Shown here piece by piece: positions 1-46,818 of a stretch of DNA of 46,818 nt. Made by a program: the position numbers and the translations under genes. The stretch comes from Candidatus Zhuqueibacterota bacterium (GTDB lineage Bacteria > Zhuqueibacterota > Zhuqueibacteria > Oceanimicrobiales > Oceanimicrobiaceae), in NCBI GenBank assembly GCA_029262005.1, contig JAJDAG010000080.1, positions 1 through 46,818 on the forward strand, in the 5' to 3' direction. The notes beneath the pieces were generated by a model that was not told the origin of the DNA, made no database searches, and saw only the letters and a list, made by a program, of their open reading frames with translations. Numbering within the stretch: the stretch's first letter is position 1; the number at the start of each line of letters is the position of its first letter.

Positions 1-1
1 A

Positions 2-799
2 GGGGCAAATTTTGCCGCGTTAAAAGAAGCGGTGGACGCGCCAGAGAGCATCATCGGGGCCATTATAGTTGTGGACACTGCTGTTGGCTACACCTGGACA
101 GGCGTGTTGCTTTTTCTCGCGAACTACCACCAACGCATTGATCGCTGGAACGGCGCTTCCACAGAGGTGCTTAAAGATATAAACCAGCGGCTGAAAAATT
201 TTCAGGAAAGCGAGGTTAAACCCATTACGCTTGCCCACACATCCACCATAATAGCGCTTGGTTTTGTTGGCGCCACCGTTTGCCGCCAATTCGGGTACGG
301 CTTCTATGAATGGACCAATCCCTTCCTCGAAAGCAACCTCCCGCAAATTGCAGCTGTTTTTAGCGGTTTTACCTGGATGGTAATTTTCATTTCAACTATT
401 GGCATCGGCCTTTCATTTACCAACCTGCGGGGCATCGAAACCAGTGGCGCATCCAAACTTGGCTATGCCGGCCTGTTTCTGTTTCTCACTTCCATTGGCG
501 CCAAAGCTGATTTGTACGGCCTTATTAAGGCACCGATTTTAATTCTCGTCGGCAGCGTCTGGATAATTCTGCACATCGCCTTTATGTTTGTCGGGGCGAG
601 AATTCTAAAAGCGCCCATGTTTCTTGTTGCCATTGGCAGTCAGGCCAATATTGGCGGTGCGGCGACCGCGCCAATCGTGGCGGCTGCATATTATGAATCA
701 ATGGCGCCGGTCGGTTTGCTCATGGGCGTGATGGGCTATTTGGTTGGCAATTATGCGGCACTTTTATGTGCTGTTTTACTAAAACTTGTTGCTGGGTAA
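2..799 (+). CDS. DUF819 family integral membrane protein (5' end outside window)
   Basis: The reading frame is open from the second base of the window, so this is the C-terminal 265 residues or so of a longer protein; DUF819 (YjcL-like) members are usually near 400 residues. It is strongly hydrophobic, with several predicted membrane spans, and contains family-like segments such as GAIIVVDTAVGY, a loop around FTNLRG, SIGAKADLYGL and a glycine/alanine-rich stretch SQANIGGAATAP near the C-terminus. Family function is not established; a transport role is only inferred from the topology. A GTG at position 32 could be misread as a start, but the frame continues upstream with family-like sequence. 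The stop is 90 bases before the protease gene, with a small hairpin between them. Confidence 0.8.
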   Translation, partial: GANFAALKEAVDAPESIIGAIIVVDTAVGYTWTGVLLFLANYHQRIDRWNGASTEVLKDINQRLKNFQESEVKPITLAHTSTIIALGFVGATVCRQFGYGFYEWTNPFLESNLPQIAAVFSGFTWMVIFISTIGIGLSFTNLRGIETSGASKLGYAGLFLFLTSIGAKADLYGLIKAPILILVGSVWIILHIAFMFVGARILKAPMFLVAIGSQANIGGAATAPIVAAAYYESMAPVGLLMGVMGYLVGNYAALLCAVLLKLVAG

Positions 800-816
800 G
801 CACAAGTTAAAAGAAA

Positions 817-848
817 TCTCTCGCGAAGGTGCAAAGCCCGCAGAGAGA
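817..848. repeat. Small imperfect hairpin between DUF819 and protease genes
   Basis: TCTCTCGCG at 817-825 can pair with CGC-A-GAGAGA at 839-848 with one bulged A. There is no T-run, so it is not a classical intrinsic terminator. The wording (TCGCGAAGGTGCAAAG) resembles short intergenic elements I have seen in FCB and related genomes, but I see no second clear copy here. Confidence 0.35.
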
Positions 849-889
849 AAATAGTTCTCAGGTACTAACTTAAAAAGAACAAATATATC

Positions 890-2143
890 ATGAATATTTA
901 TGCCATAATCATTTTAGTCACGATCGGTGTTAGTTTTGTTTTAGGTGTAATCACTGAAATTCTCAACCTGAAAGCCTTGCAGAACACATTGCCGGAAGAA
1001 TTTACAAACACTTACGACCCTGAGGATTACCAAAAATCACAGGAATATACAAGAGTTGGAACAAAGTTCGGATTTGTAACTTCAGTGTTCAGCTTAGTTG
1101 TGACTCTGGTTTTTTGGTTTTCAGGAGGCTTCAATTTTCTCGACCGGATCGTGCGCCAGTGGGAGCTACACGCAATATGGACCGGCCTCGTGTATATGGC
1201 CATTCTGCTCATTGGCCGCTCTTTACTTTCACTGCCATTCAGCATCTATTCTACCTTTGTCATCGAAGAACGATTTGGTTTTAACAAAACAACACCGGTT
1301 ACATTCGTCACAGACATGCTCAAAGGACTCTTACTTTCCGTTCTACTCGGTGGGCCACTTCTGGCTGGATTACTCGCGTTTTTTCAATACGCCGGTGAGC
1401 TTGCCTGGTTTTACTGCTGGGGTGGAACAACGTTATTCAGCCTGATTATGCAGTTTATCGCGCCAACCTGGATCATGCCACTTTTCAACAAATTCACCCC
1501 GTTGGAAGAAGGCGAACTACGGCAGGCAATCATGGCGTATGCAAAATCCGTTCAATTTCCACTACAGAACTTATTTGTGATGGACGGCTCCAAACGCTCT
1601 ACAAAGTCGAACGCTTTTTTTACCGGTTTCGGAAAAAATAAACGCATCGCCCTGTTCGACACATTGATTGAAAAACACACTATCGCCGAACTTGTTGTTG
1701 TGCTTGCGCATGAGATTGGCCATTACAAAAAGAAACACATTATCCAGGGCATGCTCATTGGCATTTTGCAAATGGGTGTAACATTTTATTTGCTGTCGAT
1801 TTTTCTCAGCCACAAAGGCCTTTTTGACGCTTTTTATATGGCCGAGCCCTCTATTTACGCAGGTCTGATTTTCTTCAGTATGCTATATTCACCAATGGAT
1901 TTGGTCTTATCTATTTTTATGCAGATCTTTTCACGCAAAAACGAGTACGAGGCAGACCGCTATGCGGCTGAAACCACACAAAATGCCAGAGCCATGATCG
2001 ATGCTTTAAAGAAACTTTCTGTACACAATTTATCAAATTTAACACCGCACCCTTTCTATGTTTTTCTCAACTACTCACATCCGCCCGTTCTGGAGCGCAT
2101 TAAGGCCCTACGGAAACTTCCGGCAAATTTGAGCCGGGCGTAA
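890..2143 (+). CDS. M48 family metallopeptidase, CAAX prenyl protease 1 (Ste24) type
   Basis: A 417-residue membrane zinc protease. The zinc motif HEIGH lies at residues 274-278 within LAHEIGHYKKKH, and the third ligand is in EYEADRYA (E352, with the conserved D356), the normal arrangement for M48A proteases. Hydrophobic spans occur at the N-terminus, around residues 60-80, 95-120, 145-190, and after the active site, matching the multi-span Ste24 fold. The C-terminal LTPHPFYVFLNYSHPPVLERI segment is typical of this family. In eukaryotes Ste24 clips prenylated proteins; in bacteria the substrate is usually unknown and membrane-protein quality control is often assumed. No strong Shine-Dalgarno precedes the ATG, but the start fits the family's N-terminal helix. 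It is followed 37 bases later by adenosine deaminase and may share its transcript. Confidence 0.92.
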   Translation: MNIYAIIILVTIGVSFVLGVITEILNLKALQNTLPEEFTNTYDPEDYQKSQEYTRVGTKFGFVTSVFSLVVTLVFWFSGGFNFLDRIVRQWELHAIWTGLVYMAILLIGRSLLSLPFSIYSTFVIEERFGFNKTTPVTFVTDMLKGLLLSVLLGGPLLAGLLAFFQYAGELAWFYCWGGTTLFSLIMQFIAPTWIMPLFNKFTPLEEGELRQAIMAYAKSVQFPLQNLFVMDGSKRSTKSNAFFTGFGKNKRIALFDTLIEKHTIAELVVVLAHEIGHYKKKHIIQGMLIGILQMGVTFYLLSIFLSHKGLFDAFYMAEPSIYAGLIFFSMLYSPMDLVLSIFMQIFSRKNEYEADRYAAETTQNARAMIDALKKLSVHNLSNLTPHPFYVFLNYSHPPVLERIKALRKLPANLSRA

Positions 2144-2180
2144 CCGCCAGCGTTCTGCCCGACAACAATATGAGGTCGCA

Positions 2181-3422
2181 ATGAATACAGACAAACCAAT
2201 TCGGTACACAGAGGACTTGAAAAAGCTCATCGAGTCCATACCTAAAACCGATATTCATGTCCATTTGGACGGCTGCGTAAGGCTGGACACCCTAATAGAC
2301 ATCGCGCAACAAGAAAACATTGAACTGCCGAGTTACACTGTCGACGGCCTCAACGCCCTTGTTTTTAAAGATAATTATGAAAACCTCGTCGAGTATTTGA
2401 AGACATTTGGTTACTCTTGTGCAGCAATGCAAAAGCCGGAGTACCTCGAACGTGTCGCTTATGAAATGGCTGTGGATAACCAGGCAGAAGGCGTGCGCTA
2501 TCTGGAAGTTCGGTTTGCGCCGCAGTTGCATATCAACAAAAACATGAATATGAAAACAGTGCTCAGCCACGTCAATAAAGGACTGGAAAGAGCACAAAAA
2601 GAATTTAACCGGACAGAGGCCGTAAAAACCGGAAAAGAGCCGCCGTTTTATTATGGCATCATCGTCTGTGCCCTGCGTTCATTTGGCCCGTACTCGGAAT
2701 ATTATGCAAGCTTTATCGATGTCCACCCCTACTCAGATGATAAAACGCTGTTCGGCTTGTGTTCGCTGGAGCTGGCCCAGGGTGCCGTGCACATTCGTGA
2801 CGAACTTGGCTTGCCGATCGTTGCGTTTGATTTAGCCGGTGCGGAAAAAGGAAATCCGGCAAAAGACCACTGGCAGGCATTCCAATTTGCCCATGAAAAC
2901 TTTTTGGCGAAAACCGTGCATGCGGGCGAAGCTTATGGACCGCCTTCTATTTTTCAAGCGATCACCGATTTACATGCCGACCGCATAGGTCATGGCTTTT
3001 ACCTGTTCGACACAAGTAAAATTGATGACAAAAGCATTGAAGATAAAGAAAATTACATTAAAGACCTGGCCCATTTTATCGCAGAAAGACGCGTCACAAT
3101 TGAGGTTTGTTTAACCAGTAATTTGCAGACAATTCCAACTCTGGGTAACCTGAAGAACCATTCATTTTCCAAGATGTTGGACTATGAATTGAGTGTGGCC
3201 ATTTGCACGGACAATCGCACCGTCAGCAAAACAACAGTGAGCAATGAAATTATTCTTGCGCTGCGAAGCTTCAAGATAACGCCGCGGCAGTTGAAGAATG
3301 TAATCGTCTACGGTTTCAAACGCAGCTTTTTCCCGGACAACTATGCTCGCAAACGACAATATGTAAGACAGTGTATTGATTACTACGAAAGGCTTGTAGC
3401 GGGTACGGAATTGGAGGCTTAG
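2181..3422 (+). CDS. add: Adenosine deaminase
   Basis: A 413-residue amidohydrolase-superfamily enzyme expected to convert (deoxy)adenosine to (deoxy)inosine in purine salvage. All zinc-site residues are visible: H26 and H28 in DIHVHLDG, H247 with the catalytic E250 in VHAGEAYGP, H271 in RIGHGF, and D344 in CTDNRTVS. The usual second Asp of the TDD motif is Asn345; the TDN(R) variant is, as I recall, common in actinobacterial-type adenosine deaminases, so this is not a sign of inactivity. The protein is longer than the 330-350 residue average because of an insertion around residues 140-200 (including YYGIIVCALRSFGPYSEYYA). GAGG sits 5 bases before the ATG. It is soluble, with no signal peptide. 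Confidence 0.93.
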   Translation: MNTDKPIRYTEDLKKLIESIPKTDIHVHLDGCVRLDTLIDIAQQENIELPSYTVDGLNALVFKDNYENLVEYLKTFGYSCAAMQKPEYLERVAYEMAVDNQAEGVRYLEVRFAPQLHINKNMNMKTVLSHVNKGLERAQKEFNRTEAVKTGKEPPFYYGIIVCALRSFGPYSEYYASFIDVHPYSDDKTLFGLCSLELAQGAVHIRDELGLPIVAFDLAGAEKGNPAKDHWQAFQFAHENFLAKTVHAGEAYGPPSIFQAITDLHADRIGHGFYLFDTSKIDDKSIEDKENYIKDLAHFIAERRVTIEVCLTSNLQTIPTLGNLKNHSFSKMLDYELSVAICTDNRTVSKTTVSNEIILALRSFKITPRQLKNVIVYGFKRSFFPDNYARKRQYVRQCIDYYERLVAGTELEA

Positions 3423-3456
3423 TCTCGTGGTTTAAAAACGAGGTTCGAGGATGCAT

Positions 3457-3479
3457 GGCGGCTGTGGGTTTCAGCCGCC
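3457..3479. terminator. Hairpin between convergent genes (possible bidirectional terminator)
   Basis: A perfect 8-bp stem, GGCGGCTG (3457-3464) with CAGCCGCC (3472-3479) and a 7-base loop, lies in the 89-base gap between the ends of adenosine deaminase and the repeat-protein gene. Neither side has a T-run, so a terminator role is inferred from position and stem strength only; it could equally be a REP-like element. Confidence 0.4.
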
Positions 3480-3511
3480 GGGCTAAAGCAAAGAGCAACC
3501 CATCGAGGTTC

Positions 3512-4528
3512 CTAGTTGAAGTCAGCATTAAAAAATGGCAGAACCTTCAGCCCTTTTGGGTTGCTGTGCGCAATATTGAGCAAGCCAATCTGAACGCCTT
3601 TCAAGTCATTGGCGATATTCAGAATACCGATTGTTAAGCCGGATTGAGTGCCCTGAATGCGATTCCAGGCGCTGAAAGAAACACCACGAAACCTGCCATC
3701 TTCTTCAATATGAAAATAGGCGGGTGCAATAGCAACCCCTGTATATTCAACACTGCCAACAGACAGCGCAGCGCTCAGGCCCGAAATTTTGGGCGCGCCC
3801 ATGCCAAATCCCGCTATTGTAATGCCCTGAATTTTCTTTCCAGCGCCAACACCAACGCCGGAAATGGTTATTCCCTGCACACTGTTTCCTGCCCCAATTC
3901 CTATCAATGACACTGAGATCCCGTAGATGTGGCCTCCGGCGCCAACGCCAAAACCACCGATATTTAGTCCATGCAAATCGCCGCCACTGCCAACACCGAT
4001 ACCGCCAATGGAAATGCCGGTTATATTTCCACCACTGCCAAGGCCAATGCCGCCAAACATTAAACCCGTCATATTACCACCGCTGCCGAGGCCAATGCCG
4101 CCCAGTGCAATACCTGAAATGTTATTCCCAGCCCCCAGGCCGATCCCGCCAAAAGCAATCCCTGAAATATTCTTCCCGGCTCCAGCACCAACCAGCCCCC
4201 CCAAAAGCCCTGTTACTGATTTTTCCGCACCCGCGCCAAACAGACCTATTGCGATACCATTTAGTCGCTTGCCACCGGTTAAAGGTAAGCCAAGTGCAAG
4301 TCCGTTTACCGTGCCCCTTGCCGGCTCGCGTGGAGACCAGATTGTCGCATTAATGCCATTTACACGGCGCATGTGTTTGTCACGAAAATTCATGCGCAGG
4401 CCCGTAACTTCACGGGAATCACCAATGCTGATACCATGACCTTTAATGGTTAAATCAAGGCTTTGTGCCGTTGCGAGCACACAAAAGAAACAGGCGTGAA
4501 CAATTATCACTGCAAAGATACGCTTCAT
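3512..4528 (-). CDS. Secreted glycine-rich repeat protein, LA_2272-like surface repeat family
   Basis: A 338-residue protein with a clear signal peptide (MKRIFAVIIV... cleaved near residue 21, ATA|QS). Residues 75-248 are eleven consecutive units of 16 residues (first and last 15), each close to x-G-[IL]-x-[IF]-G-G-[IF]-G-[LV]-G-[AS]-G-x-x-[ILM], for example TGLMFGGIGLGSGGNI. The C-terminal part has GLTIGILNIA and GVQIGLLNIA repeats of the type seen in LA_2272/LA_2273 surface proteins from Leptospira and FCB bacteria. Such short periodic Gly/aliphatic repeats suggest a beta-solenoid or an outer-membrane/surface strand array; function is unknown. GGAG lies 7 bases before the ATG. The gene stands alone on the minus strand between two plus-strand genes. 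The long plus-strand proline-rich frames over it are only its complement. Confidence 0.8.
   Translation of the reverse strand: MKRIFAVIIVHACFFCVLATAQSLDLTIKGHGISIGDSREVTGLRMNFRDKHMRRVNGINATIWSPREPARGTVNGLALGLPLTGGKRLNGIAIGLFGAGAEKSVTGLLGGLVGAGAGKNISGIAFGGIGLGAGNNISGIALGGIGLGSGGNMTGLMFGGIGLGSGGNITGISIGGIGVGSGGDLHGLNIGGFGVGAGGHIYGISVSLIGIGAGNSVQGITISGVGVGAGKKIQGITIAGFGMGAPKISGLSAALSVGSVEYTGVAIAPAYFHIEEDGRFRGVSFSAWNRIQGTQSGLTIGILNIANDLKGVQIGLLNIAHSNPKGLKVLPFFNADFN
3785..4306 (-). repeat. Eleven degenerate ~48-bp tandem units coding the 16-residue Gly repeat
   Basis: The DNA coding for residues 75-248 of the secreted repeat protein is an array of eleven units of 48 bases (first and last 45). On the plus strand it shows as recurring GCCAATGCCGCC / CCGCCACTGCC blocks around 3980-4110. 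The units have diverged in third positions and at the ends of the array, so it is an old array, with the most similar copies in the middle (about 3970-4115). Confidence 0.85.
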
Positions 4529-4855
4529 ATTCTCTCTCCAAATATGTCATTAATCTTCAACTGCTAGCCCCAATATATGCCAAATCTAAACAATGTAAAC
4601 CTGGAATTATTGCCGAAACAAAAACACTGGGCATAGATATTCCGTTTACTATCGATCACCTTTCCGGCGAGCGACTAAACTCTATATCATACAACTCAAA
4701 TGTGGAAATGTTACATGTGAAAAGGCCACATTTTATTGTATCATTTTATGGAATATATTGTCGATTTTAATTGTACGGATAAACAGAATGTTTTACATTA
4801 TCAAACCGCAAATTTCACAAAATTACTCTGACACTCATAAACAAAAGAGGCAATA
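4529..4855. other. Divergent intergenic region with one hairpin
   Basis: This 327-base AT-rich gap separates two divergent genes for exported proteins, so it should hold two promoters; I cannot place either with confidence. AAATGTGG (4698-4705) and CCACATTT (4726-4733) form a perfect 8-bp inverted repeat with a 20-base loop, which could be an operator or a cruciform. SD sequences are GGAG before the minus gene and GAGG 5 bases before the ATG at 4856. No gene-like frame or RNA is seen. Confidence 0.5.
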
Positions 4856-6244
4856 ATGAATGCCCGTTTCTATCTCGGAGTCCTACTGATTAGTGCCGCA
4901 TGTCTTGCCTGTGGCAGCGACAAGCCAACGGAAAATAACGATGGCCTCACTTTTAACGACATACAACCGCTGCTACAGGCAAAATGCGTGTCGTGCCACA
5001 CCACCGGTGCTGATTCGGCTGGACTTACCCTGGATTCGTGGGCATCGCTGATTCGCGGCTCACGCTTCGGTGAAGTCATCATTGCATTTGACCCGGTAAA
5101 TAGTTTGCTCGTCGAGCGGACCAGCAATGGCATGTCTTCTGCTCACCCGGCAGAGTTTGGCGCTTCAACTCTGAGCAGCACACAGATCGATAAATTCACG
5201 CAATGGATTCTTGAGGGTGCCAAAGACAGCAACAGTACTGTACCGTACACAAATTCGAGCAATCGTCTCTATGTGTGCAATCAAAACTCCGCACTCATTT
5301 CTGTCATTGACACAGACGCCAAGCTGGTGATTCGTAACGTTTCACTCACAGATCTTGGCTATTCTGCAAATTCGAAGCCGCATCACATTGCGGTCGAACC
5401 AGATGGCAGCGCCTGGTACGTCAGCCTGATTCAGGACAATAAGATTGTAAAGTTTAACAATTTGAACGAGAAAGTTGCTGATGCAGATTTGACAATTCCG
5501 GCCCTATTAGCGACGCACCCGACAAATGGACAGTTGTATGTATCACGATTTATGCAGGCAATCGGCGAAATTCCACAGATTATTGGTATGGTTGATCGCT
5601 CAACAATGCAAGCAACGGATATTCCCGTGGCCCGGCCTCTTCCGCACGCCATTGCCGCCTCTCACGATGGCCGCTATATTTATACCTGCAGCCTCTCGGA
5701 AAGCCAACTCATTGTTATTGATGCGACCAGCAATGAGGTCGTTGACTTTGTTTCTCTTGGCCAGGGGAAAGGACCGCTGCAACTGACGGTCTCTCCTGAT
5801 GATAGCACCCTCTACATTTCAACTCAAATTTCAAATGAAATGCTCGTTATTGATGCCAGTGACCCTGATAATCGCAAAATCACCCAGAGCATATCTGTAA
5901 ATAGTAAACCTTGGCATCCCGCATTTACACCGGATGGCGGCCGGGTGTACGTTGGTAATCTTGGCGCGAACACGGTAACGGCAATCAACACAGAAGATTT
6001 CTCCACAACGGTTATCGGAACGGGAAACGGGCAAGATGGGATATCGCAACCACACGGCATCGCCATTTCCAAAGATGGCAATTATGTTTTTGTCGCCTGC
6101 CGGAATGCCGGCGGCCAATACAAACCGCGCCACAATCTTGGGGACAATGAGTTAAATGGAACTGTTGTCGTAATTAGCACGACCACGAACACAATTGAAA
6201 AAATAATTGAAGTTGAAGATTTTGCCTCAGGAATGGCGTTGTAA
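4856..6244 (+). CDS. Lipoprotein with CxxCH cytochrome-like motif and YVTN-type beta-propeller
   Basis: A 462-residue exported protein. The N-terminus is a lipoprotein-like signal (ACLACGSDKP, likely lipid Cys at 19, although the lipobox is imperfect). Residues 31-115 carry FNDIQPLLQAKCVSCH (CxxCH at 44-48), followed by AGLTLDSWASLIRG and FDPVNSLLVERTSNG, the pattern of planctomycete-type cytochrome c (PSCyt1) domains, which bind heme or are heme-domain relatives. From about residue 140 to the end there are YncE/YVTN-like blades: LYVCNQNSALISVIDTDA, HAIAASHDGRYIYTCSLS, LYISTQISNEMLVIDASD and VYVGNLGANTVTAINTED. Its location would be a membrane-anchored periplasmic or surface site, with an electron-transfer or binding role. 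No partner oxidase is nearby. GAGG lies 5 bases upstream of the ATG. Confidence 0.82.
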   Translation: MNARFYLGVLLISAACLACGSDKPTENNDGLTFNDIQPLLQAKCVSCHTTGADSAGLTLDSWASLIRGSRFGEVIIAFDPVNSLLVERTSNGMSSAHPAEFGASTLSSTQIDKFTQWILEGAKDSNSTVPYTNSSNRLYVCNQNSALISVIDTDAKLVIRNVSLTDLGYSANSKPHHIAVEPDGSAWYVSLIQDNKIVKFNNLNEKVADADLTIPALLATHPTNGQLYVSRFMQAIGEIPQIIGMVDRSTMQATDIPVARPLPHAIAASHDGRYIYTCSLSESQLIVIDATSNEVVDFVSLGQGKGPLQLTVSPDDSTLYISTQISNEMLVIDASDPDNRKITQSISVNSKPWHPAFTPDGGRVYVGNLGANTVTAINTEDFSTTVIGTGNGQDGISQPHGIAISKDGNYVFVACRNAGGQYKPRHNLGDNELNGTVVVISTTTNTIEKIIEVEDFASGMAL

Positions 6245-6285
6245 ACACAACTTGCTGAGTTACTACCAGCAAAACCCTTGCTCAT

Positions 6286-6314
6286 AACTTCCAGGCGAGA
6301 ACATCCTGGAAGTT
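6286..6314. terminator. Perfect 10-bp hairpin between convergent genes
   Basis: AACTTCCAGG (6286-6295) pairs perfectly with CCTGGAAGTT (6305-6314) around a 9-base loop, in the 121-base gap between the convergent lipoprotein and ligase genes. There is only a weak pyrimidine run afterwards (CTACTTC), so it is probably a bidirectional terminator but not a textbook one. Confidence 0.55.
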
Positions 6315-6365
6315 CTACTTCAACTTGCGAATGGACTCGACGAAAAGACAGGATGTATTTTGGGG

Positions 6366-7481
6366 TTAACTCAAACCATGACCTGTTTCAGAAATAATAA
6401 AATCCACAACCTCTTTCAAGTCTTTATTTTTCTTCCAAACATTTAGCTGGCGATCAGCGCCTGTGCCATTTTCGAGAATTTTGTTAAGATAATTCACTTC
6501 CTCCCGACTTCCCAACTCATCGAGAACATCGTCCACAAATTCGACCAATTCACCCAAGAGAACCTTAACATCAACCTCCTTCTGTTTACCAAAATCAATA
6601 AGCTTGCCATGAATGCCATAACGACTGGCGCGCCAACGGTTTTCCATGATAAGTGCACGACGGTAGAGCCTAAAGCCAAGATTTTGTTTAATTAGCTTGT
6701 GCAACTTTGCCACGAGCGCCTGGCAGATGGCGGCGATGCAGATTGTTTCCTCAACCCGCAGAGGCACATCACAAACACGAAATTCCAGAGTTTCAAAATG
6801 TGGGTGTAGCCTGATGTCCCACCAAATTTTCTTAGCATTGTCAATGCAGTTCGTTTTTACCAGTAATTTCAAAAAATTTTCATACTCAACCAAACTGCCA
6901 AAATAATCTGGGATACCGGTGCGCGGAAATCGATCAAAGACCTTGATTCTATACGAACTAAAACCCGTTTTACGTCCAACCCAGAAAGGGGAGTTGGTAG
7001 AAATAGCCAGAATGTGCGGCAGAAAGTAGCGAACGGCATTTAATATATGAATACCTGTTTCTCTGTCATCAATTCCTACGTGCACATGCAGGCCAAAAAT
7101 TAAATTGGCGCGGGCCACCAGTTGCATATCCTTCAAAATAGCATGGTAACGCGGATCGTCCGTGATCGGCTGGTCAATCCAATGAGAGAACGGGTGGGTA
7201 CCGGCAGCCGCAATGCGCGAACCATTTTCTTTGGCCAAGGCCGCCAGCTCCGTACGCAATTTAATGACTTCCTCGTGGGCGTGTTTAATATTTTTACACA
7301 CAGGCGTACCGGTCTCAACTACTGACTGATGCATTTCCGGCTTAAGCTGATCGCGCAGCGACTCGTGGCTTTCCTTTGTTTCAATCATCTGCTGGATCCG
7401 TGCTTGTAATTCACGGGTTTCCGGGTTTACAAGCTGAAATTCTTCTTCAATTCCCAAAGTGTACTGAGGTTGTTCACTCAT
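6366..7481 (-). CDS. YbdK-type carboxylate-amine ligase (glutamate-cysteine ligase 2 family)
   Basis: At 371 residues it matches the usual length of the GCS2/YbdK family. The N-terminus LGIEEEFQLVNPETRELQ is the characteristic ATP-grasp-like GCS2 signature with the acidic metal-binding residues. Further family segments are HQSVVETGTPVCKN, GTHPFSHWIDQPIT, FGLHVHVGIDDRETGI, and WWDIRLHPHFETLEFRVCDVP. Members form an amide or peptide-like bond between a carboxylate and an amine using ATP; the true substrate is usually unknown and weak gamma-glutamylcysteine synthesis has been described for the E. coli member. It is soluble. The ATG has GAGG 5 bases upstream and is divergent from the dehydrogenase gene across 146 bases, in which both promoters must lie. 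Confidence 0.9.
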   Translation of the reverse strand: MSEQPQYTLGIEEEFQLVNPETRELQARIQQMIETKESHESLRDQLKPEMHQSVVETGTPVCKNIKHAHEEVIKLRTELAALAKENGSRIAAAGTHPFSHWIDQPITDDPRYHAILKDMQLVARANLIFGLHVHVGIDDRETGIHILNAVRYFLPHILAISTNSPFWVGRKTGFSSYRIKVFDRFPRTGIPDYFGSLVEYENFLKLLVKTNCIDNAKKIWWDIRLHPHFETLEFRVCDVPLRVEETICIAAICQALVAKLHKLIKQNLGFRLYRRALIMENRWRASRYGIHGKLIDFGKQKEVDVKVLLGELVEFVDDVLDELGSREEVNYLNKILENGTGADRQLNVWKKNKDLKEVVDFIISETGHGLS

Positions 7482-7627
7482 AAATGCCTCGTGCGTTGGT
7501 TTTTAGTAGACGACTTTTTTTGTTAATTTGGGCACAAACAGAAATGGGACAAACATAATTACCTAAATTTCTTGCTGAAGATCAACCAATTTCTTACATT
7601 GCAGCAACATTAAAGCAGGAGAAACCC

Positions 7628-8650
7628 ATGCAGCAAATCGTGATACCCAAATATGGTGATGTAAATGTTTTTGAGTTTGCAGAAAAACCGGACCCAACCC
7701 CTGGTCAAGGAGAACTCGCAATACGAGTGAAAGCATCAGGAATCAATTTCGCGGATATCATGGCGCGCAAGGGCTTGTATCCGGATGCACCCAAACTGCC
7801 CATGGTTGTTGGCTATGAAGTGGCTGGTTTGGTAGAATCGGTTGGCGATGGTGTAAACAGAGACATCATTGGTAAAGAAGTTATTGCCTTAACCAGATTC
7901 AACGGCTATGCTGACAGGGTTATCGTTACAGAAGGCCAAATTTTTAACAAACCAGCTTCTCTTTCGTTCGAAGAAGCAGCCGCTATCCCTGTCAACTATT
8001 TAACGGCCTATCAACTGCTCGTTGTGCAGGGCGGCTTAAAGGCAGGTGAAGCCATATTAATTCATAACGTCGGGGGTGGTGTTGGCTTGGCAGCGTTGGA
8101 TATTGCCCAAAAAATTGGTGCTGTGACTTATGGCACTGCCAGTGGCCACAAGGAAACATTCCTGAAAGAGCGGGGGCTGCAACACTTTATCAACTATCGC
8201 GAGCAAGATTGGCTCAAGCAATTAAATTCTTTCATTAATGATCAGGGAGTTGAACTTGTTATCGATCCGATAGGGGGAGCCAATTGTAAAAAAAGTTATC
8301 GCGCGTTGCGTTCAACTGGACGCCTTGGCATTTTTGGCATTTCTGCAGCCACGCAGGGAGGATTGTTCAATAAACTAAACGGGCTGCTTTCCGTGATGCA
8401 AATGCCGTGGTTCCACCCAATCGGTTTAATGAATGGCAACAAATCTGTATTCGGAGTAAACCTGGGTCATATGTGGCACGAGGTCAACAAAGTAGAAACA
8501 TGGATGGCTGAAATACTCAAAGGTGTGGAAGCAGGTTGGGTCAGACCGCACGTGGACAAGGTCTTTTACATGGAAGAGGTGGCCGCCGCGCACCGCCATA
8601 TCGAGGAACGAAAAAACATTGGTAAAGTTCTCCTTAGACCGAAATCATAA
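7628..8650 (+). CDS. Zinc-independent medium-chain dehydrogenase, quinone oxidoreductase/VAT1-like
   Basis: A 340-residue MDR-superfamily enzyme. The N-terminal GroES-like domain has RVKASGINFADIMARKGLYP and VVGYEVAGLVESVGDGV, and the nucleotide-binding domain has HNVGGGVGLAALDIAQKIGA, the NAD(P)H loop of this family. The zinc ligands of alcohol dehydrogenases are missing, as expected for quinone oxidoreductase/VAT1-like members. The C-terminal part includes FHPIGLMNGNKSVFGVNLGHMW, a hallmark of the VAT1/zinc-binding dehydrogenase subgroup. It probably reduces quinones or alpha,beta-unsaturated carbonyls with NADPH; the substrate is not predictable. GGAG is 6 bases before the ATG. The last six bases overlap the end of the convergent GGDEF-EAL gene. 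Confidence 0.9.
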   Translation: MQQIVIPKYGDVNVFEFAEKPDPTPGQGELAIRVKASGINFADIMARKGLYPDAPKLPMVVGYEVAGLVESVGDGVNRDIIGKEVIALTRFNGYADRVIVTEGQIFNKPASLSFEEAAAIPVNYLTAYQLLVVQGGLKAGEAILIHNVGGGVGLAALDIAQKIGAVTYGTASGHKETFLKERGLQHFINYREQDWLKQLNSFINDQGVELVIDPIGGANCKKSYRALRSTGRLGIFGISAATQGGLFNKLNGLLSVMQMPWFHPIGLMNGNKSVFGVNLGHMWHEVNKVETWMAEILKGVEAGWVRPHVDKVFYMEEVAAAHRHIEERKNIGKVLLRPKS

Positions 8651-10696
8651 ATGGGCGTACATGCAATAGTCAGAACGCAGTAGTTTTGTTATTGCATCTA
8701 CCGAACCGGGACGACCAACCAGGAAGCCCTGTACCTCATCACAGTTCAGGTTTTGCAGAAACTCTAATTGTTCCGGCTCTTCTAACCCTTCGGCCACGAC
8801 TTCAAGTGCCATACTTTTTGCAAGCGCCACAATAGCAGTGGTTATGGCAACATTTTCATGGTCATTGGGAACCCCTTCTAAAAACGCCCGATCTATCTTC
8901 AGTATATCGACTGGGAAACGCTTGAGGTAACTTAGGGACGAATAACCCGTGCCGAAATCATCGATTGCCAGACCAACATGCATGGCTCGCAGTTTTGAAA
9001 GTATTTTTATCGTGTTTTCGACATTTTGCATCACCTGGGTTTCAGTGATTTCCAAACAAAGCTGTTTGGGCATTAACCCGGTCTCCTCAATTACCTCAGC
9101 TATCAACTTAAGCAGGCGTTTTTTGCGAAACAAATTTGCATTCACATTAACGGAAATTCTGAGCGCGCCATATCCACTGTCTTCCCACTTTTTAATTTGC
9201 CTGCAAGCCGAGCGTAGCATGAATTCATCGATCTTGTTGATTAAACCATGTTTCTCCGCAAGAGGGATAAAATCCGCTGGTGCAATGATACCCTTTTCGG
9301 GATGTATCCACCTGACAAGCGCCTCAAAACCGACTATTTTTCCAGAGGCAAGGCTAATTTGTGGTTGAAAATAGGGGGTCAACTCACCATTCCTAATCGC
9401 ACGATCCAATGATTGTTCAAATATGCCAATTTCCCCATTGCTTTCTTCCAGGGTCTTATTAAAATAGCGACAACCACTCGGGCCTTCCCGCTTAGCATCA
9501 TACATTGCTTTAACCGCTCTGGTCATCAATTCTCCCTCTTTTTGACCATCATCCGGAAAGAGACTGATGCCAACGCTGGCACTCACATTCAATTCGTAAT
9601 CACCACACTGCATGGGTTGAGCGATCAAATCAGCAAATTTTCTACCGACTTTATATGCAACTGCGCTATCGGTGAGTCGGTCCAAAACAACGAAAAACTC
9701 ATCGCCGCCATAACGGGCAACAGTGTCGCTTTTACGCAAAGCTTTCTGAAGCCTGTCTGCTGTTTTCTTCAAAACAGCGTCCCCAATTTCATGCCCCAAA
9801 GAGTTATTTATCTCCTGAAAACCATCCATGTCGATAAACAAAACCGCAAACTGATGTGCGTAGCGTTTTGCCCGTGCCATGGTTTGTCCAAGCCTGTCCA
9901 TTAATAATTGACGATTCGGCAGGCTCGTCAGAGAATCGTGATATGCAAAAAATTGTTCCGTTTTCCTGGTTTGCGCCAACTCTGCCAATGCCCTTTTTTG
10001 CTCGGTCACATCACGCAAAAACACCATCCTGGCACTTTCCCCCTGCCATTGAGTATTCACCACTTTTATTTCGGTAGAACGGTTGCCACCTACATTATTT
10101 AATTCCCCGACCTCAGACTTTGCCCCCGAATTAAAATCACAGTCATTTAAGCCCAAAATATCCGTACCTGACTCTCCCAGTAACTCGTGAGCGGTAGAAT
10201 TCACGAGACACACCTTACCGCTTGAGTCGACTACAACAATGCCATCATTCGTATTTGCAACTAAGCGCTCAAGCGAATCCTTGCTTGCAGCCATTTCCTG
10301 CTGCATAAAATCAATAGTCTGAGTAAGCTGCTTTCGGTCTTGGGCATAGTCAATCGTCTCTTCCAAAAGAGTTGCATTGAATTGATTTTTTAATAAGCAG
10401 ATGTGCACGATTTCCTGCACAATTTGGGAAATATCAGCATTGTCCATGGGCACAACAATCGTGGCATCCAGGAGCGAATTGACGTACTCTTGAATATGCT
10501 GATCATTATGTATTTTACGTGGCAGCAGAATAACATCAACACAATCCATCTCATAAACTGTTGGCATAAACGCATGACTTTCAATATGGATAAATTCAAC
10601 CTGTGGCGACTCTACTTGCGCAAAATACGCACGTATTTGCCGTGAATCAGTTTCTTTCACCTCAATCAACAACACAGTTAGTTTCCTATTATCCAT
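8645..10696 (-). CDS. Cyclic-di-GMP signalling protein: pseudo-receiver, PAS, GGDEF, EAL
   Basis: 683 residues, no membrane span. Residues 1-105 resemble a response-regulator fold but lack the phospho-acceptor Asp (the strand reads DVILLPRKI where ILLD would be expected). A coiled coil runs about 115-145, then PAS (about 145-245), GGDEF (about 255-415) and EAL (about 430-680). The diguanylate cyclase site GGDEF is intact at 330-334, with an RxxD inhibitory site (RKSD, 321-324) spaced five residues before it. The EAL site is also intact: EALVRW at 458, EITETQ, DDFGTGYSS, LKIDRAF and EGLEE. Both c-di-GMP synthesis and breakdown are therefore possible, and such proteins often run mainly one activity under sensory control. 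No clear SD precedes the ATG. It stands 314 bases downstream of ahcY and is probably transcribed alone. Confidence 0.93.
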   Translation of the reverse strand: MDNRKLTVLLIEVKETDSRQIRAYFAQVESPQVEFIHIESHAFMPTVYEMDCVDVILLPRKIHNDQHIQEYVNSLLDATIVVPMDNADISQIVQEIVHICLLKNQFNATLLEETIDYAQDRKQLTQTIDFMQQEMAASKDSLERLVANTNDGIVVVDSSGKVCLVNSTAHELLGESGTDILGLNDCDFNSGAKSEVGELNNVGGNRSTEIKVVNTQWQGESARMVFLRDVTEQKRALAELAQTRKTEQFFAYHDSLTSLPNRQLLMDRLGQTMARAKRYAHQFAVLFIDMDGFQEINNSLGHEIGDAVLKKTADRLQKALRKSDTVARYGGDEFFVVLDRLTDSAVAYKVGRKFADLIAQPMQCGDYELNVSASVGISLFPDDGQKEGELMTRAVKAMYDAKREGPSGCRYFNKTLEESNGEIGIFEQSLDRAIRNGELTPYFQPQISLASGKIVGFEALVRWIHPEKGIIAPADFIPLAEKHGLINKIDEFMLRSACRQIKKWEDSGYGALRISVNVNANLFRKKRLLKLIAEVIEETGLMPKQLCLEITETQVMQNVENTIKILSKLRAMHVGLAIDDFGTGYSSLSYLKRFPVDILKIDRAFLEGVPNDHENVAITTAIVALAKSMALEVVAEGLEEPEQLEFLQNLNCDEVQGFLVGRPGSVDAITKLLRSDYCMYAHL

Positions 10697-10949
10697 TCGC
10701 GAAGAATAACGCCTATTTCATTGTAAAGGTGCGCACCCGTCGGAAGCCAAAAACAAGCAACCAGCTCCAACCCGTTGGACCGTTAACCGGGCTGCGAATC
10801 ACAAAAATCCGTGCAATGCCCTCGAATCGTTTGCAGCGAGTCGTCCTCCTCTCCATTCAAATCGGCAAATTATGAAATTATTGTAGTTTTTTGTTGGTGC
10901 AAGAATGCAGGCAGGCGTCCCCGGACGAGAAGTATCGGCAGGAACAGCA
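10697..10949. other. Leader region upstream of GGDEF-EAL gene; nothing definite seen
   Basis: Between the ahcY terminator and the GGDEF-EAL start lie about 250 bases on the minus strand. I looked for a c-di-GMP riboswitch because of the downstream gene and found no GEMM-like core. A 47-codon minus-strand frame (10713-10856) is Arg-rich, lacks an SD and is not credible. The promoter of the GGDEF-EAL gene should be here but I cannot assign it. Confidence 0.4.
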
Positions 10950-10950
10950 A

Positions 10951-10987
10951 AAAAAAAGGCTGCTCAAATAAATTATGAGCAGCCTTT
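10951..10987 (-). terminator. Intrinsic terminator after ahcY
   Basis: A perfect 12-bp stem, AAAGGCTGCTCA (10955-10966) with TGAGCAGCCTTT (10976-10987) and a 9-base AT loop, is followed on the minus strand by a run of T (complement of the A-run at 10949-10957). It begins 24 bases past the ahcY stop. This is the best terminator in the window and marks the end of the metK-ahcY transcript. Confidence 0.92.
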
Positions 10988-11010
10988 AAAATTAGATATT
11001 GAGGACCGTT

Positions 11011-12270
11011 TTAGGTTCCCATTTCCCATGAGGCGAGATAGTGTTTCTGCTCTTCAGTGAGCTCATCTATGGTTATGCCCATCGATTTCAGTTTCAATGA
11101 TGCAACCCAGTTTTCAATCTCATTCGGTACATTATATACCCTGTTGTCAAGCTTACCCTCATTTTCAATAACATACTCGGTAGCCAAAGCTTGCGTTGCG
11201 AAGCTCATATCCATAACTGAAGCGGGATGACCTTCCGCAGCCGCGAGGTTAATCAGGCGGCCTTCGCCCAGCAGGTTTACACGGCGCCCGTCCGCCATAA
11301 CATATTGGTCGACAAAATTACGCACGCTTCGGCGTATTTCACTGGCCAGCTCAGTGAGTCCCTCGATGTCAAGTTCAACATTAAAGTGGCCAGAATTGGC
11401 AACCATGGCACCATCTTTCATGACGGCAAAATGTTCTTTACGAATAACATGAATATCGCCCGTTACCGTAATAAACAGGTCACCATATTGGGCAGCCTCA
11501 GCAATGCCGGTAACCCTGAAGCCATCCATAACCGCTTCGAGAGCGCGAACCGGCTCCACTTCGATAACCGTAACGTTTGCGCCCATACCGGAAGCCCGCA
11601 TGGCCACACCTTTTCCACACCAGCCATAGCCGACAACAACAACGTTTCTGCCCGCGAGCAAGACATCGGTGGCGCGGATGATGCCGTCCAGTGTTGACTG
11701 ACCTGTTCCATAACGATTGTCAAACAGGTTTTTTGTCGTCGCATCGTTGACAGAAATAACGGGAAACTTGAGTGCGTCGTGTTTTTCCATAGCGCGCAGG
11801 CGGATAACACCGGTCGTTGTTTCTTCCATACTACCAAGAACATTTGCCGCGATATCCGGGTAGTCAGAGAGAATCATAGACACGAGATCAGCGCCATCAT
11901 CCATAGTCACAACCGGCGCATGCTCAACCGCAGTCTTCATGTGCTTGTAATAAGTTTCGTTGTCCTCACCTTTAATGGCAAAAATTGGAATACCGTAATC
12001 TTTAACCAGTGAAGCCGTTACATCGTCCTGCGTTGACAGGGGATTTGAGGCGCAACAGACTAAATCCGCCCCACCTGCTTTCAGGGTTCTGGCCAAGTTG
12101 GCTGTTTCGGCAGTCATATGCAGACAAGCCGACATTTTACGACCTTTTAGGGGTTGCTCCTTTGCAAATTTCTCACGCACTTGTCTGAGTACGGGCATGT
12201 CATTATCCGCCCAGTCAATGCGCTTTTTGCCCTCACTGGCAAGACCAATATCCTTAATATCGTAGTTCAC
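11011..12270 (-). CDS. ahcY: S-adenosylhomocysteine hydrolase
   Basis: A 419-residue NAD-dependent enzyme that splits S-adenosylhomocysteine into adenosine and homocysteine, removing the product inhibitor of methyltransferases. Typical segments are CLHMTAETANLARTLKAGGADLV, SNPLSTQDDVTASLV, DDGADLVSMIL, FPVISVNDATTKNLFDNRYGTGQS (with the catalytic Lys/Asp region), the NAD-binding loop VVVGYGWCGKGVAMRASGMG and GHFNVELDIEGL. It is the shorter bacterial/archaeal form. The start is GTG, supported by a strong SD (GGAGG with a 7-base gap). It follows metK by 120 bases and is logically paired with it in the methyl cycle; the adenosine released could feed the adenosine deaminase at 2181. A strong terminator follows. 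Confidence 0.96.
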   Translation of the reverse strand: MNYDIKDIGLASEGKKRIDWADNDMPVLRQVREKFAKEQPLKGRKMSACLHMTAETANLARTLKAGGADLVCCASNPLSTQDDVTASLVKDYGIPIFAIKGEDNETYYKHMKTAVEHAPVVTMDDGADLVSMILSDYPDIAANVLGSMEETTTGVIRLRAMEKHDALKFPVISVNDATTKNLFDNRYGTGQSTLDGIIRATDVLLAGRNVVVVGYGWCGKGVAMRASGMGANVTVIEVEPVRALEAVMDGFRVTGIAEAAQYGDLFITVTGDIHVIRKEHFAVMKDGAMVANSGHFNVELDIEGLTELASEIRRSVRNFVDQYVMADGRRVNLLGEGRLINLAAAEGHPASVMDMSFATQALATEYVIENEGKLDNRVYNVPNEIENWVASLKLKSMGITIDELTEEQKHYLASWEMGT

Positions 12271-12390
12271 TTACATACCTCCAACTATCATTAATAAAAT
12301 AATTAGTAATTGTCTTTCAGTTAAAACAACTGCACTCAAGCAGACTTTTTATCCCTTTCTGCGTTAGGTTGCCCATTCAAAATCAGAGCA

Positions 12391-13527
12391 TTAACCGCGC
12401 GCCAGGGTTTCGGCTTTATCAGTTTTTTCCCAGGTAAAGCCATCGCCTTCACGGCCAAAATGTCCGTATGCAGCCGTGGCTTTGTAAATCGGACGACGCA
12501 GGTCAAGCATGTCGATAATACCCTTTGGTGTCAGGTCAAAATTCTTCCGGACAAGATCAGCAATTTTATCATCGTCAATCCTGCCGGTACCGAAAGTCTC
12601 AGCCCGAACCGAGACCGGTTCCGCGACGCCGATAGCATAAGCGAGTTGCAGTTCACATTTTTCCGCCAGTTCTGCAGCGACAATATTTTTGGCAACATAC
12701 CTGGCAGCATAGGTAGCTGAACGATCTACTTTGGTTGGATCTTTTCCCGAGAAAGCACCGCCGCCGTGACGACCATAACCACCGTAAGTATCAACGATGA
12801 TTTTTCGGCCAGTTAGCCCGGTATCACCATGAGGTCCGCCGACTACAAATCTTCCTGTAGGATTAATGTGATAAACAATGCTGCTCTCACTATAAAGCCC
12901 GGATGGCAGAATCGGTTGAATAACTTTTTCAATGATATCCCTACGAATCGTTGCCTGATCTACATCCGGCCCGTGTTGTGTAGAAATCACCACAGTTTCA
13001 ATTTCGACCGGCTTACCGTCCTCATAGCGAACGCTGACCTGCGATTTGCCATCGGGACGAACATAAGGCAGGGTACCGTTTTTACGCACCTCGGCCAGCC
13101 GATGCGTTAGTTTATGCGCCAACATAATAGGCAGGGGCATCAGTTCTTTGGTCTCGTTAGAGGCATAGCCAAACATCATACCCTGATCACCCGCGCCATC
13201 TTTGTCTACGCCCATGGCAATATCCGGTGACTGGGTTTGGATGGCATTCAGAATTGCACACGTGTTATAATCAAACCCAAAACTGGCATCTGTATAACCA
13301 ATTTCGCTGATAATGCCACGCACAAGCTGTGGGATTTCAACGTAGGTTTTTGTGGTTATTTCACCACCGACCATGACCAGACCGGTAGTAACAAAGGTTT
13401 CGCAGGCAACTCGGCCATACGGGTCTTTGGCGAAAATTGCATCCAGTACGCCATCCGAAATTTGATCCGCGACCTTATCCGGATGGCCTTCGGTCACCGA
13501 CTCCGAAGTAAAAATCATAGAAGACAT
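12391..13527 (-). CDS. metK: S-adenosylmethionine synthase
   Basis: A 378-residue enzyme that makes SAM from methionine and ATP. Family signatures are all present: [25 protein letters not shown], the ATP motif [12 protein letters not shown], and the phosphate-binding [21 protein letters not shown] followed by [18 protein letters not shown] place the start at the ATG giving [10 protein letters not shown] because AGGAG lies 5 bases before it; an upstream in-frame ATG at 13548 would add seven unconserved residues and swallow the SD. It is cytoplasmic and tetrameric in relatives. The 5' leader between the preceding fragment and metK is only 93 bases and I see no SAM riboswitch in it. Confidence 0.96.
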
Positions 13528-13620
13528 TGTAGCTCCTTTCATTGTCATGTTTACTTAGTTAAGCTCGATTGAGCGATATTAATCCTATAATTTGTGCCTG
13601 TAATTCAACGTTTCCGGCTG

Positions 13621-13833
13621 CTACACAAGTAAGAACAGCCGGACACGGCGTTCAAAATTCTTTAACGCTAGAAAAAGTGCGTCTTCAGCAATTATGTCAA
13701 TGCCGAATGTTTGAGCGCCGGAATGGGTAATACCGGTGTTTTGTCCGATTTCCTTGTCATGAAGGTGCTGCAGGATTGCGGTTCTAATTGTACCAGCCAA
13801 ATCCTTAATAAACTCAAATTGACTCTTTTGCAT
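13621..13833 (-). pseudogene. Fragment resembling the N-terminus of an inositol monophosphatase/FBPase-like protein
   Basis: A 70-codon frame whose residues 8-60 (LAGTIRTAILQHL..., GITHSGAQTFGIDIIAEDALFLAL) follow the pattern of the N-terminal helix pair and first beta element of archaeal-type IMPase/fructose-bisphosphatase proteins (G-x-x-x-x-G-x-x-T-x-x-I-D-x-x-A-E-D). The metal-binding EE, DPLDGT and WD motifs that should follow are absent: the frame stops at RVRLFLLV, and only 93 bases remain before metK. It begins 10 bases after the isomerase stop, so it is probably cotranscribed. I read it as a decayed or truncated gene; a small functional protein of the same fold element is the alternative. 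A complete IMPase occurs at 45961. Confidence 0.5.
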
Positions 13834-13843
13834 AAATAAATTT

Positions 13844-14887
13844 TCAGGAATTCTGCATCCCCATTTTGATAAAGTCGATGTTTTGGATGGCTGTTGGATT
13901 TAACTTGTTACGAATCGCCAAAAAGAAACTAACAAAATCACCAAGGTAAATGAGTGAAAACACGCGGGCAAACAAACCCACTCCCTGCGATTCAACCTGA
14001 ATAACCGGCGTGGTATGCTTCTCGATTATCTCCCGGGTTAATTGCATTCTACGTTGAACGCGGGGATGAGTCTCCCTGTCACGCAAATAAACGACCTGAA
14101 AATTTTGGTTGATGCTTGTAACCGGACCCCAACCCACGATCTCATTATGATTCAGCTCGGGAAAAACATTACTGAAAGCCAACATTTTACTGTTCTCACA
14201 AATCTGTCCGCGCCACCGTCTGCCCACCGGTGCAAAAGATCCGGCCGCTGAATAAATCAAGGGGATTCGTCCCATTAGCTTTGCAGCAATCTCTTTTGCT
14301 TGATTCTCTGCCCGCTGCGATGCCGCCTTCACCGACCTCAAGATCGATATCGTTTCTTCTAACTGCTTCACAGGCGATGCAATCAAATTCGCCCGCCACA
14401 AGGTAAAGGCAAGTGGAACAGCCAAATAACCCAGCGCTGAACGAGGAGGCTGACCATCTGGAATTCGAAAAACAATTTGCCTGTTTATCTCAGCCAGTTC
14501 CGCGAGTTTGCCGCCGGAAGTGATGCACACAACCTGCGCCCTGCGCCTGCACGCCTCATCATAAGCCGCGAGGGTTTCCTCAGTGTTGCCTGAATAGCTA
14601 CAAAAAATGGCCAATGTTTTTTCATTGACAAAGCCTGGCTGGGTATAATTCCGATTCACTGTGTACGGAACTTCCAACTCGCTGCCAACGCAAGCTTCAA
14701 TCACATCACCGGCAATCGCTGAGCCCCCCATGCCTGAAACGCACACGTTTTGAATGTGGTCGGCATTGACACTTAGCTTTGTTTCTCGGGCCCCTTCAAC
14801 AGCTCGGCACAACTGCTCAGGAAAATCCAAAATAAGCTCAAGCATACCCTCTGTGTCGTAATTCTTTATTTCTTCTAAATCAGGCAT
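13844..14887 (-). CDS. Bifunctional phosphoglucose/phosphomannose isomerase
   Basis: A 347-residue SIS-domain protein of the bifunctional PGI/PMI family first described in archaea and found in several bacterial lineages. Key segments are VCVSGMGGSAIAGDV, the sugar-phosphate loop FCSYSGNTEETLAAYDEA, VCITSGGKLAELAE, PPRSALGYL, IYSAAGSFAPVGRRWRGQICENSK and the catalytic FPELNHNEIVGW. It interconverts glucose-6-phosphate or mannose-6-phosphate with fructose-6-phosphate. It lies 116 bases downstream of enzyme I of the PTS, which fits a mannose-family transporter delivering hexose 6-phosphates, and 10 bases ahead of the IMPase-like fragment. The first Met has family-like sequence (LEEIKNYDTEGMLELI) right after it, supporting this start. 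Confidence 0.94.
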   Translation of the reverse strand: MPDLEEIKNYDTEGMLELILDFPEQLCRAVEGARETKLSVNADHIQNVCVSGMGGSAIAGDVIEACVGSELEVPYTVNRNYTQPGFVNEKTLAIFCSYSGNTEETLAAYDEACRRRAQVVCITSGGKLAELAEINRQIVFRIPDGQPPRSALGYLAVPLAFTLWRANLIASPVKQLEETISILRSVKAASQRAENQAKEIAAKLMGRIPLIYSAAGSFAPVGRRWRGQICENSKMLAFSNVFPELNHNEIVGWGPVTSINQNFQVVYLRDRETHPRVQRRMQLTREIIEKHTTPVIQVESQGVGLFARVFSLIYLGDFVSFFLAIRNKLNPTAIQNIDFIKMGMQNS

Positions 14888-15003
14888 TGTTTTTCAATAT
14901 GAATCTGATCCTGTTTTTTCCGGCAGTAAATTTTTCATGTCACGGTAAAAAAAACTGGTCTACCATCTTTGCGCGAGGCATTGTTGGTACACCTACAATT
15001 CGG

Positions 15004-16788
15004 TTAGAAATTCATATCTTTAAACTTTTGTCGCATTATTTTAACCATAAATCGTTCAATCTCAGATGCCTTATCAAAATCCATGACCTTACTGGCGATC
15101 CGAACAGCTTCGCGATAGTTAACAGATCGTATAATCTTCTTAATTTCAGGAACGGCTGTTGGGCAAACGCTGAATTCATCAAGATCCAGGCCAAGCAAAA
15201 TAAGCACTGAAAGTGGGTCGCCGGCCATTTCACCGCACATTCCAACCCAAACGCCCTCCCGGTGCCCTGCCTGAATAACATGCCGGATAAGTCGCAAAAC
15301 AGCCGGATGCAAATGCTTGTAGAGATAAGCAATTCGCTCATTCCCACGGTCAACAGCCAGAGCATACTGCACCAAATCGTTGGTACCCAAACTCAAAAAA
15401 TCAACTTCTCGTGCAATCTTGTCTGCCAGCAGGGCCGCCGACGGCACTTCGATCATCACGCCTAATTCGACATTTTCGTCAAATGAGATATTCTCAGAAC
15501 GCAATTCCGCTTTCGCTTTTTCCAGTGCGAGTTTACACTCATGAACTTCATCGAGTCCGGAGATCATTGGAAAGAGAATTTTGACACTACCGAAATGACT
15601 TGCACGCAATATGGCCCTGAGTTGGGTGTTAAACAGGTCTTGGCGCACCAACGAAATTCTTACGGCACGCCAACCCAGGAACGGGTTTTCTTCAGCAGGA
15701 ATTTCAAATGACTTGGGTTGTTTATCACCGCCCAGATCCATGGTTCGGATGATCACAGGATCTGGTGACATTTTTCCAACTATCTTACGATACTCCCGCA
15801 GTTGCGTCTCTTCGTCGGGTAGAACTTCGCTGGCCAGGTACAGATAGTCTGTCCTATACAGCCCAATTCCCCGGGCGCCGTGCGACTTTACTGAGTCAAC
15901 TTCATCGGAAAATTCAAGATTGGCCGACAGTTCAATTTCCTTGCTATCCAGAGTAACGCAAGGCAAATCTTTAAACCCGGCGAGCTTCTTCTCGAGCTCA
16001 TAGTGCCTGGCTTGCAGCTCGCGGTACTCTGTGAGCGTTTTTTCATCGGGCCCGACGATAACGCAACCGGCAGTGCCATCAATAATGACGCGTTCCCCCG
16101 CTTTAACGAGTCCTGAAATTTTTCGCAAACCGACGACCGCCGGCACTTCCATTGAGCGCGCCATAATTGCAACATGCGATGTTCTGCCACCCAAATCGGT
16201 GGCAAAACCCATGACTTTGTGTTTGTCCAATTTGACTGTTTCGGAAGGGGTTAGCTCAGGCGCGACAATAACGGCTGTGCCCTCAAGTTTGCTCAAATGG
16301 TCGGTTCGATCACCTTGAATATGGCGAATTACTCGCCTGCGAACATCCCTCAAATCAGAGACACGACTCTGGAAAAACTCATGCGGACTCTCGCTAAGAG
16401 TATGCTGATACTTGTCCATGGTCTCAGAGAAGGCATGATCAGCGTTTTTTTTCTCCTTGCGTATGCGATTGATGGTTTCTTCAATAAGAAGATGATCTTC
16501 AAGCAAGAGTTTGTGCACATCAAATATACGCGCACTTTCCTTGCCGATGCGGTGAGCTACTTTGCTTTGCAGCATGCGTAAATCTGTCTTCGCACCGGAT
16601 AAAGCACCCTGGAATCGGCTGACTTCTGACTCAATCATCTCATCGTCGATTACCGACGAGTCGACCTCCTCGACATCTTCCAACAATAGGAATATTTTGG
16701 AAATTGCAATGCCAGGCGATACGGCGATGCCTTGCAGGAAATGCTTACAATTTAAATTTTTTTTCGCTTTTGCCAAACTAAATGTCAA
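15004..16788 (-). CDS. ptsI: PTS enzyme I (phosphoenolpyruvate-protein phosphotransferase)
   Basis: A 594-residue cytoplasmic enzyme that takes phosphate from PEP and passes it to HPr. The phospho-His is H205 in DLGGRTSHVAIMARSMEVPAVVG, the PEP-binding Arg region is IIRTMDLGGDK, and the catalytic Cys is C518 in GMCGEMAGDP; both sit 16 residues later than in E. coli, so the protein has an N-terminal extension or begins slightly downstream. The annotated start is TTG, overlapping the HPr stop (TTGA); another TTG at 16776, 11 bases after GAGGA, is an equally good start. The overlap with HPr implies translational coupling. The PEP-PTS route is nearly complete here except for EIIA and EIIB. Confidence 0.95.
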   Translation of the reverse strand: MTFSLAKAKKNLNCKHFLQGIAVSPGIAISKIFLLLEDVEEVDSSVIDDEMIESEVSRFQGALSGAKTDLRMLQSKVAHRIGKESARIFDVHKLLLEDHLLIEETINRIRKEKKNADHAFSETMDKYQHTLSESPHEFFQSRVSDLRDVRRRVIRHIQGDRTDHLSKLEGTAVIVAPELTPSETVKLDKHKVMGFATDLGGRTSHVAIMARSMEVPAVVGLRKISGLVKAGERVIIDGTAGCVIVGPDEKTLTEYRELQARHYELEKKLAGFKDLPCVTLDSKEIELSANLEFSDEVDSVKSHGARGIGLYRTDYLYLASEVLPDEETQLREYRKIVGKMSPDPVIIRTMDLGGDKQPKSFEIPAEENPFLGWRAVRISLVRQDLFNTQLRAILRASHFGSVKILFPMISGLDEVHECKLALEKAKAELRSENISFDENVELGVMIEVPSAALLADKIAREVDFLSLGTNDLVQYALAVDRGNERIAYLYKHLHPAVLRLIRHVIQAGHREGVWVGMCGEMAGDPLSVLILLGLDLDEFSVCPTAVPEIKKIIRSVNYREAVRIASKVMDFDKASEIERFMVKIMRQKFKDMNF

Positions 16789-17051
16789 TCCTCGTTAAAC
16801 TTCGCTTCTATTAAAGCAACAAGCGCCACCATCGCTTCCACCTCATCATCACCTGAAACTGTCAGAGAAAGCGTGCTGCCCATTTCGGCTGCAAGCATCA
16901 TCACGCCCATAATACTCTTACCATTCACCTCCTGTGAATCGCGTCCAAGAAAAATATCTGACTTAAACCGTGCTGCAGTTTGAACAAAAAGAGCAGCAGG
17001 CCTGGCATGAAGACCCAACTTATTTACAATTCTAATATTTTGCTTTACCAT
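16785..17051 (-). CDS. ptsH: HPr phosphocarrier protein
   Basis: With the ATG at 17051 the protein is 88 residues and the active-site His falls exactly at position 15 (KLGLHARPA) and the regulatory Ser at position 46 (NGKSIMGVM), the canonical numbering; that decides the start over a GTG five codons upstream. It carries phosphate from enzyme I to EIIA. The conserved Ser46 environment suggests that HPr kinase could act on it, although no hprK lies in the window. The gene is 15 bases after EIID and overlaps enzyme I by a few bases, so it is part of the same translationally coupled operon. Confidence 0.95.
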   Translation of the reverse strand: MVKQNIRIVNKLGLHARPAALFVQTAARFKSDIFLGRDSQEVNGKSIMGVMMLAAEMGSTLSLTVSGDDEVEAMVALVALIEAKFNED

Positions 17052-17066
17052 ATTTGTCCATAACAC

Positions 17067-17804
17067 TCAATTAAGAATGAAACCGATGAACGTACCTCCC
17101 AAAAGTAAAAGAATCAGAATCTCAGGGACTGCCCGCCCATATCTTAATGAAACTAAAGTAATAGCCGCGCTTCCCACAAAAGCAATCCTCTCACCCATCG
17201 AAGTGACGAAGGGAGAGTCTGCGGCCAAAACAAATGCACTGCCGGCTATAAATGCACAAAAACTGAGAAGCCGACTCAAAATCAGGTTGTATCGTTTATT
17301 CGAAACAACCTTCATAACGTTAAAGCCCTCACGATAACCGATCAATGCTCCCGCGATTCGATGGTAAAAATGAGGGATGTTATAGGCGACCAAAAATATG
17401 ACAATACCTGCAGGGCCGTAATACAGAGCGTACAAAGCTCCCAGCAAAGCCGTTAAAGGTTTGATGCGATTCCAAAACAGTTGATCACCGATGGCCGCAA
17501 GCGCCTCACTCATCCGGCGCCGAAACCGCAGTTGCTGCTCTAAAGAAGGTGTTCCAGTCTTCTGACTCTCTTCCTCAAGCTTGATCGAAGCGCCAACAAT
17601 CCAGCTCACCATGTAAGGATGTGTGTTAAAAAAGTCTAAATTCCGATTTAAGAATTCTTTCTGCGCCTCAGTATCTTTAAACCAGCGCAGGGCAAACGGC
17701 AGCAAGCAGATAGTGTAACCGACGCTTAACATCTTTTCGTAAGTCCAAAGCGCTTGAATATAGAGCGTACTATGTACAACCCGTACCAGATCAAACCAAC
17801 GCAT
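17067..17804 (-). CDS. PTS mannose/fructose/sorbose-family EIID membrane component
   Basis: A 245-residue protein of the EIID (ManZ) family. Recognisable features are MLSVGYTICLLPFALRWF, the FFNTHPYMVSWIVGASIKLEEE loop, AIGDQLFWNRIKPLTALLGALYALYYG and NIPHFYHRIAGALIGYREGFNV, with two to three C-terminal membrane spans. With EIIC it forms the membrane channel of a mannose-type PTS. It starts 13 bases after the EIIC stop with GAGA upstream. EIIA and EIIB are not present in the window, so the phosphate route from HPr to sugar is incomplete here. It is slightly shorter than the E. coli ManZ (about 283 residues). Confidence 0.88.
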   Translation of the reverse strand: MRWFDLVRVVHSTLYIQALWTYEKMLSVGYTICLLPFALRWFKDTEAQKEFLNRNLDFFNTHPYMVSWIVGASIKLEEESQKTGTPSLEQQLRFRRRMSEALAAIGDQLFWNRIKPLTALLGALYALYYGPAGIVIFLVAYNIPHFYHRIAGALIGYREGFNVMKVVSNKRYNLILSRLLSFCAFIAGSAFVLAADSPFVTSMGERIAFVGSAAITLVSLRYGRAVPEILILLLLGGTFIGFILN

Positions 17805-17817
17805 GCAGCGATCTCAT

Positions 17818-18519
17818 TTATCCCTTCATAAAAACAAATAGAGTACTCAACGCGGCCCCAAGCGTCGCCAAAGAAACCGTTTTCCTTTTCACGAAGATTT
17901 TAAGAACAGCACCCAGACCTGCTCCAAGCAGAATCGGCTTCGCGAAACTGAATGCGCGTTCAAAACGAGCGTCCATTAAATCAAGAACCCCAGGCAACAA
18001 ATTCACTCCCAATGCAAAAAATATAGCCACAAATAGACAACCGGACAGAAATGCGTTAAACACTCCCAAATAGTTATAAAATGGCAGGCGCCCACAATGG
18101 CCGTCCTTCACAGCACGTTCGGCCCGAACAGCAATAAACAGGTTGATTTGCCTAAGCCATTGTTTTTGTAAAGCACCAACCCAGCTAAAAAACACACCCA
18201 AAAACAGACTGAAAAACAGAACACTGTTCGTGAGTCCCGGGTAGGCCTGGCATAATCTGAGGGCCAACAAAGCTGCCACAAAGCTAGCCAAATTACTCTG
18301 GGACAACCGCACACCGCCAACAGGTATTTCAGCCAAAAAGGGGAGTTGCATCAGCACCCCCACCGTCAAACCAAGAGTAACATTACCGAGAAGTGCACCG
18401 GCTACCGAGCAGGCGACCAGCGGTTGCGAAATCATGGTTTGCCAGGCCGCGTCAGAGTCGGCCGAAACAATGCCACCAAAGAGAAAACAGTAAAACAAAC
18501 TTGCTTCCGAAGTAATCAA
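17818..18519 (-). CDS. PTS mannose/fructose/sorbose-family EIIC membrane component
   Basis: A 233-residue hydrophobic protein with about six spans. The EIIC (ManY) signature is clear: FLFGGIVSADSDAAWQTMISQPLVACSVAGALLGN, then LGLTVGVLMQLPFLAEIPVGG, where ManY-type proteins have the sugar-path helices. The start is TTG (AGG 5 bases upstream), 12 bases after the polyprenyl synthase stop. The N-terminal MITSEASLFYCFLFGG lacks the longer lead found in many ManY proteins, and the family normally has GDxxxG-type residues near here. It is expected to act with EIID as the permease; sugar specificity cannot be read from sequence. Confidence 0.85.
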   Translation of the reverse strand: MITSEASLFYCFLFGGIVSADSDAAWQTMISQPLVACSVAGALLGNVTLGLTVGVLMQLPFLAEIPVGGVRLSQSNLASFVAALLALRLCQAYPGLTNSVLFFSLFLGVFFSWVGALQKQWLRQINLFIAVRAERAVKDGHCGRLPFYNYLGVFNAFLSGCLFVAIFFALGVNLLPGVLDLMDARFERAFSFAKPILLGAGLGAVLKIFVKRKTVSLATLGAALSTLFVFMKG

Positions 18520-18531
18520 TTCAGCCTGCTC

Positions 18532-19533
18532 TTATGAATTTCGTTTCGAAATATAACTCAGAAGCTGCAAAAGGAAATCCTTTTCTCGTGACTGTGTGAT
18601 GACGCTCAGACATTCCTTTGCCGCTGCAACCTGTTCTGAAATGGCCTGTCGGGCTGCTTGAATTGAGCCGGATTCTTCAAACAACTCAACAACTTCATCT
18701 ACTTTTGAACCTGATGTTTCGGCACTAATCAGAGCCCGCAATCGTTGCGCAGCATTCTGGTTTGAACTCGAGAGTGCGTGCACCATCAGATAAGTCTGCT
18801 TTTTTTGCCGAATGTCACTGGCATAGGTTTTACCCAGAGTTTCTTCGTCGGACATAAAGTCAAGCAAGTCATCCTGAATCTGAAAAGCAAGACCAAGATG
18901 CTGAGCAAAACGCCCCAATGCTGTCGCTGAAACATCACTGCCACCGCCGACCAGAGCGCCAACCCTGGTTGAGACCTGCATCAGCCGTGCTGTTTTCTTA
19001 CCGATCATCTCCATGTAATCATCCAAACTGACGGAGGGACGAGTTTCAAACTCCAAGTCAAGCGCCTGTCCCTCACAAACCGCGAGAATGCCATCGGTGA
19101 AAACGGTTAAAACATCTTGAATTCTCGGTGATTGAGTTCGAAGCAGAACGCGATAGGCCAAAGCAAATATACCGTCACCTGCAAGAATGGCTATGTCAGA
19201 AGTCCATTCTTTGTGAACCGTCGCCCTGCCACGACGCGTGTCGTCATTGTCCATGATGTCGTCATGAACGAGGGTAAAATCATGTAGCAACTCAACAGCA
19301 ACGGCGGCATCCCAAGCCTGTGAGATGTCACCACCAACAGCCTGACAAGCCAGCAACAATAAAACAGGCCTGATACGCTTACCGCCACCAACCAAAACGT
19401 ACCGGATAGGCTCATAAAGAACCGGCGGTTTATCAGATTCCAGGAGATGCGTTAATCTGTGGTCAAGTTCACTCCGCCACTCATGGAGCAATAATTCAAA
19501 TGTATCCTGCACCCGAGAATCTGTAATTTCCAA
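18532..19533 (-). CDS. Trans-polyprenyl diphosphate synthase (FPP/GGPP-type)
   Basis: A 333-residue isoprenoid chain-elongating enzyme. The first Asp-rich motif is DDIMD (91-95) in FTLVHDDIMDNDDTRRG and the second is DDLLD (221-225) in FQIQDDLLDFMSDE; GGKRIRPVLLLLA (about 50-62) binds the diphosphate. An aromatic residue lies five positions before the first motif (F86), a feature associated with type I GGPP synthases, so a C20 product is plausible; longer products cannot be excluded. It uses IPP with an allylic diphosphate in the cytoplasm. It is the first gene of the minus-strand PTS operon, with only 12 bases to EIIC. It ends with an unusual long C-terminal helix rich in Ala/Glu (EQVAAAKECLSV). 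Confidence 0.93.
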   Translation of the reverse strand: MEITDSRVQDTFELLLHEWRSELDHRLTHLLESDKPPVLYEPIRYVLVGGGKRIRPVLLLLACQAVGGDISQAWDAAVAVELLHDFTLVHDDIMDNDDTRRGRATVHKEWTSDIAILAGDGIFALAYRVLLRTQSPRIQDVLTVFTDGILAVCEGQALDLEFETRPSVSLDDYMEMIGKKTARLMQVSTRVGALVGGGSDVSATALGRFAQHLGLAFQIQDDLLDFMSDEETLGKTYASDIRQKKQTYLMVHALSSSNQNAAQRLRALISAETSGSKVDEVVELFEESGSIQAARQAISEQVAAAKECLSVITQSREKDFLLQLLSYISKRNS

Positions 19534-19619
19534 TTGATAAATCTATATTTATTCAGGATTTTTCGTAACGTGAAAGATAGGCAATTGAGGTGAGATAATC
19601 AAGGAAAAACTTGTTAACT

Positions 19620-19670
19620 AACGTGCACAGGCAAGGTCCATCGGTGCACCAACCCATGCCTGTACACGTT
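19620..19670 (-). terminator. Long imperfect hairpin after the TolC-family gene
   Basis: AACGTGCACAGGCA (19620-19633) pairs with TGCCTGTACACGTT (19657-19670) except for one C-A mismatch; the loop is 23 bases. On the minus strand it begins 24 bases past the TolC stop and is followed, after a few bases, by a short T-run (AAGTTTTTCC). It also lies 5' of the polyprenyl synthase gene, so an attenuator role is possible. Confidence 0.6.
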
Positions 19671-19693
19671 GAGTTTACGTATTAAAAATGAGG

Positions 19694-21136
19694 CTATTTT
19701 TCGTTACGAGCTGCGACTGTGCCCATGGCCGCATCCAGTTGGGCTTTAGCAATCATAGCGTCATATTTTGAACTAACAACCTGGACGCGAGCCCGTGTCA
19801 AAGAAACCTGAGCTTCGGTCACTTCCAGTTGCGTACCCGCACCAACCCGGTACCGTTCCTGAGCCAGACGATACTCCTCCGCGGCTGAGCGCAACATCGT
19901 CTCGTTTATTGAGGTAATTCGATTGTAACCCTGTAGATTCAGGTAGGCTTGTTTCACTCGCAATTGCAGTTTGCGCCTCTCGCCAACCCAATTTTCCCTG
20001 GCAATTGAATAATTCGCGGATTGCCGGCTCAGTTCAGCAGCATCTGAAAATCCATTGAAAAGATTAAATGAAACCGATGCACCCACAGACAAAAAATAAT
20101 TCTGATTCAACGCACCATAAACGCGATCCAGATTCTCGTTATCTCTGGAATAGGTTGCCCCAACTCCGATGGAAGGCCAGAAACTGCCCTTGGCAACTTT
20201 TCGGCCATATTCGGCACCTTTCATATCAAACTCAAACTGGCGCAAACCCGGGTTGTTGCCTTCAGCAATGGTGTATGCCTCTTGCAGGGGAAAGTCCAGC
20301 GCTTTCCCCGTCATTTCAATATCCGCAATATGAATGGGTTCGTCCGGTTCACGGCCCATGGCCACGTTGAGATTTCCGGCGGCAACCTTGACGATGTTCT
20401 GCTGGACAACCAAATTTATTTCATCTCGCCCCAGATTGACTTCCTGGCGGTAAACATCAATCTGTGCAATTGAACCAATTTCAAACATACTCTGCGTCCG
20501 CTTCAACTCCCCATTGCTGCGCTCGACCGCTTCAACATATTCCTGCTCCAGCTTTTGCGCTTTGAGCAACTCAAGGTAGCGCTGCATTACTGTAGCATAC
20601 ACATTGTGTCTGGCTGCTATCAAGCCTTGCGACGAAGCGTCGTACGAAGCCTTGGCGCGCTTGATCACATTCCAGGAACGACCAAAATCAAACAGGGTTT
20701 GATTATAGCGCAACGTCATTGAGTGCCCCCAAAAAGAACGGGTGGGTGACGAAAATTCAATGCGATCGATAACCGGGAAACCAGTAGCCGGATCCAGTTT
20801 GGTGGCAAGGATGCTGTGTTCGGCACCATTCACATCCGTAAGCGTCAGTGGCACAAATTCAGTGATATCCTGGGCATTTCGCGTCTGCCCTCTCGTACTT
20901 TTTCCTGACTGAAAATTCGAAGTAATCTGAGGCAGAACACCTGAATACGCGCCCTTCACATCCGCCCCGGCCCGGTCAACATTATTTACTGCATTCCTGA
21001 AGTCAGAATTGTTTTTCAGGCTAATATTGATACATTCCTCAAGTGTAAGAAGCGCACCATTTTGAGCGCTGACAAAGCCAGTCTGCATAAGCAACAACAA
21101 CATTGTGCCAAGTATTAACTTAAATCTTTGAATCAT
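19694..21136 (-). CDS. TolC-family outer membrane efflux protein
   Basis: A 480-residue exported protein with a signal peptide (MIQRFKLILGTMLLLLM... cut near residue 24). The TolC/OEP fold is evident: LTLEECINISLKNNSDFRNAVNNVDRAGADVKGAYSGVLP at the N-terminus, repeated pairs of long helices with ARHNVYATVMQRYLELLKAQK, and VGAGTQLEVTEAQVSLTRARVQVVSSKYDAMIAKAQLDAAMG at the C-terminus. It forms the outer-membrane exit duct for tripartite efflux or type I secretion. No membrane-fusion protein or pump is adjacent, so it may serve systems encoded elsewhere, or act with the upstream secreted-enzyme operon. The start is set by GGAG six bases before the ATG; a TTG four codons earlier would include the SD itself. 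Confidence 0.92.
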   Translation of the reverse strand: MIQRFKLILGTMLLLLMQTGFVSAQNGALLTLEECINISLKNNSDFRNAVNNVDRAGADVKGAYSGVLPQITSNFQSGKSTRGQTRNAQDITEFVPLTLTDVNGAEHSILATKLDPATGFPVIDRIEFSSPTRSFWGHSMTLRYNQTLFDFGRSWNVIKRAKASYDASSQGLIAARHNVYATVMQRYLELLKAQKLEQEYVEAVERSNGELKRTQSMFEIGSIAQIDVYRQEVNLGRDEINLVVQQNIVKVAAGNLNVAMGREPDEPIHIADIEMTGKALDFPLQEAYTIAEGNNPGLRQFEFDMKGAEYGRKVAKGSFWPSIGVGATYSRDNENLDRVYGALNQNYFLSVGASVSFNLFNGFSDAAELSRQSANYSIARENWVGERRKLQLRVKQAYLNLQGYNRITSINETMLRSAAEEYRLAQERYRVGAGTQLEVTEAQVSLTRARVQVVSSKYDAMIAKAQLDAAMGTVAARNEK

Positions 21137-21271
21137 GACATTCTCCAAGGAAACTGATTAGGTGTAACACTGCAATTTTTGAAATACACTGATAATTCTA
21201 ATGGTTTAAATCAGGATTTGACTTTTCTTAGGACGCAAAGGTTGAAGAAAAGTTTCTCAACAAACTGCAAT

Positions 21272-22096
21272 TCATTTCACCTTGAACGTCAGGCCCTCGG
21301 TATGATGCATACCGTAACTTCCCATCATCAACTTATAGGAACCGTGCCCTTTATCTAATTTTATTTTAATTGAAAATGTATCGCTTTGCCACTCGGGTTC
21401 ATATAAACCCATACCAGAATAAAACCGATTTTCCGACACATAAAATCGTACTTTCGAATCCGGGAATTGAACGAAAATGGAGAGCTTCTCTTTGGGGAAT
21501 TCCCCCAAAAAGTGGAAACGAAATATTTGTTCACTGCCAAATTCATAAACATCGTCAACATTGTCTAGCAACCTGGCTGTCAAATCGCCAAAAGTTTGTG
21601 TTGCATAATAAGCGCCTTCGCCTTCAACCACAGCAACTCCCAGATAACCGAAGCTTTCACGTAAAATATTTTCCCGGTGTCCCGGCGAATCCATCCACAT
21701 CTTAACAAATGTCTCTGCCGGCGTCTCTATTGGCCCACCCCTAACATGAGCAATGTTTTCGCCAACACTACCAAAAAGCTTTGGGAAAAACAGGATTTTC
21801 CTTTGGCCGGGGCTGCGGCCAGCAGGATCAATGTGAGAAAAAAAATCTTGCTGCAACATGTTAAGACTGTGTGCCCGGGCCAGTTCGTGTAACTCCTGAG
21901 CATAATTCAGCGAATCAAGCCCGTATTTGATTCGCTCATTGTTGGTAAGCCTGAACACTTCGCGCTCAAGCTCACGCAGTTCGATTGTGGGAACCTGCGA
22001 GTGAAGCAGGCAGGGAAACAGTACGAGTAACAGGGAAAGGAGCAACTGCACAAATCGTCCGCTTTTCCTGCCCGGATATTTATTGGGGTGCTGCAT
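21272..22096 (-). CDS. Secreted CAP/SCP-domain protein
   Basis: A 274-residue protein with a signal peptide (FVQLLLSLLLVLFPCLLHSQ). Residues 40-175 form a CAP domain: VFRLTNNERIKYGL, LHELARAHSLNMLQQDFFSHIDPAGRSPGQR, GENIAH, and MWMDSPGHRENILRESFGYLGVAVVEGEGAYYATQTFG, with the two cavity His residues of the family (FSH and PGH). The C-terminal 90 residues are beta-rich and unassigned. Bacterial CAP proteins are extracellular and of uncertain function (binding and occasional protease activity have been proposed). I chose the ATG at 22096 because it follows the upstream amidohydrolase stop by one base and has AGGGA in front; an ATG at 22147 would overlap that gene by 50 bases. Confidence 0.88.
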   Translation of the reverse strand: MQHPNKYPGRKSGRFVQLLLSLLLVLFPCLLHSQVPTIELRELEREVFRLTNNERIKYGLDSLNYAQELHELARAHSLNMLQQDFFSHIDPAGRSPGQRKILFFPKLFGSVGENIAHVRGGPIETPAETFVKMWMDSPGHRENILRESFGYLGVAVVEGEGAYYATQTFGDLTARLLDNVDDVYEFGSEQIFRFHFLGEFPKEKLSIFVQFPDSKVRFYVSENRFYSGMGLYEPEWQSDTFSIKIKLDKGHGSYKLMMGSYGMHHTEGLTFKVK

Positions 22097-22097
22097 T

Positions 22098-23447
22098 CTA
22101 ATTCCCTGACAACCCCATCCTTTCGTATTTGGTTTTATATTTTTCATACAATTGCGTATGGCGGCTGCTCAGGTCTATTTTACGGCCCTGGATAAATGAC
22201 ATCTCAACATGGGTCATAATTTCCAGCGGATCGCCATCTGTAACAATTAACGTCGCATCTTTACCTTTTTCCAGAGAGCCGAGGCGATCGGCAACGCCGA
22301 GAATTTGCGCAGGATACAGCGTAACCGCTTTAAGCGCTTCTTTTTCCGGTAATCCGTAGGCGGCCGCCATGGCAGAGTGATAGGGAAGATTACGCTCGTG
22401 CGCTGAACCAAAACCGCCACCTCCTGTTGCGATGCAAAACAACACCCCGGCTTCATGCAACTTTCCCGGCAAAGCAAACGGGCCATCATAATTTTCCCAG
22501 CGTCTTCGAGGCGTCCGGTGAGTGCCGGTAACCACAACCGGGATATTATGAGCCTTAAGCAAGGCACTCACGCGCCAGGCATCGTAACCACCAACGATTG
22601 CGATCAACACATTTTCGGTTAATGCCCAATCCACGGCAGCCTGAATTTCATGAATACCGTTGGCGTGCACGAAAACAGGTATCTCTCTCGATAGAACCGG
22701 GAGCATGGCCTCCCAGCGTAAATCCGTGTCGTGGTATGGCACCCCTTCCTGACTTTCAGCATTTTTTGCCTGCTGATAAGCCCGGGCCCGAGCAAATGTG
22801 TTTCTGATTTGCGCCAGTTTTTCATCACGATTTTTTACACGCTTTTTCACCTCTTTCTCAGACAGGTCGGTCCTGCGGATAAACATGCCCGGCCAATTCA
22901 AGTGCAGCGCAACGGGCGTCTTAAAAGTCATGTCCTCCCAGGTCCAGCCATCGAGCATCATAAGCGCGGATGTGCCGGAAATGATGCCGCCCTGAGGAAC
23001 GCTCAGCGCCAAAGCAATACCGTTGGCACGCGTCACCGGCAGCAATTCACTGTCAGGATTGAACGACGCTTCTGCCCGTACATTCGGGTTAATATCACCT
23101 ACTTCTGCATAATCTCGTGTTGAGCGCACGGCCGCGACCTCTACCAGGCCAAGTGACGTGTTAGCCGAAATCAGTCCCGGGTAAATATGTTTTCCTTTCA
23201 CGTCGATCAACTCAACATTTTCAGGCAAAACAATGTGTTTACCGATAGCCGCGATCCGACCCTTGTCAAACAGCAGAGTGGCGTCTTGAATATCGTTACC
23301 GCTAACCGTGTGCACGGTACCGCCAACCAGCGCAATGGGGTGTGCCTGCTTTGCTGCCGGCGTCTGATCTGAGGGTATTGCTACAGTTACACCCAGCCAA
23401 GCCAAACAAACGATTGTAAAAGCAATTTGCACGCTATATTTTTTCAT
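22098..23447 (-). CDS. Secreted amidohydrolase-fold protein lacking most metal ligands
   Basis: 449 residues with a signal peptide. The fold is that of imidazolonepropionase-like amidohydrolases: ALVGGTVHTVSGNDIQDATLLFDKGRIAAIG at the start and TLYPAQILGVADRLGSLEKGKDATLIVTDGDPL at the end. The metal motif DAHxH is replaced by SANTS (94-98), the second-His region reads IVGGYDAW, and the final Asp region reads ATGGGG; only the VHA His (FVHANG) remains. It is therefore probably not a normal metallohydrolase and may be a partner subunit of the neighbouring tandem protein, whose stop lies 9 bases upstream. It is one base ahead of the CAP gene, so the three are surely cotranscribed. An altered catalytic chemistry is the alternative. 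Confidence 0.85.
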   Translation of the reverse strand: MKKYSVQIAFTIVCLAWLGVTVAIPSDQTPAAKQAHPIALVGGTVHTVSGNDIQDATLLFDKGRIAAIGKHIVLPENVELIDVKGKHIYPGLISANTSLGLVEVAAVRSTRDYAEVGDINPNVRAEASFNPDSELLPVTRANGIALALSVPQGGIISGTSALMMLDGWTWEDMTFKTPVALHLNWPGMFIRRTDLSEKEVKKRVKNRDEKLAQIRNTFARARAYQQAKNAESQEGVPYHDTDLRWEAMLPVLSREIPVFVHANGIHEIQAAVDWALTENVLIAIVGGYDAWRVSALLKAHNIPVVVTGTHRTPRRRWENYDGPFALPGKLHEAGVLFCIATGGGGFGSAHERNLPYHSAMAAAYGLPEKEALKAVTLYPAQILGVADRLGSLEKGKDATLIVTDGDPLEIMTHVEMSFIQGRKIDLSSRHTQLYEKYKTKYERMGLSGN

Positions 23448-23456
23448 CTGAAATCC

Positions 23457-26400
23457 TTATTTCTTAGTTTCGTTGTCTTGAGCCAGCACTTTTTGAATTA
23501 AACGGGCACGCTCAGCTTCAATTCGCTCGCGCAATTCACGGTCAGCCGGAAGGCTGAAATATTTTTTACCGTCAATCCAGGTCTGCTCACATTTGCTGTA
23601 AGTTGACAACGGGCTGCCGCTCCAAATTACAAAATCAGCATCTTTGCCCGCCTCCAGCGAGCCGACCCTGTGGTCAATGCGGAGCTGCTTGGCAGGATTC
23701 ATTGTCACAAACTTCAGTGCCTCTGCTTCACCGACACCGCCATATTTGACCGCCTTGGCTGCTTCCAAATTCATACGCCGCGCAAGTTCGTTACTATCGG
23801 AATTAAAAGAAACCAGCACACCGGCGTCATGCATCAAAGCGCCATTGTAGGGGATGGCGTCAATGACTTCAAATTTGTAAGCCCACCAATCGCTGAAAGT
23901 TGAAGCCCCGGCGCCGTGTTTACGCAGAACTTCAGCAACTTTATAGCCCTCCAGAACGTGTTGAAAGGTACCGATGGTGAACCCAAAATCTTCAGCGATG
24001 CGACAGAGCATCAAAATCTCATCCTGTCGATAGGAATGGCTGTGTACCAGCCGCTTGCCGTGCAGAACCTCAAGTAATGTCTCCAGCTCCAAATCAATTC
24101 TTGGCGGAATAACACCGTTCTTTCTTTTCAGCGACCGGTAGTTCCGCCAGGTACGCTCATAATCCTGCGTTGCCTTGAAACGGTCACGAATTATCTGCTC
24201 CACGCCCATGCGGGTTTGCGGGTAGCGTGAGGTAAATTTATCACCCCAGTTACTCTGTTTCACGTTCTCGCCAAGAGCGAATTTAATACCGGGAATGGCA
24301 TCTTTGATAATTAAATCCTCAGCGCCGGCGCCCCAACGCAGCTTGATCACTTGATTCTGCCCGCCAATGGGGTTGGCTGACCCGTGCAGTGAATTGGCCA
24401 CCGTCAGTCCGCCAGCCAGCTCACGGTAAAAAGCGATATCGTGACTATTACGTGCATCGCCGATGCGGACCTCCGCAGTTACAGCCTGCCCAACTTCATT
24501 GACACCACGTGAGAGCCCGGAATGACTGTGTGCATCAATGAGGCCGGGTGTGACGTGCTTGCCATTTGCATCGATAACCACGGCGCCGGACGGCGCTTTC
24601 AGCCCGGAACCGATCTCAACAATCTTGCCGCGTTTAATCAGCAGATCGGAATTTTCCAAAATGCCTTGCGGGCCGCTGGTCCAAATTGTGGCCCCAGTTA
24701 CCAGAACAGCAGCAGGTTGTTCCGGTTGTTTTATGTTTGCAAAAGCGCCAGGGGGTGAGCCGACCGGAATAGACACAACTTCCTTTTTGGGAGAATCAGC
24801 CTTTGCCTTTTTCAGCTTGCTCGAATCGGCTGCAAACCAGACTGCGTTCCATGAAAACCAGGCACCATCGGGATACTGGCCCTGACCGCTCAACTCTTTG
24901 TTCTGCACTCGAGCAGAAAGCCGTACTACGCCCGGCATGCCAATTTTTTTGCCATCAAACATAAAGCGCAGACGCCGGAGGTTCAACTGCACTTTCTGTA
25001 ACTTTACCTCAAGCGTATCCCGAATGACCTTACCACTAAGTTTTTTTTCACTACCGGATAACTCTAATTCTAGCTTGGTTGCATCTTGTTTTTGCAAGTT
25101 GAGCGACAACCGCCATTTACCACGTAGATCGACAGCAGGCTTTTTCTCTATTTCATAACGCCGGCCATCGATCCAGACGTCGAGAATTTTCGTGTCCGCA
25201 GCAAAAAGCTCACCTTTCGTAACCACGAGATGCGCCAGCTTACCGACATCAATACTTCCGAGCTGTTTGCCCAATCCGAACATTTGCGCGGGTGTTTCTG
25301 TGAGCGCCTTTAGTGCTCCGCCCCGGGACAGGCCGCCCGTCTTCATCGCTTTGCGCACAGCACCTGGAAATTCATCCAATTTCTTCAGCCCTGTCGGAGA
25401 TAGTGCAAATTGAACGCCTGCTTCGGCCAGGAAGCGAGGGTTCGCAGGCGCCACCTCCCAATGACTAAGTTCCGTCAATGACGTACTCAAAGCACCTTCG
25501 GGTGTATGAACATCCGGTGTTTTCGGAAAATTAACCGGCAAAATGACCGGTATCCGCGCCTGCTTAAGTTTGTCGAGGATACGATATTCGTAACCACTGC
25601 CTTGCAACCAGAGCTGCAAGCCGAATTCGTCGGCAAGGTTGAGCGCTGCCAGGGCATCCTGATCATTTTTCACCGCAAACAAAAATACAGAATTGCGTTG
25701 ACGCGCCTCATTTAACTTTGCCAGAGAAATGTTCTCTTCCGGCCGTGACTGCGCCTGATTCTGGCGAAAGGCCGAGTGGGCCTTACCGTACCAGTCCGCA
25801 TCCAGAAACGTCTGCCGGATCACCGCGATAGCGCCCATGAACGACGTCGGGTAGCTCGGGGTAGAACCACTTTGCCTGGCAAAAGCCAAATGTTGCGCCA
25901 GGTCACGTTTGAGCAAACGCTGAGAATTCTCTGTATCTCCTAAACTCACAGCACTACCGGCGCCACGAAAGATGCCTGCAACGGGGGTGACAAGAGCCGC
26001 TGTAAACCCGAGTTTTCTGTGATTCTTTAACGCTTCCTTAGTCGGAGAGAACACAGTCCAAACTTCATTTTCCGGTCGCACCAGCTCATTCCAGTAAGTA
26101 GACTGTGCCTGCGTTTCCTTTGATTTGCTTGCCTCGGATTGAGCGTCTTTCGTTTTCTTCGGCACACCAATACTCGACGAAGCATCGATCAAACCGGGAT
26201 ATACCGTCAGGCCGTTGTAGTCCCACTCGCGCGCATCAGGCGGCACAGAGATATTAGCGCCAACCGCCTGAATCACACCATCGCGCAGAACAACCGTGCC
26301 TTTTTCAATAACCCGGCCCGCGGACTGCACAATCCGGGCGTTGAGGAGCGCGTGCACTCTGGGTGTGTTTTGGCGCAGGCCTTCGACCGGCCTGGTTTGT

Positions 26401-26495
26401 GTTTGCGCAAAAAGTGCGGAGGCCGAAACAAATAAAAACAGTTCACAAAACCGCATACTTAGCATTTTTAGCATTTTTAGCATTTTTAGCATCAT
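23457..26495 (-). CDS. Secreted tandem amidohydrolase: one dead and one intact domain
   Basis: 1012 residues with an N-terminal signal ([17 protein letters not shown]). Domain A (about 40-450) has the composite-domain start [15 protein letters not shown] and the end [17 protein letters not shown], but HxH is SSS (around 106-108), the VHA region is FAV and the last Asp region is LSPTGL, so no ligands are left. A beta-rich linker (about 450-560) follows. Domain B (about 580-1005) is complete: [10 protein letters not shown] (H656, H658), [19 protein letters not shown] and FNSDSNE, ending [19 protein letters not shown]. It should be a periplasmic or extracellular metal-dependent amidohydrolase of unknown substrate. 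The start is the ATG six bases after GGAG, followed by a MLK-coding 9-base repeat with several possible ATGs. Confidence 0.87.
26461..26492 (-). repeat. 9-bp short tandem repeat at the start codon (3.6 copies)
   Basis: AGCATTTTT is repeated at 26461-26469, 26470-26478, 26479-26487 and partly at 26488-26492; on the coding strand each unit is ATG-CTA-AAA (MLK). Every unit offers an in-frame ATG just after the SD, so slippage would change the length of the N-terminus and SD spacing of downstream ATGs without shifting the frame. Confidence 0.9.
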
Positions 26496-26597
26496 AAACA
26501 TCTCCAATTATGGTTCCAATAAAAAGATTGCCTGCGCGCCTGCCTGGGGCCACTCAGAAAGGCGAATCAAACAAAAATCAACCAATGAACTGCGAGT

Positions 26598-27041
26598 TCA
26601 AACTCGCTCTTCAATCTTATTTTTGAGTGCTTTGATTCCCTGGTTCAGCAGCATTTTGGCGGCTGCTTCAACCAATCGCTGGCCAATACGCGCAATGGTG
26701 CCACCAATAGCAATCTCACCGTCATATTTCAACAAAGTCCCTATTTCGTTTGGCACAAGCTCAACAAATGTCTTGCCACGCACGAAACCGCCTTTGCCAT
26801 TGCCGTCGATTTTTAAAGTGTAACTTTTGGGCTGTACTTTTTCCAGGATTGAAAAGCGGGTGGAATATTGACTGGCGATGGCGCCCACTTTGGCGCCGAT
26901 ACTACCCTCAAATTCGCTCTCACTGATCTGTTTCATTTCTTTGCATCCAGGCATAACCTCCTTTAAAAATTCAGGGTCATTTAACAAGTCCCACAACTGG
27001 TCAGGTGGAATTGAAACCTCAAGATTGCCTGCAATTTTCAT
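26598..27041 (-). CDS. CoxG-like SRPBCC-domain protein
   Basis: 147 residues of the START/SRPBCC superfamily, CoxG (carbon monoxide dehydrogenase subunit G) type: MKIAGNLEVSIPPDQLWDLLNDPEFLKEVMPGCKEM, then VGAIASQYSTRFSILEKVQPKSYTLKIDGNGKGGFVRG and a terminal helix AIGGTIARIGQRLVEAAAKMLLNQ. In aerobic carboxydotrophs CoxG is needed for anchoring CO dehydrogenase to the membrane; most homologues accompany xanthine-dehydrogenase-type molybdoenzymes. No molybdoenzyme subunit is in this window, but the neighbouring upstream gene is a MobA-like nucleotidyltransferase of the same pathway. The start with GGGAG seven bases before the ATG is preferred over an ATG six codons earlier. Confidence 0.85.
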   Translation of the reverse strand: MKIAGNLEVSIPPDQLWDLLNDPEFLKEVMPGCKEMKQISESEFEGSIGAKVGAIASQYSTRFSILEKVQPKSYTLKIDGNGKGGFVRGKTFVELVPNEIGTLLKYDGEIAIGGTIARIGQRLVEAAAKMLLNQGIKALKNKIEERV

Positions 27042-27085
27042 GACTCCGCTCCCAATCAAATACAGAAACTGTCTGGTAACCTACA

Positions 27086-27694
27086 TTACGCTTCCTGCAA
27101 TCTTTGCCTTACAAGTCTGATATCTTCAGGCGCATCAATATCCAGCGCTTCCTCCGGGCACAACTCAACGACCTGAATTTCATTTTGATATTTTGAAAAT
27201 AGCTGCCTGGCCCCGATGTCACCTCGCAACTGCAACAAATCAGAAAATAGTGATTTACAAAAAATGGCCGGACCGGAAATACGGCCCCCCGAACTTGCAG
27301 CCACAATACGAACTTTTTTGCTCAAGAAAGTCTGAAGAAATCGGTTGATGGTTGCCGGGGCTAACAAAGGCTGATCCGCCAGGAGAATCATGGCACCGCT
27401 CACATGCCGACCCAAGGCCGCAACACCCGCGCGAATGGATGAAGCCATGCCTTCCTCATAATCACGATTATGAAGAACGGTAACATCATCTGCTTTCAAC
27501 AATTCGGTGTAAGCATCAACTTTGGCACCGGCGACTACATAAACTTCCTCAAAGCATGATTCCAAGACATGCTTCACAGTCCACTGCAAAATTGTACGGC
27601 TGCCAATGTTTGTCAAAAGCTTGTCCTGGCTCCCCATTCGACGTGACAAACCTGCAGCCAAAACAACAGCGGCAATTTCTGTGCGCCCGTTCAT
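27086..27694 (-). CDS. MobA/MocA-like nucleotidyltransferase
   Basis: A 202-residue NTP-transferase with the family N-terminus VVLAAGLSRRMGSQDKLL (nucleotide-binding loop and Lys), followed by HVLESCFEEVYVVAG, DYEEGMASSIRAGV, GAMILLADQPLLAPATI and SGGRISGPAIF. This is the pattern of molybdenum-cofactor cytidylyl/guanylyltransferases (MocA, MobA) that add CMP or GMP to molybdopterin; the ADQP motif and the neighbouring CoxG-like gene favour the xanthine-dehydrogenase-type (MCD) branch. The activity and nucleotide are not provable from sequence. It starts 31 bases after the sbcB stop, without an evident SD, so it probably belongs to the sbcB transcript. Confidence 0.85.
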   Translation of the reverse strand: MNGRTEIAAVVLAAGLSRRMGSQDKLLTNIGSRTILQWTVKHVLESCFEEVYVVAGAKVDAYTELLKADDVTVLHNRDYEEGMASSIRAGVAALGRHVSGAMILLADQPLLAPATINRFLQTFLSKKVRIVAASSGGRISGPAIFCKSLFSDLLQLRGDIGARQLFSKYQNEIQVVELCPEEALDIDAPEDIRLVRQRLQEA

Positions 27695-27725
27695 TTGTAA
27701 AACTTATTGTTGAGGAAATCCGGCA

Positions 27726-29159
27726 TCAGCCTGCGGCTTCCGGAAAATTATTTTTAATATACTTTTCGAGATCCAGCAGGGCAGACTGCTGTTTCTTATT
27801 TAAGGATTTCCTGGCACGTAAATCAGCTAATTCAACAAGCGCGGCGCCAGGTGTGAGCTTTTGCTTGCCGCGATAATCGATGAGCGCCTCCTGCTCAAAC
27901 ACTGGATTAACCCGGTAGTCATATTCTTGCCTTTCCCGGGAAAAAGCATCGCCGATTTGATCCCCATAATTTCGAAACAAAAGCCGCGAGCCAAGATCGT
28001 GCAATTGACGCCGATGAAAGCTCTTGGCCATGTCAATCTTTCGCTGCAACGGTGCACTATGAAACTGCCGGCACATTTCAACTTCATCCCGGGAATAAAA
28101 ATCTGACTGGTATAAAATCGTATCTACGTCTGCCTCGGGCACCTGACCGTAACGAAACTCGCTGTGATACTGCACCATTTTTTGCAAAAGCTCCGGATTT
28201 TTCTCCAGCCACTGCTTATTATTTTGCAATATCTGAGCATGTTCAGAGTCAAGGCCTTGCATAAAATCGTCTTTTGGCGACAAAATAATGCCTGAATCGC
28301 CAAACTTCTTACGCACGACCCATGTGTTTTTTTCAATATTTTCTGCTGTTGCTTGCATCAATTCAGGCCGGTCGAGCCGCAGCCATAAAGATTGATTATT
28401 ATAAACGCTTGAATTTCCGAGAGACAAAACCGGGGCCTGATAATTTCGTTCAGTGCCAAAGCCAGGACTGAGCAGCAAACCGAGCTTGTGATATTCCGGC
28501 AGCGCCGGACTGAATATAGGCAATTGCTCGGCGCGCCTTTGATCGATTGCCTTATTAAAATGTTCTATTCCGAAAGACCACAACGCTTGCTCCTTTGACA
28601 AGCGGCGGGCCAGCGCCACAGTGGTTTCAACATCCACCAGGGCATCATGGGAATCACCTTCAGCCAGGTCATTGGCTGCTTTTAAATTCTCAAGTTTCAG
28701 CGAGACTTTGCCATCGACTTCAGGCCACTGCAAAGCCTCTTTGCCCAAAAGTCGAAACAGAACAACAATGGGCAGCAGATCCATTCTGCTGCACTGGTTA
28801 GCGTATTGATGCGTGTAAGGCGTCAGAAGGTTTCGATAAAAGGCAAACCGCAAAAATTCATCATCAAAGCGCAGGCTGTTGTAGCCAAGACTGATGGTGC
28901 CCGGGGTGTTAAGCATAGCGTGGATCTGTTGCATCGCTTCATATTCGCACAAGCCATCAGCCACCCGCGCCGTTGAAATGCAATGAGCTGCTGTTGCCGC
29001 CGGCGAAGGAATTACGTCGGAGCGCAATTTGATCATAATTTCATGACGTTCAAGCTCAACAAACTGCATGTCCGTGCGCACAGCGGCAAACTGCAGAACC
29101 TGGTCAAATGCGTGATTGAGACCGGTGGTTTCAAGATCGTAAAAAAGGTAGGTTTGCAT
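27726..29159 (-). CDS. sbcB: Exodeoxyribonuclease I
   Basis: A 477-residue 3'-5' single-strand DNA exonuclease of the DEDD family; E. coli SbcB is 475. The first exo motif is FYDLETTG (D8, E10), followed by LGYNSLRFDDEFLRFAFYRNLLTPYTH, the third motif HDALVDVETT, the SH3-like insertion and the C-terminal helical domain ending LLDLEKYIKNNFPEAAG. It acts in mismatch and recombination repair and trims 3' ends. The ATG that begins MQTYLFYDLETTG is chosen because it agrees with the family start; the frame is open 24 codons further up with unconserved residues. It heads the series MobA-like, CoxG-like, amidohydrolases and CAP. Confidence 0.94.
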   Translation of the reverse strand: MQTYLFYDLETTGLNHAFDQVLQFAAVRTDMQFVELERHEIMIKLRSDVIPSPAATAAHCISTARVADGLCEYEAMQQIHAMLNTPGTISLGYNSLRFDDEFLRFAFYRNLLTPYTHQYANQCSRMDLLPIVVLFRLLGKEALQWPEVDGKVSLKLENLKAANDLAEGDSHDALVDVETTVALARRLSKEQALWSFGIEHFNKAIDQRRAEQLPIFSPALPEYHKLGLLLSPGFGTERNYQAPVLSLGNSSVYNNQSLWLRLDRPELMQATAENIEKNTWVVRKKFGDSGIILSPKDDFMQGLDSEHAQILQNNKQWLEKNPELLQKMVQYHSEFRYGQVPEADVDTILYQSDFYSRDEVEMCRQFHSAPLQRKIDMAKSFHRRQLHDLGSRLLFRNYGDQIGDAFSRERQEYDYRVNPVFEQEALIDYRGKQKLTPGAALVELADLRARKSLNKKQQSALLDLEKYIKNNFPEAAG

Positions 29160-29372
29160 TTTTCTCAAGGTAAAATAAAATTGATAGTACAAGCAATGTG
29201 GCGCGCGGCTGGATGTCGGCGCACGGAACATTCTTTAAACAATTAACTTTGGGAATTGCACATACCAAACCAGGTCGCAGCAAAATCCATTGTTATGTTT
29301 TATTTATTAATTGCTTAGAACTTGCCTGCTGCAACTATTCAGCCCAGCTAAAATTGATAGTTAATCATGTTC

Positions 29373-29421
29373 GTAGTCAGAGCTTGTTTTGTTTGTTTTT
29401 TCAGAGCAAGCTCGTGACTAC
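29373..29421. repeat. Long bulged inverted repeat downstream of higA
   Basis: GTAGTCAGAGCTTG (29373-29386) and CAAGCTCGTGACTAC (29407-29421) pair over 14 positions with one bulged base; the loop of 20 bases is T-rich and contains GTTTG repeats. It sits 19 bases past the higA stop and upstream of sbcB, in a 281-base gap. It lacks a T-run after the stem on either strand, so I call it a REP-like palindromic element or a protecting hairpin at the end of the toxin-antitoxin transcript. Confidence 0.6.
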
Positions 29422-29440
29422 AAGTCTTAAATTTAGGTGA

Positions 29441-30550
29441 TTAGCTGAATAGTAACTGCCCGTTTCCCCATGCGTATCTATAACGGAGATGGTTGTGCCA
29501 TGAACTTTTTAAATAACCATCATGCTGTAAACGTCCTATAACGATACCTGGCTCGATCCCCAGGCTACCTGCAAAACTTTTGATATCTTGCGGATGAAAA
29601 GCCTCTGCCTTAAGAAAAGATTTGTACTCACCTGGCGGAATTAATATATCTGCAGCAAATCTATCGGCTTCCTTCTCAGGTTTATCCGACCTTTCTTCCG
29701 GGCTATCTCCTTCTAAAAAAACAACTTGCTTGCCATGTAATAAAAGGTGGCCAATCTCATGAAAAAGACTGAACCAAAAAATATCCGCCCAACTCCCCCG
29801 AATTGTCATCATTAGGACTGCTTTGTTCGGTCCCAACCAGAAAGTAGCACCATGCAGATAAGTTTTGGGTAAATGTGGGCAGAGAACAAGTACAACGCCG
29901 GCAGCTAAAAGCGTTTGGCGAAGTTGAGGTTCAAACTTCTCTGGTGGTAACCGTGTCATGTCCACAATGGACGGCAGTGCACTTTCTAAAACATCCCTTC
30001 TGAAAGGCGCAGACTCTGTCTTTTGAGCTTGGAATTCTCCAATTCTTAACCATGCTGAAGTCGCTTCAGCCGATCGCTTCCCTGCTCCTTGTCGAAAGGC
30101 CACTTGATAACGCTTTAGGGCTGAAACATTTTTTAGTGATGTCACCCCAAAAAAACGATGCAATTCCTGGACTTTTTCCACCGCCTTGGTTTTCCTGGCG
30201 ACGAATCCCAATTTAACCAATTTCGAATAGCAAAACTTAGTGACTAAATTGCTTTCATCACGTAGTCTTTGCATTTCAAGAACTTCCTGGTTGCGAGCTA
30301 AAGTTAATCTATATTCAGCCTCCAATCCCGTCCAGATATGGGCAGGCACACCAATAACCTTTTCTAATTGCAAAGCAGTATCCGGAGTTATGGCTTTTTC
30401 ACCAGTAAAAATAGCACTTAGTTTAGGAGCAGGACGGTTCATACGCCGAGCCAGCTCATTCTTGGTCATACCCAATTCGGAAATGACTTCCTCCAGGTAC
30501 TCACCAGGTGGAATTGCCAAATCGGAGTGAGTGTGTTCTCTAATCACCAT
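29441..30550 (-). CDS. higA: HigA-type antitoxin fused to an ImmA/IrrE metallopeptidase domain
   Basis: 369 residues. Residues 12-75 form a HigA-like helix-turn-helix ([44 protein letters not shown]). The C-terminal part is an ImmA/IrrE domain with the zinc motif HEIGH at 264-268 (SLFHEIGHLLLHGK) and EKEADRFAADILIPP, the usual third ligand region. HTH-plus-ImmA/IrrE antitoxins are a known variant of HigA. The HTH part should bind the paired palindromes upstream of higB; the protease-like domain may provide stress-dependent turnover, which is inference. It overlaps the toxin by 11 bases, giving translational coupling. A GGAGG about 12 bases upstream lies inside the toxin gene. Confidence 0.88.
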   Translation of the reverse strand: MVIREHTHSDLAIPPGEYLEEVISELGMTKNELARRMNRPAPKLSAIFTGEKAITPDTALQLEKVIGVPAHIWTGLEAEYRLTLARNQEVLEMQRLRDESNLVTKFCYSKLVKLGFVARKTKAVEKVQELHRFFGVTSLKNVSALKRYQVAFRQGAGKRSAEATSAWLRIGEFQAQKTESAPFRRDVLESALPSIVDMTRLPPEKFEPQLRQTLLAAGVVLVLCPHLPKTYLHGATFWLGPNKAVLMMTIRGSWADIFWFSLFHEIGHLLLHGKQVVFLEGDSPEERSDKPEKEADRFAADILIPPGEYKSFLKAEAFHPQDIKSFAGSLGIEPGIVIGRLQHDGYLKSSWHNHLRYRYAWGNGQLLFS

Positions 30551-30842
30551 AATGTTTGCTCACCTCCTCTATGTGCGCGATCTCTAGCTTTTTCCCGTCC
30601 AAAGTGAATATCAACCTATAGAATCCCGTTAGCTTCACTGCCCACTGTCCCTGCCTGCCCCCTCTTAATGGATGGCAACGCAAACCAGGCAAAGAACAAA
30701 GTTCATTAATATCGCACGCTTGTTTTATAATATTAACGCGTTGAATGTATTTTTTCGCCACTTCTCGCCCGTAAGCTCTTTCCGCCTCACGAGATTTCTC
30801 ATACTGCTTTTGAAGTTTCCTGGTCCTGAAACGAACTTCCAA
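30540..30842 (-). CDS. higB: HigB-type RelE/ParE-superfamily toxin
   Basis: A 100-residue basic protein with the RelE/HigB core: RFRTRKLQKQYEKSREAERAYG, INELCSLPGLRCHPLRGGRQGQWAVKLTGFYRLIF and LEIAHIEEVSKHYGD. Relatives are ribosome-dependent mRNA interferases. The start is TTG: an in-frame TAA lies four codons upstream (TAA GGG TTT GGT TTG), leaving no other start, and AAGG sits about 7 bases before it. Toxin-first order and coupling to HigA are normal for higBA. A promoter flanked by two 17-bp palindromes lies 35-100 bases upstream. Confidence 0.9.
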   Translation of the reverse strand: MEVRFRTRKLQKQYEKSREAERAYGREVAKKYIQRVNIIKQACDINELCSLPGLRCHPLRGGRQGQWAVKLTGFYRLIFTLDGKKLEIAHIEEVSKHYGD

Positions 30843-30875
30843 ACCAAACCCTTAATTGTTGCCTGCCCTACAATC

Positions 30876-30892
30876 TTTACCCTTTGGGTAAA
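30876..30892. promoter_or_regulatory. higBA operator O1 (palindrome)
   Basis: TTTACCCTTTGGGTAAA is a perfect 7-bp inverted repeat around TTT. It overlaps the -10 box and predicted start point of the higBA promoter, so a bound antitoxin would block RNA polymerase. Confidence 0.85.
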
Positions 30893-30918
30893 ATACAATA
30901 AAAACAATTTTATATCAA
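30890..30918 (-). promoter_or_regulatory. higBA promoter (-35/-10)
   Basis: On the minus strand TTGATA (30918-30913) is followed after 17 bases by TATTTT (30895-30890), a reasonable sigma-70 pair. Transcription would start near 30883, giving a leader of about 40 bases to the toxin TTG start. It lies exactly between, and partly under, the two palindromes. Confidence 0.65.
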
Positions 30919-30925
30919 GTACTTT

Positions 30926-30942
30926 TTTACCTTTTAGGTAAA
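30926..30942. promoter_or_regulatory. higBA operator O2 (palindrome)
   Basis: TTTACCTTTTAGGTAAA is the same inverted repeat as O1 with one symmetric base change per arm. Its centre is 50 bp from that of O1, about five helical turns, and it abuts the -35 region. The pair is a likely HigA binding site. Confidence 0.85.
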
Positions 30943-31325
30943 GCATTTTTGCATAACACGTTCCCACATCATGACGCGCATTGAGTTTCCGGCAACCACT
31001 TAAGCAGCGCTTCGCAGCATTCAACTACAAACCGAACACCACAATGAGGCTGGAGCGAACTCCCCTGTCAAGCAATTCATCTGCTACTGCAGGCCCGGTA
31101 TAAGTTTACAATCTTTTTACTGTGGTGCAACAAAAAAGTGGTGGCAAGTCAGGGAATTTACTGTAGAGCAGCTCGGAGATATTAAACATCGCAGCCCCGG
31201 GATTAAGAAAATGCGCAACCCAGATGGGTAGGAACGGCCAATGGCTGGAAGGCAATCGTGAGTCAGAGGCTCAATTAAATATCAAAGATACGAAGCACAA
31301 ATACACTAACCGGGACATCCGGCAC
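30943..31325. other. Gap between the toxin-antitoxin operators and the secreted propeller gene
   Basis: 383 bases with no credible gene. The stretch 31150-31260 reads like coding remnant in no consistent frame. The sequence at 31270-31310 (CAAAGATACGAAGCACAAATACAC) resembles a common AT-rich intergenic element. I find no terminator for the propeller-protein gene within the first 60 bases on the minus strand. Confidence 0.35.
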
Positions 31326-33647
31326 TCACCTCATCAATATCATTTTCTTCGTTTCATGGGAACCGCCGGTCCTTAAATGATAAATATACACGCCTGAGGT
31401 AACTGCAGTACCGCTGTTGTCTTTGCCATCCCAGACAATCGTTTTTTCTCCGGCAATTTGAAATTTATTCAAAAGTATTTTTACTTTTTGTCCCTGAATA
31501 TTGTAAATGGTCAATTCAACATTCGATGCATTGGAAAGGTTGTAGGAGATTTGCGTGGACGGATTAAACGGATTTGGGTAGTTCTGCCGAAGGGTGATGG
31601 TCGTCGGTGGGACTTCTTTTGGCTCGCCGGACACTTCTCCTGTCAGTTGTTTCAAGTCAAAAGTTGCAAAATTGCGTGAAGGTTTGCCGCCGGCAAAGTG
31701 GAAGTCGCCGGCTGCGTACAACGTGTCATTCTGCACATGCAGACCTGAGACACCCCAGCCTTCAATACCACTGCCAAATGCATGCCACGCATTGCCATCC
31801 CAGAAGGCAATATTTTGTGCGGGGAAACCGTCAATCTGCTCAAAAATACCACCAGCAATAAGCAGATTTTTGTAAATGATTGTGTCAAAAATAAATCCCG
31901 ATTCCGGCATAACAGCAAATGGAGAAAACCTTGTGCCGTCCCATATTGCCAGTGAAGCTGGTAAACTCGAGCCGTCCGACTCGCGGACGCCATGAAAAGA
32001 GCCGACTACAATGACGTCCTTGATAATATGAATTCGAGCATTCCATCTCCTTAAACCAGTGTTTTCAAACCTGCCCAATTCCTGCCAGCCGCCTGTTTCC
32101 AAACGAAGAAGGCCACCTAAACCGTTAAGAGCATAAAGCTCTCCGGCGTGAAATTGTAACGCACTAATATCGCCGGTCCCGGAAATAACTTCTGAGTCTG
32201 GAATTGGTTGTAAATTTGAGCCGTCAAAACGCATCGAATAGACGCTGCCATCTTCACCATTTGCAAAATAACACAGCGAATCAATCGTTGTCAGTGCAGT
32301 AACCAGTATTGAAAAACCATTATCAAGCGGGCTCCTCCAATGATTATCATTCCAAAAGAACAGTCCGCTCTGGGCATTGGTCCCATCCGGGTTCCCCAAA
32401 AACAGCCTCTCACCCCAAATAACTGCTGTGGATTTAAAGATGGCGCTTCCCCATAACTGATGATAACGAACGGTTTGCGCGAAAGAGTCCCAGGCAGCAC
32501 CATTCCAGCGTCCATAGGGGTCGTTACTATTTAAAAGAACTATGTCCTTCCCATCTCCACACACTTCCCACACCACATCACCCGGAACACCTTTGCCTGT
32601 ATTGGATCGAGGTGTGATGTCATGCCAATTTTCCGGCTGACCTAAATATATTGAGCCTGGTTCATGTTGCCCGGAACCCCCGGTAAGCAAAATATCCTCA
32701 GCCAAATAGGCCGCATCTGTTATCCAGTTATAAGGGTACGAGAGTATATCGTGGTCAGCTTCCTTCAACTCGATGAGTCTGGTTGTAGTGCAAATAAGCC
32801 ATTTATCAAGTCTTGTATCAAAAGATTTAAAGTGCTCATGATTGCTCAACTGAACCGGCGGGCTGAAAACATCCCAGGATGTTCCGTTCCATTCAAAAGT
32901 TGAGAGAGAAGAGATACTTGTTGAATCACTTGTATCTGTAGTAATCATAAGTTTACCGTTCTTCGACATCAATTCCGACACCCCGAGCTGTTCTAAGCCT
33001 GCATCCACAGCCTGCCAGGCGTTGTTCTCCCATTTTGCTATCTTCCACTCCGGCCCCCCTTCAAAGTCCCTGTATATTGAAAAAAAGAGAGTATTTTCAT
33101 GCCAGGCCAGGTTTCTGCCATAGGCTTGTATTTTTGCGACCCGATTCCATTGAGAATTCTGCAATATGTGGACCTCTGTATTACCTGGAGAACTCGAAAC
33201 CAGATAGCTTAATGCCAGAAGATTCCCGGAAACTGCGAGTTGAACGTAATACGGACCGCCCTCATAATATGGATATTCAGCAACAACTTGCCACCTGCCG
33301 TTTTTCAAACATCGTATCTCCGGTCTTTCATTAGCTTTGAACATTCCCGCAACATACAGGGTGTCGCCGTCGAGTACCATGTCATGTATGGACTCAATAA
33401 TATCATCTTCCGGCAAGTGCTCGAACTGCCCGTCCCGATAAAGCACAATCTGGTTGTACCGCTCACCATCGATTGCCCGAAACTCGCCTGTCAAATATGC
33501 TGCGCCCGAAGGCGTCACCTCGATCTGTTCGATTGGCGCATCAAATCCCGGTACGCTGAACTGATGGCTCCAGCCTTCATTTTGGGCATTCGCTGTATTA
33601 AGCAGCAAACATATTGTAAAAAGAAAAAGTGTGCAGTGAAATGTCAT
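31326..33647 (-). CDS. Secreted kelch/propeller-like protein with C-terminal sorting (FlgD-Ig-like) domain
   Basis: 773 residues. The signal peptide is MTFHCTLFLFTICLLLNTANAQ. The body (about 30-670) is built of repeated strands such as LYVAGMFKANERPEI, LLTGGSGQHEPGSIYLG, LLIAGGIFEQIDGFPAQNIAFWDG and LYAAGDFHFAGGKPSRNFATFD, the pattern of delta-60/kelch-like beta-propellers that pair a wording NGxxW/WDGNAWHAFGSG. The tail FTLRQNYPNPFNPSTQI...VELTIYNIQGQKVK...GVYIYHLRTGG is the type A sorting / FlgD-Ig-like domain typical of FCB-group exported proteins handled by type IX-like secretion. The ATG at 33647, six bases after GAGG, is preferred to one six codons earlier that has no SD. No partner gene is adjacent. 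Confidence 0.85.
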   Translation of the reverse strand: MTFHCTLFLFTICLLLNTANAQNEGWSHQFSVPGFDAPIEQIEVTPSGAAYLTGEFRAIDGERYNQIVLYRDGQFEHLPEDDIIESIHDMVLDGDTLYVAGMFKANERPEIRCLKNGRWQVVAEYPYYEGGPYYVQLAVSGNLLALSYLVSSSPGNTEVHILQNSQWNRVAKIQAYGRNLAWHENTLFFSIYRDFEGGPEWKIAKWENNAWQAVDAGLEQLGVSELMSKNGKLMITTDTSDSTSISSLSTFEWNGTSWDVFSPPVQLSNHEHFKSFDTRLDKWLICTTTRLIELKEADHDILSYPYNWITDAAYLAEDILLTGGSGQHEPGSIYLGQPENWHDITPRSNTGKGVPGDVVWEVCGDGKDIVLLNSNDPYGRWNGAAWDSFAQTVRYHQLWGSAIFKSTAVIWGERLFLGNPDGTNAQSGLFFWNDNHWRSPLDNGFSILVTALTTIDSLCYFANGEDGSVYSMRFDGSNLQPIPDSEVISGTGDISALQFHAGELYALNGLGGLLRLETGGWQELGRFENTGLRRWNARIHIIKDVIVVGSFHGVRESDGSSLPASLAIWDGTRFSPFAVMPESGFIFDTIIYKNLLIAGGIFEQIDGFPAQNIAFWDGNAWHAFGSGIEGWGVSGLHVQNDTLYAAGDFHFAGGKPSRNFATFDLKQLTGEVSGEPKEVPPTTITLRQNYPNPFNPSTQISYNLSNASNVELTIYNIQGQKVKILLNKFQIAGEKTIVWDGKDNSGTAVTSGVYIYHLRTGGSHETKKMILMR

Positions 33648-34028
33648 TTTATACCTCAACTTCATTTTTGCTGAAAACGATGTCCAGATATTTTTGCACG
33701 CGAAAACAAGACACGATATATTCTCATTGAGCTTCCCGTGTCTTATTAAAACATTGAACTGTGAGAGACAATCAGTGATATGATACTAACATTTTACATC
33801 TGACGCAACAAAAAATGTAGTGTGCGCGCTTCACTGCCGGGAGCATATGGCGCGCTGAAACCTGTTCCACAAACAGATGCTAAGGAGTATGTTCAAAAGT
33901 GGTCAGTATCTCTTGGCAAAAAGCTCTCGTCTTTTCATCGAGTGCTTAGCACCTTTTGGGCAAAAGGCCGGCATCCATTTTTTGAGCAGACATTACTTTG
34001 GCCAAAAGCAATCAAAGGGGAATAACTT
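33648..34028. other. Intergenic region with several short palindromes
   Basis: A 381-base gap between two minus-strand genes. AGACACG (33709-33715) and CGTGTCT (33737-33743) form a 7-bp inverted repeat that may be part of the regulatory region of the propeller gene. CCTTTTGGGCAAAAGG (33952-33967) and TTTGGCCAAA (33997-34006) are short palindromes after the methyltransferase stop. None has the T-run of an intrinsic terminator. No gene or RNA is evident. Confidence 0.4.
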
Positions 34029-35216
34029 TTATGCTTCGTGCTTGCCTGACTTTTTGTATTTGCTTTTTACACTGCCTTGGTAGATGCTGAATCGATGATA
34101 TTTACATTCAAGCGGGCCGTTAAACAGCGTTAGTTTCCGGGATGGCCGCAAACCGATATGTTTCAGTCCCTCTTTGTTTGAGCTGAGAATCCAGGCTTCG
34201 TATCCGTGACACCCTTGCTTCAATTGGTCACCTATTTTCCCGTAGAGGTCAACTAAATCGTGTTGTTGCATGCGCTCACCGTATGGTGGGTTGATGATAA
34301 TAATGCCCGGGCCTGCCGGAGGCAATAAATCTTCAAACCGGGATTGGCTCAACTCAATGTGGCGGCTCAACTTAGCCCGTTTGATATTGGCATGGGCGAT
34401 CCGCACAACCCCCTTCGACATATCCGAAGCGATGATAGGCGCCTTTGGCTCAACGATTTTTGCACGGGCCTCATCGACGATTTTCTGCCACAACTTTTTA
34501 TCAAAATCAGGCCAGGTCATAAAGCCAAAATAGGAACGGCCAAGACCAGGAGCAATGTTGCAGGCCAATAACGCTGCCTCAATTGCAATGGTTCCGGAGC
34601 CACACATTGGGTCGACAAACGGGATTGTAGCGTCCCACTCTGAAAGCTGAACCAGCCCGGCGGCAAGAATTTCGTTCAGCGGCGCCTCGGACTTTTCCAG
34701 GCGGTAGCCACGTTTATGCAGTGAATCACCGGAACTATCCAGAGACAGGGTGCAAATATCATCGAAAATATGCACATTAAGTCGCAGTGTCGGCCGCACA
34801 ACATCAACTGATGGACGCCGCCCAAATTCTTTGCGGAATCGATCGACCATGGCGTCTTTGACCTTAAGCGCTGCAAACTTGGAATGTTTGAAATAATCTG
34901 ATCGCACAACGCTGTCAACGGCCAGCGTGTCGTCTACTCCCATATATTTCGTCCAGTTGATATCAGACGTTTTATCGTAGAGCTGACGCTCATTTCTCAC
35001 TCTGAACTTGGCGATGGGCTTAAGAATCCGCAGAGCCGTGCGCAGGCAGAGGTTAAGACGGTACATTGTTTCGACATTCCCGGAAAACGAAACTGCCCGC
35101 TTGCGCACATCAATTTTTTGGGCCCCGCATGTTTGCAATTCAGTTGCGAGCACTTTTTCGAGCCCGGACAAAGTCTTGGCCAGCATTTTGAAATCAGAAG
35201 CCGTTTCTGAAGCCAT
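34029..35216 (-). CDS. THUMP-domain class I RNA methyltransferase (RlmL N-terminal half type)
   Basis: 395 residues. The N-terminal THUMP domain (about 5-160) has KTLSGLEKVLATELQTCGAQ and LRTALRILKPIAKFRV; the Rossmann methyltransferase has VDPMCGSGTIAIEAALLACNIAPGLGRSYFGFMTWPDFD and the catalytic NPPYGERM motif. This is the family that makes N2-methylguanosine in 23S rRNA (G2445 in E. coli), the RlmL half of RlmKL; here the RlmK half is missing, as in many bacteria. The C-terminus is basic (KSKYKKSGKHEA). GGAG lies 5 bases before the ATG. It stands alone; the gaps on both sides exceed 350 bases. Confidence 0.92.
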   Translation of the reverse strand: MASETASDFKMLAKTLSGLEKVLATELQTCGAQKIDVRKRAVSFSGNVETMYRLNLCLRTALRILKPIAKFRVRNERQLYDKTSDINWTKYMGVDDTLAVDSVVRSDYFKHSKFAALKVKDAMVDRFRKEFGRRPSVDVVRPTLRLNVHIFDDICTLSLDSSGDSLHKRGYRLEKSEAPLNEILAAGLVQLSEWDATIPFVDPMCGSGTIAIEAALLACNIAPGLGRSYFGFMTWPDFDKKLWQKIVDEARAKIVEPKAPIIASDMSKGVVRIAHANIKRAKLSRHIELSQSRFEDLLPPAGPGIIIINPPYGERMQQHDLVDLYGKIGDQLKQGCHGYEAWILSSNKEGLKHIGLRPSRKLTLFNGPLECKYHRFSIYQGSVKSKYKKSGKHEA

Positions 35217-35628
35217 TCAATCTCCGTGAAAAGGTATATGAAGTCAATTTGGGTAACGATTCATCCTTTATTTTTTTGACAGGATGAACAAAAATTGACT
35301 GGATCATTTTTGATACATCGGATATTTTTTTAAAAAATCATGTCAAAGAAAAGACCTGAGGAGTTACCACTTTTAGCGTAAGGCTGTACTGAAAAGATAG
35401 ATGACTGACTGCAATTTCTTTCGCGGTGGTCAATTCTCGTTTTATGGTCAGCTTTTTGTAATGTCAAAAAAATTCTATCCGGCAACAGCGAAGGCCTTTA
35501 TTTGCAAAGATGCGCGCGCTCACCCTTTTATTTTGCTCAAGCCCCCTGTTTTTTACAGGGAAAACACAGCGAATCAATGGGACCAAAATAGAACCAATTC
35601 GCTACAAAAGCAAGAAATTTGACATATA
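35217..35628. other. Intergenic region; no gene supported
   Basis: 412 bases between the MFS stop and the methyltransferase start, both minus strand. Near 35270-35335 there is a loose repetition of TTTTTGACAGGATG, AATTGACTGGATC and TTTTTGATACATCGGAT, suggestive of an eroded short repeat. CCCTGT (35545-35550 region) and ACAGGG form a 6-bp hairpin without a T-run. A 73-codon plus-strand frame (35401-35622) has no SD or family likeness, so it is not called. The methyltransferase promoter should be here. Confidence 0.35.
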
Positions 35629-36834
35629 TTACCGGGAAACCGGTTTAAAATTCTGCCTTTGTCGCAGCAAAGGCAAACACAGAACCAGGAAAAAAATTCC
35701 GTACAAACCCGCAAAACAATAAAATGCGAAACTGTAACCACGGCTCTCAATTAAATATCCCATGAGCGGCCCCAGCAGGGCAAACATCAAGCGAACGCCG
35801 AGACTGGCTATGGAATTCGCTGTGGCACGTATCTCTGCACCCACGCGGGAATTGAGTGCATCGCGAACAATCACCTGATTGAGTCCACGACAAAAATTAA
35901 AGGCCAGACCAAAAACAATGCCCAAAGCAGAGACAAAAGATGCCATACCAAGAAAACCAACAATTGGCAAAATTCCCATGATGAGCAAGATAGGTGTTGA
36001 ACCGATTTTGCGCTCAATTCGGTGTGCAACTCGACCGGAAACTGCAACAGTCAAATTGTAGCCTGCCCACAAGTAGCCAAAATAGGACAGTGGAATTCCC
36101 ATGTCTTTCCAAAAACCCTGAAATGCCCAGACGACAATATAGCCGGCCAAACCCAGGCTTATGTAGTTAAAAATCACCAGAGTCAGCAACTTCGATTCCT
36201 TGAAAAGAACCTTATAAATATGGCGCAGATTAAGCAAGTGCTGCCGCGGATCAAGTTTTTTTCGTGCCGGTTCATACAAAGACAATGAAATCAACAAAGG
36301 AACCCAGGCTGTGACGGCATTGATTTTGGCCGGCAGGGTTAAAGAAATCACAGCCAGGTACCCGCCGAGAAGCGCAGCAATCGTTTCACCAACTTGAGAG
36401 TAAAAAATACGCCGGGCAAGCACTGCAGCATCTGACAAACGATTGGTTTTCAGAAGCGCCTGTGAGTCGTAAATGAGAGCCACATCCGTGCCTGAAAAAA
36501 GACTCAAACTGATTGCATTAAACAATTCAAAAGCAATGAATGCCTCGTAAGAACTACTCAGGGCGAGGATTGTAAAACCAACCCCCTGGAAGACGCCCGA
36601 AAGTACGAGTGTACGCTTTCGGCCCAGCAAGTCGGAAATATATCCGGAGGGAACTTCGAGAATAACGATGGATATCGCATAAATCGATAGCAGAATGTAA
36701 ATTTGCTCCATGTCCAGGCCGTAATGTTGAAAAAAAGGAACGATCACCGGCATCAGCACCAGAAACATCCAGGCACCGTTGAGAATCAGTACCTTGGGAA
36801 TGTTTGCCTGCAATTTACTTTCAACATCGTTCAT
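35629..36834 (-). CDS. Major facilitator superfamily transporter
   Basis: A 401-residue protein with about 12 membrane spans. The loop after the second span (EVPSGYISDLLGRKRTLVLSGV) is the MFS GxxxDxxGRK signature, and FGYLWAGYNLTVAVSGRVAHRIERKIGS is its equivalent in the second half. Substrate is unknown; the YIAILLS-like opening and SGTDVALIYDSQ are typical of a broad drug/metabolite-exporter subset. It lies 14 bases after the dehydratase gene and no clear SD precedes the ATG, so it is probably translationally dependent on the upstream gene. Confidence 0.9.
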   Translation of the reverse strand: MNDVESKLQANIPKVLILNGAWMFLVLMPVIVPFFQHYGLDMEQIYILLSIYAISIVILEVPSGYISDLLGRKRTLVLSGVFQGVGFTILALSSSYEAFIAFELFNAISLSLFSGTDVALIYDSQALLKTNRLSDAAVLARRIFYSQVGETIAALLGGYLAVISLTLPAKINAVTAWVPLLISLSLYEPARKKLDPRQHLLNLRHIYKVLFKESKLLTLVIFNYISLGLAGYIVVWAFQGFWKDMGIPLSYFGYLWAGYNLTVAVSGRVAHRIERKIGSTPILLIMGILPIVGFLGMASFVSALGIVFGLAFNFCRGLNQVIVRDALNSRVGAEIRATANSIASLGVRLMFALLGPLMGYLIESRGYSFAFYCFAGLYGIFFLVLCLPLLRQRQNFKPVSR

Positions 36835-36848
36835 AATGCAAGTGCCGG

Positions 36849-37796
36849 TTATTCCCGGGTAAGAATTGAAGTCAGCGTTTCACCATCGATATTGCCACCG
36901 CTAATGATTACGCCAATCCGGCCATGGCTCGGCACAGCGCCGGAAAGCAGTGCGGCCACACCCAGAGCGCCAGAAGGCTCAACCACCAATTTCATGCGAT
37001 AGAACAAGAACCGAACAGCCTCTTTGATCGCCTCTTCGGATACTGTTTTCATGTCATCTACATACTCAAGCACCAAAGGAAAAGTTAATTTCCCAAGAGA
37101 AGGCGTGCGCGTGCCGTCGGCGATTGTCGGCGGATTCTTTACTGTGTGCAAGACTTTGGTATGAAAGGACTTTGTGGCGTCATCTGCAAGCTCAGGCTCG
37201 ATGCCGATGACTCGGCAGTTCGAATCCAGATTTTTCGCTGCCACGGCTGAACCACTCAGCAAACCGCCACCGCCGCACGGAGTGAGAAGTAAATCCAGTG
37301 TTTTTTCATCTTCAAAAAGCTCAAAAGCGGCGGTGCCCTGACCGGCAATCACATCTGCGTGATCGTATGGCGGAATCAGCGTAAAGTTGTGCTTTTTTAA
37401 GAGCGATTCAGCCACTTCTTCCCGAACACTTTTATCCGGATCGTATTCAATCACACGAGCGCCGTAACCTTCAGTGGCTGCACGCTTGATCGCAGGGGCA
37501 TTATTTGGCATGACAATGGTTGCGGCAACGCCGAGTAGTTTACTCGCAAGTGCAATGGCCTGGGCATGATTTCCAGATGAGTAAGTGAGAACTCCCTGCC
37601 GCTTTTCTTTTTCAGGAAGATTTGAAATCGCATTAAAAGCGCCGCGAAACTTAAATGCCCCGACTCTTTGAAAACTCTCACACTTGAGAAAGACCCTGGC
37701 ACCAACCATTTCATCCAAAGTGCGGGATGTCATTATGGGTGTACGGTGCGCATAGCCGCGAAGTACGGCTCCGGCATGTTTTATTTTTTCGAACAT
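36849..37796 (-). CDS. PLP-dependent threonine/serine dehydratase-like enzyme
   Basis: A 315-residue fold type II PLP enzyme. The PLP lysine is K49 in RVGAFKFRGAFNAIS; SSGNHAQAIALASKLLG binds the cofactor phosphate and substrate, and GGGGLLSGSAVAAK is the glycine loop. It matches threonine ammonia-lyase / serine racemase relatives of about 320 residues without a regulatory ACT domain, so catabolic deamination or racemisation of Ser/Thr is likely. The ATG giving MFEKIKHAGAVLRGYAHRTPI is chosen, with GGAG 10 bases before it; the longer frame would overlap thiO and adds an unconserved N-terminus. It sits between ThiO and MFS in a three-gene operon. Confidence 0.9.
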   Translation of the reverse strand: MFEKIKHAGAVLRGYAHRTPIMTSRTLDEMVGARVFLKCESFQRVGAFKFRGAFNAISNLPEKEKRQGVLTYSSGNHAQAIALASKLLGVAATIVMPNNAPAIKRAATEGYGARVIEYDPDKSVREEVAESLLKKHNFTLIPPYDHADVIAGQGTAAFELFEDEKTLDLLLTPCGGGGLLSGSAVAAKNLDSNCRVIGIEPELADDATKSFHTKVLHTVKNPPTIADGTRTPSLGKLTFPLVLEYVDDMKTVSEEAIKEAVRFLFYRMKLVVEPSGALGVAALLSGAVPSHGRIGVIISGGNIDGETLTSILTRE

Positions 37797-37836
37797 TGCG
37801 CTATCGCTCCATTCAATTGTCCAACTTGCTACCATT

Positions 37837-38949
37837 TTAGAATCGATCTGCCCTAAAAGGCGACAGCGCAAATGACGACTCTTGCCCGGTTACAAGTTCA
37901 GAAATGAGTTGCGCCGTAATCGGCGCCAGTAAAATACCGTTGCGAAAATGACCGGTTGCAAGAATCAAGTTGGAGATATGCGTGCGCCCGAGAATCGGCA
38001 AATTATCGCTGGTGTCCGGCCGCAAACCGGCCCACATTCGGGTAACTGATGATTTGCCCAAAGCAGGCACCACACTGGTCGCAGCATCCAGAAGATGCTT
38101 TACCCCATCAGCGGTGACAGTTTTGTCAAAGCCGACATTTTCCATGGTGGCGCCAACCAAAGTACGGCCACCCGACCACGGCACAATATAGCAGTTGCTG
38201 CTGTGAATCAGCGGCAACAAAAACTGCGGTTCGACTGCCAACTCAACCATTTGGCCCCGGATGGGTCGGAGCGATATCTCAAGTCCTAACGATTTGAGAA
38301 TATTGCCTGACCAGGCACCGGCAGTAATAATAAAAGTGTCCGCCTGCACCAATCCGGACGGCGTCAGTGCAGCCGCGATGCGCCCTGACTTTTTTTTGAA
38401 ATTAACAACAGGTGTATCGAAATTAAACTCAACGCCCCGGTTGCCGGCAGCGGTCAGAAGCGACTTACAGAGCATGCGATTATCCACATGCGAGTCCCCA
38501 GGGAAAAATACGCCCGTTTCTATATTTGCCGCCAGGTGGGATTGCCTCTGCCTGACCTCTTCGGCAGTCAAAACTTCAGCCGGTATGCCGGCAGCAAGCG
38601 CGCGCTCAAAAATCCCTGCCAACAATCTCGACTCCTGGTAACCTCGCGCCACCATCAGACTTCCGTGCTGCTGAAAGCCAATTTCCATGCCGGTTTCTTG
38701 CAGCAAATCATGGATAAACCCCGGGTAAAGTTTATTGCTTTCCAGCATCAACCGGTGCAGCGGTGCGGCTATGCTATGCGCCATTTCCGCATGCGGTGCA
38801 AGCATGCCTGCAGCGGCCCAGGATGCCTCAAGACAAGGCTGCGCCTGGTCAATTACCGTTACGTGAAAACCTGCACCAGCCAAACGGTTAGCAATGGCGC
38901 AACCGATGATTCCGGCACCAATGACAACCACATCATTCGTTTTGTTCAA
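37837..38949 (-). CDS. thiO: Glycine oxidase ThiO
   Basis: A 370-residue FAD-dependent amine oxidase. The dinucleotide motif VVIGAGIIGCAIANRLAGAGFHVTVID begins at residue 6; ASWAAAGMLAPHAEM and GVFFPGDSHVDNRML are family segments, and the C-terminus has MWAGLRPDTSDNLPILGRTHISNLILATGHFRNGILLAPIT, the ThiO signature. It makes iminoglycine for thiazole synthesis in thiamine formation; no other thi gene is nearby. The start is uncertain: no ATG precedes the FAD motif. I choose a TTG at 38949 (GGAT about 5 bases upstream) since the longer frame begins at another TTG without an SD and adds unconserved residues. It is 40 bases ahead of the dehydratase. Confidence 0.88.
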   Translation of the reverse strand: MNKTNDVVVIGAGIIGCAIANRLAGAGFHVTVIDQAQPCLEASWAAAGMLAPHAEMAHSIAAPLHRLMLESNKLYPGFIHDLLQETGMEIGFQQHGSLMVARGYQESRLLAGIFERALAAGIPAEVLTAEEVRQRQSHLAANIETGVFFPGDSHVDNRMLCKSLLTAAGNRGVEFNFDTPVVNFKKKSGRIAAALTPSGLVQADTFIITAGAWSGNILKSLGLEISLRPIRGQMVELAVEPQFLLPLIHSSNCYIVPWSGGRTLVGATMENVGFDKTVTADGVKHLLDAATSVVPALGKSSVTRMWAGLRPDTSDNLPILGRTHISNLILATGHFRNGILLAPITAQLISELVTGQESSFALSPFRADRF

Positions 38950-39232
38950 ACTTGATCCAATATCAGAAAAATGTGAAATAGCAGTTGTTGTCCAAACCAA
39001 CAACACGCCCAAATGGCCCGCAGAAAATATTCAAACTCACCCTAAAAAACAATCGATTTCTAATTTGAATGCCATGGGGCAGCGAAGTTTCGCATAAAAA
39101 AATCACGTTGAAAGAATAAAACGGCCGAAGAAGAAAATAAGAAGAAAGGAAAACAGAGGGGAAAGCGTGCCAGTGGCCCGGCGCGAAACATTTGCATAAT
39201 AGCGAATTAACCGGGCATGTGAGAATTTACAG
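38950..39232. other. Gap upstream of thiO
   Basis: About 280 bases, partly purine-rich on the plus strand (39117-39165), with no gene-like frame. It should carry the thiO promoter on the minus strand. No thiamine riboswitch core (CTGAGA and ACCTGATCTGG) is recognisable. Confidence 0.35.
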
Positions 39233-39263
39233 GAAAAAAAGCTGCGAATTTTCCAACTCAGCT
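39233..39263 (-). terminator. Intrinsic terminator of the kinase operon
   Basis: On the minus strand AGCTG (complement of 39259-39263) and CAGCT (complement of 39240-39244) form a 5-bp stem, followed by seven T residues (A-run at 39234-39240). It begins 44 bases past the hybrid kinase stop. The stem is short but the T-run and position support it. Confidence 0.6.
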
Positions 39264-39306
39264 AGGCGCCGCTGCAATATTTCGTCAAAATACCCAGGCG
39301 AGCCGA

Positions 39307-42300
39307 TTACAGATATTTACGTAACACGTCAATCAATACTTCTCGCTTGAAAGGCTTGGACAACGCCTCTGTGCAGCCGGCAGCCAGACATTTGTCAACC
39401 GCCTGCGTACCGTAATGGGCCGTCAGAGCAACAATCGGTACCTTGCTCAACGCGGCTGAATTGCGGATTCTGTGGGCTGCCTCATACCCATCCATGATGG
39501 GCATTTCCATATCCAGTAGAATCAGGGAAACAGGGTTGTTTCTCAATCTATCCAGAGCCTCCTTGCCGTTTCTGGCGTACAGCAACCTTAATCCTGACTC
39601 ACTTTTCAGAAAATGTTCAATAAGCAGAAGATTGTCCGGCGAGTCATCGACAATCAGTACTCTTGGACGGGAATCAATCCATTTTTCAATGGCCTGCAAA
39701 AGCGTTTTTCTCTTGACAGGCTTTGTAAGATATTCATCCATACCGCTGGACAAACATTTCTCGCGATAACCCTTAATTGCATGGGCAGTTAAAGCAACGA
39801 TAGCTGTACGACGCAGACCACGCTCTTTCTCAAATGCCCTTATCTTCTCAGTCGCCTGAAATCCATCCACATCGGGCATTTGAATATCCATCAAAATCAA
39901 ATCATATTGAAACTCCTGGACAGCCTGAACTGCCTGTGCACCATTTTCAGCCAACTCCACCAGGTAGCCGGCATCCAGAAGCATGGAAATTGCAAACTTC
40001 TGATTATCCGGCGTGTCTTCTACCAACAAAACAGAACCGCGTGGGTGCCACCTTTTTTCACCCATTGATGCAGACGTCAGACCGGACTCCATGCTGATGT
40101 TCAGAGCCTGGCCGATGCTTTCCAGCAACCGCGACTGCTTAATCGGCCTTAAAAGTGAATCAGCAATTCCCAACTCTTGTCTTCGACGCGAATCGAGCGT
40201 CTCTAATGAAGAAAGCATAATAATTTTTGAGCAAAGCGCTTCGTGCTTAACCGACTGCGCAACGGCAATTCCGTCCGGGTCCGGCATCTGGTGATCGAGA
40301 ATAAGCAGATCATACAATTGGTCTCTTTTTCGGAGCTCTGAAAGAGCGCCTAGCCCGCTATCAACCAACTTCACATTAAACCCTAACGGCAGCAAGAGCT
40401 TTTTAAGATGAGTTCGATTAATTTTATCATCGTCCACAACCATGACTGACATACCGTAGAAATCAAGCGCAGTTTGCTTTGTAACAACAGCCTCAGGCAA
40501 CGGCTTGCCAATCGGCAAGGTCAATTCGAAAAGGAATCGGGTTCCATGCTCCTGAGCAGATTCCACTCGCAGGTCACCACCCATCAGCTTGATGAGTGAT
40601 CGAGAAATGCTAAGTCCAAGCCCCGTACCACCAAATTTGCGAGTAGTCGATGAATCTTCTTGTGAGAATTTCTCAAATATTTTGTCCATGTTTTTCTGAG
40701 AAATACCAATACCGGAATCTGTAACCATAAAATTTACACAGCTCCTGCCATCATCCCGTTTTCCTGAACCATTACCCACCGCTGCTGTAGCAGACACTTT
40801 AATTTTGCCCTCTTCGGTGAATTTCAATGCATTACCGACTAAATTAATAATAATCTGTTTCAGGCGAGTTGGGTCACCGACGAGCCACTCGGGTAAATCC
40901 GGCGCAACCGAGCAGGAGAGTTCAAGCCCCTTTTCCAGAGCCTTCAACTCAAAGAGTTTAGCAGCACTGCGCACCGTATCACGCAGGTCAAAATCAATTT
41001 CCTCAAGCTGCATTTGACCCGCTTCAATTTTCGAGAAGTCCAGGATATCATTAATCAAATGCAGCAGTCCATCAGAAGAGGCGCGAACCACATCCAGAAA
41101 TCCCCGCTGCTCGCTATTGAGTTGAGTATTCAGGGCCAGTTCAGTCATGCCAACAATCGCATTAAGCGGTGTGCGAATTTCATGACTCATATTAGCGAGA
41201 AACTCGCTCTTGGCGCGGTTGGCCATAGCTGCTTTCTGCGCCAACTCTTTTGCCTGAGAAGACGTTTTTTCAAGCTCCGCATTTACCTGACGAAGCTCTT
41301 TATTCACCGTTTCCGCCATACGTTTGGCGTTTTGCACCGCAGCCTCAGAGTTTACTCTCTCAGTGATATCCTCCACAGAACATTCGTAATAAAGAACTTT
41401 CTTTTGACTATTCAGAACTTTTTTTGCGTTCTCTCTGATGAAAATAAGCGAGTCACCTTTCTTTTTAACCGCAATTTCCACTTTCTCAACGTCCCGCTCG
41501 CCGCTTTTTATTTTTTTAAACACCTCAACAGGAAGCCCGAGATAAACCGTTCTTTTTGAATTAATTCGGGGGGAAAGTGCCTTGACCGTCTTGATGTGAA
41601 GCATCTTCAGCAGCGCCGGATTAGCATCCAGTACATTTCCCTTAGCGTCGGCCCGGTAAAGCCCGATTGCTATATTTTCAAACAACGACCGATAGCGCGT
41701 TTCGCTTTCACGTAAAGCTTTTTCTTGCGCCATCAACTGTTGACTGCTTGCTTCCAGTTGTTGAAATGCCGCGGCGAGTTGCTGCTCATTTGCTTCGAAC
41801 CGAGCATGCCTGGACTGTAACTGGCTATTGGTTATAACAACTTCTTCAGCAGATTTACCCCGCTCTGACAGGTACACGGTGTTGTGCTGTTTGATGGATG
41901 CATTCACTTTCTGCAACTCTGTCAGCAAGGTTTGATTTCGAAGCACTTGTTTGTGATGTTCTACTGCGCTGTCTACAATAGAAATAAGTTCACCCAGCCC
42001 TCCGTCTTTGTAAATATAGCCAAAAGGCTGATATTTGTTGATGATTTCACAGGAACTCTTGACGTCGCGGTAAGCCGAATAATAAATAACAGGAATCTGG
42101 TGGAATCTCTTCTTCAACTCCTCAAACCACTCGAAACCATCTTTGCCATCCATCTGCAGATCGAGAATAACCGCGTCCACTTCGTTGGTTATCGTCTTGA
42201 TGCCTTCATGCCCGCTTGAACAGGTAATAGTTCTGAATTGGTGGCCCAATACGCTGCTCAGAGAATCGCGAACCAGTTTGTCATCATCGATTACCAAAAT

Positions 42301-42378
42301 AGTCCGGCTTTCTTCGGGCTTTTCAATTATGCTCTGAATACTTTTTATGTTCGTAATGTTTTCCAAAGCTTTCTGCAA
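39307..42378 (-). CDS. Hybrid sensor histidine kinase: REC-PAS-HisKA-HATPase-REC-REC-REC
   Basis: 1023 residues, soluble. Receiver 1 (about 26-142) has the acidic DDD cluster, phospho-Asp D73 (VILDLQMDG) and K124. A coiled coil (150-225), a PAS domain (about 227-345) and another coiled coil lead to the HisKA H-box with H399 ([15 protein letters not shown]), then HATPase (about 500-625) with [19 protein letters not shown] and [16 protein letters not shown]. Three more receivers follow: one at 645-760 with DHQMP but Arg in place of the Lys-Pro lysine (LRPIK), and two complete ones (LMDIQMP..LTKP and LLDMEMP..LSKP). The start is TTG; an in-frame TGA lies six codons upstream and AAGGG is 7 bases before it. 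It lies 22 bases after the pseudokinase gene and is its paralogue. Confidence 0.93.
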
Positions 42379-42400
42379 GAGGGTTCCCTTATTTCAAGAA

Positions 42401-44917
42401 TTATTCAGAGCCTGGGCCGACAAAGCGATCAATAATTTTAAAAAGAAGTTCTTTGCGAATGGGTTTTGTTATGGTTGCAGTGCAGCCGGCGTCGAGACAC
42501 TTTTTTAACCGGGTTTCATCTGAATGCGCTGTCAGGGCAACTATTGGAACATGTGTTCCATTCTCGATTTTACGTATTTGTGCTGTTGCAGTGTAGCCAT
42601 CCAGCACGGGCATCTCCATGTCCATCAGGATCAATGAAAATTGGTGTGCCTTAAATGAGGCCACCGCCTCTTCCCCGTTCTCAGCAAAAAACACCTGACA
42701 TTCCGGTCTCTTCTGAAAATACTTTTTCATCAAAACCAAATTGTCTTTTGCATCATCAACAACCAGGACGCTAGGCGGTGTGTCCACCCAGTTACCAATA
42801 GTTTCTATCAGTATTGTTTTTCGGATCGGCTTGGTAATAAAATCATCCATACCCCCTTCCAGGCACTTTTCCCGGTACCCTTCGATGGCATGAGCCGTAC
42901 AAGCAATAATTGGCACTCGCGCTAAATCATTGTCAGATTCATACTTTCTAATCTCTGTCGTCGCTTCAAAGCCGTCCATTTCAGGCATATAAATATCCAT
43001 CAAAATGGCATCAAACCTGCGTTGACGAACTGACTCGATTGCTTCCAGGCCATTCTCAGCATGAGCGACGTCATAACCAGCGCGCTCAAGCAGTTTGGTG
43101 GCAAGAATTTGATTGTCCTTGTTGTCTTCAACGAGTAGTATCTTTGGTCGCATATTTTTCTGCTCCATGCCCTGACTCCCTGCGGACAATTCATCTGTTG
43201 GTTTAGAAGTAACTTGCCCGATCTCAGCATGGACCAGCGCGAGCAATGCAGACTGTTTTACCGGTTTTGATATGAACCTGTGCACACCGTACTCAGCCAT
43301 CAATTCAGGGGCGGTCCCACCAAGTGGTGTGATAAGAAAGACCTTCGAATCAGCAAATTTTGAGTCGGTGTGAACTTGCTTTAGAAACTCCAGTGTCGAA
43401 GTAGTACGCACGTCATGCGCCACGAGGATAATGGCTGGAGGCGCCTCAATCTGTTGTAACTGCGCATAGGCATTTGTTACTTCTGAACACAGTGAAACTT
43501 GCAAACCGGCGTACTCCAAAACCTTTGCCAGGCACTGTCGACTTAAATCATTTTTATTGACGATGAATGCCCGGCCAACAGATTGTGAAAGTGGCTTACT
43601 TTCTGCCGGCGTTGCTGTGGAAGCCACCGACACTACTAACTTAAAATGAAAACTACTGCCAACGCCCTCTGTGCTCTCGACCTGGAAATCACCGCCCATC
43701 ATGTTAACGATCATTTTTGCTAAATACAGGCCCAGATAAGTCTCATCCGCCTCGCCTTCAACCTTCAAGACCTCATTTAGAATTTGTTCAACTTTCCCGG
43801 CACTAAATCCGGCACCGGTGTCATTAACCTTAAAATGCAGTGTCACGGTCTTCGAAGCGGATGTTTCATCAGCTACTTGCAAGACCTGCAAAGCTACCTG
43901 GCCCGACTTAGTCATTTTAATGGCGTTGTCCAACAAATTCACCAAAACGCGACGCAACCGAACCGGATCAGCAAAGATTTGTTGAGGAACAGCCGGCTCC
44001 ACAAAGCACAGCAAGTCCAACCCCTTGGCTTGAGCCTTAAGCCCAAAAATTTCAGTGACCGATTCCACAAATTCCCACAAATTGAATAGAGTGTTTTCGG
44101 GTTCTATTTTTCCGGCCGCAATTTTTGAATATTCAACCATGTCGTCAATCAAGGCAAATAGCACTTTGGAGGAAGACTCAATGATGTGAACAAATTCCTG
44201 TTGCGGTGAGTGCAACTCAGATTTTCGCAACAGCTCGGTTATCCCCGCAATCGAATTAAGAGGTGTGCGAATTTCCCGACTCAGATTGTAAAGAAAATTA
44301 TTATCAAATTTGCTTGCAGTTTTTGCCTTATCGGCCATCTCGGAAGCAAATGAAGTGGCCTTGCTGAGGTTTGCCGTAACTTCTTCCAACTCAGCCTTGG
44401 CCGCATCCACTGCGAGCCGTTCTTTTGCCAGCGCCACCCTCAGTGCTTTTACATCCGAACGATCCTTGACGAAAAAAACTGTTTCGTCAGAGGCCTCCCA
44501 GGTTACTAAAATTTCGGTTAACTCAACTGGAAAAGATGCGCCATCCCGCCTGACCGCATCCGTGCGAATCGCCTTGTTCGAGCCAGGCTCGCCCGGCAGT
44601 GTTGCAGCCTTACCTGTTTCCTTTCTATCAATCCATGCCCCCAGCCCGGGAAAAACGATGGCAATGGGTTGCCCAATCAGGTCACTGGCCTGCCACTGAA
44701 GCAGGTGCTCAACCTGTTCGCTCAGCCAAAGGACTTTACCAGCCACATCAACCGCGATGGTATCGAGAGAACGCCATGCCGAATTAACAGTGTGCCTGAT
44801 TGCCGATGGATCCGGCTCCTTCCTTTTCCATAAACGCAACATAAGTACCACGCTTATTGCAACACCGAGCAGAGCAAAATGTCGGTATTCAAAAAATAAG
44901 TACAGTTTTGTCAACAA
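42401..44917 (-). CDS. Membrane hybrid kinase paralogue with His-to-Arg H-box (likely pseudokinase), three receivers
   Basis: 838 residues: one short membrane segment (about 14-28), PAS (about 40-160), coiled coil, HisKA-like helices, HATPase-like domain (about 315-430) and three receivers. The H-box reads NLSREIRTPLNSI with Arg at 214 (codon CGG) where the phosphorylated His should be. N-box (LLDNAIKMT) and DTGAGF are kept, but the last glycine motif is LYLAKMIVNMMGG rather than GLGL. Receiver 1 (about 445-565) lacks the phospho-Asp (ILVAHDVRT), while the next two are intact (LMDIYMP..ITKP and LMDMEMP..ITKP). The start is TTG with no clear SD, since an in-frame TGA lies two codons before it; the next TTG is possible. 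It cannot autophosphorylate in the normal way, so acting as a scaffold, ATP sensor or phosphate sink is inferred. Confidence 0.9.
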   Translation of the reverse strand: MLTKLYLFFEYRHFALLGVAISVVLMLRLWKRKEPDPSAIRHTVNSAWRSLDTIAVDVAGKVLWLSEQVEHLLQWQASDLIGQPIAIVFPGLGAWIDRKETGKAATLPGEPGSNKAIRTDAVRRDGASFPVELTEILVTWEASDETVFFVKDRSDVKALRVALAKERLAVDAAKAELEEVTANLSKATSFASEMADKAKTASKFDNNFLYNLSREIRTPLNSIAGITELLRKSELHSPQQEFVHIIESSSKVLFALIDDMVEYSKIAAGKIEPENTLFNLWEFVESVTEIFGLKAQAKGLDLLCFVEPAVPQQIFADPVRLRRVLVNLLDNAIKMTKSGQVALQVLQVADETSASKTVTLHFKVNDTGAGFSAGKVEQILNEVLKVEGEADETYLGLYLAKMIVNMMGGDFQVESTEGVGSSFHFKLVVSVASTATPAESKPLSQSVGRAFIVNKNDLSRQCLAKVLEYAGLQVSLCSEVTNAYAQLQQIEAPPAIILVAHDVRTTSTLEFLKQVHTDSKFADSKVFLITPLGGTAPELMAEYGVHRFISKPVKQSALLALVHAEIGQVTSKPTDELSAGSQGMEQKNMRPKILLVEDNKDNQILATKLLERAGYDVAHAENGLEAIESVRQRRFDAILMDIYMPEMDGFEATTEIRKYESDNDLARVPIIACTAHAIEGYREKCLEGGMDDFITKPIRKTILIETIGNWVDTPPSVLVVDDAKDNLVLMKKYFQKRPECQVFFAENGEEAVASFKAHQFSLILMDMEMPVLDGYTATAQIRKIENGTHVPIVALTAHSDETRLKKCLDAGCTATITKPIRKELLFKIIDRFVGPGSE

Positions 44918-45073
44918 GAATCAAGAAACATTGCAACTCGTGAATCCAAAATGTACAGTCTTCATTTGGTTTCTTGCACAATTGTATCGGCCTCCGGGCA
45001 TATATCCTTTATTAGTGCCAGGTCGCAACGGGAAAGTGAAAAACGGGGTAGACTTCAAGCAGATGTCCAGGCA

Positions 45074-45421
45074 TTATACTTCGTCATGCTGAAGTATACT
45101 AACGGCCTCTTCATCGGTAGGAACAATGCGAAACAAGGTGTCAGTCCGTGTCAGGCGAAACATCGTCATGACTGTCGTTCCGGCACCTGATATAACCACC
45201 TCACCATTCGCTCCAACAGCATTTTTGGTTGAAACCAGAGCGCCCAGGCCAGTGCTATCAATAAAGTCAACGGAAGAAAGATTGAGAACTATCTCCGTTT
45301 CCCCGCTATTTATTTCCTTGACCACGCTTGTCTTGAAGTCATCTGCGATTCTTGAGTCGAGACGATCATGTTCAACAGTCACTACGAGAACCTTGCCTAC
45401 TTTTCTCGTTTTAGTGTGCAT
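45074..45421 (-). CDS. STAS-domain anti-sigma-factor-antagonist-like protein
   Basis: 115 residues, a single STAS domain of the RsbV/SpoIIAA family: VLVVTVEHDRLDSRIADDFKTSVVKEI, then SSVDFIDSTGLGALVSTK with the DST loop (S56/T57) that carries the regulatory phosphate in relatives, and FRLTRTDTLFRIVPTDEEAVSIL. In the classical scheme the unphosphorylated protein binds an RsbW-type kinase to free a sigma factor; no RsbW or PP2C phosphatase gene is present here. Its place between HPt and hybrid kinases suggests that the phosphorelay and the STAS partner-switch are linked. GGAG is 7 bases before the ATG; the gap to HPt is 30 bases. Confidence 0.9.
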   Translation of the reverse strand: MHTKTRKVGKVLVVTVEHDRLDSRIADDFKTSVVKEINSGETEIVLNLSSVDFIDSTGLGALVSTKNAVGANGEVVISGAGTTVMTMFRLTRTDTLFRIVPTDEEAVSILQHDEV

Positions 45422-45451
45422 TGATTTACTCCATCCTCGTGTTATTAATGA

Positions 45452-45760
45452 TTACTCCTCTTGCAGCACGATTTTGACGACATCCAAATATTCAGATAAA
45501 TTGCCTTTCATCCGTTCAATTTCATCAACATCATGAGCCAGCGCCGCCTCTTCAATTACCTTGCCGATTTCAGTAATTTCATTAAAGCCGTAGCCACCGC
45601 CAGAACCTTTCATGCTATGCCCGAGTCTTCTGATTTCATCAAACTCGCCATCATGCAATAGCTGTTCTATAACACCAACATCGTTACGGCGGTTTTCCAT
45701 AAAATCCGGGATTAGGTCTTCAAGGTCCGGGTCAACATAAACGATCTTTTCTTCGGCCAT
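45452..45760 (-). CDS. HPt histidine phosphotransfer protein
   Basis: 102 residues with the HPt core LGHSMKGSGGGYGF (H48, K51, G52) on a four-helix layout. An N-terminal VDPDLEDLIPDFMENRRND segment is typical of HPt proteins encoded next to hybrid kinases. It passes phosphate between receiver domains. The two hybrid kinases downstream bear seven receivers, six with a recognisable phospho-Asp, and no other HPt is visible. GAGG lies 8 bases before the ATG. A 200-base gap separates it from the upstream IMPase gene, so this may be the first gene of its own operon. Confidence 0.92.
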   Translation of the reverse strand: MAEEKIVYVDPDLEDLIPDFMENRRNDVGVIEQLLHDGEFDEIRRLGHSMKGSGGGYGFNEITEIGKVIEEAALAHDVDEIERMKGNLSEYLDVVKIVLQEE

Positions 45761-45960
45761 AACAACACCCTCAAATACATATCAACTCGAGCAAAACACA
45801 ACTCATTAAGCAGTGTTATCTTTATCGACGACCCTACAAAAACGTTTAATGCGGAAAACTCGAAGTTGTTTTGCTAAAACATCTTCTCACAATTTCGTAT
45901 TATTGTGCAAGAATTGATCGGGATTGGGGATTTGCAACAGAGGATGGTAATATGACTACT
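45761..45960. other. Likely promoter region for the HPt-STAS-kinase operon
   Basis: 200 bases between the IMPase stop and the HPt start, AT-rich near 45830-45915. I cannot fix -35/-10 boxes with confidence. No terminator for the IMPase gene is evident. Confidence 0.35.
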
Positions 45961-46752
45961 TCAAAGAGATACGTTTCGAAACGGGGCTTCAAGAAAATTT
46001 GCGATCTTGCTATGAATACGAGAATTTGAGGCTAAAATGTGGCCAGATAGTAAATGGCGATCTTGCTCATAAATGTCGGTCACAGTGCCACCGGCTTCCT
46101 CAATGAGTAAAACACCGGCGGCAATATCCCATAAATTCAACCCTATTTCCCAAAATGCATCAATTCGTCCGCAAGCGACATAGGCAAGATCCAAGGCGGC
46201 GGATCCGGCCCGACGCAGATCACTGACCTGATGGAACATTGCCGAGAAAGCACGAAAATACGACGCCGCAAGATGCTTGGCCCGGAATGGAAAACCAGTG
46301 GCGATGAGACATTCGCTCAAATTATTCGAGGTAGAAACCTGCAATGGTTGCCCATTGAGAAAAGCGCCTTTGCCTTTTTCAGCATAAAAAAGCTCATCCC
46401 TGACAGGATCGAGCACAGCCCCCACGAGCAATTGATTTTTCTGCCTCAGCGCAACAGACACCGAAAAAAACGGAAAGCCGTGAATGTAATTTTTTGTGCC
46501 ATCAAGCGGATCGATTATCCACTGAAAATCGCTGCCCGATTGCAGTGCACCGCTTTCCTCCGCGAGAATATCATGCTCAGGGTGTCGCTCGCGGATATAG
46601 TTAATAATGGCTTTCTCTGACAACAAGTCCACTTTTGTGACAAAATCAAACTGCTGTTTCTTGCTAACCTGCCGCCGCATTTCGCTTTGCAGATTGTCAG
46701 TTAGAATTGCGCCACCCAGCTTCGCTGCTTCCACAGCAGTTTCGAGATACAT
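45961..46752 (-). CDS. Inositol monophosphatase family protein
   Basis: 263 residues, full length for the family. Metal-binding motifs are complete: AEESG, WIIDPLDGTKNYIHGFPFFSVSVAL, and LWDIAAGVLLIEEAGG. It should be a Mg-dependent phosphatase acting on inositol phosphate, or on another sugar phosphate or PAP (the family cannot be split from sequence alone here). The ATG giving MYLETAVEAAKLGG is chosen, with GGAG six bases upstream; the frame continues ten codons up with no SD. It lies upstream of the HPt gene but with 200 bases between them. Confidence 0.92.
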   Translation of the reverse strand: MYLETAVEAAKLGGAILTDNLQSEMRRQVSKKQQFDFVTKVDLLSEKAIINYIRERHPEHDILAEESGALQSGSDFQWIIDPLDGTKNYIHGFPFFSVSVALRQKNQLLVGAVLDPVRDELFYAEKGKGAFLNGQPLQVSTSNNLSECLIATGFPFRAKHLAASYFRAFSAMFHQVSDLRRAGSAALDLAYVACGRIDAFWEIGLNLWDIAAGVLLIEEAGGTVTDIYEQDRHLLSGHILASNSRIHSKIANFLEAPFRNVSL

Positions 46753-46818
46753 AAAATGCTCCAATCTATTGCAGTTCCACAACAGTCACGCCATAGTCAC
46801 CCTCATTCCATGCAGCCA

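Follow-up and report, generated by a model that had tools for sequence, protein, structure and literature searches.

Gene content of the locus

The window analysed here is a stretch of DNA of 46,818 nucleotides, and the genes discussed lie on its minus strand. At their centre is PK, a gene for a protein with the domain order of a hybrid histidine kinase and an arginine at the site of the phosphorylated histidine. Hpt and STAS genes are found upstream of PK, and a second hybrid kinase, PT, is found downstream. The features are listed in the direction of reading.

45961-46782, minus strand: inositol monophosphatase-family gene, a conserved neighbour in syntenic loci
45452-45760, minus strand: stand-alone Hpt, phospho-His motif GHSMKGSGG retained
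45074-45421, minus strand: STAS anti-sigma-factor antagonist, Ser of DSTG retained
42401-44917, minus strand: PK, a pseudo-histidine kinase of 838 aa (TM, PAS, HisKA with Arg214, HATPase with eroded lid, pseudo-REC1, REC2, REC3)
44093-44320, minus strand: DHp of PK; ExxT motif (E-I-R-T) retained, His gone; about tenfold accelerated on the PK branch
44276-44278, minus strand (read 44278-44276): codon CGG, Arg214 at the phospho-His site (LSREIRTPLN), the one Arg in the class, where 106 matches have His
43622-44092, minus strand: CA (HATPase) of PK; N and G1 boxes retained; F-box, ATP lid and first G2 glycines gone
43220-43576, minus strand: REC1 of PK, a pseudo-receiver; NK replaces the DD pair and Ala the phospho-Asp; degeneration ancestral to the clade
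42782-43150, minus strand: REC2 of PK, a complete receiver (D641)
42422-42778, minus strand: REC3 of PK, a complete receiver (D766)
39307-42378, minus strand: PT, a hybrid kinase 22 bp downstream of PK (REC-PAS-HisKA-HATPase-REC-REC-REC), every catalytic motif present

The PK protein begins with one hydrophobic helix followed by a PAS domain. Pfam finds the PAS, HisKA and HATPase_c domains and three receivers, all over cut-off, with lower scores than in PT for both HisKA (56 bits vs 83) and HATPase_c (62 vs 102). The sole upstream start that includes the membrane helix is a TTG at 44915-44917; no clear ribosome-binding site was seen there by eye, and the true start may differ.

Arginine at the phosphorylation site

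The translated PK reading frame contains ...LYNLSREIRTPLNSI..., with the arginine at residue 214. The preliminary description had reported Arg in place of the phospho-His, and both the translation and the codon bear this out. Around Arg214 the remaining box residues (E, R, T, P, L, N) are retained, and no alternative His is found at the H-box position. The HisKA, HATPase_c and receiver architecture of a hybrid kinase is present, with the phospho-accepting His absent. Histidine is encoded by CAT or CAC, and CAT is the codon at the matching His of PT. CGG is two bases away from either, which rules out a single miscalled base. A sequencing or assembly artefact behind Arg214 would fit a draft genome of 205 contigs, but we regard it as barely credible, given the two base changes from His to Arg, a lid deletion that stays in frame, and the 25-30 or so further PK-only changes in the DHp that accompany the arginine.

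The same description held that the EIRTPLN core, the HATPase domain and two receivers were kept. This is correct for EIRTPLN, for the N-box (NLLDNAIKMT) and G1 (DTGAGF), and for the receivers: REC2 is complete with E597/D598, D641 and its Lys, as is REC3 with D721/D722, D766 and its Lys. It does not hold for the F-box, lid and G2 of the HATPase, which are eroded. The intact form IFEKFSQ...GGTGLGL has become ILNEVLKVEGEADETY----LGL, in which the F-box is lost, four residues are deleted in frame and G2 is reduced, in agreement with the altered last glycine motif described earlier. In the alignment this part of PK reads ILNEVL...ETY----LGL and matches neither the F-box nor the G2 motif of the ATP lid. 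REC1 carries NK in place of the DD pair and Ala in place of the phospho-Asp. PK matches the published description of a pseudo-histidine kinase (PMC12632262) in having a recognisable kinase domain that lacks a catalytic residue. The replacement of His by Arg, together with the eroded lid and G2, suggests that PK has lost the ability to autophosphorylate.

To place this change among related proteins, we counted residues at the site. PK's genome has 71 HisKA matches; among the 59 kinase cores whose alignment covers the column (13 alignments that end short of it are left out), His occupies the site in 58 and Arg in one. A codon scan of 63 genomes from this class for [x]-E-[ILMFV]-R-T-P-L-N, with CTN, CCN and CAR left out at the site, gave 106 matches with His, one with Arg (PK) and two with other residues, the last two in frames of 19-47 aa and therefore attributed to chance. 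We considered whether Arg is a shared family trait and rejected this, as it was seen in no further kinase from either the class or the phylum. The phylum gave a second Arg match (L199), in a 137-aa frame that has no kinase features. By sequence, the His is missing from about 0.9% of HisKA domains (PMC12632262), and loss of the phospho-His as in PK is thus a rare but already known state.

Orthologues and origin of the change

The gene order inositol monophosphatase-Hpt-STAS-kinase is also found in two genomes of the same family but other genera, G002 (L118) and G003 (L119), whose syntenic kinases have His and full ATPase motifs. In a tree of the kinase core and receivers, PK joins these two orthologues (G002_807 and G003_844) with a bootstrap of 100 (99 for the receivers alone and 91 for the core alone), while PT branches elsewhere. 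From synteny and tree placement together, the kinase native to the locus is PK, and PT is an additional one; PT is absent from the G002 locus.

All close homologues of PK have His, including the syntenic orthologues, and Arg is therefore derived in PK. It is known from one assembly. The expectation that Arg would prove a conserved or selected residue finds no support in this alignment, where the two sister genera both carry His. The preliminary description had itself named His in sister-genome homologues, with Arg in this assembly alone, as the observation that would tell against it, and this is the pattern among the genomes compared. It had also counted the receiver without Asp as part of the same event. 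The acidic pair of REC1 is already missing in the G002 and G003 orthologues, and REC1 branches are long in all three proteins; since these orthologues have His and a full kinase, the REC1 loss is older than the kinase loss and separate from it. Species order from part of RpoB had support of 59-72, too weak for the kinase loss to be dated from that tree.

Rates of change, reading frame and predicted fold

PK is 40-60% identical to its nearest orthologues, a distance at which synonymous sites are saturated, and no same-genus genome is available; rates were therefore compared in place of dN/dS. On a fixed tree, the DHp branch of PK measures 1.16 substitutions per site, against 0.06-0.34 in the other 13 proteins (median near 0.12), and its CA branch 1.29 against 0.10-0.79. 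The REC2 (0.50) and REC3 (0.53) branches both lie inside the range of the others (0.10-0.55 and 0.20-0.95, respectively). Relative to its relatives, PK has thus changed roughly 10 times faster in the DHp, about twice as fast in the CA, and at a normal rate in REC2 and REC3. Tajima tests of PK against either orthologue with three outgroups gave the same picture: 25-30 PK-only against 2-5 sister-only changes in the DHp (p from 2e-4 to 3e-6), p from 0.04 to 0.002 in the CA, and no rate difference between PK and the orthologues in REC2 or REC3. The acceleration could partly reflect positive selection or misalignment.

The frame is open for all 838 codons, with no stop or frameshift. The 233-codon kinase core was also put through a crude neutral simulation that ignores indels and selection; about 4-5 stops were expected at 50-60% identity, and the probability of observing none was about 0.01-0.02. 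Codon usage in the kinase core equals that of the remainder of the gene. The predicted fold of the core with REC1 has a mean pLDDT of 85.8 and a pTM of 0.81, and it matches solved structures of ShkA, RetS, ETR1, DivL and GacS, with ShkA (6qrj) the best at Z 25.4. Where the PK model has a short loop in the lid region, the PT model forms an ordered helix; lid confidence is low in both models, and this difference was given no weight.

These rates, together with the frame, codon usage and predicted fold, favour retention of the gene for the sake of its receivers and fold once catalysis was lost; they do not extend to selection on Arg214 itself. The earlier view of a pseudokinase with preserved receivers, as opposed to a decayed gene, is supported here, as the Tajima tests confine the change to the kinase core and the rates of REC2 and REC3 are unchanged. 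Decay of PK since PT assumed the kinase role would explain an Arg that is derived and unique to one assembly and the joint loss of the kinase motifs, and no same-genus genome demonstrates retention. A dying gene would be expected to relax everywhere, however, whereas in PK the receivers keep an ordinary rate, the frame is intact and codon usage is normal, and we consider decay improbable.

The structural matches also bear on a sensor role like that of DivL, in which the dead DHp of PK would bind a phosphorylated response regulator or receiver and inform PT, with the receivers secondary. DivL controls the hybrid kinase CckA and is a binding partner of DivK~P (PMC4211667), and its structure (4q20) is a strong match to the PK model at Z 20.8. 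DivL strongly conserves the patch surrounding the replaced residue and retains all its other motifs, while the DHp is the fastest-changing domain of PK relative to its relatives, and an Arg seen in one assembly cannot be demonstrated to be conserved. We rate a sensor of this kind as very improbable.

Related loci with and without the kinase

Two related loci link receivers of this type to the Hpt. In a Nitrospirae locus (L042:5855-9682), a hybrid kinase has the same kinase-REC-REC-REC core and, in one protein with it, an Hpt of the type encoded separately in the window, which connects the receivers of this kinase type with the Hpt. The G003 cluster has a gene for a REC-SpoIIE phosphatase between STAS and the kinase (L119:11552-12790, G003:C36). 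No REC-PP2C gene is found in PK's cluster, and the sole homologue found in the genome is a distant one on contig C114 with 36% identity. In G005 (L222:7609-8516, G005:C44), a lone REC2-type receiver comes after the closest Hpt homologue (63% identity), no kinase is present, and this receiver groups with the G003 orthologue at a tree support of 79. On the strength of the Hpt and this moderate tree support, the G005 locus appears to be a kinase-less version of the PK locus. Elsewhere in G003 (L223:5110-6327, G003:C56), a stand-alone protein of three receivers akin to those of these hybrid kinases was observed, with no kinase domain.

PK could work alone as a receiver protein. One such account has its kinase part as a relic scaffold, with REC2 and REC3 swapping phosphate with the Hpt, fed by any hybrid kinase and making no contact with PT. 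In keeping with this, the apparent equivalent in G005 retains just the Hpt and a lone REC2, G003 has its kinase-less triple receiver, and the many HisKA matches in PK's genome offer other possible sources of phosphate. Against it, a core held in frame with N and G1 boxes, ExxT and a confident fold is more than a pure linker needs, and the G005 equivalence depends on the Hpt and that moderate support. We consider this account possible but unlikely.

Proposed function

The reading we prefer, to which we give roughly even odds, is that PK is a RetS-like pseudo-histidine kinase, whose ancestor was the ordinary hybrid kinase in an Hpt-STAS phosphorelay locus, and that it takes or redistributes the phosphate of PT or the Hpt. 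PK retains its membrane/PAS sensor part, a predicted dimerisation-helix fold and two receivers predicted to work. It would pair with or dock on PT, a partner suggested by the adjacency of the two genes. REC2 and REC3 would accept phosphate from PT or the stand-alone Hpt, and PK would thereby damp or redistribute flow towards the Hpt and the STAS partner switch, as RetS does on GacS. With RetS as an exact precedent, a regulator, decoy or phosphate sink is plausible.

A broader reading, which we hold only tentatively and think unlikely as a whole, is that the locus displays steps in the conversion of a sensor kinase into a receiver protein across genera: an active kinase with pseudo-REC1 (G002 and G003), a pseudokinase beside a second active kinase (the PK locus) and a lone receiver beside the Hpt (G005). 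PK would then serve PT specifically, as its phosphate sink or gate, independently RetS-like in an uncultured phylum, with Arg214 fixed as a block of the phospho-site or a holder of a receiver.

Few pseudo-histidine kinases have been studied and their origins are little documented; the PK locus offers a comparison with His orthologues in the same gene order. The domain-by-domain rates show a kinase released while its receivers were held, and the adjacent PT is a testable partner. In PK's clade, formation of the pseudo-receiver preceded loss of the kinase. Further interest comes from kinase, pseudokinase and apparently kinase-less states at one locus in related genera.

Comparison with known systems

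PK is a further case, in an uncultured lineage, of a known protein type with precedents in DivL, RetS, CCNA_03265 and ChrS. Like PK, ShkA of Caulobacter has a pseudo-receiver lying between its kinase core and its true receiver (PMC12632262), but it is an active kinase with His. The laboratory-evolved ChrS of Corynebacterium glutamicum is a kinase turned regulator, through CA loss and acting via its paralogue HrrS (PMC9491836); unlike PK, it is non-hybrid, has His and arose by a frameshift in the laboratory. CCNA_03265 of Caulobacter is a hybrid with an HK domain without His and a retained receiver Asp, at an unrelated locus, and the authors who described it suggest that an Hpt phosphorylates it or that it heterodimerises with a different hybrid kinase (PMC11481889). 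In DivL, also of Caulobacter, the phospho-His is replaced (Tyr550) with the fold retained, and this pseudokinase has no autokinase activity and acts on a hybrid kinase (PMC4211667). DivL differs from PK in having no receivers, in retaining its N, G1, F and G2 boxes, and in a replacement residue conserved across many species, whereas the syntenic orthologues of PK have His.

In the HptB-HsbR-HsbA system, hybrid kinases signal to a stand-alone Hpt, then to a REC-PP2C protein and a STAS anti-sigma antagonist (PMC6482189). The PK locus similarly encodes hybrid kinase, Hpt and STAS together, and the G003 cluster adds the REC-SpoIIE; unlike in that system, PK's cluster has no REC-PP2C gene.

The closest parallel in our reading is RetS of Pseudomonas aeruginosa, the regulator of GacS. 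It has a degenerate HATPase and cannot autophosphorylate, and its REC2 is a phosphate sink for GacS; it also has transmitter phosphatase activity and inhibits GacS autophosphorylation (PMC5992135). HisKA phosphatase activity is aided by the conserved His but does not require it (PMC12632262), which makes the phosphatase route the least certain for PK and leaves the sink and inhibition routes. Mechanism 2 of RetS may be absent from PK, as RetS has His. The proteins closest to PK are intact kinases from the same family as PK, and its loss is therefore independent of that in RetS. RetS differs from PK in its H-box His (HExxT against RExxT in PK) and its sensor part, and PK has an extra pseudo-receiver. 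Both are hybrids with two receivers and a HATPase without proper G-boxes, the alignment shows similar erosion of lid and G2 (GSHLGL in RetS, TYLGL in PK), and a stand-alone Hpt and a STAS partner switch belong to the RetS network, as Hpt and STAS genes do to the PK locus.
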